A stretch of 64,000 nucleotides of DNA, taken from Candidatus Altimarinota bacterium (GTDB lineage: Bacteria > Patescibacteriota > Gracilibacteria > BD1-5 > UBA2023). Numbering within the stretch: position 1 is the first letter of the stretch; each line of letters opens with the position of its first letter. Position numbers and translations under genes: made by a program. Positions 1 to 64,000 of the stretch are shown here, in pieces. Under the pieces are notes generated by a model, which saw nothing but the letters and a program-made list of their open reading frames with translations, did not search any database and had not been told where the DNA came from. Location of the stretch: NCBI GenBank assembly GCA_014377305.1, contig JACMPW010000003.1, forward strand, positions 1 to 64,000. The letters run 5' to 3'.

Positions 1-40
1 AAATAGATACATATGTTGAAATAAAATTTATGCCTTAATT

Positions 41-877
41 ATGTTTGCAGGAAGAAAACTTATCATTGCCACAAAGCATAAAAAAGAAACTGTTATGGCA
101 CCCATTCTCGAAAAAGAGTTATGAGTAAAGTGTTTTATCGATGAGTCCTTCGATACAGATATCCTTGGTACATTCACTGGTGAAATAGAAAGGAAATGAA
201 CTCCTATCGCCACTCTCAGAGAAAAATGCATAAGAGCAATGAAAGCAAATAACTGTGATCTTGGTGTAGCAAGTGAAGGCTCATTTTGATCACATCCATT
301 GATACCATTTATTCATGCAGATGATGAAGGTATCATATTTATCGATTCTAAAAATAATATAGAGATCATTGCTAGAGAAATTAGTATGTCGACGAATCTC
401 AATGGAAAAGAAATAAAAAATCAGAAAGAACTTACTGAATTCAGCGAAAGTACAAAATTCCCTTCACATGCATTGATCTTGCGTAAATCAAGGAAACAAA
501 ATACAGATATTTATAAATGAATTACTGAGAAAACAGAACTTGATAAAATATTTGATTTTCTTTTTTCAAAATATTGATCTGTCTATATTGAGACAGATAT
601 GAGGGCTATGTATAATCCGTCGAGAATGCTTGTTATCCAAAAGGCAACGGAGAATCTCATTGAAAAGATCAAATCTCTCTGTCCTCACTGTCAGATGCCA
701 TGATGGGGAGTGACCGATGTAATCAAGTGACTGGAATGTAGTCTCTGTGGAAACCATACAGACTCAATACTCAGTTATATATATGAATGTACACATTGCC
801 ACTTCAAAAAAGAAGAAATGTATCCGCATAAGAAAACTACAGAAGAACCGACTTATTGTGGATACTGCAATCCTTAA
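41..877 (+). CDS. DUF6671 family protein with C-terminal zinc ribbons
   Basis: Conserved bacterial protein of the DUF6671 family; I know of no assigned activity. With TGA read as glycine the frame gives 278 residues from ATG to TAA. The first ~190 residues carry blocks I recognise from the family: GRKLIIATKHKKE, LGTFTGEIERKGTP, CDLGVASEGSFGSHP and HADDEGIIFID. The last ~60 residues contain four paired-cysteine knuckles (CPHC, CSLC, CTHC, CGYC), suggesting two structural zinc sites. Several in-frame TGA codons fall at glycine positions, including the one in GSFGSHP. It stands alone, upstream of a convergent tRNA gene. Family assignment is firm; function is unknown. Confidence 0.82.
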
Positions 878-929
878 AAAAACCTGATTACTTTTTAATG
901 AATGAGCTATTTAATTATTGAGTAAAATA

Positions 930-962
930 AAAAAATACTCCCAGATTTCTCTGGGAGTGTTT
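930..962 (-). terminator. Terminator downstream of tRNA-Phe
   Basis: Perfect stem ACTCCCAGA / TCTGGGAGT (937-945 and 950-958) with a 4-base loop, followed on the minus strand by a T-rich run. Looks like an intrinsic terminator for the minus-strand tRNA. The plus side is also T-rich, so it may work both ways and end the DUF6671 transcript. Confidence 0.75.
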
Positions 963-973
963 TATATTTTTGG

Positions 974-1049
974 TGGTGGCGAGACCCGGACTTGAACCGG
1001 GGACACATGGATTTTCAATCCATTGCTCTACCAACTGAGCTATCCCGCC
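974..1049 (-). tRNA. tRNA-Phe (GAA)
   Basis: A 76-nt cloverleaf on the minus strand. The acceptor stem GGCGGGA pairs with TCTCGCC (one G-U), the D-arm contains AGCTCAGTTGGTAGAGC, the anticodon loop is TTGAAAA (anticodon GAA, phenylalanine), and the T-arm contains GGTTCAAGTCC. The 3' CCA is encoded in the DNA. It is the only tRNA I found in the window. Confidence 0.96.
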
Positions 1050-1222
1050 ATGTAGATGGGTGGCATTATAGAGAAAGAGTATCAGAAAGCAAATCAAAAA
1101 ATAAAAAAATCTATAGTGATTCATGGAAAGTCTAATTTTCATCTTTTCATCTCACTTTGATGAGACAAGTTTAGAAAAAAGAAAGCTTTTCATCAGTTTT
1201 CTTTTTCATGTATTTGAATTTA

Positions 1223-1249
1223 TTGACATTAAAATAATATGATTATAGT
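1223..1249 (+). promoter_or_regulatory. Promoter-like sequence before the carboxylase gene
   Basis: TTGACA at 1223-1228 and TATAGT at 1244-1249, about 28 bases before the ATG of the acetyl-CoA carboxylase gene. The 15-base spacing is slightly short for a sigma-70-type promoter. This is a pattern match only. Confidence 0.5.
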
Positions 1250-1276
1250 ATATCTTACTAATAAGTATTCAATTCT

Positions 1277-4200
1277 ATGTCAACTTCTATACAGCTCCTT
1301 GACTCAGCCTATGCTGCTCTAAAGAAACAGATAAATGTTCGAGATTTTCGTACTGCACCTCTCGGTGTTACCTTCAGGGAAAGAGCTGAAACGGCAATGC
1401 GTATCTGAGCTAGATCACCTCTCTCGCTTGCCGCATGGAGTGCTATGGAGATCCTCATGAGATCGAACCATGCTGGGTATATTCCAAAATCTCCACTATT
1501 CCTCTCTCAAGAAGATACAGAGAAAATGAGAAAACATATCGAACAATATCCAGAAATCTATGGACAATTTGCTCTCGATAAGTACTGGAGCGATTATATC
1601 GCTTGTCATGAGAATCCAAAATCCAAATGGTGACTCGTAAGCATCATCACAGAAGTATTTTGAGGTGATATCACTCATGAGGGTGCTATCAGTATAGGAC
1701 GAGTCAAGATCGATGGACACAGATACCTTTTTATCTGACATGATAAGAATCATAACCAGTGACGAGCCAAGACTAGTGACCATGAGGCAGTTGTGAAGAT
1801 GTTAGCGAAGGAGAATCTATGATCATATGATCGTGTTGTATTCGTTGTTGATACTCCTGGTGCTGACTCATGAAAACAAGCAAATGAGTCTCATCAGGCT
1901 GCGATGATGTCACAACTCATCACACAAGTCGTCACTCTCGACAAACCGACCCTCACGATCCTAACGGGAGAAGGTGGATCTGGCGGTGCAGAGGTATTTT
2001 TTGGTACAGATCTCAGGATAGCACTCCCGAATGCATATTTCTCGACAATACATCCGATAGGTCACTCTGCTATCATCAAGGGCGTATACTCACCAAAAGA
2101 GATCGCATGGAGACTCGGTGTCGACGCCCCACACCTCCAAGAAAAATGAGTTATAGATGCTATAGCAAATATATCTCTCGCTAAATCTGAACAACAAGAG
2201 CTGTCCAAAGAAGTAGGTATCATAAAAAGGGCACTCTCAGATATAATCACATCGAGCTTTGTTCATATAGAAAACCGGCTCTCGTCTGCATGAAATATTC
2301 CACAAGGTGCGAGACGCATATTTCGATGACTCGACTTCAGTCAGAAAACAGCAAATATGCTAACATCTAGAGGGAGAAATCTCGCAACAATAGAAACTGC
2401 AATAGCAGATATAGCAAGATATGAAGTTGCTGGAGTGGTATCGAGTTTTGATACTGTAGTTGGCATCCCAGAGCAGAGTATTATTGGAGAGCGATTATTA
2501 CAATTTTTTAGGAGTGAACTCGAATCATCTCATCTGACCAAATTCAATATCATCAAAGCAATCGATACATTGATCACGTACGTATGAGATAATGCCTATA
2601 GTTCGAAGCTTGATGCACCAGTAAGGAATAATATTGTATGACTTATCAGGTCGGAACTCTATAACTATCAGTCACTCTTTGAGACACTCTCCGAGCTCAT
2701 AGAACCGAAGAATTATGATCGCTTTTTCTCTACTTCTGGGACCCATGCCAAGAGACTCATATCTGGAGATCAGGATTGACTCAGTTATGATAGAGATCAG
2801 ATCGCAACATTCCTCAAAGAAATATACGATGCAGCTCAACCACATCACATACACCAATGATATGATAATTGGAAACTATCACATCTCTCTTGGGTAAATA
2901 CTATGTTCGAGTCTAATAGAGAATCTCTCATCGAACTCACGAAACAATTCAAACAAGTACACTATGATCTCCCTGAGACGATCGTATCACTAGCACTCCT
3001 GCTCGAGGAGAAGTTCATAGCATCCCTACAAGATGATTGATATAATCCTACATTATCAAGTAGCGACAGTCTCACCATAGACTTCTCGAGCAAGGCTACC
3101 TATGAAAGAATCCGATACTATGAGTCAATTAGAAAACAGATATTTTGAAAGTGTAATTTTAGTGAAATAGAACGCAAATTTTTCACATCTTTCACCCCCT
3201 CTCATACACTCTTCTCTCGTGTACCTACTACGAGTCTCCAAGATAGAACAAAGCTCGAAAAAAACTCAAATCCTACTACCATGACGGGTTGGGGTCATAT
3301 TGGCTATAATCTAGAGACAGATCACGGGATACAATATCGAAAAATGAATCACCATTTTGGTGTAGTGATGCTCGATTTCTCTATCGAGTGAGGATCTATA
3401 GATGGAGCTGCTGCAGCCAATATCATACAGCTCATAGAGCAGGCTGCGAGGACTGAACGTCCAGTGATCATGTTCCTCCAATCTGCTGGGATGTATGTAG
3501 ACGGTGGGCCAGAGGCAGTATCGTCGATGACAGCCATCAACTTTGCTATTGCAGAATATTTCCGAAAAACAGATGGCAATCCAGATTGTTGTATATTCTC
3601 TATACCACTCTGAGTCTGTACTGGTGGTACGATTGCATCATTTGCTCAGGCACCATGAGTTATCACTCTTCCTCTCTCACTCTCTGATATCCCCTTTGCT
3701 GGTCGTATTGTTACTCTCGATCAGCTCCCTCTCCAGTCCACTCTCGCAGATCTCCAGATTGGCAAGTGAAATATCAGAGGTATCATCATGAATCCTTTTA
3801 TCTCAGAGAGTACTGCTGAACAGTTCTATCAGGCACTCAGATCACGTGGTGTCGATATCGCGATGCCGACACGAGATCTCATATCATATCTTGAGGAGTA
3901 TCTTGATGGATCCGCCAATACAATAATCACCAGGAGAAATCAAATAACATCAGTAGTAAAGACAAATACTGAATTATTCCACCCGTACAAAAAAGTCGCT
4001 ATACTCAACCGTGGTACTATAGCAGCGAAAGCCATACGCACACTCGATGCTATGAAAAAGGACTATATGGTACTCACAACCCAAGCAGATAAGGATCTGC
4101 CCTACGTGAAAAAAGCAAGTAAAAAATGAAAATCTACACAAATCAGTGACTATATGATGGATGAATATGCTATCATACAGGCTATCCGAGATACTGGTTG

Positions 4201-5824
4201 TGATGCCGTATATCTCGGGTATGGATTCTGGTCTGAGCGAGATAGCTTCATTGCTCTATGCGAGGAGCATGGTATCGTCGTCATAGGCCCTAACTCTAAG
4301 AATGTAGAACAAATGGGCGACAAAATCACGGCTCGTACCACATTCAAGCAGGTACTCAACAAGGTGGAACAAGTAGAAAAGGAAAGAGAGAAGTATGCAC
4401 CGGCTCATGGATCAGACGATATACTCGGTTGAAATGGGATCATACCCGATACGAATACTGCCATCGATGTAGCTCAAAAAATCGGATATCCTGTGATGAT
4501 CAAAGCAGTATATGGCTGAGGAGGCAAGTGAATCGCAAGAATAGAAAGTGATGAGCAGATGCGAGAACAGTTCGATATGATGAGTCGTACTGCAGTAGAA
4601 AATTTTGGAAATGGATCGATGTATATGGAAAAGGCTCTCGATAATCAGAGACATATCGAGGTACAGATATTCTCAGATATACATGGCAACGCAGTCTCCC
4701 TCGGTGTACGCGATTGTACTACGCAACGCAATAGGCAAAAGATCATAGAGGAGACAGGTGATCTCGGTATAGATACTGGAGCTCTCTCTCGACTCCAGGA
4801 TATCGCTATTGCAGTTGTGAGAGATATTGGATATGTCGGAGCTGGGACATTTGAGTTCCTCTATGATCCCATATCTGGTACATTCACATTCATGGAGATG
4901 AATACTCGTATACAGGTCGAGCATACTATCACTGAGCAGCTGATTCACGATACTGGTATCGACAAGATTATCAATCTCGTAGGACTCCAATTCGAGGTAG
5001 CCAGTGGTGGAACTCACAAGATACTCGAGTCTACCACAGCAGCTCGACTGGCATGAGAGCTCCAGAAAAATAAGAAACATGTGATGGAGGTACGTATATG
5101 TGCTGAGGATCCAGCAAAAAAATTTGCTGGAGTGAGTATGGCAAAGATAAAAAAATGGACACTCAATCTCCCAAAAAATATCAGAAAAAAGGTATACTTT
5201 GAGACGTATCTCTGAATATGAGATGCCATAAATCATACCTCAAAATATGACTCTATGATCGGGCAACTCATCGTCAGTGGCGAATCACGTGAAGAGTGTC
5301 GAGCTAATATGATATCAGCACTAGGATCACTCAAAATAGAGTGAATCCCAACCAATCAAGAATTCGCCCTCAGGATTCTCCAGAGTGATGCGTTCCGAGA
5401 TCGTACACTTCGCATCAGTAGCATGGATAGTGAACCAGATCAGTTTTTTGCGAATCTCACACCCTACGATGATAAGCAGATAGAATCAATATCTGAGCTA
5501 CGTGAAGATTCTGTAGTGCTCCAAGAGGGTGAATATATAGTTCGTATGGGTCAAGATATGAAAATCATGAACCCCGCAATACCTAAAAAGATAACAACAT
5601 CTAATAAAAATGAGTCTCTATTTGAAGTGAGCATGAATAAAGTCAATACTCAGATCACTCTCTGAGAGCTCTGAAGTGATAACTTCTATATCAAAGATAG
5701 TACTGGAAAACGCATAGATCGTCTCCCGGAATGAGAATGGGAAATCATCACCAACTCTATAGCGATAGAATCAAAGCGATCATATAGCCGTGGAAAATGA
5801 CTCTTCATTATCAAACCTGTTTAG
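1277..5824 (+). CDS. Fused acetyl-CoA carboxylase: CT-alpha, CT-beta and biotin carboxylase in one chain
   Basis: A single 1515-residue frame joins three subunits usually made separately for the first step of fatty-acid synthesis (acetyl-CoA to malonyl-CoA). Residues ~130-310 match AccA: IGHDKNHNQG, VVDTPGADSGKQ, GEGGSGGAEV. Residues ~690-850 match AccD: GVVMLDFSIEGGSIDG, FLQSAGM, PLGVCTGGTIASFA; the AccD zinc finger is not seen. Residues ~903-1385 are an AccC-type ATP-grasp biotin carboxylase: KKVAILNRGTIA, VYLGYGFWSE, IKAVYGGGGKG (two of these glycines are TGA), EMNTRIQVEH. The ~130-residue tail lacks the usual EAMKM biotin-acceptor motif; the nearest match is DMKIMN with Lys1429. About 380 residues between CT-alpha and CT-beta are unassigned. 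A biotin-ligase gene starts two bases after the stop codon. Domain calls are firm; the biotin acceptor is unclear. Confidence 0.9.
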
Positions 5825-5825
5825 T

Positions 5826-6704
5826 ATGTTGATCAGAGATAATACACTCGCTTGATTTTTTGGTACTGAGATACCACTGGCGAACTCATTGGTCCCATCT
5901 CCATTCTGAGAACTCATAGAGTCTCCTGGAGATAGCAATATCATATTGCTCGGGAGAGAACGGACACTCTATGACTATGATCTGCAAGATATCCTTACAT
6001 TCTGTGAGAACTATAGACACAGTATATTGACTGTACTCTGTGAGTGACTCTCATCTGCACGATGAAATGGAAAAAGACGATGGATCAATACTCAGCATGG
6101 GAAATCCAATTTTAGTGTCAATATATTCACGACACTCGATAAAAATCAATACCAATCAGTACAAGATCTCCAAGAGCGTATAGCCATGGGGATTATCGAT
6201 ACACTCTCTTGAATCAATAGCGACAATGTCAGTATTGCATACCCATTTCATTATTTGCAGGATGGTGGCAAGATAGCGGGACATCTCGTTCAGAAAAAAA
6301 GCATCAGTAAAGATACTGAGTTCTTGCGTATCGGTATCGGTATCAATACCGATACGCAGTCTCCTCTACTCCCCGATAATGACGAGCTCGTACAACATCT
6401 CTATCGACAACCTACTACCCTCTCTCTCGAGCCAAGCCGATGGATAGCACTCGCGACCGATCTACGAGACAATATCATACATAGCCTGGAATCAAGTAGA
6501 CACGATGAGTATATTCGATCGCTCAGTATAGGGCACTGAGATAGCGTGGAGATAAGTCATGATGATGGAACTATATCATTCTGAGAGAGTGTGATATGAT
6601 GACAATTCGACACTATCGATGCAGATGGGAGGATATATCTCATATGAGAGATGAATCCTCTCAGACTCTCTGATTATCATATACGGCTCATATCACATAA
6701 ATAA
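5826..6704 (+). CDS. Divergent biotin--protein ligase (BirA/BPL-like)
   Basis: Predicted to charge the biotin acceptor of the carboxylase encoded directly upstream (1 base between the stop and this ATG, clearly one operon). 292 residues. Family features: a GNGKRRW segment at about residue 80 standing in for the GRGRxGRxW ATP loop, then DGGKIAGHLVQ with the conserved lysine, and FLRIGIGINTD, the usual GIGINV strand. The catalytic-domain motif KWPND is replaced by AYPFHYL, which is odd. There is no N-terminal helix-turn-helix, so no BirA-like repressor role. A small C-terminal beta domain follows (DSVEISHDDGTISFGESV). Function is inferred from these motifs plus context; the substitutions make catalysis less certain. 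Confidence 0.75.
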
Positions 6705-6709
6705 GCATC

Positions 6710-7144
6710 CTATAGTTGCATCCGTAGCGGTGACTCGATAGTCCACATCTCATCATATTCCTCATCGGTCTCATGATCATAGCCGAGTATATGTAGAATC
6801 GAGTGGATGATGAGGATCTCGCACTCTCGCTCACAACTATGTCAGTGTTCCAGAGCTTGGGATACTATACGTGACTCACTCAGGATGATCTCCCCTGCGA
6901 CCTGATCTGCACTGAGATCTGAGAAGTCATCAAAATAATGAAAAGAGAGGACATCCGTCGTACTATCAATACCTCTGTGATCACGATTGAGAACCTGGAT
7001 CTCATAATCAGATAAGAATGCGATATTGAGGATTCCATGTTGTGGGATATCTAGCGAAGATGAGATCATCTCAAAAATTCGAGCAATACGAGATTCATCG
7101 ATAGGAAATGACTCAGGATGATTGAGGAATATAAAAGAAAACAT
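6710..7144 (-). CDS. ybeY: Endoribonuclease YbeY (rRNA maturation factor)
   Basis: Single-strand-specific metallo-endoribonuclease acting in 16S rRNA 3'-end maturation and ribosome quality control. 144 residues, typical size. The C-terminal zinc motif H-x3-H-x5-H is complete (HSILHILGYDH), and the upstream block TTDVLSFHYFDDF with a following GEIILS strand is typical. The residue before HSCERECEIL is glycine coded by TGA, so only code 25 yields the full motif. It lies 3 bases from murB in a minus-strand operon and converges with the biotin ligase gene. Confidence 0.93.
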
Positions 7145-7147
7145 ATT

Positions 7148-8047
7148 TTATTTTTTACTTGGGATATTTTCTATAATTCTCACCTCATTTTCGAGTTCGA
7201 TCCCTGTTTCTTTTTTGACTATTTCCTGAGTGAGTCAGACGAGTCAGATGAGATCAGATGGCGGACATGATAGTCCATCACTCATGAGGAAGTTCGCATG
7301 CAGAGTTGACCAATAGGCTCCACCATGGCGATATCCCTTGAGACCCACTCGCTCGATGAGAGAACCTGCAGAATTTTCTTTACTCGGATTTTTGAAAAAT
7401 GAACCACAGCTATTTCCTTTTGGCTGTTGATGCTCACGGAAGTATATATTGTCGACATCAGAGTGATATTTTTCATGTTTCTCACTGAGGTCAAAAGTAG
7501 CAGAAATCAAAAAAAGATGCGGATTATCCTTGAGGAAAGAATGCCGATATGAGAATCACATTTCTGATTTTGGTATAGTTTTCTGTTCATTTGAGAGCAT
7601 ATCGTACACCTCACATGAGACAAAATTTGACTCCGTCTCGAGACCAAAACACCCAGCATTGCCATATATAGCTCATCCGATAGAACCAGGGAGCCCGATG
7701 AATCGATGCCAGAGAGGTTGATAATATTTGGTTTCGAGCTGATTCGCTATCTCCCAGATAGACTCATCCGAGCTCGTATAGAGTATATTTGAGACGGTAT
7801 CATACTGCCATCCTGAGAGGGAGTTCTTGATAACTACTCACTCATACAGGTCGGATGCAAAGAGGAGATTGGTACCTCCACCGATGATAAGGAGTGGGAT
7901 CCGCTCATTTTGCGTCCACTGATATATCTCCGCGAGTTTCGCTATATCATCCTCACTTGAGAGCTCATAGAAATAGTCAGCAAAAACACGAGTCTGATAT
8001 CCAGAATAGTGACCGATTTCATGATTTTTGAGGAGAAAAGAAAGCAT
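7148..8047 (-). CDS. murB: UDP-N-acetylenolpyruvoylglucosamine reductase (MurB)
   Basis: FAD-dependent reductase that completes UDP-N-acetylmuramic acid in peptidoglycan precursor synthesis. 299 residues. FAD-binding motifs: PLLIIGGGTNLLF near residue 50 and GLPGSIGGAIYGNAGCFG near 115. The catalytic region has GNSCGSFFKNP, where the serine serves as proton donor, and the substrate-binding block LIERVGLKGYRHGGA with HANF. In-frame TGA glycines occur after DLYE and in the C-terminal region. Presence of MurB implies a peptidoglycan wall. It sits between yidD and ybeY, all reading the same way. Confidence 0.95.
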
Positions 8048-8067
8048 AAGGAAATTGTAGGGAAAAT

Positions 8068-8319
8068 TTATTTTTTGTCTACCGGATCATACCCTCACTG
8101 ACTCCATGGATTGCATCTCGTGATTCGAGCAATTCATTTTGCTGTTCCGATAATTGCTCATTTTTTCTCAACTGCCTCGATCATATAGTCACTACAACTC
8201 GGGATATGTCGGCAGTATGGAGTATGATCGAGCCCTCGAGCCCAGAATGAGTGATCAGGTGAGAGGGTTTTTTGATAGAGACGGACTGCTCTGATAATGG
8301 ATTTTTGGCATATATTCAT
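8068..8319 (-). CDS. yidD: Membrane protein insertion efficiency factor YidD
   Basis: Small (83 residues) protein that assists YidC-dependent membrane insertion at the inner face of the membrane. The family signature is clear: RLYQKTLSPDHSF, CRHIPSCSDYMIEA and ARITRCNPWSQGGYDP, where two glycines (in KKGAII and SQGGYDP) are TGA-coded. The ATG lies one base after the TAA of the upstream TPR gene, so translation is likely coupled. This gene is missed entirely under the standard code. Confidence 0.92.
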
Positions 8320-8320
8320 A

Positions 8321-8938
8321 TTACCAGTCTTGGGTTATAGTCGTAGATCAGCTCGACTGAGCTCGCTCGATGAGTCGCTCGAGATCACCACGATCGAGTC
8401 ATGCAGATGATGTAGCATTGCCGAGATATTTGTCTCGCTCTCAGGCAGTTTTTTTGAGTTCTATTTTTTTGAGTTCGACGAGCGTGGATCCTGAGTGAGA
8501 GAGAGGAGATTTTTCGGTAGTACCAGATCCTACTTTGGATTGTTGCTGTATCATCTTGATATACGCTATCTTCGCTGTCACTCTCTCAGATGAGGCAGAT
8601 GAGAGTGATCGATCATACATACGTATCACATCATCGAGTGATCCGCTCGTCGAGTAGATGAGATCACCGTAGAGCTCAGATACCTCTGCTTTCTTATTCA
8701 CAGTTGCATCGTTGAGGATGAGTGAGAGTACTTTTTTTGCATCACTATATTGTCCATTATTCGATTTCCAGATTGCCTCATTGTAGTGAGCTACCCATTT
8801 TGGATCTCATGAGTATTGGGTCATATCGTGAACTATATTTGCATATATGAGGGAGCTATTCATGATCAGTGATTGTCTCTCATTCACGATAAAAACAGCG
8901 AACATAGAGAAGAGAATGAAGAGTATTTTTATTTTCAA
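8321..8938 (-). CDS. Membrane-anchored TPR-like protein (BatC-like)
   Basis: 205 residues: an N-terminal membrane anchor (KILFILFSMFAVFIV) followed by a helical region. The segment WVAHYNEAIWKSNNGQYSDA, then VLSLILNDATVNKKAEVS, resembles TPR hairpins. The start is TTG because an in-frame TAA lies five codons upstream; this TTG overlaps the last codons of the VWA gene by ten bases. The C-terminal part is Ser/Thr/Lys-rich and probably flexible. Context (a VWA membrane protein directly upstream) recalls aerotolerance BatB-BatC pairs, but that comparison is inference. An internal ATG (MFAVFIV) would shorten the anchor. Confidence 0.7.
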
Positions 8939-9762
8939 CTTTTGATAGTATTATATCGGAATCTTGGCCATACTGATCCTAGAGTGATCAAGAGAACTCA
9001 CCATATTATGGAATATGATGATGGTATTGTATTCGAGTTTTTTGTTTTGGCAATATGAGCAAGGATATCCTCTCTTGCTCGGTCGGATAGTATGAGGTCT
9101 GCACCTATTGACTCCGATACACGAGAGAGGCGATCTGTATCACGAACAGAGTTGACCCGCTGGCCATCTGACTCCTTGTAGCGGGGACGTCCATCACTAT
9201 CATAGCCGAGGAGTATAGGTCATCAGGTACGAGTGCCAACTCCGATGAGCGAGATGGTGGGGGGAGTCACCCATCCAGAGAGAGTCGTAGTAGTGTCAGA
9301 GAACTCACCATCCGTGAGCCATACAATAGAGAGACGCTGTGTACTCCCATAGATGAGACGGATCATCTCGAGTGGAGTCGATATGCTACTGCCACCACCA
9401 TGACTCTCTATATTGATCCCATGTACTACGTCTGAGAGAGTCGGAGTATTGTCTGTCATAGGGAGCTCGAGTCGAGCTCATAGAGCTGCTGTCATGATAG
9501 CCTGTTCACCTCATCTCATAGCTGATCCAGATGTGACTATCTGCTTCGCAAAATCCAACCGAGATATCAGGAGTCCACTCCCTCCAGATATATCTGTGAC
9601 TGCCATGGAGAGAGAGTTATCGATGACCCAGAGTGTCCGCTCAGTCCCTCTATCCAGACTACGAGTGAACACAAATACAACACAGATGAGTCCAGACACG
9701 ATCAACACAAATCGAATACACTCAGATGTGAGAGATGATGAAAAATTGGTGGGGAGATTCAT
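8929..9762 (-). CDS. VWA-domain membrane protein (BatA/BatB-like)
   Basis: 277 residues. An N-terminal membrane helix (residues ~16-34, RFVLIVSGLICVVFVFTRSL) leads into a von Willebrand A domain. The metal-ion site is visible: WVIDNSLSMAV (DxSxS, residues ~48-52) and WLTDGEFSD. Another membrane helix is likely at the C-terminus (WGVLLITLGSVWPRF). Family knowledge: such proteins bind divalent metal and act in membrane-associated assemblies, often with a MoxR AAA ATPase; a MoxR gene lies elsewhere at 39.4 kb. It overlaps the downstream TPR gene, which suggests the two products work together. Confidence 0.8.
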
Positions 9763-9774
9763 AACTGTTATTTT

Positions 9775-11976
9775 TTATTTCACGATCACACTTCTCAGTC
9801 CTGGCTGTCTCGTCCACTCGACCGATCCAGTATATGACTCACATGCTGGGATATCGAGTGTATATCTCCAGCTCTTGGATGTACTCGCACCAACAGGTGT
9901 CTCGATGAGCGTCGAGAATACGGTCGCATGTTCACTACTGGTAACTGTGATATCTGATCCTGCTCCAATGAGAGTAGATCAGAGTGGTACATAGACTCGG
10001 ACGAATGCTCGATTTTTGCCATCACCTTGGATGAATTCGAGTTTCGCTTGTTCATTTTTATCCGTGATGTTGAATTGTTTAAAGTATGAACGCAACTCCT
10101 CAGTATCTGATTTGGCGAATGTATGATGAGTCGATAGGGTGATAGTATTCTCATATTTACAACCCTCGATTTTTTTCACAGTTGCCTGATAGGTACGGTC
10201 GATATAGCGATCACTCTTGTTCCCTGAGACCGATGTCCAGAGAGGATATATCCAGTTGGGCGATGAGGATTGTTGCCATGGGAGTTTCTTTTGATACTGA
10301 GCGAGCCATGTATCTATCTCAGTATCACGAGAGGCGAACAATATCTCACCATCTTGCCTATTTTTCTCCATGATATCGAGGATATCGAGTGATAGATTTT
10401 TGGATTGGATATGTGAGAGGAGAGCAGATCCAAATCGGAACAATATATCTTTCGGAGTATCGACCTGTGCATATCTATTCTCGACGAGTGTCGACATGAG
10501 ACGTGAGAAGTTGTGCGAGTCAAATGATACGGCTACACCTGAGAGAGTGATCGGTCCTGTCTTATCTAGGATATCCTCGATGATCCCCTGATGGATAGCT
10601 ATCGCCGTCGTCACACTCGCATCCCCAGAGCGTTCGATGAACGAGTTTGCTCGATCGAGTGTCTCATGGAAATCTGGATAATAGTTCACATCTCGCAGTC
10701 CATAGCTACCAGTCAGGAGTGCTATACCGGGTGGTGGTATCTCTTTGTAGGGATAGAGATTCCAGTCATAGTAGTAGACATCGTCCGCATGGTAGTCGAG
10801 GATATTGCCCTTGTAGAGAGTAAAAGAGAGGATAGAACCTGGGAATCCGCCATTGGCTCGTATCTCATCTCGGTTCTGATTGAACACGATATATCTCTGT
10901 GGATTGGTATGTCCGAGCATATTCTCGATCTGAGTATCATTCGTGAGTGACCAATCGAGCAATGTTGCGAGTCGGGAGAGTGTTTTTCCTATCTTTTGCA
11001 TACGGATAGTACGCTCACCAGTCGGTATCACTCCTCCATATATCTCACCTGCAGACTGGAGTTCGGTTTTTGCTTGCTCGAGTATAGCCTTGTTGGCTAC
11101 GATCCAATCGGTCGGATTCTCGATACCGAGTGAGGCAAGCGGAGAGATGTCACGAGCTGCTGCTCGATAGGCGAGTGGATCTACGATATCGCGAGTGACT
11201 GTAGATCCCGAGAGAGTTGCAGGGAGTGCCTGAGCAATCATATCGAGTCCACGAGTGAGTGTGAGCCCACCTGCTGCGGATCGTCTCACTGTATCGATCT
11301 GCCCTATCGGTATCCATGAAAATGGAGAAAAAAGGAAACTCGCTCTCTCAAAATCTCCACGAGCCGAGCGGATCATAGTGCGGATGGTCTCAGGTGTACG
11401 CACTCAGGCGAGATCCTGGAGCGTCTGATATCCATGTGTCAGAGCATAGGCGACATACGAGAGTACTGGGATCGAGAATACGAGGAGTCATACCACTATT
11501 CGACCGATTTGTTTGCGATGATGTCTATACCAGCTCTGAGCTCAGTGGAGCACACGGCGAATCACGAGCGAGAGAGGGAGCTCTCGAGCATAGAGATCAG
11601 GATAGGTAGTAGTAGAGAGGATAGGATCACGACGCACATCGAGTGCTCCATAGGGAATAGAGAATGGATCTACGATATCGAGTGTCCTCGGACGAGACAC
11701 CATATCCAAGAGTCCAGCCTCCCAACGCGTAGGATCGACCACCTCTGGGATGGCGAGATCGAGCGTCTCTGTGGTATGGAACCTGTTGATGCGTATTTTC
11801 GCATCTTCTCTCAAATCTATAGGCTCACTAGTATTGATCGAGAGTATATCAGAGACCTCCTCACCATGTCGAGCGAGATCGAGTGTACGAGTTGCTGTCA
11901 TAGGGAAAACCTGGGCAATATCGATCACACTTCCCTCCCCTTTTTGTATGTCGAGACTGGTGGTTTTTTGGCTCAT
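9775..11976 (-). CDS. DUF4012 domain membrane protein
   Basis: 733 residues. A cytoplasmic N-terminal region of ~170 residues is followed by a membrane helix (VVGLLVFSIPVLSYVAYAL) and a large, presumably extracellular DUF4012 domain, recognised by NPQRYIVFNQNRDEIRANGG, FPGSILSFTLYKGNI and the DVNYYPDFHETLDRAN block. DUF4012 proteins are common in CPR and Gram-positive bacteria near cell-envelope polysaccharide genes; no activity is established. The start chosen is ATG 11974-11976, preceded by AAGGAG at good spacing; an upstream in-frame ATG would add 19 residues. It leads the minus-strand cluster running down to ybeY. Confidence 0.85.
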
Positions 11977-12005
11977 CCGCTCCTTGTAAAAAATCAAAAA
12001 TAGAT

Positions 12006-12017
12006 ATACTCGAGTAT
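12006..12017. promoter_or_regulatory. 12-bp palindrome between divergent genes
   Basis: ATACTCGAGTAT is a perfect palindrome in the 68-base gap between the divergent DUF4012 and DUF2130 genes. It could be an operator or part of overlapping divergent promoters. Related TACTCA/TGAGTA sequences occur near 20.06 kb and 22.12 kb. Confidence 0.4.
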
Positions 12018-12044
12018 AGTCAAAAGTATACAACTATCAAGCCT

Positions 12045-13205
12045 ATGTCCAACAATATCACCTGTCCCAACTGTGGTCACCAGTTCTCACTCTCCGATGT
12101 CCAGAAGCACGAGCTCGAGCATATGCGAGGCGAGATGCAAGAAACGATAAAAAATGAGATGCAAAAGGACTTCGATGAGCGGGCTCGCAGCTACGCCATG
12201 AAGGTCAAGGCCGAAGCCGAGGAACAAGCTCGCAAACAAGCCATCGAACTCGACAGCTACAAGAAGCGGGATGAGGAGTCACGAGCCAAGGAGATGCAAT
12301 ATCTCAAGGAAAAACAAGTCATGGAGATGCGAGCCAAGGATATGGAAATCGAGAAGGAACGAGCCATCATCGAAGCCAAGAAACTGATGGAAGTCGATAT
12401 CAAGATCCAAATAGAGAAGGAGCAAGCCTACAATACGGACAAGCTACGACTCGAGTATGAGAAACGAATGGCCGAGATGCAGAAGCAACTCGAGATGACA
12501 CAAAAGGCGGTCGAAGATGCGAATCGCAAAGCCAACCAATGATCGATGCAGATCCAAGGTGAGATCCAGGAGGATGCACTCCGCGAGCTCCTCATGACCA
12601 ACTTCCCTACTGATACGATCTCCGATGTCGAGAAAGGGATAAAGTGAGCCGATGTCATCCAAGAAGTCAGGAATATGAATGGAACTGTCGGGATCATCGC
12701 CTGGGAGTCGAAGAATACCAAGGCCTGGTCAGAGAGCTGGGTGGACAAGCTCAAAGAAGACCGACTCCGAGTCAACGCCGATATCTCGATCCTTGTGACA
12801 GCAGTATTACCAAAATGAGTGGACAAGTTCGGCCTCTACAAGTGAGTCTGGCTCGTCGAGTGGTCATACGCCCTCCCGATCGCCATCATGCTCCGTGGGC
12901 AGATCGAGTCGATGTCGCATCTCCGCACGAGTCTCGTGTCCAAGGATGAGAAGATGGAGGTCCTCTACAACTATCTCACGAGTGCTCGGTTCAAGGACAA
13001 GGTCGAGAACATCATCGATGCGTTCCGTCAGATGCAGGATCAGGTTGCTGAGGAGCGTCGAGCGTTCGAGTCACGGTGGAAAAAGCGGGAACAACTCCTC
13101 GAACAAGTGATCAAAAACACAGGCGGGATGTATGGGGATCTCGGTGGGATGCTGGGAGGAAAGTTAGAAAAGGTGGAGTATCTTGAGTTAGGAGGAGGGT
13201 TGTAG
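12045..13205 (+). CDS. DUF2130 family protein (zinc ribbon, coiled coil, nuclease-like domain)
   Basis: 386 residues. It opens with a zinc-knuckle (ITCPNCGHQFS), then a long charged coiled coil (residues ~25-165, rich in K, E, M, A), then the DUF2130 core: EDALRELLMTNFPTDTI, GIIAWESKNTKAW, LPKGVDKFGLYKGVW. The core has the look of a PD-(D/E)xK-type fold (D..WESK), but catalysis is not shown for the family as far as I know. Three in-frame TGA glycines. The gene is noticeably richer in G/C than its downstream neighbours. Likely role in nucleic-acid handling, by inference. Confidence 0.82.
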
Positions 13206-13232
13206 AATTTAAAAACTAATTCATCTATCAAT

Positions 13233-13415
13233 ATGATCAAATTTTGAACTATCTTAACATTACTTACTCTATTTCTTGCCTCTTGTTGAGAAACAAAGCC
13301 AGTAAATGATCCATTAAACTTATTTAATGATAAGCCTGCGACTAAAATTGAATGAGGAACGGAACAAGATCCTTTAAATTTATTTTGAAGTGGAGCTAAT
13401 CCTAGCAATAGATAA
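13233..13415 (+). CDS. Small putative lipoprotein with internal repeat
   Basis: A 60-residue protein visible only when TGA is glycine (four TGA codons). It begins MIKFGTILTLLTLFLASCGE: a short charged n-region, a hydrophobic core and an LASC lipobox with Cys18, the classic signal for lipid attachment and cleavage. The mature ~43 residues are hydrophilic and contain a repeated unit, DPLNLFND and QDPLNLFGS. It lies just after the DUF2130 gene and before the fic gene, in an A/T-richer stretch. Function unknown; I infer an envelope-anchored peptide. Confidence 0.65.
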
Positions 13416-13426
13416 TCTACTGTTCT

Positions 13427-13475
13427 AATATACGCCTTTTAGTCGATTTGAATTTAATCTCAAATATACGCCTTT
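13427..13475. repeat. 13-bp direct repeat upstream of fic
   Basis: AATATACGCCTTT occurs at 13427-13439 and again at 13463-13475, 36 bases apart, inside the A/T-rich 160-base gap before fic. Three TTGTGC(A/G)(C/T)AT-like copies follow at about 13488, 13530 and 13568. Possible regulator sites; nothing else is recognisable in this gap. Confidence 0.5.
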
Positions 13476-13575
13476 CTTATAAAAATTGTGCACATACATA
13501 ATATTATACACAATTTTTTTGATTTTTTGTGCATATTCTATATTATATACACTATAATCCTTATTTTTTGTGCGT

Positions 13576-14700
13576 ATGACATTTGATCCACAATCACCGA
13601 ATAATTCTCTCCTCTTAATCTCAGAAGGAAGAATGCAAGAGATATCAGAAGATATTGAGATTATTAAGTATTTAAATGAGGCCAATAAAAGACTTTTTAA
13701 GCTCGAGAAAGCTATTAACTCTATACCAAATCCTAAGATTCTACTTGATTTTATCTCTATCCCTGAATCGGTAGCCAGTAATGCGGTGGAAAATATACAT
13801 ACCACCGTAGATGAAGCATTTCAGGCTGAAGCCATCAACGACCCATCCAAAATATCAAAAGCAACAAAAGAAACACTTCACTATAAAGAAGCACTCCTCT
13901 ATGGCTATAATCAAATAAAAACTCGAGGAGGCATTACGGTTCTCGATATCAAAAAAATGAATTCAATAATCGTATGATACGAGAGTGACTTTTATTCCAG
14001 TCCATGAAAAAAAATAGAAACAAGTTCCAAAGAAACGCTCTATACGCCACCACAATGAACTGAGCTCATCAATAAACTAATGGATAATTTCTGTGAATAT
14101 TTCAATAAAAAGGAACTCATTATCAACTGAGAAGGTGAGGATATACTATTGCTAGCTCCTATTCTACACTATCAATTTGAAGCTATTCACCCATTTGGGG
14201 ATGGGAATGGGAGAGTGTGAAGAATATTGCTTGTACTTTTTTTAACGCTTCATGGGATACTTTCATATCCTGTATTATTTTTGAGTCAGTATATCCATAA
14301 GTATAAGACAGATTATTATTCAACATTACGAGGCATGGATTCTATGAAAAAATGATCCCTTAAGGAACTTTCAAGTTTTATACTTTTGATCATGATGAAT
14401 CAATGAACTCTTACAGAAATAACGGTATTGGAGATACAAGTATTGCAACAAAAAATAAAAAATGAACTTAAAAAATGATCTGATCTCAAAAGAATATCAG
14501 AAATTATGGATTTCTTATTCATGAAACCCTATTATTCTGTAGATGGGCTCAGTATATTTATGAAAATTCATAGAAATACTGCTTCAACTTACTTGGCAAA
14601 ATTTGTTGAACTTGGCTTCATAAATGAGGAAAAAGTAGGAAGAAATAAACTGTTTTATTTCCCTGAATATTTTGAACTTCTTATTAAGGAAAGTAGATAA
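13576..14700 (+). CDS. Fic family protein (AMP-transferase-like) with winged-helix C-terminus
   Basis: 374 residues. Fic enzymes transfer AMP or related groups onto protein hydroxyls. The active-site motif HPFGDGNGRVGR is intact at about residue 205, its last glycine being TGA-coded. An N-terminal S-x-A-V-E-N-I segment (residues ~66-74) matches the autoinhibitory (S/T)xxxE(G/N) helix of class II Fic proteins, so the enzyme probably regulates itself. The C-terminus (SVDGLSIFMKIHRNTASTYL, then LVELGF-like helices) looks like a winged-helix domain, as in many Fic proteins that bind DNA. The start could also be the GTG two codons upstream. Target unknown. Confidence 0.9.
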
Positions 14701-14722
14701 CTTTGACTTCCCATCTCCTTTC

Positions 14723-14748
14723 AATATACTTGATCAGTCAAGTATATT
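14723..14748. promoter_or_regulatory. Palindromic operator before the MarR-type gene
   Basis: Perfect inverted repeat AATATACTTGA / TCAAGTATATT, 11-bp arms around a 4-base centre, ending 15 bases before the MarR ATG. Size, symmetry and position fit an autoregulatory MarR operator. Binding is inferred. Confidence 0.65.
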
Positions 14749-14762
14749 TTTAGTTTATTTTT

Positions 14763-15188
14763 ATGTCACTCTCCCCTACTCTCTCGTTTTTTATCTCACT
14801 CTCTCGGATCGAGACAGTACTCTCCCGCAAGTTCGATGCCAAGTTGGGTGGACTCGGATTCTCGGATTTTCTCATACTGTATGCGCTGTCAGTGGCGCCA
14901 GATGGACGACTGCGGCGGATAGATCTCGCGGATACGATCGGACTCACGGCGAGTGGGATTACGCGGCTCCTCCTCCCGATGGAGAAGGTGGGACTCGTCA
15001 GGCGTGAGGCACATGACGGCGATGCTCGGGTGAGCTATGTACTGATCGCTCCTGGTGGTGCGGCTCGACTCTCGGAGGCGATAGAGCGAGCAGAGCTCTA
15101 CTGTAGTGATATCATCGACCCTGCCGAGGTGACCGAGATCGAGCGTGCGAATACTATCATACAAAAGATGAGCAAGCGGATAGGGTAG
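14763..15188 (+). CDS. MarR-family transcriptional regulator
   Basis: 141 residues, typical MarR length. The winged helix is recognisable: RRIDLADTIGLTASGITRLL (recognition helix) followed by EKVGLVRREAHDGDARVSYV, the beta-wing with the family's D-x-R-A pattern. C-terminal helices would form the dimer interface. No TGA codons are used; all its glycines are GGN, and it is distinctly richer in G/C than the adjacent fic and orphan genes, so acquisition from another organism is possible. It is preceded by a palindrome that may be its operator. Ligand and targets unknown. Confidence 0.88.
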   Translation: MSLSPTLSFFISLSRIETVLSRKFDAKLGGLGFSDFLILYALSVAPDGRLRRIDLADTIGLTASGITRLLLPMEKVGLVRREAHDGDARVSYVLIAPGGAARLSEAIERAELYCSDIIDPAEVTEIERANTIIQKMSKRIG

Positions 15189-15253
15189 ATTTTTTCTCTC
15201 TCATATCTTTTTACAAAAAAAATATAATCTGATAAGATAATACAAAAACAAAT

Positions 15254-15793
15254 ATGCACATCGAAGGAACTACCAATTATCACAACATATTCGAGCCCTA
15301 TTATTTGCAGATAGAGGCAAGCGATGGACATAAGATGTCATTCCAGCCATCAGATATCAATAGAGGATTTTTGCATCAACTATCAGATCTTCCAGATACA
15401 CTCGATATACAGACCTACAAGCTCTCATCTGCTGATGGGACAATCTCATTCCACTATATGATCCATCCATCTATGAAAGTGATTGTGATACCACCGAATT
15501 CGATAGAGATGGAACATACTCAGAAAAATAAATGAATCAGCGAAAAAATACAGAGATTTTTTGAGTTGATGGCATACAGGCATAGATATCGTCTCATTGT
15601 TGGTATCACTCCTCAGTCTGCAGTTGCAGTTGGACAGCGGGTATTCAAGATTCTGAGAAATATCGGATACTATATGTGACCTCCGAGTGAGCAGGCAGAG
15701 ATATATTTCTGAGAACATCAGTCTACATATATTGGTAATGGCATCCCTGAGATAGGCACATCCCCAGAGTATATGATGTCACCAACTATATAG
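15254..15793 (+). CDS. Hypothetical protein
   Basis: 179 residues, not recognised. Begins MHIEGTTNYHNIFEPYY; no signal peptide or membrane helix. Beta-rich first half, then a basic stretch (IQRFFELMAYRHRYRL) and a flexible tail ending EYMMSPTI. In-frame TGA at KG-ISEKIQ, YMG-PPSE and YFG-EH supports real coding with code 25. Starts 65 bases after the MarR gene in the same direction. Confidence 0.6.
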
Positions 15794-15834
15794 CCATCAT
15801 CACTCCGATCAATCAAAGGATCGAATAGTTTTTA

Positions 15835-15868
15835 TTGACTTTCAATATAAATATATATTATATATAAT
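15835..15868 (+). promoter_or_regulatory. Promoter-like A/T-rich region
   Basis: TTGACT at 15835-15840 and TATAAT at 15863-15868 inside an alternating AT tract, 17 bases before the ATG at 15885. The spacing to TATAAT is long (22), but other TATATT-type hexamers lie at nearer spacing. Likely promoter of the two following orphan genes. Confidence 0.45.
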
Positions 15869-15884
15869 ATATTAACTTCACACT

Positions 15885-16160
15885 ATGGCTATTACCAATG
15901 TAATCCATGAACCTTTTGCTCACACTGATGTCGCAACTATAGTTACAGCAATCCATGAACGGCTGGGAACAACAGAATGACTCAAGGATACTGTATTATC
16001 TGAACTATTGGAGATACTCAATGTGAGGAATATTCCAGAAAGGGTACAGTCATGGGTACATCGGTACTGTCTACTCATCATCAGTCCAGATATTCCAGTA
16101 AAAGAATTCACAGGAAAACTCGCTGATCCGATCGATCTCGCATCACTCTCACGGAGATAA
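15885..16160 (+). CDS. Small hypothetical protein
   Basis: 91 residues, not recognised. MAITNVIHEPFAHTD start, predicted mostly helical, no membrane segment. Uses one TGA (GTTEG-LKD). It has its own A/T-rich promoter region and lies 43 bases before the next gene in the same direction, so the two may be co-transcribed. Confidence 0.6.
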
Positions 16161-16203
16161 TATTACCTTGAGGAATTAGCGTTTATTTCATAGTTTTTTA
16201 CCT

Positions 16204-17100
16204 ATGTCATCAGTTGCTGAGTCGATACAAGAGGCAGATGCCAGAGAGTCTCTCGATACTATACGATCCAGAGTCGGGCATATGTCAGAGCGAGAGCGAA
16301 CAGAGCTCATAGGATATCTCCAGTCTACTGGAGCGAGTGATCTCGCTCGGGAGCTCTTCGGGATAGACTCACTCGCTATAGTGAGCTCTGTACGAGAGCT
16401 CTATATTCCTGAGAGGACACAACTCTATATAGGCAATCAGAGAGATACTGGTGGACTCCAGATGGATATGCTCTCCAGGTGAGAGCTCCAGTTTCTGTTG
16501 CAGGGATTTTTCCAGCATCAGAACGAGCGAGACTATATCATCGATATAGTGTTCTATCAGGATAGAGTAGTCACTCAGACTCATGGAGATATACTGGACT
16601 ATATAGCCAATGTAGATCAGTTATCCAGCCGAGTATGATATGTCCAGAAGACAGTACTCAGAGTCGTATGATCAGAGGATCCAGCAACCCAAGATATCCC
16701 TACAGCAGCGAATGATGATGAGTATATTCCGCTCGTCGATAGGATCGAATATGCGGAGCCTGGATATTTTGACTATATACATGAGACCTATGTCGCTCGT
16801 CTCCAATATGTGGAGTCACTGTTCTGTGAGGTGATCCGAGCACTCGCCGATGAACCACGCAATCATATCTGGGCTCTCGATCCTGAGCATATGGGCATCC
16901 ATATATCACCGCTGATGCAAGACAAGATAGCGCTCATCCGCTCGATATGTGAGTTCCACCAGATGATCGATCCAGATTTTCCTATGCTCCATACACTCAT
17001 ACCATCGACTCTCGCATCTTGGATACTCGTATATCGAGGATTCTCAGCTCCTGTCGAGAGTGTGAGACGGATTCTCGGGAAGGAGCAGGGATCGAGATAA
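16204..17100 (+). CDS. Hypothetical helical protein
   Basis: 298 residues, not recognised. No signal peptide or membrane helix. The N-terminal ~60 residues are highly charged and helical (SIQEADARESLDTIRSR, MSERERTELIGYL); the C-terminal half has an acidic/aromatic character (EPGYFDYIHETYV, WALDPEHMG) and ends in a basic tail. Three TGA glycines lie in the middle of the frame. Ends just before a short gap leading to a small basic protein and mntP. Confidence 0.6.
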
Positions 17101-17167
17101 TTACAATGTGCATTTTTTGCACATTTTCTCTTTTTGTATATACTCTCCGCATCTAACTCTATCTCCC

Positions 17168-17338
17168 ATGTCACACCGCCCAGCACTCCCTCCACATCTC
17201 GGTCTCGATGAGGAGCCTGCATTCTCAGAGGATATCATCAGTCTCAGCAAGAGTCGTATCTGACCACAGGGCAAGAGCAAATACGGCAAGTGAGGATCTC
17301 GTCTCTACAAGGCAAAATGACGAGCCGGACGAGCCTAG
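17168..17338 (+). CDS. Small basic protein, GxSK(Y/F)GKG type (copy 1)
   Basis: 56 residues, visible only with TGA as glycine (three TGA codons). The first half is proline-rich and acidic (PPHLGLDEEPAFSED); the second is strongly basic and glycine-rich, containing GKSKYGKG and ending GRAGRA. A second protein at 18.38 kb has the same plan with GGSKFGKG and GRAAARGR. The tail resembles disordered RNA- or DNA-binding tails. Not a family I know. It lies 22 bases before mntP. Confidence 0.6.
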
Positions 17339-17360
17339 TTATACCCAACCCATAGCCCAT

Positions 17361-17924
17361 ATGTCGCTCATCACCATATTCCTCCTGGCCCTCTCACTGT
17401 CGGCAGATGCATTCGCTGTTGCTATCGCCACTGGGATATCGCAGTCACGGATACATACCCGAGAAGCTCTTTCGATGGCTTTTTCATTTGGATTTTTCCA
17501 GGCAGTGATGCCTATTATCGGATTTCTGCTCGCATCTCTTTTTGCTGAGCAGATAACACAGTATAGTCACTGGATCGCGTTCATCCTCTTGGGCTATATC
17601 GGAGGCAATATGGTGTACGCAGGGTGGCGATGAGCGGATGAGTGAGAGGTAGTGAGGGATATATTCTCACTCAGATCGCTACTCACACTCGGTATCGCGA
17701 CGAGTATCGATGCTCTCGCGGTAGGAGTATCACTCACAGCGAGCACTACGGATATCTACTTGCCTGCTCTCATGATCGGAGTAGTGACACTGATGGCATC
17801 ATACATCGGTCTCGAGTTTGGCAAGCGATGGGGACATCATATCGGATCCAGATCAGAGATCATCGGTGGACTCATCCTCATCGCGATCGGGACCCGTATC
17901 CTCATCGAGTACCTTATGGTGTAG
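17361..17924 (+). CDS. mntP: Manganese efflux pump MntP
   Basis: 187 residues with six predicted membrane helices in two repeated halves, as in MntP, which exports Mn2+ from the cytoplasm. The conserved acidic motif appears twice: SLSADAFAVAIATG in helix 1 and ATSIDALAVGVSL in helix 4, plus the glycine-rich LLGYIGGNMVY segment. One or more TGA glycines lie in the central loop (GADEGE). No mntP riboswitch was recognised in the short upstream region, which is filled by a small gene. Confidence 0.92.
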
Positions 17925-17955
17925 TCCGATTTTTATTTCTATAACTAGCATACTG

Positions 17956-18342
17956 ATGCAGTTACGATTAAGATATTTATTTTTTGCAATATTTTTTCTC
18001 ATTATTTCTTTTGAGATATTGTACTATAGTAACAATCTCGGAATATGGAGAGGATGGATTGGAGATATTGTTATCATAAGTTTCCTCTATTTTTCTATAC
18101 AAAGTATTATTCCCATAAGGAGATGAATATGCATTGTCGGTATAGTTCTTCTAGCATTTTCTATAGAGAGCCTGCAGTATCTCGATCTTCCAAAAATAAT
18201 GGGTTGGCAAGATAATGAAGTCATAATGATATTATTCGGTTCTGTTTTTGATCCGCTCGACCTTGTTTCATATACCCTTGGATGATTGATTACCTGGTGA
18301 TTAGATCATATTTTTATCAGTAAATCCCTTGCAAAAAAATAA
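17956..18342 (+). CDS. DUF2809 family integral membrane protein
   Basis: 128 residues with about four membrane helices (YLFFAIFFLIISFEILYY, IVIISFLYFSIQSII, IVGIVLLAFSIESLQYL, C-terminal DLVSYTLGGLITWGLD). The pattern W-x-G-D-I near the first loop and FDP-x-D-L-x-SYTLG near the end match DUF2809. Function unknown. Starts 31 bases after mntP, so probably co-transcribed. Markedly A/T-richer than mntP. Confidence 0.72.
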
Positions 18343-18378
18343 TTGCAGATATAATCCATATATCTTAACTATCAATAT

Positions 18379-18576
18379 ATGACCACCACCAATACAGATC
18401 CAGAGATCGATGAAGAAGAGATCGAACCAAGCAAAGTACCACCAGTAGCACAAAAAGTATCCAAATTCTCGAATGCGGGATTCGCAGGAGGGAGCAAGTT
18501 CGGCAAGTGACCAGCAGGGGGATCCAATCCTCAACTCAAGCAGAGACCAGGACGAGCAGCGGCACGAGGGAGATAG
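18379..18576 (+). CDS. Small basic protein, GxSK(Y/F)GKG type (copy 2)
   Basis: 65 residues. Acidic N-terminal half (DPEIDEEEIEPSKVPP), basic glycine-rich C-terminal half with GGSKFGKG, GGSNPQLKQRPGRA and a final ARGR. In both copies the last glycine of the GKG motif is coded by TGA directly after AAG. Same plan as the gene at 17.17 kb, so the two form a small paralogous family flanking mntP and the DUF2809 gene. Converges with the CAP gene, 3 bases between stop codons. Confidence 0.6.
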
Positions 18577-18579
18577 TCT

Positions 18580-19989
18580 CTATTTTCCGAATATCTGTAC
18601 GAGGTAGGTCCGTCCATTGCGGAGTACATATCCGATACCGACATGTCACCAATCTAGATCTATCATATTGGATCTATGACTCCCTGATTCTTCGAGTCAA
18701 TCCTGGAGACTCTTGTCAGATACATTGCCTCATGCGACATTCTCTCCTATTGTCCCGATGACAGATATGTTTTTTGACGTAGCAAACTCTATGATATCGA
18801 GTCCATCATGCGTCGTATGTCATACATAGTTATAGGTTGCCATATCAGTTGCCTTGGCTTGTGCGAGGTTCGCGAGTATAGGATCTATCGATACCGCAGG
18901 TCTCCCGAGTCATCTACGAACTATGTTGATACTCGCGAGTACACTCGTAGTCACGCTAGAGAGATCAGATCTGAGTATATCACGATCTGTATCGGATACA
19001 GGTACGACCACACTATAGAACTGACTCCTCGAGATAGGCAAGTTAAAATAGGCATATCCATTATTCGAGACTGCCTCAATTTTGTATACTCCATTTTCCA
19101 TAATAGAAAAAGATTGCCTGATATTGATTCCATTTTTCAGATATCCATCAGATGCAATATACTGTGGAGCAAATTTTCCTTCTATGACATCTCCACTTGG
19201 GGTCGTGAGATAGTAATCACTTTTGACTTTTTTTCACTGTGGGATACGCAACTGCATCGTCGCCACAGAGCGGAGTACTCGTAGTGATACAGCATCTCGC
19301 CCGATCCGATCACGAGTACGATCGATATAGACACTCCCCGTCCAGCTAGCTCCTGATGCGGTAGAGCGATCGAGAGATGATGGACTCGTGAGACGATACC
19401 CTTGGAGCGATATTCGAGCCGGTCCATATTGGAGCGAGAGTCCTGCGAGTGAGAGGATTTTTCCTTGTGTTTTGTATATTTTTCTCCCCTGCTCTATTGT
19501 CATATTTGCCCAGAGATCAGGTCCAATCGACAGATACGGAGATGGTGTCGGTACAAAAATCGGACGAATACTCTCAGAAGTTACCGGGACTGGAGGAGTC
19601 TTGTTCGCAACCAATTCTATAGTGTAGTGTATGGTCGTGTTAAATGAGTTACCACTCGCGATAACCAGAGAATAGTTTCACTCAGATAAAGGAAGTGGAA
19701 GTGGATATGAGAACTCTCCCGTTGTACTCGTATCTGCGAGTTCGGATATCGACTCACCCGTTGTGATATTTTTGAGATAGATGAGGGCATACGCACGACT
19801 GTCTGTCACACGACCACGGATGAGTATAGCATCTCATACATAGTATCTATCTGCTATTGGATCAAGGAGTTCGATGCCCAGATCTCGAAATATACTCGTT
19901 GTAGATGATAGAGTCTGAGCGTGGGATATATTCGCTCCTGATCCTATCGAGATCAAGAGGAGTCATATGAGTAGTAGGATCCTGAACAT
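18580..19989 (-). CDS. Secreted CAP/SCP-domain protein
   Basis: 469 residues. A signal peptide (MFRILLLIGLLLISIGSG, then ANISHAQT) predicts export. The middle ~270 residues are beta-rich; residues ~30-110 look like a carbohydrate-binding or Ig-type module (YYVGDAILIRGRVTDSRA). The C-terminal ~130 residues are a CAP domain: ILANLAQAKATDMATYNY, VGHTTHDGLD, IGENVAGGN, SGSHRSNMID and HVGIGYV, with the expected histidines. Bacterial CAP proteins are secreted or surface proteins of mostly unknown activity. Several TGA glycines, including one in GENVAGG. Confidence 0.85.
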
Positions 19990-20047
19990 AAGAAAACAAA
20001 ATGAGATAATATAGCCATACTATATTGATATATCATCGAAATCAATG

Positions 20048-20081
20048 AAATATGAGTAGAAATATACTCATATTTGAGTAT
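20048..20081. promoter_or_regulatory. Overlapping inverted repeats between divergent genes
   Basis: AAATATGAGTA (20048-20058) and TACTCATATTT (20065-20075) form a perfect 11-bp inverted repeat; TGAGTAT (20075-20081) adds a third half-site facing ATACTCA. Lies between the divergent CAP and YgjP-like genes, 10-44 bases before the latter's ATG. Operator-like, but part could simply be the -10 region (TATAGT at 20079-20084). Confidence 0.5.
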
Positions 20082-20091
20082 AGTAGAGCCT

Positions 20092-20625
20092 ATGATCACT
20101 CCATACAACCTCATCCGTAGTGCTCGCAAGAGTCTCTCGATACAGATAGATCCGAGTGGCAATCTGATCGCCAGGGCTCCCATGCGGATGCCTATTGCGT
20201 CTATCGAGAGATGGATCACAGCCAAAAAAGACTGGATAATAAAACATCAAATCAAACGATCCAATACTCCGCAGAGAGCTATACTCAGCGAATTAGATAT
20301 CCGAGATGTCAAAAAGAAACTCTTGGAATATATCATCGTACGAGTAGAGAAACTCTGGGAATGAAAGGGATTACCAAAAATCACGAGTATCAAAATCACC
20401 AAATCAGAGAGACGATGGGGATCCTGTAGTGCTCAGAATTGACTCTGTTTCAGCTACAGGCTCTCTGAATATATCTGAGTAAATACTCTATTTATCGATG
20501 CTATCATCATACATGAGCTCGCTCATCTGAGGGAAAAGCATCATCAGAAATCATTCTGGGAGCTCGTCTATTCGATGATGCCAGACTATGAGAATGTGAT
20601 GAAAAATCAGAACACGATAGAATAA
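20092..20625 (+). CDS. YgjP-like metallopeptidase (M48/DUF45 family)
   Basis: 177 residues. Contains the HExxH zinc motif as IIHELAHLREKHH with a downstream FWELV, matching the YgjP/WLM-like group (HELxHL..H...F). The upstream ITKSERRWGSC segment, followed by a SYRL strand, is the other family hallmark. Predicted cytoplasmic. Three TGA glycines. The start at 20092 is preferred because it matches the family's usual N-terminal NLIRSARKSLSIQI beta strand. Followed by a bidirectional terminator. Confidence 0.87.
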
Positions 20626-20627
20626 AA

Positions 20628-20653
20628 AACTCTCCCGATCCATTGGGAGAGTT
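20628..20653. terminator. Bidirectional terminator
   Basis: AACTCTCCC (20628-20636) pairs with GGGAGAGTT (20645-20653); A-run before and T-run after. Sits between the convergent YgjP-like and Kazal genes. Confidence 0.85.
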
Positions 20654-20666
20654 TTTAAAAATCCAA

Positions 20667-21389
20667 TTATTTAATACTCGCCATGATAGTTTGCACGATT
20701 TTTGCTACTTTTGGATTTGTTTCATCTGCAACAACGAATATACGTACGCCATTACTGAGATCAATTATTTTACCATCCATGACAAGTTTTGTATTGGTTT
20801 TGAGAGCAAACACTCTTACTTCTGCTGGACTCGGACTTTCGACACCACTTGCTGTCAAGCTCACAACCAGTACATGATCTGCTCCATCCGTATATGCACC
20901 TTTATTATATCATTTGTAGTAACTATATTTTGGGAGAGCAAGTGAATATCCAAAATTCTTGTTTTGGTATATGATATATGATCCAGTATCAAATACCATA
21001 CCACTGTTTGTACTGATAGTCGAATCTGTATTTATATTTGTACCTGTACACTCCCCTATATGATCGATTGCGATCTCTCCAGCACTACATGCGTTGCTAT
21101 AGGTCTTCCCATCGGATCCACATACAGGAGCATATTCCATCGTACACATACGCTCACCTGTCTCTGTCATGCTACTACCAGTACTAATCGGTGGTATGGC
21201 TCATGTTTGGGTCGGGAGTGGTATAGAGATAGTGACACCTGATCCAGATAGTATATTCGCAGGGGGAGTAGGACGACTACCCCAGATTCCCCCAGTGCCG
21301 AATATATAGAGAGCTATGGCAAATACTACACTACAGGCGATCACTGTTGTGATGACTGCACCCAGGATTTGAGAGTTTATTTTTTTCAT
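20667..21389 (-). CDS. Membrane-anchored protein with Kazal-type protease-inhibitor domain
   Basis: 240 residues. An N-terminal membrane helix ([20 protein letters not shown]) anchors a Ser/Thr/Pro-rich stalk. Residues ~82-112 form a Kazal domain: the cysteine order [19 protein letters not shown] is typical of the follistatin/Kazal group, which inhibits serine proteases or binds partners. A ~120-residue C-terminal domain ([20 protein letters not shown], then LVVSLTASG) resembles uncharacterised C-terminal domains seen with lipoproteins in CPR genomes. Outer face of the membrane is inferred from topology. Which protease, if any, is targeted is unknown. Confidence 0.82.
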
Positions 21390-21462
21390 GATTCGAATGG
21401 AGTGAGAGAATAAAATCTATATCTCTATTCTCGACGAAACAGCCAAAAAAGCAAGTGAAAAT

Positions 21463-22125
21463 CTATCCCCATACAATCTCTATCTCCTCCTGTCCTCTCA
21501 GATACGTATTGGTCTGTGAAAATGGTCGAGATCCAAAAAAACCACGATGAGCAGAAAAAGGACTCGGATGAGGACTCTCTATAATATGATGTCGACTGGA
21601 ATCGATGAGAGATTTTTTGACTACTGCGGCATTGCCCCAAAGGATAAATACTATACCTACTCGTTCTCGAGAGAGTGCAGTGATAATAGTATCAGTCAAT
21701 TCTTCCCAACCCATATGTTGGTGGCTCGCAGGTTCTCATTCTCGGACAGTCAATACGGTATTCATGAGGAGAACTCATTGCTCTGCCCAGTCAGTGAGAT
21801 CTGTCTGTGTTCTCTGGACTCATATATCGGATTCGAGTTCCTTGAAAATATTGCGGAGACTCGGTTGTGCTCGGGATCAATCTGGCACAGAGAATGAGAG
21901 TCCCATAGCAGCACCAGCTGTATGATACGGATCTTGCCCGAGGATCACAACACGTACCCTATCAAAAGGAGTTGTATCAAAAGCTCTGAAGATATTTTTC
22001 CCTTGTGGAAAACATACTTTTTGCGAATATTCGCTTTTTATAAAATCTGTGAGTTTTTCCCAATATGGCTTCTCGAACTCGAGTGCGAGTACTCTATACC
22101 AAGATGGATGTATATTGACTGTCAT
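21463..22125 (-). CDS. ung: Uracil-DNA glycosylase (family 1)
   Basis: Removes uracil from DNA to start base-excision repair. 220 residues, usual size. Catalytic water-activating loop VVILGQDPYHTAGAAMG at about residues 60-75, the leucine-loop region ESPHPSPFSAHRGFFGS near residue 185, and LLMNTVLTVREGEP in between. The start at 22125 (MTVNIHPSWYRVL) fits the family; an in-frame extension 30 residues upstream looks non-coding. Two glycines, in SDIGVQ and AEQGVLLMN, are TGA-coded. Confidence 0.95.
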
Positions 22126-22241
22126 ATACTCAAGTATAGCAATAGAGGAGGTGAAATCAATTTTATATTCATATATGTATAACAAAGATATTACTATAGA
22201 TTTTTCATATTTCATAGATGAGATATGATGAGAAAAGTATC

Positions 22242-22278
22242 AAAAAAACTCTCCCAATTACTCGGGAGAGTTTTTTTG
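22242..22278 (-). terminator. Terminator for the cyclase gene
   Basis: ACTCTCCC (22248-22255) pairs with GGGAGAGT (22264-22271), flanked by A-run and T-run. Lies 6 bases past the cyclase stop on the minus strand. Confidence 0.8.
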
Positions 22279-22283
22279 ATTGT

Positions 22284-23309
22284 TTATTTTTTATCTGCAC
22301 CATCTGGGAGATTCACTCGTTCGAATGCATCGACTCCATATATCTGTACCATTTCTTCCTTGCCTCTGAGTGGAGAATCTCAGAGATCATGGAATGAAAA
22401 TAGCTCAGGATGTATGATGGCATCATATGTATCTCGAGAGATGATAATATGATGTAGACTCGTATGAGTGAGTCACTCTATACGGGATGCAGTATTAACA
22501 ACATCACCGATCACAGTAGCATCCATACGTCGCTTGGTACCAATTGTACCCATGATCACATCTCCAGTATTGATACCGATACCAATATCGATATAGCGTC
22601 CAATGGTAGATATCTGGAATTTGCTGATGAATTCTTGTATTTCGATCGCAGCATGGATAGCATCATCTGTATGTTCGTCGGCGAATATGGCCAACATACC
22701 ATCACCGAGATATTTATCGATATAGCCATGATGTGAGTAGATAATATCGCCGATACCATCAAAATATATATTGAGGAGAAGGAGCGCTCGATATGGATCT
22801 CCAATAGACTCACTCACTGTTGTGAATTTCATGATATCGAGAAACATAATAGTGAGACGTTTGCGTTCTGCAGTACCAAGAACAATACGCTCATATCCAC
22901 GAAACCCTATCTGAGAATGGATCTCTTTGGGGATAAATGTATCGAATACTTTTTTGAAGTCGTTGTAGTCTTTTTTGAGAATCTTGTTTTCGATATACGT
23001 CCGCTGAAATAAAGAGAGGAACTCAGCATTTTCTGAAAACTCCTCATCATGAGGCATAACGAGTGGATCTCTCTTGTCACGGATAAAGGCCTGAAAGTGC
23101 TGAAATAGTTTGCTATACTCAGACCAATATCTCGAATTAATCACTATATAGCTCGAGAGCATAGCAAAATTCAGAGTTATAATAAGAATGAGATAAAATA
23201 TAGTATCTGACTCAAGAGCATAGAGACTCATCCAGACAATGAGTCATACATTGAGTATGAGAAATGATGACAATAGTATATTGTTCGTACGAGAGATACT
23301 AGTTCGCAT
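22284..23309 (-). CDS. Membrane class III adenylate/guanylate cyclase
   Basis: 341 residues. Two N-terminal membrane helices (ILLSSFLILNVGLIVWMSLY; FYLILIITLNFAMLSSYIVI) and a short helical linker precede a class III nucleotidyl cyclase domain. Metal-binding aspartates are visible in MFLDIMKFTTVSE (~residue 158) and DKYLGDGMLAIF (~202), and the transition-state region in GDVIMGTIGTKRRMDATVIG and VVNTASRIE. It would make cAMP or cGMP on the inner face of the membrane; which one is not certain from sequence. The start at 23309 includes the first helix and follows a TACTAT-type promoter. No receptor for the nucleotide is seen in the window. Confidence 0.87.
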
Positions 23310-23361
23310 AGAGTGATGGATGAATATGTCTCTATAGTATCACAAGAAATGAGAAAACACA

Positions 23362-23396
23362 AAAAATCCCACACCTGACCGTATGGGATTTTTATT
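23362..23396 (-). terminator. Terminator for rpoC
   Basis: AAAATCCCA pairs with TGGGATTTTT around a loop; on the minus strand a T-run follows. Lies downstream of rpoC and just upstream of the cyclase gene's promoter region. Confidence 0.75.
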
Positions 23397-23419
23397 TTTA
23401 CAAAGCTATACCTATGAAA

Positions 23420-26400
23420 CTATACCATACTCGTACTCGATGTCGTGATCTCGAGCTCTGATGAGCTATACTCATCATCGAACTCTCCATCTCGCTCATG
23501 AGCAAAGTACTCACCAACATCTCGATTGTTATCGAAATATTGGAGTGTAGGAATCAGACGACCGATGATGACATTTTCCTTGAGCCCATCGAGATGATCG
23601 ACCTTGCGTGAGCAAGAGGCATCTACGAGGACACGGACTGTCTCCTGGAACGATGCTGCTGAGAGCCAACTCTCCGTAAAGAGTGAGATCTTCGTCAGAC
23701 CGAGGAGGAGATCCACACCGAGTGCCTCGACACCTCCTGTTTTCGCGAGTTCCTTGTTCTCTTTGCGGAATCTGATCACATCGACGATATCACCAGGGAA
23801 AAATGTCGAGTCTCCAGCATTGGTAATACGGATTTTTGAAAACATCTGACGAGCAATGAGCTCGATATGTTTCGCGTTCACCGTCTGACCCTGAGAGGAG
23901 TAGATCTCCTTGATATCATTCACGATATACATCTCTGTGGCGAGCATACCAGCCGTATCCATGAGAGATTGGAGATTGATATGCCCCTCAGTGAGCTTGC
24001 TACCGATCTTGACCGTATCACCCTCGCGAACGAGGATATTTCGACCTGCTGGCACCTCAAATGTAACTCTCTCGAGACCGAGATCTTCGACCGTGATGAC
24101 ATCATCAGTGAGCTTGGTCACGAGGCCCGAATGAGTTGCTTGGACTTTTTGTTTTGATTCTTTGCTTTTTGCGATGATCTGTTTGACCTCGATCGTATCA
24201 CCCTTGGCGATAGTCGCACGCATCGTCTCATCGAGAGTATAGTACTCACGAGTATTGAGCTCGAGTGCCTCCACCGTAACGGTGGTGATATTGCCCTCTG
24301 ACTCAACTGAGATGATATGAGCATCGAAAGGTGCTATCTCAGCAAGATACTTGGGATTGCGAGCCTCGAAGAGTTCCTCCACACGAGAGAGACCTGCCGT
24401 GATATCCACACCGGCTGATGCCACACCTCCCGAGTGAAATGTTCGCATCGTCAGCTGAGTACCAGGCTCACCGATCGACTGAGCGGCGATGATACCAACT
24501 GGAGTACCGATAGTGACGAGATTCGATGTAGCAAGATCCAGTCCATAACACTTCTGACATACACCTTCCTCCGTCTCACAAGTGAGAATAGATCTGACAG
24601 GGACTACTGTAGCACCTGACTCGACGATCTCCTTGAGAACCGTCTTATTGATGAGTGTTCCTGCTGGAGCGATGACTTTTTTGTCAGCACCGAGAACATC
24701 TCGAGCCGTAAACTTACCGAATATCTTGTTCTCAAATGTATCACCAAAGAGTGACTTCTCGATAGTTGAGTCAACTGTCTCGAAGTGGATCGTTCCACAG
24801 TCTTCTTCTCGGGAGAGGACATTCTGTGCTGCATCCACAAGTCGACGAGTGAGGTATCCTGACTGAGCCGTCTTGAGGGCGGTATCAGCCTTTCCTTTTC
24901 GTCCACCGTGTGTCGCGATAAAGTATTCGAGAGTCGTGAATCCTTCTTTGAGATTAGATTTGATCGGGAGCTCGATAGTTTTTCCTGTTGGAGATACCAC
25001 GAGACCCTTCATACCACAGAGTTGTGTCACATTTCCCCAGTTTCCTCGAGCTCCTGAGTCGATGAGATTATAGATTGGATTCTTTGGATCAAAGTTTCGT
25101 TTCATCTCTTTCTCGATTCGAGACTTCACGAGAGACCATACCTGGAGTGACTGTAGATATCGCTCGTTGTCGGTCACGAGACCATGCCAATGTGCTTTTT
25201 GGATTTCTTTGATTTTCTCTTCACCCTCTCAGACGAATACATACTTCTCTTCTGGGATGATCATATCAAATGCTGATACCGTCAGACCAGAGATAGTCGC
25301 GTACTTGAATCCGAGATTCTTGATCGCATCAGCGAGATAGGCAGTTGCCTCTCCACCGAGCATATCGAACGATCGGGCGAGGATTTTTTTCGCTGCATTC
25401 TTGCCGACTGTTTCGTTCACAAATCGGAGAGACTCTGGAAGGATCTCATTAAAGAGGAATCGTCCATATGTCGTATCGATGAGTTGTCCCTCGACTCGTA
25501 TCTTGACTGGAGTATGGAGCGTGATCACCTCGTTCTCATAGGCTGCGAGTGCATCATCACCAGAGGCAAATGCGAGAGTAGACTCTCCAGTATCGATCTT
25601 CGTCAGATAATAACACCCAAGAATCATATCCTGTGAAGGAGCTACGATCGGCTCACCGTTTGACGGATTGAGCATATTCTTTGATGTGACCATGAGATTC
25701 GACGCCTCGAACTGTGCCTCGATCGTGAGTGGGAGGTGGACTGCCATCTGATCTCCGTCGAAGTCAGCGTTGAACGCTGTACAACAGAGAGGATGGAGAC
25801 GGATCGCCTTACCACCGATGAGTACCGGACGGAATGCTTGGATACCGAGACGATGGAGAGTCGGAGCACGATTGAGGAGGACATATTTGCCTTCGATAAC
25901 GGTATCGAGAGCGTCCCAGACTTCTTTAGTCTTCTCTTCGATAATTTTCTCAGCATGTTTGACATTGTACGCCTGTTCGAGAGCGATGAGACGACCGATG
26001 ACAAACGGTTTGAAGAGGGTCAGAGCCATCGTCTTTGGGAGACCACACTCATTCATCTTGAGTTCAGGCCCGACGATGATCACCGATCGACCAGAGTAGT
26101 CGACTCGTTTTCCGAGGAGATTCTGACGGAACCGTCCCTGCTTTCCCTTGAGGACATCAGAGAGTGATTTGAGCTTCTTTTTGCTCGCTGTTGTATACCC
26201 AGGGCGGTTGGATCTGACATCTCCTGAAAGGAGTGTATCAACCGCTTCTTGTAGCATTCGTTTTTCATTTTTGAGGATGACATCTGGGGCACCGAGCTCA
26301 GAGAGCTTGCGGAGACGGTTGTTGCGGTTGATGACACGGCGATAGAGATCGTTGAGATCTGACGATGCAAATCGACCACCATCGAGCTGGATCATCGGTC

Positions 26401-27427
26401 GGAGATCAGGAGGAAGGATCTGGAGAGCTGAGAGGATAAAATTCTCAGGTCGCTGCCCTGACTTAAAGAGTGATGATGCGAGCTTGAGTTTCTGGAGGAT
26501 CTTCTTGTGTTTACTCTTTGGAGAGACCTTGAGTTCTGCTTGTTCTGTTGCGATAAACGCCTTGAGATCGATACGCTCGAGAAGGAGTTTGAGGAACTCA
26601 GCTCCAGTTCCACCCTTGAATACATGAGGGAACTTCTGGTAGATGATACGATAGTCAAGCTCTCCGATGACCTCAGCTGGACGGATAACTTTGAGGAGAT
26701 CTTTGAGCTTGTTGTACTCGGCATCGAGTTGGTCGAGCTTGTTCATGTGCATCATCTCGAGTTCGTGGAATTCTTTTTTCGAGATTTCTTTGCCTTCGAG
26801 CTTGAGAGTGAGATCGTTCATGATATTCTGGAGATCCTTTTGTACCGTGATCTTCTGATTTTTGTATGCGTTCTCGAGCTCAGCGATAGCCTCTTCCCGC
26901 TTATCCTCATAGACATCAGTGACGATATATGAGGCAAAATAAATCACTTGCTCAAGTTTTTTGACTGAGATATCGAGCATGAGACCGATACGAGATGGGA
27001 CTGACTTCAGATACCAGATATGAGCCACTGGAGCGGCGAGCTCGATATGACCTGTCCGCTGGCGACGAACCTGAGAGGTAGTTACCTCGACACCACATCG
27101 CTCACATACAACTCCTTTATATCGGATACGCTTGTATTTGCCACAGGCACACTCGTAGTTCTTGCGTGGGCCAAAAATCTGCTCACAAAAGAGTCCACCA
27201 CGCTCAGGGCGTTGTGTACGGTAGTTGATCGTCTCAGAGATGAGCACCTCTCCATATGAGAGTGCTCGGATATCATCTTTATCTGAGAGTCCGATAGAGA
27301 TCGCTCTGAGATTATCGAGAGATTTTCCTTGGGTGATGTCTCGTTTTCCTGCATGTTTACCGATTTGAGAGTAGTCGGTGATTTTATCATTGAGGAAGTT
27401 TTCGAGATCTTTTGTCATTGGAAACAT
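23420..27427 (-). CDS. rpoC: DNA-directed RNA polymerase subunit beta'
   Basis: Largest catalytic subunit of RNA polymerase, 1335 residues. The active-site Mg2+ loop FNADFDGDQMAVHLP is at about residue 550. The N-terminal zinc ribbon is CACGKYKRIRYKGVVCERCG; the second zinc site is in TCETEEGVCQKCYG. The trigger-loop/bridge region has IIAAQSIGEPGTQLTMRTFH. Only one glycine (after EEKYVFV) is TGA-coded in over 1300 codons, so highly expressed genes seem to avoid TGA. The start is the first ATG; a second ATG three codons on is possible. Follows rpoB after a structured 150-base gap. Confidence 0.98.
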
Positions 27428-27483
27428 AGGTCGTAGGGATTAGGTATTAGAATTTAGGTTTTATGAACCAAATTCACTTTTTG

Positions 27484-27556
27484 CATCCGTATCATATACA
27501 TGAAGAGGTCGTAAGGAGGAGTTATCCTCTTTCTCTTGGACAGTGCCATACGGATG
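27484..27556. other. Nested inverted repeats in the rpoB-rpoC gap
   Basis: CATCCGTAT (27484-27492) pairs perfectly with ATACGGATG (27548-27556); inside lies GAGGA/TCCTC (27516-27520, 27525-27529) with a 4-base loop. In the rpoBC transcript this could fold into a long stem topped by a hairpin. It lacks the T-run of a terminator, so processing or translational control is more likely. Confidence 0.5.
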
Positions 27557-27579
27557 AAGTGGTGGGATGTATGAGGTTA

Positions 27580-31143
<3,564 letters not shown>

Positions 31144-31356
31144 GTAATAGTATGTTATAAATGTAGAATACATTCTTTCCGCAATGTCTAGCGCTCGAAC
31201 CGCTCCATGACAAGAAGGCAGTAATGAGAAAATGAGACTAGATTGACGGAAAAAACTCGAGCAGATGGAGTAACAAAATCGGATATCTGCCAGAGTGAAT
31301 GACGGAATTATATGAAAAATATGAAAAAGTCAATGGGAAATTCTCTATGTAAAAAT

Positions 31357-31381
31357 AAAGACTGCCAATTTGGCAGTCTTT
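31357..31381 (-). terminator. Terminator for trhO
   Basis: AAAGACTGCCA and TGGCAGTCTTT form a perfect 11-bp stem with a 3-base centre, flanked by A- and T-rich sequence, directly after the trhO stop and before the rpoB promoter region. Confidence 0.85.
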
Positions 31382-31390
31382 ATTATATAT

Positions 31391-32476
31391 CTAGCATTCC
31401 ACGATATCCTCTTCTTTCTGACTAGTCGCATATCTCCACTCGATATTAGCGAGTTTGCGATCGAGATGAGCCTGGATACGAGTTATTCCATCTGCGAGAG
31501 TACGAGTCGACTTGTAATCAAATCGATCCCAACTCGTATCCTTCACGAATCCGTCGAGGCGAGCGGACTCATAGCATTCTTTTGAGCAAAAACCTAAGTG
31601 TTTCTTGTATTCTTTTTCACCTGCGATCAGTCTCGCGTTGCATGGAGAGTATCTACAATTCTCACAGTTGTCTGTCGGCTCGTCCGTATAGAGACACTTT
31701 CCTACTGTCGTATGTGTCTGACTATCACCAACCTCCGTCGAGACTCGTCCGTCGAATGTATAGAGATTGCCCAGCCAGTTGCCATCGTTGAACTCGTTCA
31801 CATACTTCACCACTCCACCCTGGAGTGAGTAGAGTTCATCCATACCAGCCTTGTTCATGATGACAGATGCCTTCTCACAGCGGATACCACCCGTACAGTA
31901 GAATATGACCTTTTTTCCTGCGAACTCTCTCTTGTACTTCTCGAGGAGTTGTGGTACCTCTCGGAAGTTGTCCGTCCCTGCTGGGACGGCTCACTTGAAG
32001 TGTCCGAGTCGGTACTCATAGTCATTTCTCATATCGAGGATCGCGTATTCGTCGTTTTTGTTGTCGATGATATCTTTGAATTCTTCTATTTTGATTTCTT
32101 TATGATATTGCTCTACTTCTAGCTGACTCACTTTTTCTCCCATTGTGACTATTTCCTCTCGGATCTTCACACTCAACCGAGAGAACTGGTGTCCATCGAC
32201 TGGAGTTGCTTTTGCATCGATATCTGGGATATCCTTGAAATATTCTGATTTTTCTAGGAATGCTCGGTATGCCCAGCATTGTCCCTGGTTGCCCGTGACT
32301 GTCGAGCTGATCCCCTCGGTCCCGAGATAGACGCGACCATGGAGTCCGATGTCTCGACAGTAGTCGAGGTGCTCCTGAGCAAGCTGATCGAGCTCTGACT
32401 CTGGGATATCGACGAACTTGTAGAATGTGAGGAGTGTATATGCTGGCTTGTGCCGAGCACCGAGTTGTGAGACCAT
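31391..32476 (-). CDS. trhO: tRNA uridine(34) hydroxylase TrhO (rhodanese family)
   Basis: Oxygen-dependent hydroxylation of the wobble uridine (ho5U34) in several tRNAs. 361 residues: an N-terminal acylphosphatase-like domain (LLTFYKFVDI, VYLGTEGISSTVTG), a rhodanese domain with the active-site loop FYCTGGIRCEKAS, the upstream motif ILDMRNDYEYRLGHFKGAV (one glycine TGA-coded), and a C-terminal cysteine-rich tail (CENCRYSPC, CSKEC) usual for the family. Stand-alone gene with its own terminator. Confidence 0.95.
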
Positions 32477-32586
32477 ATATAGTTGTAGCTATAGGATAAA
32501 GAGTCAATTGCGGTTGACGGAATGGATTATAGTGGAAAATCTAAAAAGTAAAATAGATTTGCAATCAAAAAATATATCAATATAGT

Positions 32587-32603
32587 AACCATACCCTATG
32601 GTT
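32587..32603 (+). promoter_or_regulatory. Candidate CsoR operator before the metal cluster
   Basis: AACCATA-CCC-TATGGTT is a perfect 7-bp inverted repeat with a C-rich centre, 23 bases before the ATG of the metallothionein-like gene. CsoR-type repressors bind G/C-centred palindromes near such genes, and a csoR gene lies just downstream. Operator role is inferred. Confidence 0.55.
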
Positions 32604-32626
32604 AGGTATATTCTTTTTCTACACTT

Positions 32627-32704
32627 ATGAAAACTACACAATGCACATGCAATCCATGTACTTGCAAGACTTGCTCTTGCGGTGATGGATCATGTTGCAA
32701 CTAA
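32627..32704 (+). CDS. Metallothionein-like cysteine-rich peptide
   Basis: 25 residues, 8 of them cysteine, arranged as CxC, CxC, CxC and CC: MKTTQCTCNPCTCKTCSC, then GDGSCCN. No TGA. The pattern is that of a small copper/zinc-binding metallothionein. A near-copy of the same arrangement (CTCVDCKCDPCEGKDDACC) forms the N-terminus of the DUF305 protein at 34.46 kb. The palindrome upstream and csoR downstream suggest metal-induced expression. Too short for routine gene callers; coding rests on the Cys pattern and context. Confidence 0.72.
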   Translation: MKTTQCTCNPCTCKTCSCGDGSCCN

Positions 32705-32718
32705 ATCGCACATAAAAT

Positions 32719-32753
32719 CCCGCGGATGCGGGAGGTACTTTCGCTAAAAAGTA
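32719..32753 (+). other. Two small hairpins between the peptide gene and csoR
   Basis: CCCGC-GGAT-GCGGG (32719-32732) followed by TACTTT-CGCTAA-AAAGTA (32736-32753). No long T-run follows, so if they matter they may partly stop or stabilise the transcript after the metallothionein-like gene. Confidence 0.4.
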
Positions 32754-32806
32754 AATCGAGTATATCGAAATCATAGGGTTTTTCAATATATTTTTGCCAT
32801 ATCAGT

Positions 32807-33079
32807 ATGACTCCATACAAGTCCAAGCTCCAAACCAGTATCCGCAAAGCGGAATGAACTCTCAAAAAAGTCGCAGAACTCATCGAGCAAGACGCGTATT
32901 GTGCCGATATTGCTCATCAGGTGAATGCGACTATGGGACTCCTCCAGTCACTCAATCGTGAACTCCTCAAGCATCATCTCGCCTCTTGTGGCTCGACTAA
33001 GCTCGCGAACAATCATCCTGAACAAGGTGCTTTTATCGAAGAGCTCGTTCGAACTTGGGATGTCGCCACTCGCAAATAA
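32807..33079 (+). CDS. csoR: CsoR-family copper-sensing repressor
   Basis: 90 residues, all-helical CsoR/RcnR/FrmR family. The Cu(I)-binding triad is present with correct spacing: Cys32 (DAYCADIAHQVN), His57 and Cys61 (KHHLASC), i.e. C-x24-H-x3-C as in copper-sensing CsoR. Basic N-terminus for DNA binding. One TGA glycine (RKAEGTLKK). Copper binding releases such repressors from DNA. Likely controls the flanking metallothionein-like, membrane and DUF305 genes, with the palindrome at 32.59 kb as candidate site. Confidence 0.92.
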
Positions 33080-33107
33080 TATATTCATATCTAACTGATA
33101 CAACTAT

Positions 33108-33653
33108 ATGACTTTCTCTCGTTCTCACTTTTCTACTATTATATGCTATATCGGTGTCAGCTTCATCACAGGTGCTATCTCTCACTGATTCTTCTCAGGC
33201 ACTCGTTCTCTCATCACTGGAGCTATCGGCGTCGTCTGCTTCATCATAGGAACTCTCATGGAGGAGGGTACGACTACTGGCTGGAAATCTGTAATATCAG
33301 GGGCGATACTCGCGGTCGGGATCGGAGCTGTCACCGGTGGACTCCAGCACTTTCCCGACTCTCCAGAGCGGTCACTGTGGATACTCCCCGTTGGATTCGC
33401 ACTCTCACTCGTATTCTATGCACTCGTACATGGATACAAGTTCAGTAAAAAAGAATATACCTATGCAAGTATCTCTCTCGTATCGGTGATATGTATATCT
33501 ATAGGGATATTCGCTGTCATCGAGAATACAGGTATCACAGGACACAGACATAATGTATCGAACTCGGTGGATCTAGAAACTGCGGGTATCGAAGCAACTC
33601 CACCATCAGAGAATATAGTACCTATGATCGCTCCAAATGATCATCATAATTAG
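33108..33653 (+). CDS. Integral membrane protein of the metal cluster
   Basis: 181 residues with about five membrane helices (IICYIGVSFITGAISHGFF; LITGAIGVVCFIIGTLMEE; VISGAILAVGIGAVTGGL; ILPVGFALSLVFYALVHGY; ASISLVSVICISIGIFAVIE) and a short tail ending in APNDHHN, which could bind metal. Not a family I can name. It starts 28 bases after csoR and precedes the MauE/DoxX-like gene, so a role in metal export or redox at the membrane is inferred from context only. Confidence 0.65.
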
Positions 33654-33692
33654 ATTCATTATTCCTCTTTATTATTTTTTATACATATTTCT

Positions 33693-34388
33693 ATGAAACA
33701 AGCTGATTGCTGTACGGTAGAAAAACTCAGCTCCCTCTTACCACTCTACCTCCTCCTCATGGCTATACTCGTTCTGAGTATAGTACTGACGTCTATATTT
33801 CCTTCCAATACTTTCATGATGTATCTGATGGGAACTTGGTTCCTGTCGTTTGGGATATTCAAGCTTATTGATATTCGTAGTTTTGCGAAGAGCTTTGCTC
33901 AGTATGATATCATCGCAAGAGCATGGCACGGATACGGGTATATTTTTCCTTTTGTAGAGATATGAATCGGACTGATCTATATACTCAATACGGGGATGAT
34001 ATTCATGACAGAGATCAATCTCATCACCCTCGTTGTCTCTCTCCTCGGGATCATCAGTGCGTACCAGATAATCACCACAGGAAAAGTCGTAGTATGTGCC
34101 TGTATGGGTACATACTGGAAGCTCCCGATGACAAAAGTGACTCTCATCGAGAATCTCGCTATGTTCCTGATGGTACTCTACATGCTCATATATCCTGAGT
34201 CTATGATGAGTATGTCGATGAGTGAGTCCATGGATATGTCTGACAGCACCACGAGCCATATGATGCAAGTCGACAAGAGTACGATCATCTCTTCTGAGAT
34301 GATGACTCCTGTGTCGTCCGACGATGCGGCGATGCGGGACCATTGCCGTACGATGCCAGCTATGGCTGGGTGTGAAAAATTCCGCTAA
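33693..34388 (+). CDS. MauE/DoxX-like membrane protein with Cys/His/Met tail
   Basis: 231 residues. N-terminal CC pair (MKQADCC), four membrane helices including a DoxX/MauE-like YIFPFVEIGIGLIYIL and the segment CACMGTYWKLPMTKVTLIEN seen in heavy-metal-associated membrane proteins. The C-terminal ~60 residues are methionine-, serine- and histidine-rich and end HCRTMPAMAGCEKFR. That tail motif recurs (HCKTMPEMAGCEKYQ) in the next gene's product. A copper-binding function for the tail is inferred from its Cys/His/Met content. One TGA glycine inside the membrane region. Confidence 0.75.
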
Positions 34389-34457
34389 TATTCAAGATTT
34401 CTTAAAGTATATCTCTATAATAGTCACGTTTCTTTTATTTTCTTTCTTTTTTCTCCT

Positions 34458-35132
34458 ATGATAACCAAAAAATCTGAGTCATGTACATGTGTCGACTGCA
34501 AGTGTGATCCGTGTGAGTGAAAGGATGATGCATGTTGTGGGAAGTCTACAACTTGCCGAAGTAGTTGGTGCAACTGGGGAGCAGCTCTCCGCATCGCGAT
34601 CGCGGTCGGTCTCGTGATAGCCGCTTTTGCTACTGGGATCGCTGTCGGATCTCACGGTCAGTGGGATCGTGATGATGATCGTGACGGTTACTCTCGTCGT
34701 GGTGGGATGATGCAGGGTCAGATGTGACAAAAAATGGATCCGATGGCAGAACACTGCAAGACTATGCCAGAGATGGCAGGTTGTGAAAAATACCAAACTC
34801 AGGTAACTCAACCAACGCACACTATGAATATGGCTGATCCGATGTCTATGAGTATGGCAGATATGAGTCAGATGATGGTCGGTAAGACGGGGGATGCTCT
34901 CGATAAGGCGTTCCTCGAGGGGATGATCCCACATCATCAGGGTGCGGTCGATATGGCGAAGATGATGGCTAGATCGAAGCATCCAGAACTCGTGAAATTC
35001 GCAGGTGATATCATCGCTGGTCAGGGCAAGGAGATCGAGCAGATGCAAGCATGGATGAAGGCATGGGGATATATTCAGACAGGTGGAACGAGTACAGGTA
35101 TGATGATGGGATCTGGGATGATGCATATGTAA
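34458..35132 (+). CDS. Cys-rich, membrane-anchored DUF305 protein
   Basis: 224 residues in four parts. Residues 1-35 are metallothionein-like (CTCVDCKCDPCE, CCGKSTTC). Residues ~42-62 form one membrane helix (IAIAVGLVIAAFATGIAVG). A linker holds HCKTMPEMAGCEKYQ, shared with the neighbouring membrane protein. The C-terminal ~110 residues are a DUF305 domain: DKAFLEGMIPHHQGAVDMA and AGDIIAGQGKEIEQM, followed by a Met/His tail. DUF305 is a ferritin-like four-helix domain often found with copper resistance genes. The topology puts the Cys-rich part on one side of the membrane and DUF305 on the other. Confidence 0.85.
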
Positions 35133-35141
35133 TGCTATATC

Positions 35142-35175
35142 AAAAATCCCGATTCAGCAATGAGTTGGGATTTTT
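35142..35175 (+). terminator. Terminator after the metal cluster
   Basis: AAAAATCCC (35142-35150) pairs with GGGATTTTT (35167-35175), ending in a T-run, just after the DUF305 gene. Confidence 0.75.
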
Positions 35176-35177
35176 AG

Positions 35178-35210
35178 TTGACTTTTACATTTTTTTGTAT
35201 ATTTTATACT
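35178..35210 (+). promoter_or_regulatory. Promoter-like sequence
   Basis: TTGACT (35178-35183) and TATACT (35205-35210) in an A/T-rich stretch, 7 bases before an ATG. Spacing (21) is long, so an alternative TATATT at 35198 may serve. Confidence 0.4.
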
Positions 35211-35217
35211 TAAAAGT

Positions 35218-35766
35218 ATGATAAAATCATTACAACCTATCACACAATCTTTTATATCAGACAATTTTTTGCATACCCATGGTGAACATGGACCTATCGG
35301 TAACTTTCTTGGAGAATGAAACGATACACTAAGAATAAAGGATGAAGGCTCACATAAAATTGCATCGTCAGAGCACTTAGCAGAGTATAGAAATCAGATT
35401 CTATGAATAACAAAAATCCCATGATGATTCGTATTGCTCAGATATACAGGGAAAACAAGCGATATTGTATCAAATATGGATATCTTACGAGAGAATAAGA
35501 TTGAAACAGTCATATCTCTAAATAATCTTAGAGAGAGTTTTGCTTTCATGTCGGAATTCATGCCTGGATTTATGAATACTCCTAACATGAAGCGAGATGC
35601 ACTAGAAAACCATCTATCACAATATTTTGACATAAAAATATCGAATGACTCATCTGAGACATTCACTCTATTACAAAGAGAATACCCAGATGAAGTGAAG
35701 CAAATTTTGAGTCAAATAGCAGCTAAAAAGAATCCAGAGATACTCACTGGAACTGAATTAGCTTAA
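35218..35766 (+). CDS. Hypothetical protein
   Basis: 182 residues, not recognised. No signal peptide or membrane helix. N-terminal half has G/H-rich loops (THGEHGPIGNFLGEG); the middle (GKTSDIVSNMDILRENKIET) and C-terminal half are helical, ending LTGTELA. Four TGA glycines (EGNDT, ILGITK, IPGGF) support real coding. Low G/C relative to the metal cluster. Converges with tgt. Confidence 0.6.
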
Positions 35767-35776
35767 CGATAAATCT

Positions 35777-36958
35777 CTACTTCTTCGGATACACACTCCA
35801 AAACTCAGCTCTAAACTCTGCAAATTTCTCGTCAAGTATAGCTTGTCGGGATTTTTTTGCTATGAGGAGGAGGTATTCCAGATTGTGGAGAGATAATAGA
35901 ACTCCACCAGTTGCCTCACCCACATTGATGAGATGACGCAGATATCCGAGTGAATATCGTTTTGAGACCTGAGTTTCAAAACCAGGAAGCATCGAAATCT
36001 TCTCTAAACTGAATTTGTACTTCTCACCTCAGATCTTCAGATTACCATATGAGCTAAAAGCCTCACCATGGCGACCGATACGCGTCGGGAGGACACAATC
36101 CATCATATCGATCCCACGAGCGATCCCCTCTACGAGATCCTCAGGCGTACCGACTCCCATGAGATAGTGAGGCTTGTCCACTGGCAAGATTGGGGCGAGT
36201 ACATCCAGAATTCTGTACATATCCTCCTTGGATTCTCACACGGAAAGTCCTCAAATAGCGATCCCTGGAGTATCGAGATTTTTGATGAATTCGCATGACT
36301 CTGCTCTGAGATCATCATAGACAACTCACTGGATGATGGCAAAGAGTGCCTGCGGATGACGACCTTCGAGTTTCCTTTTTGCTTCGTTCACCTTCCACTG
36401 CTCCTGAGACCTGAGAGCCCATCGGTGCGTCCGCTCCATCGCCTGCCTCGCATACTCGTGTGTAGATCCTCCTGGAGCACACTCGTCGAACGCCATGATG
36501 ATATCAGCACCAAGGGCACACTGCATATTCATCACATTCTCCGCTGAGAAGAAGTGTTTGGATCCATCGAGATACGAGCGGAAATTGACTCACTCTTCGG
36601 TGATCTTTGCGAGCTTTTCTCCTCAATCAGTCTGCATCCCGAGTCCGAGTGAAAACACCTGGAATCCTCCAGAGTCAGTCAGGATCGGAAGACTCACATC
36701 CATGAACTGATGCAGTCCGCCGAGCGCCTCTACAACATCGCAACCAGGACGGAGGTAGCTATGATAGTTGTTCACGAGCATGATCTCAGAACCGATACCC
36801 TGGACTTGATCGATCGTGGCTCACTTCACAGCACTACGAGTACCAACCGGCATGAATATCGGAGTCTGTATAATTCCGTGAGGCGTCGTGATCGTACCAG
36901 CTCGGGCAAGTCAGTCGGTTGCATCGAGGGTAAATGAGAAATCTGGGAAAGTAGTCAT
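35777..36958 (-). CDS. tgt: tRNA-guanine transglycosylase (Tgt)
   Basis: Exchanges guanine 34 for the queuosine precursor preQ1 in tRNAs with GUN anticodons. 393 residues. Motifs: [30 protein letters not shown] (catalytic Asp), [30 protein letters not shown] and [13 protein letters not shown] (catalytic nucleophile region). The C-terminal zinc site region CxxC...H follows in the [12 protein letters not shown] part. Numerous TGA glycines. The queuosine pathway link is strengthened by a queH domain at 46.2 kb. Confidence 0.95.
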
Positions 36959-37067
36959 AAAAAAATCCGTACAAAGTAAATTTATGGGAATTATAGGAAA
37001 AAGTTACGAAAATGCGAATTTTGCTTCGATTTTTGCATTCTGGAGAGCGATATGATAGGATGAGAGC

Positions 37068-39287
37068 ATGTATATTATAGGCAAAAAAAACATTCTAGTA
37101 CTCTTTTCTTGAGAATGAATAGGAGAATCAATAGGAAAGTGGTCAACCACTGTTCAAAAAGCATGATCTGATACGATTGATAAGGCAGTTGATACCGGTA
37201 AAAAGGGGATGAATATTGCATGAAACGCAATAAGTGGTGCATCCGTTCTCGCAACAGATAGCGAGGCAAGAGATCTTGCATTCAGAACTAAAGACGCAAT
37301 TGAGGAAGCGGAAAAATCTACAAATCCAGATGTTAAAAAAACACTAGAACTCTTAAAAGCAACAGGAACTATAGAAATAGGGATGCTCAATCAGGCAAGA
37401 GTAGTTGCACGTTTTGCAAATTCAGCAGGTAAATCTGGGGCAAATGCCATCCTATGAGCGCTGAATGCGGCAAAGAATGGTGTCATAAATATAGTACTCT
37501 ATGCCAATGAAAAATACACACCGATGAGTATGAATGCCTATGAAAAACTTGTTAGCAAGGATCCTGATCAATTAAACAAATGAGTATCAAAATGACTTTG
37601 GTGACTTTATCAACAATGATCACCTCTTTGATTCACAAAAGAAACATGGTCAAATATTAGTGTTTATTGTTCCAAAAGAAACTGGGATACCAGAATTATT
37701 TGAGGTAATGCTGATATAAAAAAAAGCATGGAAACTTTGTATTCTAAAAAGAAAGAAATGGAAGAAAAAACCCTTTCTATACTTCTAGATTCTCTCTTGC
37801 CAGATATTTCAAAAAATGATCCAAAACTTGCGGCACTTCTTTCTAGAATATATCTAGAAAAAAATCCAAATGGTACTATCAATGCAAGCAAGGCAATAGA
37901 GAAGATGGTAATAACAAATCTCAATGAGATACCCTGAAAATTCAAAGATATTGCAGATGCTATGAGAAAAGATGCCAAAGAACTCTTCAGGATAGCAAAA
38001 GAAGTAGCAAAATCTACACCGATCAAATCACTCAGTGACCTTAAAATAGTATGAATCGGAACATGAGAAATACTCAATAGATCATTCCATTCATTCAATC
38101 AAGATGAGATCAAAAAATATACACCCATTATACAGGAGCATCTCAAAGGAATACAAGACCCCAAACAAATAGGTGATATAAAAAAAATACTCACTATTCT
38201 CCTTGCCCTCAATACAGGATTTGAAAAAACTAGACTTGCAGCTGATGCAAAGCTAAAATCAGAAACTACTAAAAAAGCAATAGAGAAAAATCCAAATATC
38301 ACAAAAGAAAAACTCTGAGAATCACTGGATTCAAGCTGAGAACAAGAAAAAGCTCAATTCGCACAAGAGATCTCAGTATCTCGAGCATCATCTGATAATA
38401 AATTGGATACTATCAAAGAATATGGAATAGATACTCTCGAAAAAGCTCAACAGAAACTCCAAGAACTCGAAAAAAAGTGAAACCTCTCAGAAGAAGAAAA
38501 AATACTGAAATCAGAATTAAGCTGATATATACAATCCAAAATACGTGAAGCACAAGTATATAAAGATTATTCTAGTCATCTCACAGAGAGTGATAAAAAA
38601 GAAATATTCACTCAAACCAATCAATTCATATCAGGTAACCCGAAAGAAACCTATAATTTCCAAGCTCTCGAAAAAATTGCAGTGCTCACAGATCCAGAAT
38701 CCACTCCAACTCAGCGGACTCTCGCTCAGCTCGAGGCAGGACAGTCAGTATCTATGGATGACTTGTTACGATGAAACTCTGAAGTATCAGTGAGCTCAGC
38801 CCCTGAGCTATCCCAAGTAACTGTATCCAAAAATTCTGATGGTACTTTTAATATTCCACTTTTTGCAGCTAGGAATATCACAAAAGATCAGGTAAACGAA
38901 TACAAGGAAGATACTCGACTCTATGCTAAGTTGGGACTCTCTCAGCTCATCCCTCATATACCACTATTGACTCAAGAACTCCGCAATAAGTGAGTCAATA
39001 CAGCAATCGATGGAAAAACTGGAACTATGGAACAACAACAAATTCTCAAGAGCCTCTATGCCCAATTGTTCTGAAAAGAAATCATCTCATCGAGTCTGGC
39101 AGAAGTAGAGAGAGCCTTCTCAAGTGCACTCGGCAATCCAACCAATATGAAAAATGCTATGCAAGGAGTACTCAGTACTCATCATCTCATAACAGATTCT
39201 GGGCAATCGATCGCTCCTGATACTCTCCAGAATTGGATGAGAAAAAATACTCAAGACAATCAAAAACCAACTATCAATCTCACGTAA
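37068..39287 (+). CDS. Large hypothetical protein, lineage-specific
   Basis: 739 residues, not recognised. No clear membrane segment, although the first 15 residues (MYIIGKKNILVLFSGEG) are fairly hydrophobic. Mostly helical and lysine/glutamate-rich, with probable coiled coil around residues 440-500 (KAQQKLQELEKKGNLSEEE). The region MNIAGNAISGASVLATDSEA near the start is glycine/alanine-rich. More than 15 TGA glycines, all in one uninterrupted frame, make coding certain. Terminator overlaps the stop codon. Similar in style to the orphan at 50.98 kb, but I see no clear homology. Confidence 0.7.
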
Positions 39288-39302
39288 ATCGTGAGATTTT
39301 TC
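39276..39302 (+). terminator. Terminator overlapping the stop codon
   Basis: AATCTCACG (39276-39284) pairs with CGTGAGATT (39290-39298), followed by T-run. The stop codon of the 739-residue orphan is in the loop. Confidence 0.8.
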
Positions 39303-39358
39303 TTGTTTGCAAAAAATCGAGATTTTCATATCCTCTATACATCTCAATCAACTCAACT

Positions 39359-40339
39359 ATGAATCCTGCTCTCTCTCATATTCACGATACTCTCTCTCAA
39401 ATCAAACAAGAGATCCAAAAAGAAATCATCGGACAAGATGCTATGATAGAAAAACTGATTATCACATTCTTCGCAGGTGGACATGCACTCCTCGAGTGAG
39501 TTCCTGGACTCGGGAAAACTCGGACTATTCGTACTTTTGCACGAGTACTCTGACTGGATACCGGTCGAGTATCATTCACCCCTGATCTCCTCCCATCAGA
39601 TCTGACCGGCAATGAGATATACAGGCAACAGAGTGGCAAGTTCGAGATACGCAAGTGACCTATATTCACACATATTCTCCTCGCTGATGAGATCAATCGC
39701 ACTCCCCCGAAGGTACAATCAGCACTCCTCGAGGCCATGGAGGAGAAAAAAGTCACCATAGGAGATAAGACACTCGATTTGCCATCCCCTTTTGTGGTAT
39801 TCGCAACTCAGAATCCTCTCGAACATGAGGGTACCTATCCCCTTCCCGAGGCTCAGCTCGACCGATTTCTCATGCGAATCATGCTCACATACCCAAGTAT
39901 GGAGGACGAGCGAGCTATCTATATCTCAGAGTGTGGTAGTATGAGATCTCAGGACAAAAAAGAAATAACAACTGAAATAAAATTCAAAATAGTAGATCTC
40001 ATCGAGATGATCCACTATATAGCGGATAACATCAGAGTCGATGCAAAAATCTACGACTATATCTCAGATATCATATCGGCAACGAGAAAACTGGCAATAT
40101 CAACTCCGAATCCAACTCTTTCCTATGGTGCATCTACTCGTGCTGGCCTCGCACTCATCAGAGCAGGTCGAGTGAGGGCTGTACTAGCAGGTCGTGACTA
40201 TATGATCCCCGAAGACATCGTATCACTCGCCCATGATATCATCGATCACCGTATCGGGCTCTCCTATAATTCTATGAGTGAGTGAGCCACAGCCTACAGT
40301 GTGACGAGTCAGATCCTCGATAGCGTGAGGATACCATAG
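39359..40339 (+). CDS. MoxR-family AAA+ ATPase
   Basis: 326 residues. Walker A is GVPGLGKT, whose first glycine is a TGA codon: direct proof of the altered code. Walker B is ILLADEIN, followed by [16 protein letters not shown] and the sensor-1 block [20 protein letters not shown] with DRF. The C-terminal lid has [22 protein letters not shown]. MoxR ATPases act as chaperones for VWA-domain partners; the VWA protein at 8.9 kb is a candidate, though unlinked. Single gene flanked by terminators. Confidence 0.95.
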
Positions 40340-40343
40340 ACAC

Positions 40344-40382
40344 AAATATCCCTATCTGAATACAGATAGGGATATTTTTTTA
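40344..40382. terminator. Bidirectional terminator
   Basis: AAATATCCCTATCTG and CAGATAGGGATATTT form a perfect 15-bp stem with a 4-base loop and T-run. Serves moxR and the convergent small gene whose stop lies in its T-run. Confidence 0.9.
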
Positions 40383-40712
40383 AGCATTTTTCATTTCGAT
40401 ATTTTTACCTCACTCTGTTCATCCAACCGATGATTCTATTGTTACGGGTGGCCATAGATCATCTTTTTTTGGCATCATTGCTAATGCTTCTCTTCTTTCC
40501 CCTGCAATTCATTCTTGAATATTTGATAGAATTTTAGTATCAAGAGGTTTTGGTAATTCTCATGATTTACTTGGTTTTGGATCTCACTCCTTACTATCTC
40601 ATAACTGATCACTCGGTTGTTGATGATTTCAGAATTCTTTAACATTAGTAGCTTTTGCTTCTGGATTTTTGAGCTCATCTGCTCGGGCTGGCTCAAATTG
40701 TTCGAATGACAT
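40380..40712 (-). CDS. Small hydrophilic hypothetical protein
   Basis: 110 residues, not recognised. Starts MSFEQFEPARADELKNPEA; very hydrophilic and Lys/Glu/Pro-rich, likely partly disordered, with the segment AGERREALAMMPKKDDLWPP near the C-terminus. At least seven TGA glycines; no stop other than TAA. Under the standard code nothing would be called here. Divergent from terC. Confidence 0.6.
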
Positions 40713-40854
40713 AATAATTGAATTATAAATCTTGTAGCTAAAGATATTTTAGCAGATTCTCTCTCTTCTGTCAAAAATCAGCAATATATCAAAAATCTCA
40801 TTGATTTCTCTCATATTTCTATACAATATTTCATATACCTAAATCAAAAATAAT

Positions 40855-41802
40855 ATGCTCGATTCTCTCGCTCCCGACTTTGCCCTCCTACTCACATCTG
40901 CTGGGGCATTTGCCCTACTCAATATCATCATGATAGATCTCGTGATGAGTGGAGATAATGCTATCCTCATCGGTATGGCAACAAAGAAGCTCCAATGAGC
41001 AGATCGAAAAAAGGCTATATTTTGGGGGGTTGCTGGTGCGACTATTCTCCGTATTATTTTCTCCCTCGGAGTCGTGTGGCTCATGCAGATACCTGGTCTG
41101 GAGTTCCTCGGAGCAATACTATTGCTCTATGTAGTATGGAAGTTCTATCGAGAGATCAGGGCTCACGAGCACCATGAAGAATGAAAAGAATGATGAGCAA
41201 CATTCTGGGCTGCTATCCAGACGATCATGGTTGCTGATGTGGCTATGTCACTCGACAACGTGCTCGCAGTCGCGGGTGCAAGTCATGGTAATGTAGTCAA
41301 TCTTATAATAGGATTAGTAGTCTCTATTATCCTGATGGTCGTAGCATCAGGATATATTGCCAATCTATTAGTAAAATATCCATCTATCTCATGGGTCGGA
41401 CTGTTCATCATACTTTTCACCGCTCTCGATATGCTCGAGAAGTGACTTGGCAAAGCGATCGCTGTCAATACTATCTATGGTATACCAGAATCAAGTATAT
41501 TCACGATACTTCTTATTCTTATAGTAGGATGATTTGCAATATTACAGACCAAATATCTCAAAACAGATCATTCTATTTTCTCTGACTGGGTATGAGCCAA
41601 CGGGAAGACTCTGATGGTGAGCATATTTCTCCTACTCATACTCATAGTCAATTTCTGAGGTAAAATCACAGACTTTATGAATTCTCATCACGGCTACAAA
41701 TATGGATTCATCATGATATGCGTACTTGGGATTATCGAAATACTCAGAATAGAAAAAGATAGTGAGAAGCATGGGCTCATTTCCAGACTCTTTGGGAGAT
41801 AA
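40855..41802 (+). CDS. TerC-family integral membrane protein
   Basis: 315 residues, about eight membrane helices. The TerC signature is present twice: DLVMSGDNAILIGMA in helix 2 and VADVAMSLDNVLAVAGA in the middle, each with conserved D-N. An extended hydrophilic loop (EIRAHEHHEEGKEGGAT) is His/Glu-rich and may bind metal. TerC proteins are linked to tellurite resistance and to manganese export / metal loading of exported enzymes. Ten or so TGA glycines. Confidence 0.9.
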
Positions 41803-41807
41803 ATATC

Positions 41808-42524
41808 TTATCTACTATTATCATTCCAATCCACTTGAACTGGTGTATCTTTAGAGATAGACCATACTTCACATAGGATTGCAAAATAAACATCTATAGT
41901 TTCTCGAAATTTTCCAGAATAAAGAATAGGGCAGCGATATATAGGACGACTAATGGGATAACCAAGATATTGCTTTGATATATCTATATCAGGATCAAAA
42001 AATAAGGATTCCCATCATTTAATATCAGGGTCTATTGCCATCATACGAGCCCTCTCTATTGATGTACTAGCAAATTGTACAGCATTTTTATAAGGAAAAA
42101 TTCTGATATTATTCTCGTCTCTTTCGGTAAAAAGAACAGCCCTTTTTATAAAAGCGTGAAATGTCTCAAGTCATGCAACAAGTCGATTTCTAACAAGAGG
42201 ATCTTTTTCTATAGCAAGAAAAAAATGCTCTCCGTATTTTTTGAGAACTACTCAAATTTCATCTGCTAGATTCTTATACGTATCTGGCATATCTCTCATT
42301 CATTCTATATATACTCATAGTTGTGATTGCAACTGAGAAATATTTTCTCCAAACTGGAAAATCCTATATGCGAAAAGTGCCTGTTCTTTTTCAGGAGTAT
42401 CTATAATGATAGATACTCAAGATTGCAATTCTTGGAAAATATGGCGAATATTTTGTTGAGGAGATCAATTTGGGGAATGAGGTATTTCATCATGATGAGG
42501 GTACGGACATTTTGATACTATCAT
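41808..42524 (-). CDS. Hypothetical protein
   Basis: 238 residues, not recognised. Starts MIVSKCPYPHHDEIPHSP; no signal peptide or membrane helix. Mixed helical protein with an aromatic-rich C-terminal part (GWESLFFDPDIDISKQYLG, RPIYRCPILYSGKFRET). Several TGA glycines. Low G/C. Stop is 6 bases from terC's stop on the other strand. Confidence 0.6.
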
Positions 42525-42557
42525 GAGATGAGTATATATTAAATCAGTTAAAAATTC

Positions 42558-42590
42558 AAATAATCCCCTACTTTCATAGGGGATTATTTA
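42558..42590 (-). terminator. Terminator for the malic enzyme gene
   Basis: AAATAATCCCCTA and TAGGGGATTATTT pair perfectly around a 5-7 base loop, directly after the malic enzyme stop on the minus strand. Confidence 0.85.
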
Positions 42591-42600
42591 TAAAACGATG

Positions 42601-43740
42601 TTAGTTCGCCATCGCCTCCGCCACAACATCCGCGATCCCTGGATCAAATGGTCCTGGTATGACCATATCTACAGTAGGATGGACTACATAGTTCGCGAGT
42701 GCCTCTGCAGCTCGGATCTTCATCTCATCGGTGATTTTCTTTTTACCATACTTGAGTACTCACTTGAATATCCCGGGGAATGCGAGTGAGTTGTTGATCT
42801 GGTTGGGATAGTCAGACCTGCCCGTACCCACGATGCGAGCTCCAGCCGCGAGTGCGAGCTCTGGCATGATCTCTGGTACTGGATTCGCCATGGCGAATAT
42901 GATCGAGTCAGGCGCCATAGTCCGTACCATATCGCCCGTGAGTGCACCTGCTGCCGATACTCCGAGGAATACATCAGCACCGACTACGGCATCAGAGAGA
43001 GTACCAGTCATATTGTCTTTATTAGTGAATTCGAGGAGTTTTTGCTTCGAGATATCGAGATTTTCGCGGAACTGATGGATGATTCCCTTCGTATCACATG
43101 CGATGAAGTGATTGACTCCATAGAGATGGAGAAGCTTGCAGATAGCAACACCTGCTGCACCAGCACCGTTGAGTACCACACGAATATCTTCTTTTTTCTT
43201 ACCTGTGACCTTGAGAGCATTGATGAGTCCTGCGAGTACGACAATAGCAGTACCATGTTGATCATCATGCATCACTGGGATATCGAGCTCAGCCTTGAGT
43301 CTATCCTCGATCTCGAAACACCTTGGAGCAGAGATATCTTCGAGATTGATCCCGCCGAATCCATCGGCAATATTTTTGACCGTCTGGATGAATTCTTCGA
43401 CATCTTGTGTCCCGATGATTATCGGGAAAGCATCAACTCATGCGAACTCTTTGAACAGTACACACTTCCCTTCCATCACAGGCATAGAGGCTCGGTGTCC
43501 GAGATTGCCGAGTCCGAGAATAGCGGAACCATCAGAGATGACAGCGATAGTACGAGACTTCAATGTGTAGTCATACATCTTACTCGGATCTGCTGCGATC
43601 TCACGACATGGCTCAGCTACACCTGGAGAGTATGCCCATGAGAGATCATCACGATTCTCGATATGGACGATTGCCTCCATACGGAGTTTTCATTGGTATT
43701 TTTTATGCATTTCAATCGATTTTTGGAAGTGGTCAGTCAT
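42601..43740 (-). CDS. NAD(P)-dependent malic enzyme
   Basis: Oxidative decarboxylation of malate to pyruvate, giving NAD(P)H. 379 residues, the compact bacterial form without the phosphotransacetylase domain. Motifs: [85 protein letters not shown] (NAD-binding) and [10 protein letters not shown]. Start ATG at 43740 adds the usual N-terminal helix ([15 protein letters not shown]). Three TGA glycines. Together with the ATP synthase it suggests some central carbon metabolism is kept. Confidence 0.95.
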
Positions 43741-43891
43741 AGGTAGAGATAGTTAATAGTGATAGGAGATAGTTACGAGCAAAGATAGAGGAGATACCAC
43801 TAGCCCGAGAACATCTAGAAATAGATGATAGAAAAAATCTAAAAAAAAGCAAAAGAAAATGAGACAAAATCTCATAAAGAAAATAGATGAC

Positions 43892-43916
43892 AAAAAAAAC
43901 CTCCCGAAGGAGGCTT
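43892..43916 (-). terminator. Terminator for the surface-protein gene
   Basis: CCTCC-CGAA-GGAGG hairpin (43900-43913), T-run of eight on the minus strand, just after the surface-protein stop. Confidence 0.8.
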
Positions 43917-43926
43917 TCGTGAAAAA

Positions 43927-46083
43927 CTACTGAAAATCAAATGATTGAACAATAGTATATACAGCCTGAGCACGAGTCACTCCAAAAGATGAAGAAACAA
44001 TTGTATCTGCTGTTGCAGTTCATTTTACCACTGAAATAAGTTTATTGATCTCTGCCTGCGTGATTATATCGTTCGGACGGAAATTCATATTTTTGGTATT
44101 GATCCAACCTTTTGCTACTCCAAAATAGACATATAGTCCCAGATTTCCTGAATTAGGAATATCAGCGAATTTTTTGGCTACATTCACAGGCCCAGTATAG
44201 CCATAGGCCTGTACGAGGAGTTTGAGAAATTCTGAACGAGTAATAGTACGATTTGGATAAAATCTCTTTGTATTTTGTATATATCACTTTTGTATCATTG
44301 CTTCTATGGCTGTTTTATATTTATTTTTACTGATATCTATAGCTAGTATCACGGAACCGCTGGCGATATTAGGCGACACAGTTTGAAGTAGAGTTGTACC
44401 AGTAGAGCTCATTACTATTGGAGTCGGTGAAACGGAAGAAAAAGAACTCCCACCACCGCTACTCCCACCACCAGCAGATGGAGGTGTACTCACTATAATA
44501 GTACGAGCTATTATAGCTGAAATATTTCATGCTGTATCAGTTTTGCGATATTGGAAGGTATATGTACCGAGTGCTCATGTATTGACTGTTCCACTATAGG
44601 TAGCAATAGTACCAGTTCCATCGACGATATCAATCCGTGTGGCACCAGGATCAGTATACACTGTATTGATATAGACTCCGATAGATGATGCTCATACGAG
44701 AGTCAGAGTTGGTCGAGTCGTATCTATAACAGTGATACTACGGGAGATACTTGCTGTATTATTATGAGCATCTACCTTGGTATAAGTGAGTGTATAGACA
44801 CCAGGAACTCGCATATTCACAGTTCCTGATGAGGATATAGTGAGAGTACCTGTACCATCGACGATATCATACCAGTTGGCACCGGGCTCAGCAAATGATC
44901 CAGTAGAGGCCTCGACAGTCATGCTAACAGAACCAGAGAGAGTCACGACTGGAGGCGGTAGTATCTATGACGGTGACGGTACGAGAGACAGTATTGGAGA
45001 CATTGGTAGCTGCATCCGTCTTTGAATATGTGAGAGTATATGTTCCTGGAACTTGCATATTGACCGTCCCACTTGTTGCAGTGATAGATCCACTACCATC
45101 TACGATATCTATCCAGTTTGCTTTTGGATCAATAAATGAACCAGTAGAGGCCTCGACAGTCATAGGAGTTGCTCCTGAGAGAGTGATAGTTGGTGCAGTT
45201 GTATCAGTAACTATCACTGTCCGTGTAATACTAGAGATATTGCCATTTGCATCAGTCTTGGAGTATGTGAGTGTATATGTAGCTGGGACACGCATATTCA
45301 CCGTACCTGAAGAAGCAACTGCAATAGTATCAGTACCATCTACGATATCTGTCCAGTTGGCACCAGCATCAGCATATGATCCAGTAGAGGCCTGGACTGT
45401 ATGCGTACCAGAACCAACGAGAGTGAGAACTGACGGCGTTGTATCTACTATCGTGACTACTTGTGTTCCGGTAGAGAAGTTCCCTGCCGTATCGAGACAT
45501 GTCATATTGATATTGGATACTCCTACAATATTACCCGTAAGCGAGAGAGGACTTGCAATACCGCTGAAACTCAGAGGTGCAAAATCATCGGTACAGTTTG
45601 CTATGCCGGTAAAGGCCGCTGTGCGCGCCTCAAGATTCACAGTAGCTCAGCCGCTCATAGTGAGAGTCGGTGCGGTGTCATCAAGGATAAACGAAGAACT
45701 GAGTATACTGGCAACTACAGTTGTAGAGCCTGAGTCAATAACAGATCCAGAGAGCACATAACTCGCACTCGCAAATGAACTGATATCCAAATTAGTCGAG
45801 AACGAAGTAGAGCCCGAAACCGTAGATAGAGATGAAAAACTATTTACCAGAGTCGATCAGCTCATCAGATCAAGAGTTACTGTATCTCCATCATCAAAAG
45901 AACCACTTACCGTAAAATCACGGCCACCGAGGAAGACGTACTTCAACTTACTGTAGAGGTAGGACCAGTGAGCGTATTGCCACTCATAGGATCTACAGTC
46001 GCTGATGTGATATATGCACCTGTGATAGAGAGTCATATCAGGACTCATAGAGCGAGCGATCGTGAAGATATAGAATTGTTCAT
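43927..46083 (-). CDS. Surface protein with Ig-like repeats and SLH domains, two frameshifts
   Basis: About 718 residues if two single-base frameshifts are corrected. Signal peptide MNNSISSRSLALGVLIGLS (one TGA inside) then a Ser/Thr/Gly-rich region. Four to five tandem ~85-residue Ig-like (DUF5011-type) repeats follow, each with variants of VEASTGSF-x-(D/E)P, DIVDGTG and YTLTYSKTDA. After a Ser/Gly linker come SLH-like segments (IQKGYIQNTKRFYPNRTITR; KGWINTKNMNFRPNDIITQ) that would bind the cell wall polymer. Frame breaks lie at about 45938-45950 (one base missing) and 44954-44958 (one base extra); beyond each, homology simply continues in another frame. May be a pseudogene, sequence error or switching locus. 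Confidence 0.8.
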
Positions 46084-46183
46084 TGTGATAAAAATTATCA
46101 ATAGACTCGCTCAGTCTATTGATAACAATAAAAACAACAATTTTAATAAAAGTAAGTTGTATATAATAATAGAACGATATCTC

Positions 46184-47446
46184 TTATCCCACTATTCGCT
46201 TCTTCATCTCACTCTCCCCTCCTTCTCGGATCGAGTAAATACAACCACAATAGTTTTGACGATAGATATCATGTTCTCGAGTATACTCGACTGATTTCTC
46301 GAATCCACCATGTTTTCGGAATGGGATATCGAGGAACTCGACACCATATTTCTCACCGTATTTATGCCCCATTTTGAAGAGTTTATCGAGATCTTTTTTG
46401 GGACTCGTATTGAGTGAGGATGTGTAGAGCGGGATTTTGAGTCGTTTCGCGAGTTTCGCAGAAACCATCATCCGCATATCATAGCAGTAAGTACACTTCT
46501 CCCCTCGCTCTGGTGTATGTTCGACTCAGCGAATGCGAGTGAAAAAATTCCCAACATCATATGCCCCCTTGATATAGGGAATATTCTCGATCTCACAGAT
46601 CCGAACGAATGCTTCATATCGCTTATCGTACTCAGATTTTGGCTGGATGTTCGGGTCGTACCAGAAACAGATGATATCATAGTCATCTCGCAGCTGTATA
46701 ATCGGCATCGTCACATCAGGCCCACAACAGACATGGACGAGGATTTTTGGTTTTTTATCAGATTTGGTGAGATAGAGCTTGTTTTCGAGGATATACCTGG
46801 AGATCTTGCGAGAGAGACCAGGTATGATGAATCTAGGATCTTCGTCGAATCTCGCGTGGATCGTGGCATATTCTGGGATGATCCGGCGGATTTCTGTTGA
46901 GGATATATCGGGAATATTGGCTTCGGTTAAAAATTCGAAATTGAGTATTCATAATTTTTCTGTCCTTACGAGATATGAAGCAATCCAGTCATCATTAGGA
47001 ATTTTTTTTTGTTTTTCTGGATCGTTTCAGACTTCGTGATCATGACCGACACTACGAGGCACAAACAGCTTGTATACAGTTTTTGCTGCATATTGCTCGC
47101 TATCCCACTCACTCATAGACTCTATCGTATCCGTGCCGAATATATGACAGATATCTTCACCATACTTTCCTCGTGCGTAGAGATCGACATCACGAGTGAT
47201 CATATTACCTTCCCATTTTGTGAGAAAAAAATCATCGATAATGATGCGAATATCAGCAATCTCTCATACAAAAATATCGAGCATCGCGAGTCGTTGCTCG
47301 TCACTCACGGTGTATGACTTATCATCTCTCTGTCCTGATGGAATGATGATGATTTTTTCGGGATTTTTGTAATGGAGTACGGATCTCACGATCGCCGAAT
47401 GTCCAGCATGTGGCGGATCGAAAGCTCCACCGAGGATATAGATCAT
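46184..47446 (-). CDS. Fusion of nicotinate-nucleotide adenylyltransferase (NadD) and epoxyqueuosine reductase (QueH)
   Basis: One uninterrupted 420-residue frame. Residues 1-~220 are NadD: ILGGAFDPPHAGH (nucleotide-binding HxGH loop), GTDTIESMSEW, VPRSVGHDH and ISSTEIRRIIPEY. Residues ~233-420 are QueH: ILVHVCCGPDVTMP, FWYDPNIQPKSEYDKR, then EKCTYCYDMRM and KDLDKLFKMGHKYGEKYG with a Cys at the IYRQNYCGCIYS block, the cysteine set QueH uses with a metal centre. NadD makes NaAD for NAD synthesis; QueH reduces epoxyqueuosine to queuosine in tRNA. I know of no described fusion of the two. I read every codon across the junction; no stop or start is needed. Lies directly downstream of atpC. Confidence 0.88.
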
Positions 47447-47479
47447 ATCTTATGATTGTATTGATTTATAGATTAATTT

Positions 47480-47506
47480 CAAAAAATCCCCACTTTTGTG
47501 AGGATC
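47480..47506 (-). terminator. Terminator after atpC
   Basis: ATCCTCAC / GTGGGGAT type stem (one mismatch) with AAAA loop and T-run on the minus strand, just after the atpC stop. Confidence 0.7.
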
Positions 47507-47513
47507 AAATAAT

Positions 47514-47969
47514 CTATTTGCGAGTTCCATGATTCTCGTGGAACTTTTTTCCGAGGTGATGCATTGCTGTATATTTGAGAAGCTCATATTCGAGTTCGAT
47601 GAGTTTTTTTGGATCGATTGCTGAACCATTTTCTGCACGATAAGCTATCATCATCTCTTGTGCTTCTTTTTTTTGTGACTCGATATACTCGCTATCCGTG
47701 AGTGTATCGTCTGCGACTACAACATCAGCCAGGATCGTACATACCTCTGGGGAGATATTGAGAACACCACCTCCTGTAACATATTCTGCAGTATGTATTT
47801 TACCTCATATAAAATACTCGACTGATAGTATTCCAGGACGGATCGCTGAGAGCAGTGGCTCATGTCCAGGGAGGACAGTGATCTCTCCATCCTCAGTCAT
47901 GATAGATATACGAGCAAATTGGTCAGCAGAGAGGATATTGCCAGATGCAGAAGTGATGATGAGTTTCAT
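47514..47969 (-). CDS. atpC: ATP synthase F1 epsilon subunit
   Basis: Rotor-stalk subunit that couples and can inhibit the F1 motor. 151 residues: N-terminal beta-sandwich (KLIITSASGNILSADQF, MTEDGEITVLPGHEPLLSAI, EYVTGGGVLNISPE) and C-terminal helices. Size is slightly above the usual ~135 residues because of the tail AMHHLGKKFHENHGTRK. One TGA glycine (YFIGGK). Follows atpD by 29 bases. Confidence 0.93.
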
Positions 47970-47998
47970 TGGTTTTTAGTTTTTCAGAGGTTTTTATA

Positions 47999-49429
<1,431 letters not shown>

Positions 49430-49511
49430 TTATAGCGAAAGTGATCCAAAATGCAAAGGAAAATGTGAAGATTTTTCGAACCAAAAATAAAGCAAGATGA
49501 AAGTATGAAAA

Positions 49512-50237
49512 TTATCCCATCATCCGATCGAGTATAACGGCCGTAGCAACTCCAGCATTCAGTGACTCAGCAAGGCCGAATCGTGGAATAGTCACACGAT
49601 CTGTGATATATTGTTTCAGGTTCGCAGAGATGCCGTGTGCCTCACTCCCGATCACAAGATATCCTCATCTAGCTGAGAAATCCTTTGTGTGAGTACTCTC
49701 TCCGTTGAGATAGGCTCAGTATATTTTTCACTGTATTTCAGATAGATATTGATCCAAATCTGTATAAAAAATCGAAACCCGGATGAATGATCCCATCGTC
49801 GCCATGAGTACCTTGGTATTGTAGCAATCCACTGTATCAGGAGAACAAATAATCTGTGAGATTCCATACCAGTCAGCTGTACGGATGATAGTTCAGAGAT
49901 TACCTGGATCGTTGATCTTATCTAGAACGAGTACAAGTTCATCTTTTTTTATTTTTGATACTCTATGATCTAGCATCTTAACTAACAATATACCTGCATC
50001 ATTGCTCGTGAGTGTAGTCATACGAGCCAGTTCACCTATTGTGACTATCTGATATGGGAATTTATATTGTTTTTGTAGAACTAATTCTTCAGTAAAAAAT
50101 CACTCCACGATTTCAAAATCTGAATTCATAAACTCAAGCATACACTTGCGTCACTCTACCAAAAAAACACCATCAGAGATTCGATTAGTTTTATCATGAA
50201 GAGATCGGATATATGCAATTTTATTTTTAGGTATCAT
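49512..50237 (-). CDS. SpoU/TrmH-family RNA 2'-O-methyltransferase
   Basis: Predicted S-adenosylmethionine-dependent ribose methyltransferase acting on rRNA or tRNA. 241 residues: N-terminal substrate-binding part (MIPKNKIAYIRSLHDK, VFLVEGRKCMLEF) and a SPOUT domain with motif 1 LDKINDPGNLGTIIRTADW, motif 2 LVIGSEAHGIS and motif 3 LAESLNAGVATAVILD. The glycine in NLGTIIRTAD and the one in VEGRK are TGA-coded. Ends 4 bases after the start region of the next locus; transcribed with the phosphatase upstream. Exact target is not clear. Confidence 0.9.
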
Positions 50238-50241
50238 GGAG

Positions 50242-50790
50242 CTATTTGAGATCTTCGAGCTTGAGAAATTGGGGAGTGAGATAGTAGAGAATAGAGAGAT
50301 GACCTGGGATAATATTAGTCCAACTCATCGTTGCAGGGAGTGAGAGTATAACGAGAGATCATTTTTTCATAGAGGGCATGCCATCATCCGAGATATACCG
50401 AGCAAACTCAGTAATCTCATCATTGTGTCAAACAACAATAAGTGTATCTACATCTGGGGCAGTTTGTTGGATAGCACCGAGATAGATATGGGTAGCATGT
50501 CGGGTTTTTGGATTTTTACCAACATAGAGATCATCCGCATATTTGATATCTGTGATTCCATATTCTTGAGCCATTATAGTAGCAGTCTCTCTCGTGCGGA
50601 GAGCTGAACTCGATACAACAGCATTCGGAGTGATACCGATAAGTTTGAGATATTTTGTCACGATAGTCACATATTCTCGCCCTTTTGGTGAGAGAGGGAC
50701 ATCATGATCAGATCCAAAAAAATCAACACCCTCAAGAGCATGAGCATGACGAACGAGGATGAGTTGTTTCTGTTTGCTAGTATTATACAT
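50242..50790 (-). CDS. Histidine phosphatase (SixA-like)
   Basis: 182 residues, phosphoglycerate-mutase-like fold. Catalytic His in LILVRHAHALEG, Arg in SSALRTRETA, second His in LIVVGHNDEI (its glycine TGA-coded), DVPLSPKGREY typical of SixA, which dephosphorylates phospho-histidine on signalling proteins. The substrate is not predictable from sequence. Last ~60 residues (MSWTNIIPGHLSILYYLTP) are family-typical. Overlaps closely with the SpoU gene (4-base gap). Confidence 0.88.
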
Positions 50791-50981
50791 GGGTGTGATT
50801 ATATATAAAAGTCCTCACCTTGCGAGTAGAGATGCATATTTCGAGTTGCATATGCATATATCTATTGCATATAGATACAAAAATGGAACAAAATCTAACA
50901 AAAAAGTACCTCGAAAACTTGCAAAAAAAAAAAACAACTGCTATACTCATTTGGTCATTTACTTTTTAATTATACAAAAAT

Positions 50982-51578
50982 ATGATAAATTCTTTTTTTA
51001 CTGGATGACTATCACTAACAAAAGTGAATCGATTCTATAATGCAGGTCGTCTTGTCCAGAATCCAGAACACGAGGAAAAGCAAAAAAGTATTGAAGATGA
51101 AACAAAAAAACTAACAGCAGAAGTAGAGGGATCTATCAAAAATTGAGATATAACTAGTGACACATTACATAGTAATGATGAAATAAAAATGAAAGTTGTT
51201 CAAACATATTCAAGTTTATCTAATGAATGAAAACTCTTAGTAAATAATTTACTGATTGAAGGTGTACAAAATATAGCTCCAAATTATAAGAACTGATCAC
51301 AGAGCATGGGAGAATATGCCGATATGGATAACTATTACAAAGTAGCAAATATGAAACCTGAAGAGCTTTTCGTAAAGATGGAGAAATATGGAGAAACAAA
51401 GTGACTCATCAAGTTTTGACGAGAATGAACTCAGGACAAACCGAATCCTTTGTTACTAAATTTACCTGTTGATGTAGATGCATTTCGACAGGAACAAACC
51501 CAAAAAATGATAGATACGGCAAATAAATATAAAAATATGAATGAATCAAAACCTGAGGCCATAGTAATGCCATTGTAA
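50982..51578 (+). CDS. Hypothetical protein inserted in the atp region
   Basis: 198 residues, not recognised. Short hydrophobic N-terminus (MINSFFTGGLSLT), then a hydrophilic, helical, lysine/glutamate-rich body with coiled-coil potential (EEKQKSIEDETKKLTAEVEG). More than five TGA glycines. Strongly A/T-rich and on the opposite strand from all atp genes. Style resembles the orphan at 37.07 kb. Possibly a recent insertion. Confidence 0.62.
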
Positions 51579-51608
51579 AATAACGAGCATAGTTTCTCCT
51601 TATTCAAA

Positions 51609-51636
51609 TAAGTCCTCTCAAAATCGAGAGGGCTTA
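51609..51636. terminator. Bidirectional terminator
   Basis: AAGTCCTCTC pairs with GAGAGGGCTT (one mismatch), between the convergent orphan and atpG. Confidence 0.75.
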
Positions 51637-51655
51637 TTATATATTGATTCCACAA

Positions 51656-52564
51656 CTATACATCCTTCATACTCTCCACACCACTCACGATCTCAGAGAC
51701 TTCTTTGGTGATGGCTCACTGCCTGGCTTTGTTATAGATGAGCGTGAGTGAAGCTCATTTTTTATTTGCGGAGTCTTTTGCGTTTTTCATAGCGACCATA
51801 CGAGCTGCATGCTCAGAGGCTCGAGACTCGAGGAGTGTCTCATGGATCATCGCATCGAGTACCATAGGGATCGTATAGTCGACTATCATGGCGACATCTG
51901 GTTCTATCGTATAGGCAACATTTGACTCCACAGTCGGAACTGAGCCAGCAATAGTGATCAGATATGCTGTAATATCTGCCTGATTGATTGGGAAAATGGT
52001 CTTAACTACTGGAAGCTGAGTGAGAGCTGATACATAGTGATTGTAGATGATCGAGAGCTTGCTATATTTACCAGTTTTCCACTCGGATATAGCGAATCTG
52101 AACATACGGCGAGACTCAGCAATGGTCAATGGATCCTTGATCTCATCTGAGAAGTCTGCGAGCATAGACTGTCCAGTCCGCAAGATGAAGTCTCGTGAAC
52201 GCTTCCCTATAGTGATATAGTCATATTCTCGTGTATATGGAGTACCTATATCATCGCGGATATACTCGGTAGCTTTTTTGAACACATTCACATTGTACCC
52301 TCCACAGAGACCCTTCTGAGCTGCTACGAGGATGATGAGCTCACGGGTCGTCTCAGGTGCAGTCCCATAGACTCCGAGTACTGACTCCTCATGTGATACA
52401 CGAGAGAGGATGTCCAGTGCTGCAAGTGCAAATGGACGCAAAGAAATAACGCTCTCTTGGGCTTTTTTCATCTTGACTGTCGAGATGAGTTCCATCGCTT
52501 TGGTGATCTTACCAGTATTTTTGATAGATTTGATGCGAGCTTTGATTTCTTTACCTGATGCCAT
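51656..52564 (-). CDS. atpG: ATP synthase F1 gamma subunit
   Basis: Central rotor shaft. 302 residues. N-terminal helix MASGKEIKARIKSIKNTGKI and the AMELIS/VKMKKAQ region are typical, as is ILVAAQKGLCGGYN; the C-terminal helix (SRASEHAARMVAMKNAKDSA, then YNKARQGAITKEVSEIVSG) closes the shaft. Two TGA glycines lie near the C-terminus. Confidence 0.96.
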
Positions 52565-52664
52565 AGTGAGGAATTTTAGTTTTACAGTTGTACAGTTATA
52601 CAGTTTTACAAGTTAGAAATTATCCAATCTGATATTGTGTCGATCTGTCATACTCGATATCATA

Positions 52665-54188
52665 CTATTTCTTCTTCGTGAAGAGTTCTCCGAAATTCTC
52701 GAGGAATGTTCCGAGTGACGCCTTCACATCATCTGAGAAGTCCTTGGTCTCACGAATAGCAGTGATGATCTTCTCTTCTCTATCAAGTGCTACATAGAGA
52801 TCTCGCTCATACTGAGCAATATGGCGAGGATCTATCTTGTCGAGATATCCAGCTGATCCTGCGAATATGAGTGCAACTTGTTTCTCGAATGGAACTGGAG
52901 CATAGATACCCTGCTTGAGTATCTCGACCATACGCTTTCCTCGTTCGAGTTGCTTCTTGGTATCAGCGTCGAGATCAGAAGCGAACTGTGAGAACGCTTC
53001 GAGCTCACGATATTGAGCGAGTGAGAGCTTGAGGGTTCCAGCATTTTTTTTCATTGCCTTGGTCTGAGCGGATCCACCGACACGAGAGACCGAGAGTCCC
53101 ACGTTGATCGCAGGCTTGATGCCCGCATTGAATAGTCCTGACTCGAGGAATATCTGACCATCCGTGATCGAGATCACATTGGTTGGGATATATGCCGATA
53201 CGTCACCACCCTGAGTCTCGATGATCGGGAGTGCTGTCATAGATCCACCTCCGAGCTCGTCGTTGAGCTTAGCAGATCGCTCGAGGAGACGAGAGTGGAG
53301 ATAGAATACATCACCTGGATACGCCTCTCGTCCCGGTGGACGGCGGAGTAGGAGTGACATCTCACGGTACGCATTCGCATGCTTGGTCAGATCATCATAG
53401 ATGATGAGTGCGTGTTGTCCGTTCATCATGAAGTACTCACCCATAGCCACACCTGTATATGGAGCGAGCCACTGCATCGCAGCTGGAGATGAGGCACCCG
53501 CATTGACAATGATTGTGTAGTCGAGGGCTCCTGCTTTCTTGAGTTCTTCAGCAATAGCGACAACCTTTGAGTCCTTTTGTCCGATAGCCACATAGATACA
53601 CTTCACACCATTTCCTTTTTGATTGAGGATGGTATCGATCGCGATCTGCGTCTTACCGGTTTGTCTATCTCCAATAATCAGTTCTCGTTGTCCTCGTCCG
53701 ATAGGTACGAGTGCATCGACTGCCTTGATACCCGTTGCAAGAGGTTCATGGACTGATTTACGACTCATGACTCCTGTTGCTACTCGCTCAGCTGGATAGT
53801 ATTCTTTAGCCTTAATCTCACCCTTGCCATCGATCGGATTCCCGAGAGAGTCCACTACACGGCCGAGGAGCGCCTCACCAACTGGCACCTCGAGGATCTT
53901 CCCAGAACCCTGAGCTGTCATGCCCTCGGCGATAGTAGAGAATCCTGAGAGGATAACGATACCGACATAGTGTTCTTCGAGATTCATAGCAACACCCTTA
54001 GCACCAGACTGGAATGTGACTACTTCATTGTAGGCTACATTGCGAAGTCCGACGACCTTGGCGATACCATCACCGAGATATGATACAATACCAGCATTGA
54101 CACGATCTGGTGAGAGATCAGCATTATCGATGCGAGCCTCGATATCACGGATGAGTTCTTGAGCAATAGCAACAGACGAGTGAGACAT
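52665..54188 (-). CDS. atpA: ATP synthase F1 alpha subunit
   Basis: Non-catalytic nucleotide-binding subunit, 507 residues. P-loop [36 protein letters not shown] and [19 protein letters not shown] are clear. No in-frame TGA. The N-terminal helix ([16 protein letters not shown]), which normally binds the delta subunit, is present even though delta is short here. 100 bases before atpG. Confidence 0.98.
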
Positions 54189-54231
54189 AGGAATTTAGAT
54201 TTTAGGAATAGTGGATTATTTTGAAGAATCT

Positions 54232-54582
54232 CTAGCTTTTCATTTGACTGGCGAAGCGTTGGAACGATACATCGACCATATCATCTCAGGCGAAGATCCT
54301 GATACCTCCGATGAGGGCTGGAGTATCGACGAAGACGATATCTTCGGGCAATTTTTCGATCCCAAAATGTGCCCGCATACTCGTCTCAGCAAATGATCGG
54401 ATATCCTCGAGTGAGGCACCAAGTGGATACTCGACCCTGACGCGAATACTCAGATTTTCTTTTGGATCTACAAGGTATGCACGATGACCAATCTGCACGA
54501 GCCCTGTTTTATAAGCTTTTAGAATCCGAAGAACATCAGAGAGTTGTTCACGAGAGTATGATGAGAGAGTAGCGAGAGACAT
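54232..54582 (-). CDS. atpH: Short ATP synthase delta subunit
   Basis: 116 residues instead of the usual ~175-180. The second half matches the C-terminal part of delta, which binds the b stalk: VRVEYPLGASLEDIRSFAE and PALIGGIRIFAGDDMVDVSF (one TGA glycine). Most of the N-terminal six-helix bundle that normally holds the alpha subunit tips is missing; only ~45 residues precede the C-terminal part. The position between atpF and atpA fits. I see no frameshift upstream that would restore the missing part, since the atpF stop is 3 bases before this ATG. Confidence 0.82.
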
Positions 54583-54585
54583 ATT

Positions 54586-55062
54586 TTAGAGTTCGATAGT
54601 TTTAGCTTGTGTTTTGAGGAATTCGACATTGGACTCATTTTTCGCGAAGAGTTTTTCGTTCATTTTGAGAGCCACATCGATGACCTTGGAGCGGAGTTCA
54701 TCTATGATCATCTTGCGTTCGAGAGCAATATCATCGAATCCCTTTGACCGAGCTGCATCTGCATCTGCATGAGCCTTTTTGATGAGCTCGACAGATTCTT
54801 TGCGTGCATTTTCTGCGATCTCAGAGGCAATCAACTTGGCATCGACTTTTGATTGATCGATGATGTTCGTTGCCTGATTATGAGCATCCGTGAGAATATT
54901 CGCACTTTTGGCAATCTCGACCTCGAGAGTACGACGTTTGATAGCCTCTGCATCGAGATAGGCCATGTATGGAACGAAGAAAAACTTGCGTAATACAAAT
55001 GCCACCACTGCAAAGTTGATTGCCTGGATGATAAATGATGATAGATCGAAGAGGGCTGACAT
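54586..55062 (-). CDS. atpF: ATP synthase F0 b subunit
   Basis: Peripheral stalk subunit, 158 residues: one N-terminal membrane helix (FIIQAINFAVVAFVLRKFFF) and a long amphipathic coiled coil (LEVEIAKSANILTDAHNQAT onward). No TGA. Lies 6 bases after atpE. Confidence 0.93.
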   Translation of the reverse strand: MSALFDLSSFIIQAINFAVVAFVLRKFFFVPYMAYLDAEAIKRRTLEVEIAKSANILTDAHNQATNIIDQSKVDAKLIASEIAENARKESVELIKKAHADADAARSKGFDDIALERKMIIDELRSKVIDVALKMNEKLFAKNESNVEFLKTQAKTIEL

Positions 55063-55068
55063 AGAGAA

Positions 55069-55266
55069 TTATTTAGTGAGGAAGAGTGCAGCAAATGCGA
55101 GGAGACCAGGAACTTCACAGAGGGCAATAGCCGTAAGCATCTTGGCATTGATATCACCAGAAACTGATGGATTGCGTCCGATAGCCTGCATAGCACCCAT
55201 ACCGATGAGTCCGATACCGATTCCTGAGCCGATAACACCGAGAAGAGCAAATGGGAGGTAACTCAT
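55069..55266 (-). CDS. atpE: ATP synthase F0 c subunit
   Basis: 65-residue hairpin forming the rotor ring. Loop AIGRNPSV connects two membrane helices; the ion-carrying carboxylate is the Glu in ALCEVPGLLAFAALF. The residues around it (EVPG, no ES pair, no Gln in helix 1 at the usual Na+ site) favour H+ rather than Na+, but this is an inference from few positions. Confidence 0.93.
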   Translation of the reverse strand: MSYLPFALLGVIGSGIGIGLIGMGAMQAIGRNPSVSGDINAKMLTAIALCEVPGLLAFAALFLTK

Positions 55267-55389
55267 AAAAGAAAGAGATGAAAAGATAAGAATCCAAAGC
55301 TGCTAGTATCACACGGAGAGTGGGTATCCGATTGCGTGAAGGACTAAAAACCAGGGTGTAGGACTCATGGAAGTCCTACACTCCAACTT

Positions 55390-56274
55390 CTAGTGTTGGT
55401 GGGACTCGGGAATCGACTCACGGATATAGAGCGCTGAGAGTGTCATGAATATATACGCCTGGAGGAACGCGACGAGGAGCTCGAAGAACCAAAATGGAAG
55501 AGAAAGTAAGCGAAATGCTCATCCAGTATATTGTGGGAGGATCTGTTCTCCGACGAATACTACTACAGCGATCAGTATAGCTCCGACGAATATATTGAGA
55601 AATAGACGCATCGATAGGGATCCAATACGGATGAACTCACCAGCGAAGTGGAGCCATCCGACGAATACACCGACAATCTTCTCAGCCGTCGAGTCTCCGT
55701 GATAGTTCCAGAGGTAGTGGTTGATATGATGTACTGGCCCCTTCATAGCGATTGCTGTGATCTGTGCTACGATGATGACGGTGAGTGAGAATACGAGAGT
55801 CGTCGAGAGGTCTGAGTACATCGGTCGGAGATATGCTGAGAGCCACTCCTTCTCTGACACGAGAACGAACCAGTCGAGGATGAGTCCAAACATGTTTCCT
55901 ACAAAAATAATGACTATGATGCCTCCGAGGAGCCACATATATCGTCTCGCCATCTGTGCACTCCCGAGGAGTGACGTTGCATAGGAAAATATTCGATTGA
56001 CTATATCGAGACCGAGTGCCTTGACTCGAGGGAGTGCTTTCGTCGTGATAGCTGTATAGAATATGGCAATCAGGACAAAAAATACTACCATAAAAATCCA
56101 AGTCGAGAAAATCGTATTGGTGATCGGAAATCCTACAACTGTGAATCCTGGGATAACCTCCCCCTTCGAGCTCGGAATATGAGGTCCAGCGTGCTCAGTA
56201 GTCGCGTGAGTCATAGCCTCCTCTGTGAGAGTGGCACCAGACTCGAGATGTGTTGTTGTAGTAGTTTCGTTCAT
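55390..56274 (-). CDS. atpB: ATP synthase F0 a subunit
   Basis: Stator channel subunit, 294 residues, six or so membrane helices. The essential arginine is in GSLSMRLFLNIFVGAIL; the C-terminal helix is FELLVAFLQAYIFMTLSALY. An acidic/histidine-rich N-terminal extension (TEEAMTHATTEHAGPHIPSS) is unusual. One TGA glycine (QYTGGAFRL). First gene of the minus-strand atp operon; no atpI seen. Confidence 0.95.
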
Positions 56275-56325
56275 ATTACGAGCGAGAGTATAGAGAAACT
56301 CGATTTTTTTGCAAATGAATTTTAG

Positions 56326-56362
56326 AGAAAAATAATCCTCGATTTCTCGAGGATTATTTTTT
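56326..56362 (-). terminator. Terminator before the atp operon
   Basis: AAATAATCCTCGA pairs with TCGAGGATTATTT around a 4-base loop, T-run on both sides. Follows the MBL-like gene on the minus strand and insulates atpB. Confidence 0.85.
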
Positions 56363-56376
56363 ATACTATTTAAAAA

Positions 56377-56835
56377 TTATGCCATCACCACACAGGTTGT
56401 TTTCTCTGTCGAGAGATCTGCATCCTTGAATCTGTATTTACTGGTTGGCTCATTGATAGATCAGAGCACGAGTGCGATCTCACTCGCTCCCTCATCATAG
56501 GTGATGAGGAGTCCTGGTTCTATTTTTTCGACAGTTGGTTGAATACTCTTCGATCCTGGCATGATGAGGATATCGATCCCACCGAGAAAGTCGAGAGCCT
56601 CAGTCGATATATCTGCAAGAAGAGTGGGGATATAAGCGATCCAATAGCCCTCAGTACGGAAGTGATAGAGTCGTTCATCATTTTTGTTGAAGGCATACAT
56701 CAATATACTACTCTTCTCGTACTCACCTGGGAGTTCGATAGAAAGTCAATCGAGTATTACTATATCTGAAGTGAGTACGATTTCTTTTTTGTCAGAGGAG
56801 ATGGTGAGAGTCGAGTTCTTGTATGAGAAGTCCAT
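56377..56835 (-). CDS. Degenerate metallo-beta-lactamase-fold protein (UlaG-like)
   Basis: 152 residues. The order of beta-strand blocks (IVLTSDIVILDGLSIELPGEY, then YWIAYIPTLLADIST, LDFLGGIDILIMPGSKSI, VEKIEPGLLITYDEGASEI) follows the second half of COG2220/UlaG-like MBL proteins. The HxHxDH zinc motif and other metal ligands are absent, so it is probably not an active hydrolase. The assignment is by pattern of hydrophobic strands and GEYE/GIDILIMP blocks; I am moderately sure. One or two TGA glycines. Confidence 0.6.
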
Positions 56836-56984
56836 ATAATGGGTAGATAAGTGAGAGATAAGTGAGAACTTCCTAAAAAATGATGAAATTTGTATGAAAA
56901 TCGAGTACCGGGAGAATCGTACAGATAGTACGATGAGTGAGGAACTGAGATTTGAATGCAAAGTTAGCATTTTATAGAGATTCT

Positions 56985-57440
56985 CTACATAAAGTGGATA
57001 TTTTTTTCGATAAATCAAGTAACATCTGGTTTGATCCAAGTTTCTTTGAGGGACTCTGGAGTAAACCACTTATATCAAACAAATCGTTCTTCTTTGCGTG
57101 GTCTTGGCTCAGTTTTACCGGTGTATTTCACAAGGAACAATGATACCTCCTTATGTATGATAGGAGCTCATTCGAGATAAGTGGCCGTGAACGAATAGTT
57201 GACTGTATTCATGAATTTGATGACTTTGAGATCAGACTCTGCGAGTCATGTCTCCTCTGATATCTCACGGAGGGCTGTCTCCATGGCAGTTTCATCATTT
57301 TCGATATGTCCTTTAGGAAGGACATATTCGAGATCATCACGGGCATTTTTCCATGCGAGCATGAGAATCTCTATATACGATCACTTCTTCCGATACACGA
57401 TACCACCAGCACTCTTTTCATGGAGTTCTGTTTGGGACAT
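56985..57440 (-). CDS. Nudix hydrolase
   Basis: 151 residues. The Nudix box is complete: G-x5-E-x7-REISEETGL, running from PKGHIENDETAMETALR onward; its last glycine is a TGA codon. N-terminal KSAGGIVYRKKG strand typical of Ap4A/(d)NTP-hydrolysing Nudix enzymes. Cleaves a nucleoside diphosphate linked to some moiety; the PKGHIE variant often goes with diadenosine polyphosphate hydrolases, but the substrate is not established. Divergent from dnaN. Confidence 0.92.
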
Positions 57441-57505
57441 AGGAAATAGTAATATAAAAAATATAAAGTAAGTATAGTGAATATTTCCTAAAACACAAAA
57501 AAACT

Positions 57506-57525
57506 GCAACGAAAAGTTGCTTTTT
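57506..57525. other. Small hairpin upstream of dnaN
   Basis: GCAAC-GAAAA-GTTGC with T-run on the plus side and A-run on the other. Terminator-like, but no gene on either strand reads into it, so its role is open. Confidence 0.4.
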
Positions 57526-57558
57526 CTCTCTTTTCTTATAATCTAATTGCAACAAAAA

Positions 57559-57588
57559 TTGGAATATCTTGGAATATCTTGGAATATC
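57559..57588. repeat. Three tandem 10-bp repeats upstream of dnaN
   Basis: TTGGAATATC is repeated three times head to tail, perfectly, 83 bases before the dnaN ATG, in an A/T-rich gap of 230 bases. One repeat per helical turn, as in protein-binding iterons. No canonical DnaA box (TTATCCACA) seen in the gap. Confidence 0.75.
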
Positions 57589-57670
57589 AATATATATCAC
57601 TCAGAGTGAAATTCATTCACAAGTAGGCTATATTTCAATAAATTTTGTATTTTTAATCTTGAATCATACT

Positions 57671-58789
57671 ATGCGATTTCGTATTCAGACTGACATATTC
57701 CAAAAAGCAATAGAAACAACAAGTCATGCGACGAGTACATCAAATCTGACTCCAATCCTCGAGAATATCCTCATCGATGCTGGATACAAGAAAGTGACTC
57801 TCACTGGAAATAATCTCGATATGGCAATTGAGTATGTTGTCGAAACAGGTGTGGATGTTGAAGTAGAGGGTAAATTCACTATATCATCGAAATTCCTTGC
57901 CTCATATATAGCCCTCGTTCGAGATAGTGAGGTGCTCGTGAGCCTCGAGAAGGGTGGGAGTATCTCATTCGTGACGAAGAGTAGTGAGACCAAGTTCAAG
58001 GGAACCAATGCAGACAAGTTTCCATCTATTCCAACAATCCCTACTGGACAAGCCATCACTCTCAATGCTCGTGAGATAAAGACTGCTATAGAGAAAACCC
58101 TCTTTTCCACTGCTGATGGGAGTGTACGTCCGATGCTCGCTGGTATCTATATGCGAAGTATCGATGGAGAACTCATCTTTGCATCGACAGACAGCTTTCG
58201 ACTCTCCGAATTCCGTATCAAACCAGAGCATAGCGTCTCTCATACACCGATCATCATACCAGAGCGAGCAGCGAACGAACTCTCACGTCTCCTCACAGAC
58301 GATATCAAAACAGTCGAAATCTGTACTCATGAGTCGCAGCTCCTCGCCACTGTCGGCCCAGTCCGACTCACCTCTCGCCTCCTTGCAGGCAAGTTTCCTG
58401 ATTATGAGGCATTTTTCCCATCGGAGTATCGGTCCAAATCTGTAGTACTGCGGAGTGAGCTCGTCAATGCTCTCAAGCAAGCCAATCTGGTTGCTAGACA
58501 GAACAACTACAATACACGAATCAGATCCAAACACGAGGGAAAAATCGAAGTATCTACGGGTGATACAGAGATCGGTGCAAGTATGGCGAGCCTCTCAGGA
58601 TCCGTCGAGGGGCAAGAGGACATCATCGGCGTCAATAGTGAATATTTTCTCCAGGCACTCTCTGTTATCCGTGAGGACTATATAAGCTTCGAGTACAAAA
58701 ATCCACTCTCACCGGTTGTCATCAAGTGAGTTGCCACTGGCGAATCCAAGCAGTCCTACCGCCATCTCATCATGCCACTCAAGATATAG
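57671..58789 (+). CDS. dnaN: DNA polymerase III beta sliding clamp
   Basis: Ring-shaped processivity clamp, 372 residues. Family blocks: MRFRIQTDIFQKAIETTSHA, SNLTPILENILIDA, SVRPMLAGIYMRS, ASTDSFRLSEFRI, RLLAGKFPDYEAFFP and the C-terminal HLIMPLKI (the family's MPMR-like end). The start fits the family's N-terminal strand; an in-frame extension upstream is non-coding. One TGA glycine (VIKGVATG). pheS follows 15 bases later. Confidence 0.97.
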
Positions 58790-58804
58790 TTATTTTTCTT
58801 TTTT

Positions 58805-59824
<1,020 letters not shown>

Positions 59825-59834
59825 CTATATTCAT

Positions 59835-60203
59835 ATGAACATTACAGCCATAGATGAGGCAGATCTAATTAAAAAATCCTCTATCCAAAATGGATCTATT
59901 AGTAACTTACTTGGGTGAATATTTTATGTAGGCTTAGTAATGCTAGTATGACTAATTTTATTTTCGATTCTTAATTCAGGACTATATTTTATCTTACCAA
60001 TAAATCTAAAATGGATTATCAATGTTCCTTTACTAATACTGGAAACTACCTTTTTATACGGTGGAGCTATTTGGGTAATTATCATAAAATGATGAAAGTA
60101 TAAGAATCAGGCAATGATGACAAAAATACTTATATTTTTATTGTTATTATTAAGTATAATATTTATATGTATATTATTTTGGAGTTTTGCTAGAATGGAA
60201 TAA
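59835..60203 (+). CDS. Small integral membrane protein
   Basis: 122 residues, not recognised. Hydrophilic first 25 residues (ITAIDEADLIKKSSIQNGS), then about four membrane helices (GLVMLVGLILFSILNSGLYF; WIINVPLLILETTFLYGGAI; TKILIFLLLLLSIIFICILF). Low G/C. Starts 10 bases after pheS, so may be co-transcribed, but composition differs. Confidence 0.6.
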
Positions 60204-60289
60204 GAAAAGGTCAGTATAAAATATAAATCGGTTCTATATTTGCACATTTTTAGGTTATTTGATATAATATACTCAAATAACCTTTTATT

Positions 60290-61447
60290 ATGATATACCC
60301 TCGAACCAAGCTCATCGCCAAGTTCTGAGAACTGCTCACGAGTACGACGAATCAGTATATTGCTCTCGTAGGGAATTCTGTGAGCGAAAAGTCAGATTTC
60401 ATCGAACTCATCACAACCACGGGAATTCTCTCTGCATATAGCGGAGAGTCGATTTTTGTCACGAATGAATCCCCACTTGAGCCAACCATACTCTCGAATC
60501 TTGAGGCTAATCTCATCATCATCGATTCTGATAATTCGCTGAATATTGATATTATTCGTACATTTATTAAATCGAATTCGTCCCAATCAAAAGTGATATT
60601 CACAAGTGATATGAACATAGAGATGAGTGATGTAGCGAATTTTGCAATCAGTGGCATATCATTTCGAGAATATGCAGAGTGAATATGAGAGACTATCAAG
60701 ATCGATGATATCATGTCAGGTACTAATGATATTATCAGACAAAATGAGCTCCGTGATACCTATATCCATCTCGGGCAATATAGTGAAAATCTCAATACTC
60801 CTGAACATACGCAGATCTCATTCGATGAGAAAATATCTATTATGAATGGGGAATTGTTTAAAAAAGAAGAATCAGACTTCATCGAGTTCATCAGGACGCT
60901 CGCCATAAATGTAGGTGATATATTCAAGGAAGAACGAATAGCAAAGATGATGAGTATCTCCAGACGCAAGGTCAGGAAATATACGGAGATACTCCTCAAA
61001 TACAATCTCATCAGAGCGGTCGGCCCATGGGTCGAGAATCCTACTACCGAGCTCTCTCGACATGTGAAGATCTATTTCTCTGATCTTGCCTACTTTCATG
61101 CAGCACTCGGAGTCGGATACTATCATGGCGAGGGTAAACAGGGCGTGATAGAGAATTTTGTATTTCTCGAGCTCGATCGCAAACTCGCATCTACTCATGA
61201 TATCAGATTCTACCGGAAGAAATCTGGAGCCGAAGTATCATTTCTCATTATTGAGCAGTCAACAAAAAAAATCACCCCTATCGAAATCAGTACTCGCTCC
61301 ACTGATATCATACCACAATCACTCTCGATATTCATCGAAACCTATAGAGACCGTATCGATCATGCCATGCTCATGAATGATACTATCGCCAAGCAAAAAA
61401 TATCAGGAACTACCTCAGTAATCATCCTCCCACATATTGCAATATAG
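60290..61447 (+). CDS. P-loop protein with degenerate Walker motifs (DUF4143-like C-terminus)
   Basis: 385 residues. The layout is that of AAA+ ATPases of the ATP-binding/DUF4143 group: N-terminal nucleotide domain, central winged helix (FIRTLAINVGDIFKEERIAK, then SISRRKVRKYTEILLKYNLI) and a C-terminal nuclease-like part (ENFVFLELDRKL, RFYRKKSGAEVSFLI). The Walker A position reads GNSVSEKSD, with Glu in place of the glycine before Lys-Ser, and Walker B reads LIIIDSD. ATP hydrolysis is therefore doubtful. The RKKSGAEVSFLI motif retains the D/E-x-K-like end. Few TGA codons. Role unknown; some relatives serve in toxin-antitoxin-like or defence contexts. Confidence 0.75.
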
Positions 61448-61706
61448 GGACTTCTGAAAAAACGGCGAATTTCATCGTTATAAAAATTTATTTCTCAGTG
61501 TCCCTTTGCAAAGCAATGGAAATACCCTTGGGGTTCATTTACTCATCAGGAAGTCCCTTTCGAAAAAATTTTTCTGCCTCGAAGTTCTTGTTTTTGAGAA
61601 ATCCCATGTTTTATAAAGATCTCTATGATCCGTCCCGAACTTTCTGGATGGGTTTTTCTTTACAAAAAATAGAAAGTCATACAATATTCATAATTAATCA
61701 TTGAAT
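61448..61706. other. Intergenic region with an inverted repeat
   Basis: No convincing gene in 259 bases. GGGACTTC (61447-61454, overlapping the last stop base) and GAAGTCCC (61550-61557) form an 8-bp inverted repeat 111 bases across, and C/T/G-rich segments look unlike the flanking genes. Could be a remnant of a small mobile element or a structured RNA. A short plus-strand frame here (68 codons, non-ATG region) has no features I trust. Confidence 0.35.
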
Positions 61707-62897
61707 ATGCACCTCGTCATCATGGCAGCCGGAGAGTGATCTCGTATGCGACCCCTTACTGATACTACACCAAAACCACTTTTACAGATATGTGGCAAGA
61801 CGATCATCGAACATAATATCGAAGTCATCATCGAATATTTCGATGAGATTTTTATGATTGTGAAGTATAAGTCAGAATTTTTTAGGGAGTATTTTGGCGA
61901 GGAATATAAATGAAAAAAAATACACTACATCGAGCAATCAGAGCAATCTGGTACTGGTGCTGCGATCCTCTCACTCGAGTGACACATCGAGTGAGAGTTC
62001 GTTGTCATATCTGGTGATGATCTTTATGAGAGTACAGATATCGTGAAACTGATACAACAAAAATGATACGCAACACTTTGTAAACAAGTGAAAAATCCTG
62101 ATCTCTTCGGGATATTCACATGTGATAATCAATGAAAAGCTACTGGAATCATCGAAAAACCTACTGATGCGAGTATCGGGAATCTCGCTAATATTGGCAA
62201 TCACAAGTTCGATAGTCAGATATTCGAGATACTCAGAGCCCTCCCTCTCTCGCCTCGCGGAGAACTCGAGATCACTGACCTCATCCATATCTATATCCAG
62301 GAATGACTCTATAGTATTGTAGAGGCTACTGGTCGATGGATATCTATCGGGTATCCGTGGGATCTCCTCAGGGCCAACGATGCGATCATCGGATGATATA
62401 GTGAAACAGTAGATAAATGAGCAATTATCGAACAAAATGTGTCCATAAAGTGAAATATCTATCTCGAAGAAGGAGTGATCCTGAAGTCTGGAACCTATAT
62501 CGAAGGGAATGTCTATTTCTGAAAATGAACAGTTATATGACCGAATTCGTACATAAGAGGTAATACAAGTGTCGGAAACGGATCAAAGATTGGAGCATTT
62601 GTCGAAATCAAAAACTCATATATCGGCGAGTCCTCTGCTATACCACATCTCTCCTATTTTTGAGACTCTGTGATCGGTAATCGTGTCAATATCGGAGGAG
62701 GCTCCAAAGTGGCCAATCTCAGACACGACCACTCGGATATCCGAGTTATGGTGAAAGAAACACTCATAGATAGTGGACGACACAAGCTGGGTGCCATTAT
62801 CGGAGACGGAGCTCATCTCGGTATCGGTACTCTCGTATATCCATGACGCATCATACCAACTGATGGGACGACGATACCAGGCGAAATAGTCAGATAA
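61707..62897 (+). CDS. GlmU-like sugar nucleotidyltransferase with left-handed beta-helix
   Basis: 396 residues. N-terminal nucleotidyltransferase: MAAGEGSRMRPLTD, TTPKPLLQICGKTIIEH, EQSGTGAAILSLEG, SGDDLYES (metal aspartate). C-terminal hexapeptide repeats form a left-handed beta-helix: KGNIYLEEGVILKSG, GPNSYIRGN, IGAFVEIKNS, NIGGGSKVANLRHDHS. This is the bifunctional GlmU / glucose-1-phosphate thymidylyltransferase-like layout used to make activated sugars (UDP-GlcNAc or dTDP-sugars). Which sugar is not clear. Many TGA glycines, including in the MAAGEGS loop. Confidence 0.88.
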
Positions 62898-62981
62898 ACT
62901 TGCAATCTGCAAAAAATCACTATACTATGCGAGTCCTTTTCTTCTGGAAAAGTGGGAGTCTCTTGGTACTTGTCGTTCGTT

Positions 62982-62995
62982 TAGGCGGATCCAGT
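62982..62995 (+). repeat. TAGGCGGATYCAGT repeat, copy before rplA
   Basis: TAGGCGGATCCAGT lies in the 149-base leader of rplA; a near-identical TAGGCGGATTCAGT lies 18 bases after the rplA stop (63764-63777). Upstream bases (GTC-TYCGYY) also match. See the finding on these repeats. Confidence 0.6.
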
Positions 62996-63046
62996 ACATT
63001 ACACAAGAAACGCTAGAACCAATTTATTCTTTCATCATTTTATATT

Positions 63047-63745
63047 ATGGCAAAAGTACACGGAAAAAAGTACAACCAAGCAGCGAGTCTGATCGAAATC
63101 GATCGTCTCTATACGCTCGACGAAGCAGTAGATCTCCTCGAGAGAACCAATACTGTGAAGTTCGATCCTACGATTGAGATCCACTTCAACCTCTCTATCG
63201 ATCCACGACAAGCAGATCAGCTCGTCCGCTCGACTCTCTCACTTCCTCACGGAACTGGTAAGACCAAGCGTATTGCAGCGTTCACCGATATCGGTAACGA
63301 GGCAGAGCTCAAGGCTATGGGTGTCGCAGTGGCTGGTGGTGATGATCTCATCGATAGTGTACTCCAGGGTCATGTCGACTTCGATATCGCGATCGCGAGT
63401 CCAGGTATGATGAAGAAAATGGGTAAGGTAGCAAAAGTCCTCGGACCAAAAGGTCTCATGCCAAATCCAAAAGCTGGAACGGTTGGAGAAAATCTCGAAG
63501 CTATCGTCAAAGAGCTCATGGCTGGACGATTCGAGTTCAAAAACGACAAACAAGGAAATATCCACTCTATCGTTGGTAAGCTCTCATTCGGTAATGCAAA
63601 ACTCAAGGACAATATCACATTCTTCGTCAAGACGATGAAGGCAGCTCGTCCATCAGGAGTGAAGGGATCTGTAGCATTCATGAATACGGTATTCGTGTGT
63701 AACGCTATGGGACCTGGTATCCGCCTCGATGCAAACAGTATCTAG
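63047..63745 (+). CDS. rplA: Ribosomal protein L1
   Basis: Large-subunit L1 stalk protein, 232 residues. Blocks LDEAVDLLERTNTVKFDPTI, RSTLSLPHGTGKTKRIAAF, MGVAVAGGDDLIDSVLQGH, KVLGPKGLMPNPKAGTVGEN and ARPSGVKGSVAFMNT are all standard. No TGA codons at all and strong codon bias, fitting high expression. rplK, usually next to it, is not upstream here; the leader is 149 bases and may carry an L1-type regulatory structure. Confidence 0.97.
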   Translation: MAKVHGKKYNQAASLIEIDRLYTLDEAVDLLERTNTVKFDPTIEIHFNLSIDPRQADQLVRSTLSLPHGTGKTKRIAAFTDIGNEAELKAMGVAVAGGDDLIDSVLQGHVDFDIAIASPGMMKKMGKVAKVLGPKGLMPNPKAGTVGENLEAIVKELMAGRFEFKNDKQGNIHSIVGKLSFGNAKLKDNITFFVKTMKAARPSGVKGSVAFMNTVFVCNAMGPGIRLDANSI

Positions 63746-63763
63746 TCATCTCTGTCATCCGCC

Positions 63764-63777
63764 TAGGCGGATTCAGT
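63764..63777 (+). repeat. TAGGCGGATYCAGT repeat, copy after rplA
   Basis: TAGGCGGATTCAGT, part of CCGCCTAGGCGG, a 12-bp palindrome at 63759-63770. Partner of the copy at 62982. Confidence 0.6.
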
Positions 63778-63799
63778 CACTATAAGTATCCAAAAAATT

Positions 63800-63827
63800 A
63801 TCCCCTTCTAGTAAAATTGAGGGGGAT
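63800..63827 (+). terminator. Probable terminator after rplA
   Basis: ATCCCC (63800-63805) pairs with GGGGAT (63822-63827) around an imperfect loop; the T-run is weak. Likely ends the rplA transcript. Confidence 0.45.
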
Positions 63828-63920
63828 TACTTTGTCTACAGTATATCATTGAAAATAGAAATATATTTGGAGAGAAGACAATTTTCAATACAATTACACA
63901 TATATATTTACCCTAAGAAT

Positions 63921-64000
63921 ATGAAAACGATTGATACCCTTCTAGTCGAAAATACATCATTATTTTGGGATATTGCAAACCTACAAAAACTAGATACCCT
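63921..64000 (+). CDS. Hypothetical protein, 5' end only
   Basis: ATG at 63921 opens a frame (MKTIDTLLVENTSLFW) that runs off the window edge after 26 codons. Nothing recognisable in the visible part. Preceded by an A/T-rich promoter-like stretch. Confidence 0.45.
   Translation, partial: MKTIDTLLVENTSLFWDIANLQKLDT

Follow-up and report, generated by a model that had tools for sequence, protein, structure and literature searches.

A single open frame near the start of a 64,000-nucleotide stretch of DNA from a Candidatus Altimarinota bacterium (hereafter the window) appears to place most of an acetyl-CoA carboxylase (ACC) on one chain, which raises the question of what kind of enzyme this CPR bacterium possesses and where in it the biotin would be carried. 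NCBI table 25, in which TGA encodes glycine, is the correct code for this genome, because code 25 gives the window a coding fraction of 0.91, versus 0.38 for code 11, and 15 of the 21 alignable in-frame TGAs of dnaE and accC lie opposite glycine in E. coli. Despite this use of TGA, ARAGORN reported no tRNA with the anticodon UCA in any contig of the window genome (G000); such a tRNA may be encoded in the unassembled part of the genome or have been missed by the program. Read with table 25, the frame runs through 32 in-frame TGAs. Upstream of it, the window displays a DUF6671 protein (2-877; PF20376, 1.2e-96) and, just before the ACC gene, a tRNA-Phe(GAA) (974-1049, minus strand). The ACC gene, its parts and the gene overlapping its end are as follows:

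1277..5824, plus strand: fused acetyl-CoA carboxylase, 1515 residues (code 25; Pfam, NCBIfam, full-length homologues)
1619..2206, plus strand: CT-alpha (AccA-like), residues 115-310 (Pfam ACCA over residues 136-310, 1.7e-21; PDB 9kkm; alignment with E. coli AccA)
2207..3346, plus strand: linker, residues 311-690, predicted with very low confidence to be mostly helical (AF2 pLDDT 32)
3347..3946, plus strand: CT-beta (AccD-like) without a zinc ribbon, residues 691-890 (NCBIfam accD over residues 693-836, 1.5e-5; PDB 9kkm; alignment)
3986..5419, plus strand: biotin carboxylase (AccC-like), residues 904-1381 (Pfam; NCBIfam over residues 904-1383, 4.7e-104; catalytic residues)
5420..5821, plus strand: C-terminal tail, residues 1382-1515 (134 residues), a proposed cryptic biotin carrier (Foldseek on the AF2 model)
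5639..5641, plus strand: codon of Lys1455, the candidate biotinylation site (invariant in four homologues; predicted beta-hairpin turn)
5790..6704, plus strand: divergent BirA-like biotin-protein ligase (TIGR00121, 3.9e-8; motif alignment; co-occurrence with the ACC)

The preliminary description of this locus had read the chain as an AccA-like part, about 380 unassigned residues, an AccD-like part devoid of its zinc finger and an AccC-like part; the Pfam and NCBIfam matches recover the same parts at the same coordinates, and the alignment with E. coli AccD confirms that the Cys4 zinc ribbon before CT-beta is absent. The linker has no match in Pfam, NCBIfam or PDB, and the structure prediction for it together with CT-beta is uninformative. 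The biotin carboxylase (BC) part features all three of its Pfam domains, namely Biotin_carb_N, CPSase_L_D2 (the ATP-grasp) and Biotin_carb_C, and its ATP-grasp and catalytic residues, in the numbering of E. coli AccC (K116, K159, E201, K202, H209, E211, Q233, K238, E276, E288, N290, R292, Q294, V295, E296 and R338), are retained without change in each of the four homologues that we aligned. In CT-alpha, the oxyanion-hole motif GEGGSGGA (residues 231-238) is conserved and matches E. coli AccA, and in CT-beta the motif CTGGTIASFA, starting at residue 781, retains the conserved TGG, with GG..ASFA and an FAG further on in agreement with E. coli AccD. A search of the window genome with PF01039 gave no match, which shows how an entire ACC can escape family searches in such genomes. 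Judged from its sequence, the protein is a nearly complete ACC on a single chain, which is both rare and intact, in a recoded CPR lineage.

We found the full-length fusion in 4 of 353 genomes of the class: the window genome, G059 and G058, which belong to one genus, and G054 from another genus of the same family, with the three homologues being 84, 61 and 50% identical to the protein of the window over the full length. No further carrier came to light in a sample of 380 genomes spread across the phylum, in agreement with the suggestion that such a fusion is rare in CPR bacteria. The sole match in a contig search was a Candidatus Gracilibacteria contig with a full-length fused ACC, which appears to be the contig of G059; phages and viral contigs yielded no ACC relatives, and plasmids only separate subunits, with no match covering 80%. 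Three genomes of another CPR family within the sample of 380 (G389, G370 and G406) have frames of 532-612 residues that match biotin carboxylase but contain no CT domains, and AccC has likewise been reported for Minisyncoccus (PMC12281837). A 1225-residue frame with biotin carboxylase and biotinyl matches in a genome of the same class (G141) is probably a pyruvate carboxylase.

The gene pair in G054 bears on its origin. The contig carrying it (C60) clearly uses code 25 (coding fraction 0.97 vs 0.65), and its ACC (1483-6051) and ligase (597-1640) genes contain no TGA among 148 glycine codons. Their GC3 (0.78 for the ACC and 0.71 for the ligase) stands against values of roughly 0.42-0.64 for most other frames of the contig; other GC3-rich genes there are likewise free of TGA. 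On this compositional evidence, a recent import of the pair into G054 from a standard-code donor is possible. The hosts on which cultivated Gracilibacteria grow are Gammaproteobacteria (PMC9166423), and a donor from this group, to which Shewanella belongs, is a plausible guess.

The part of the enzyme that is not immediately apparent is the biotin carrier, whose absence, like the ligase gene next to the ACC, goes unmentioned in the preliminary description. The tail corresponds in length and position to the biotin carboxyl carrier (BCCP) region of the single-chain AccADCB enzyme (PDB 9kkm); it has no Pfam match and no credible PDB sequence match, does not contain the EAMKM motif and was aligned to BCCP by hhalign with a probability of only 0.3%. 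The AlphaFold model of the tail, computed from two sequences, reached a mean pLDDT of 62, with 70-80 over most strands. None of its Foldseek matches is significant (best E 0.38), with about half of the first 50, including the first two, being biotinyl or lipoyl domains, either alone or as part of a longer chain; a search of the viral library gave a single match with a probability exceeding 0.1, again to a lipoyl domain. Within the tail, Lys1455 is invariant in the four homologues and is placed by the model at the turn between the strands SLFEVSM and VNTQIT, 78 residues past the end of the BC match, while the EAMKM lysine of 9kkm (K1466) lies 87 past the end of its own. By sequence alone the register of Lys1455 is not significant, either against the 9kkm hairpin (rank 17-32 of about 900-1100 windows) or against canonical BCCPs (second of 22 conserved-lysine windows). 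We also considered K1429 (in QDMKIM) as the biotin site but do not favor it, because the motif is MKM-like in no more than the two closest proteins and lies too near the start of the predicted domain; visual inspection raised the idea of an FHA-like fold in the tail, which was dropped for want of Pfam support. Taken with its position, the model suggests that the tail is likely to be a diverged biotin carrier.

The adjoining gene points in the same direction. It encodes a putative, divergent biotin-protein ligase with no DNA-binding domain, which scores 33.1 bits against TIGR00121, under the curated cut-off of 83.1. It shares this family match with BirA, and keeps the equivalent of the catalytic-site lysine K183 of E. 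coli BirA in a KxAGxL motif, whereas the biotin-binding loop GRGRRG of BirA is replaced by RGxGxR and the WPND by YPFH or YPLH. In each of the four carriers the ligase gene neighbors that of the ACC, and full-length matches to the ligase among the 353 class genomes are confined to these four, a fifth (G307) being weak and partial. Since the ligase adjoins the ACC and occurs at full length only where the ACC does, something in these genomes should be biotinylated; as no other substrate of the ligase is known, its retention favors the fused protein itself as the target.

Considering these observations together, we favor, as the somewhat more probable account, a single-chain ACC related to AccS/AccADCB, in which the carrier has diverged beyond recognition along with its ligase. 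Under this account, the BC domain would use ATP and bicarbonate to carboxylate a biotin borne by roughly the last 100 residues, which would form a diverged biotinyl domain with Lys1455 as the candidate attachment site; the neighboring ligase would load the biotin there, and the carboxybiotin would then swing to the site shared by CT-alpha and CT-beta, at which acetyl-CoA would be converted to malonyl-CoA. Against this account weigh the missing EAMKM motif, the lack of a significant sequence or Foldseek match for the tail, and the failure to find type II fatty acid synthesis (FAS) or a BioY importer in these genomes. In the fuller version of this proposal, the EAMKM-less carrier would receive its biotin at Lys1455 from a ligase that is dedicated to it and has diverged with it, the two forming a separate pair for a single-chain carboxylase whose host lacks type II FAS; this version we put forward tentatively, as somewhat less likely than not.

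The alternative that best survives is that the carrier is a separate protein, either too divergent for detection or encoded in an unassembled part of the genome, with the tail being only structural. The tail indeed has no significant sequence similarity to BCCP, and the assemblies of the four carriers are 80-98% complete. Against this, no separate carrier is recognizable in any of the four genomes. An HMM of five canonical BCCPs and one diverged biotin-attachment protein found nothing above chance in the 917,877-base assembly of the window genome, its top match (E 0.06) being a membrane-fusion protein, and PF00364 retrieved no BCCP from the four fusion-carrying genomes, the matches that we read being partial and situated in efflux-pump membrane-fusion proteins; candidates for a separate BCCP on contig C12 of the window genome were rejected as such efflux proteins. 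Moreover, the close relative AccADCB bears its carrier at the same C-terminal position, and we accordingly rate a separate carrier as rather unlikely.

A further alternative concerns the substrate, which could be another acyl-CoA, making the protein an acyl-CoA carboxylase unrelated to fatty acid synthesis. The preliminary description had proposed looking for fabD, fabH and acpP elsewhere in the genome: phmmer found no FabD or stand-alone ACP in the window genome, nor FabF, FabB, FabZ, FabI or AccB; a KAS III is present on contig C14. G058, which has the ACC and the ligase, has no match to ACP, KAS I/II or KAS III. With type II FAS not detected in these genomes, the enzyme might act on another acyl-CoA. 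However, both CT domains fall in the AccA/AccD branch with AccADCB as the nearest relative, and the propionyl-CoA carboxylase beta chains score below 9kkm in the PDB search with CT-beta; hence we regard a different substrate as unlikely. The KAS III of contig C14 lies in an operon-like cluster (7013-14941) along with a PlsC-like acyltransferase bearing an ACP-like domain, an AurF-like di-iron protein (2.4e-32), an OleD-like reductase (2.7e-21), an AMP-ligase resembling those of olefin pathways and an Sfp-type phosphopantetheinyl transferase, which we read from these similarities as a putative Ole-like lipid or polyketide pathway in a CPR bacterium. Close relatives of this KAS III among the 353 class genomes are restricted to G054 and G087. 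A general link between the ACC and this Ole-like cluster was considered and rejected, because G058 and G059 have the ACC with no KAS III match. Regarding the supply of biotin, we did not find a BioY importer, and no biotin synthesis is reported in freshwater Gracilibacteria (PMC9166423).

It is also conceivable that the enzyme is in decay or has been repurposed, no longer carrying biotin or working as a full carboxylase, as might be read from the loss of the canonical carrier, the patchy distribution and the lack of a detectable downstream pathway; the conservation of the active sites down to 50% identity, the intact frame in all four genomes and the retained ligase make this very improbable. 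An assembly-induced fusion of separate acc genes, which the preliminary description had named as a potential refutation, can be dismissed, since the same full-length protein is found on independent contigs in four genomes.

Few short motifs are as strongly conserved as that for biotinylation, and biotin ligases are widely held to accept substrates from other kingdoms. If the carrier and the ligase have indeed drifted together in this lineage, they would constitute a natural orthogonal pair that tests how far the motif can change. The enzyme also raises the question of the use to which malonyl-CoA would be put in a CPR cell without type II FAS.

Among known systems, the heteromeric bacterial ACC of E. 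coli (AccA/B/C/D) shares the BC and CT catalytic residues with the CPR protein, but comprises four separate proteins and has the AccD zinc ribbon and a canonical BCCP, in all of which the CPR protein differs. Much closer is the 1517-residue 'Acetyl-CoA carboxylase multifunctional enzyme AccADCB' (PDB 9kkm and 9w4a), in which the A-linker-D-C-tail order is the same and a stretch of similar length (about 280-734) likewise separates the CT domains; the two chains are collinear, the BC match ending at 1377 in the CPR protein and at 1379 in 9kkm. In contrast to the CPR tail, that of 9kkm is a canonical BCCP (1429-1512) with the EAMKM motif around K1466. The Shewanella oneidensis AccS (SO_0840), also of 1517 residues, matches AccA, AccB, AccC and AccD (PMC4793157, Table 2); we infer from the name and length that 9kkm is Shewanella AccS. 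The CPR protein resembles AccS as a single chain of nearly equal length with AccA-, AccD- and AccC-like parts, and differs from it in having no recognizable counterpart of the AccB match (3e-08 in the same table); AccS moreover coexists with a separate AccB and with FAS II in full. In Shewanella, the acc gene for a 'multifunctional enzyme' adjoins OXA-48-type genes (PMC3480492). The CT-alpha/CT-beta/BC order, which had been thought unusual, is thus rare in CPR bacteria but not new, having already been described for AccS/AccADCB; of the refutation set out in the preliminary description, an architecture both common and already described, the second half applies. What is unusual is the combination of a chain devoid of a canonical carrier with a divergent ligase of its own. 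In the PDB, both CT halves match 9kkm best, with 9.5e-19 for CT-alpha (the next being 3.1e-13) and 3.8e-19 for CT-beta (the next being 2.3e-5, with E. coli and S. aureus AccD at ~2e-5), and because of this the CPR and AccADCB fusions probably constitute one family and did not arise independently.
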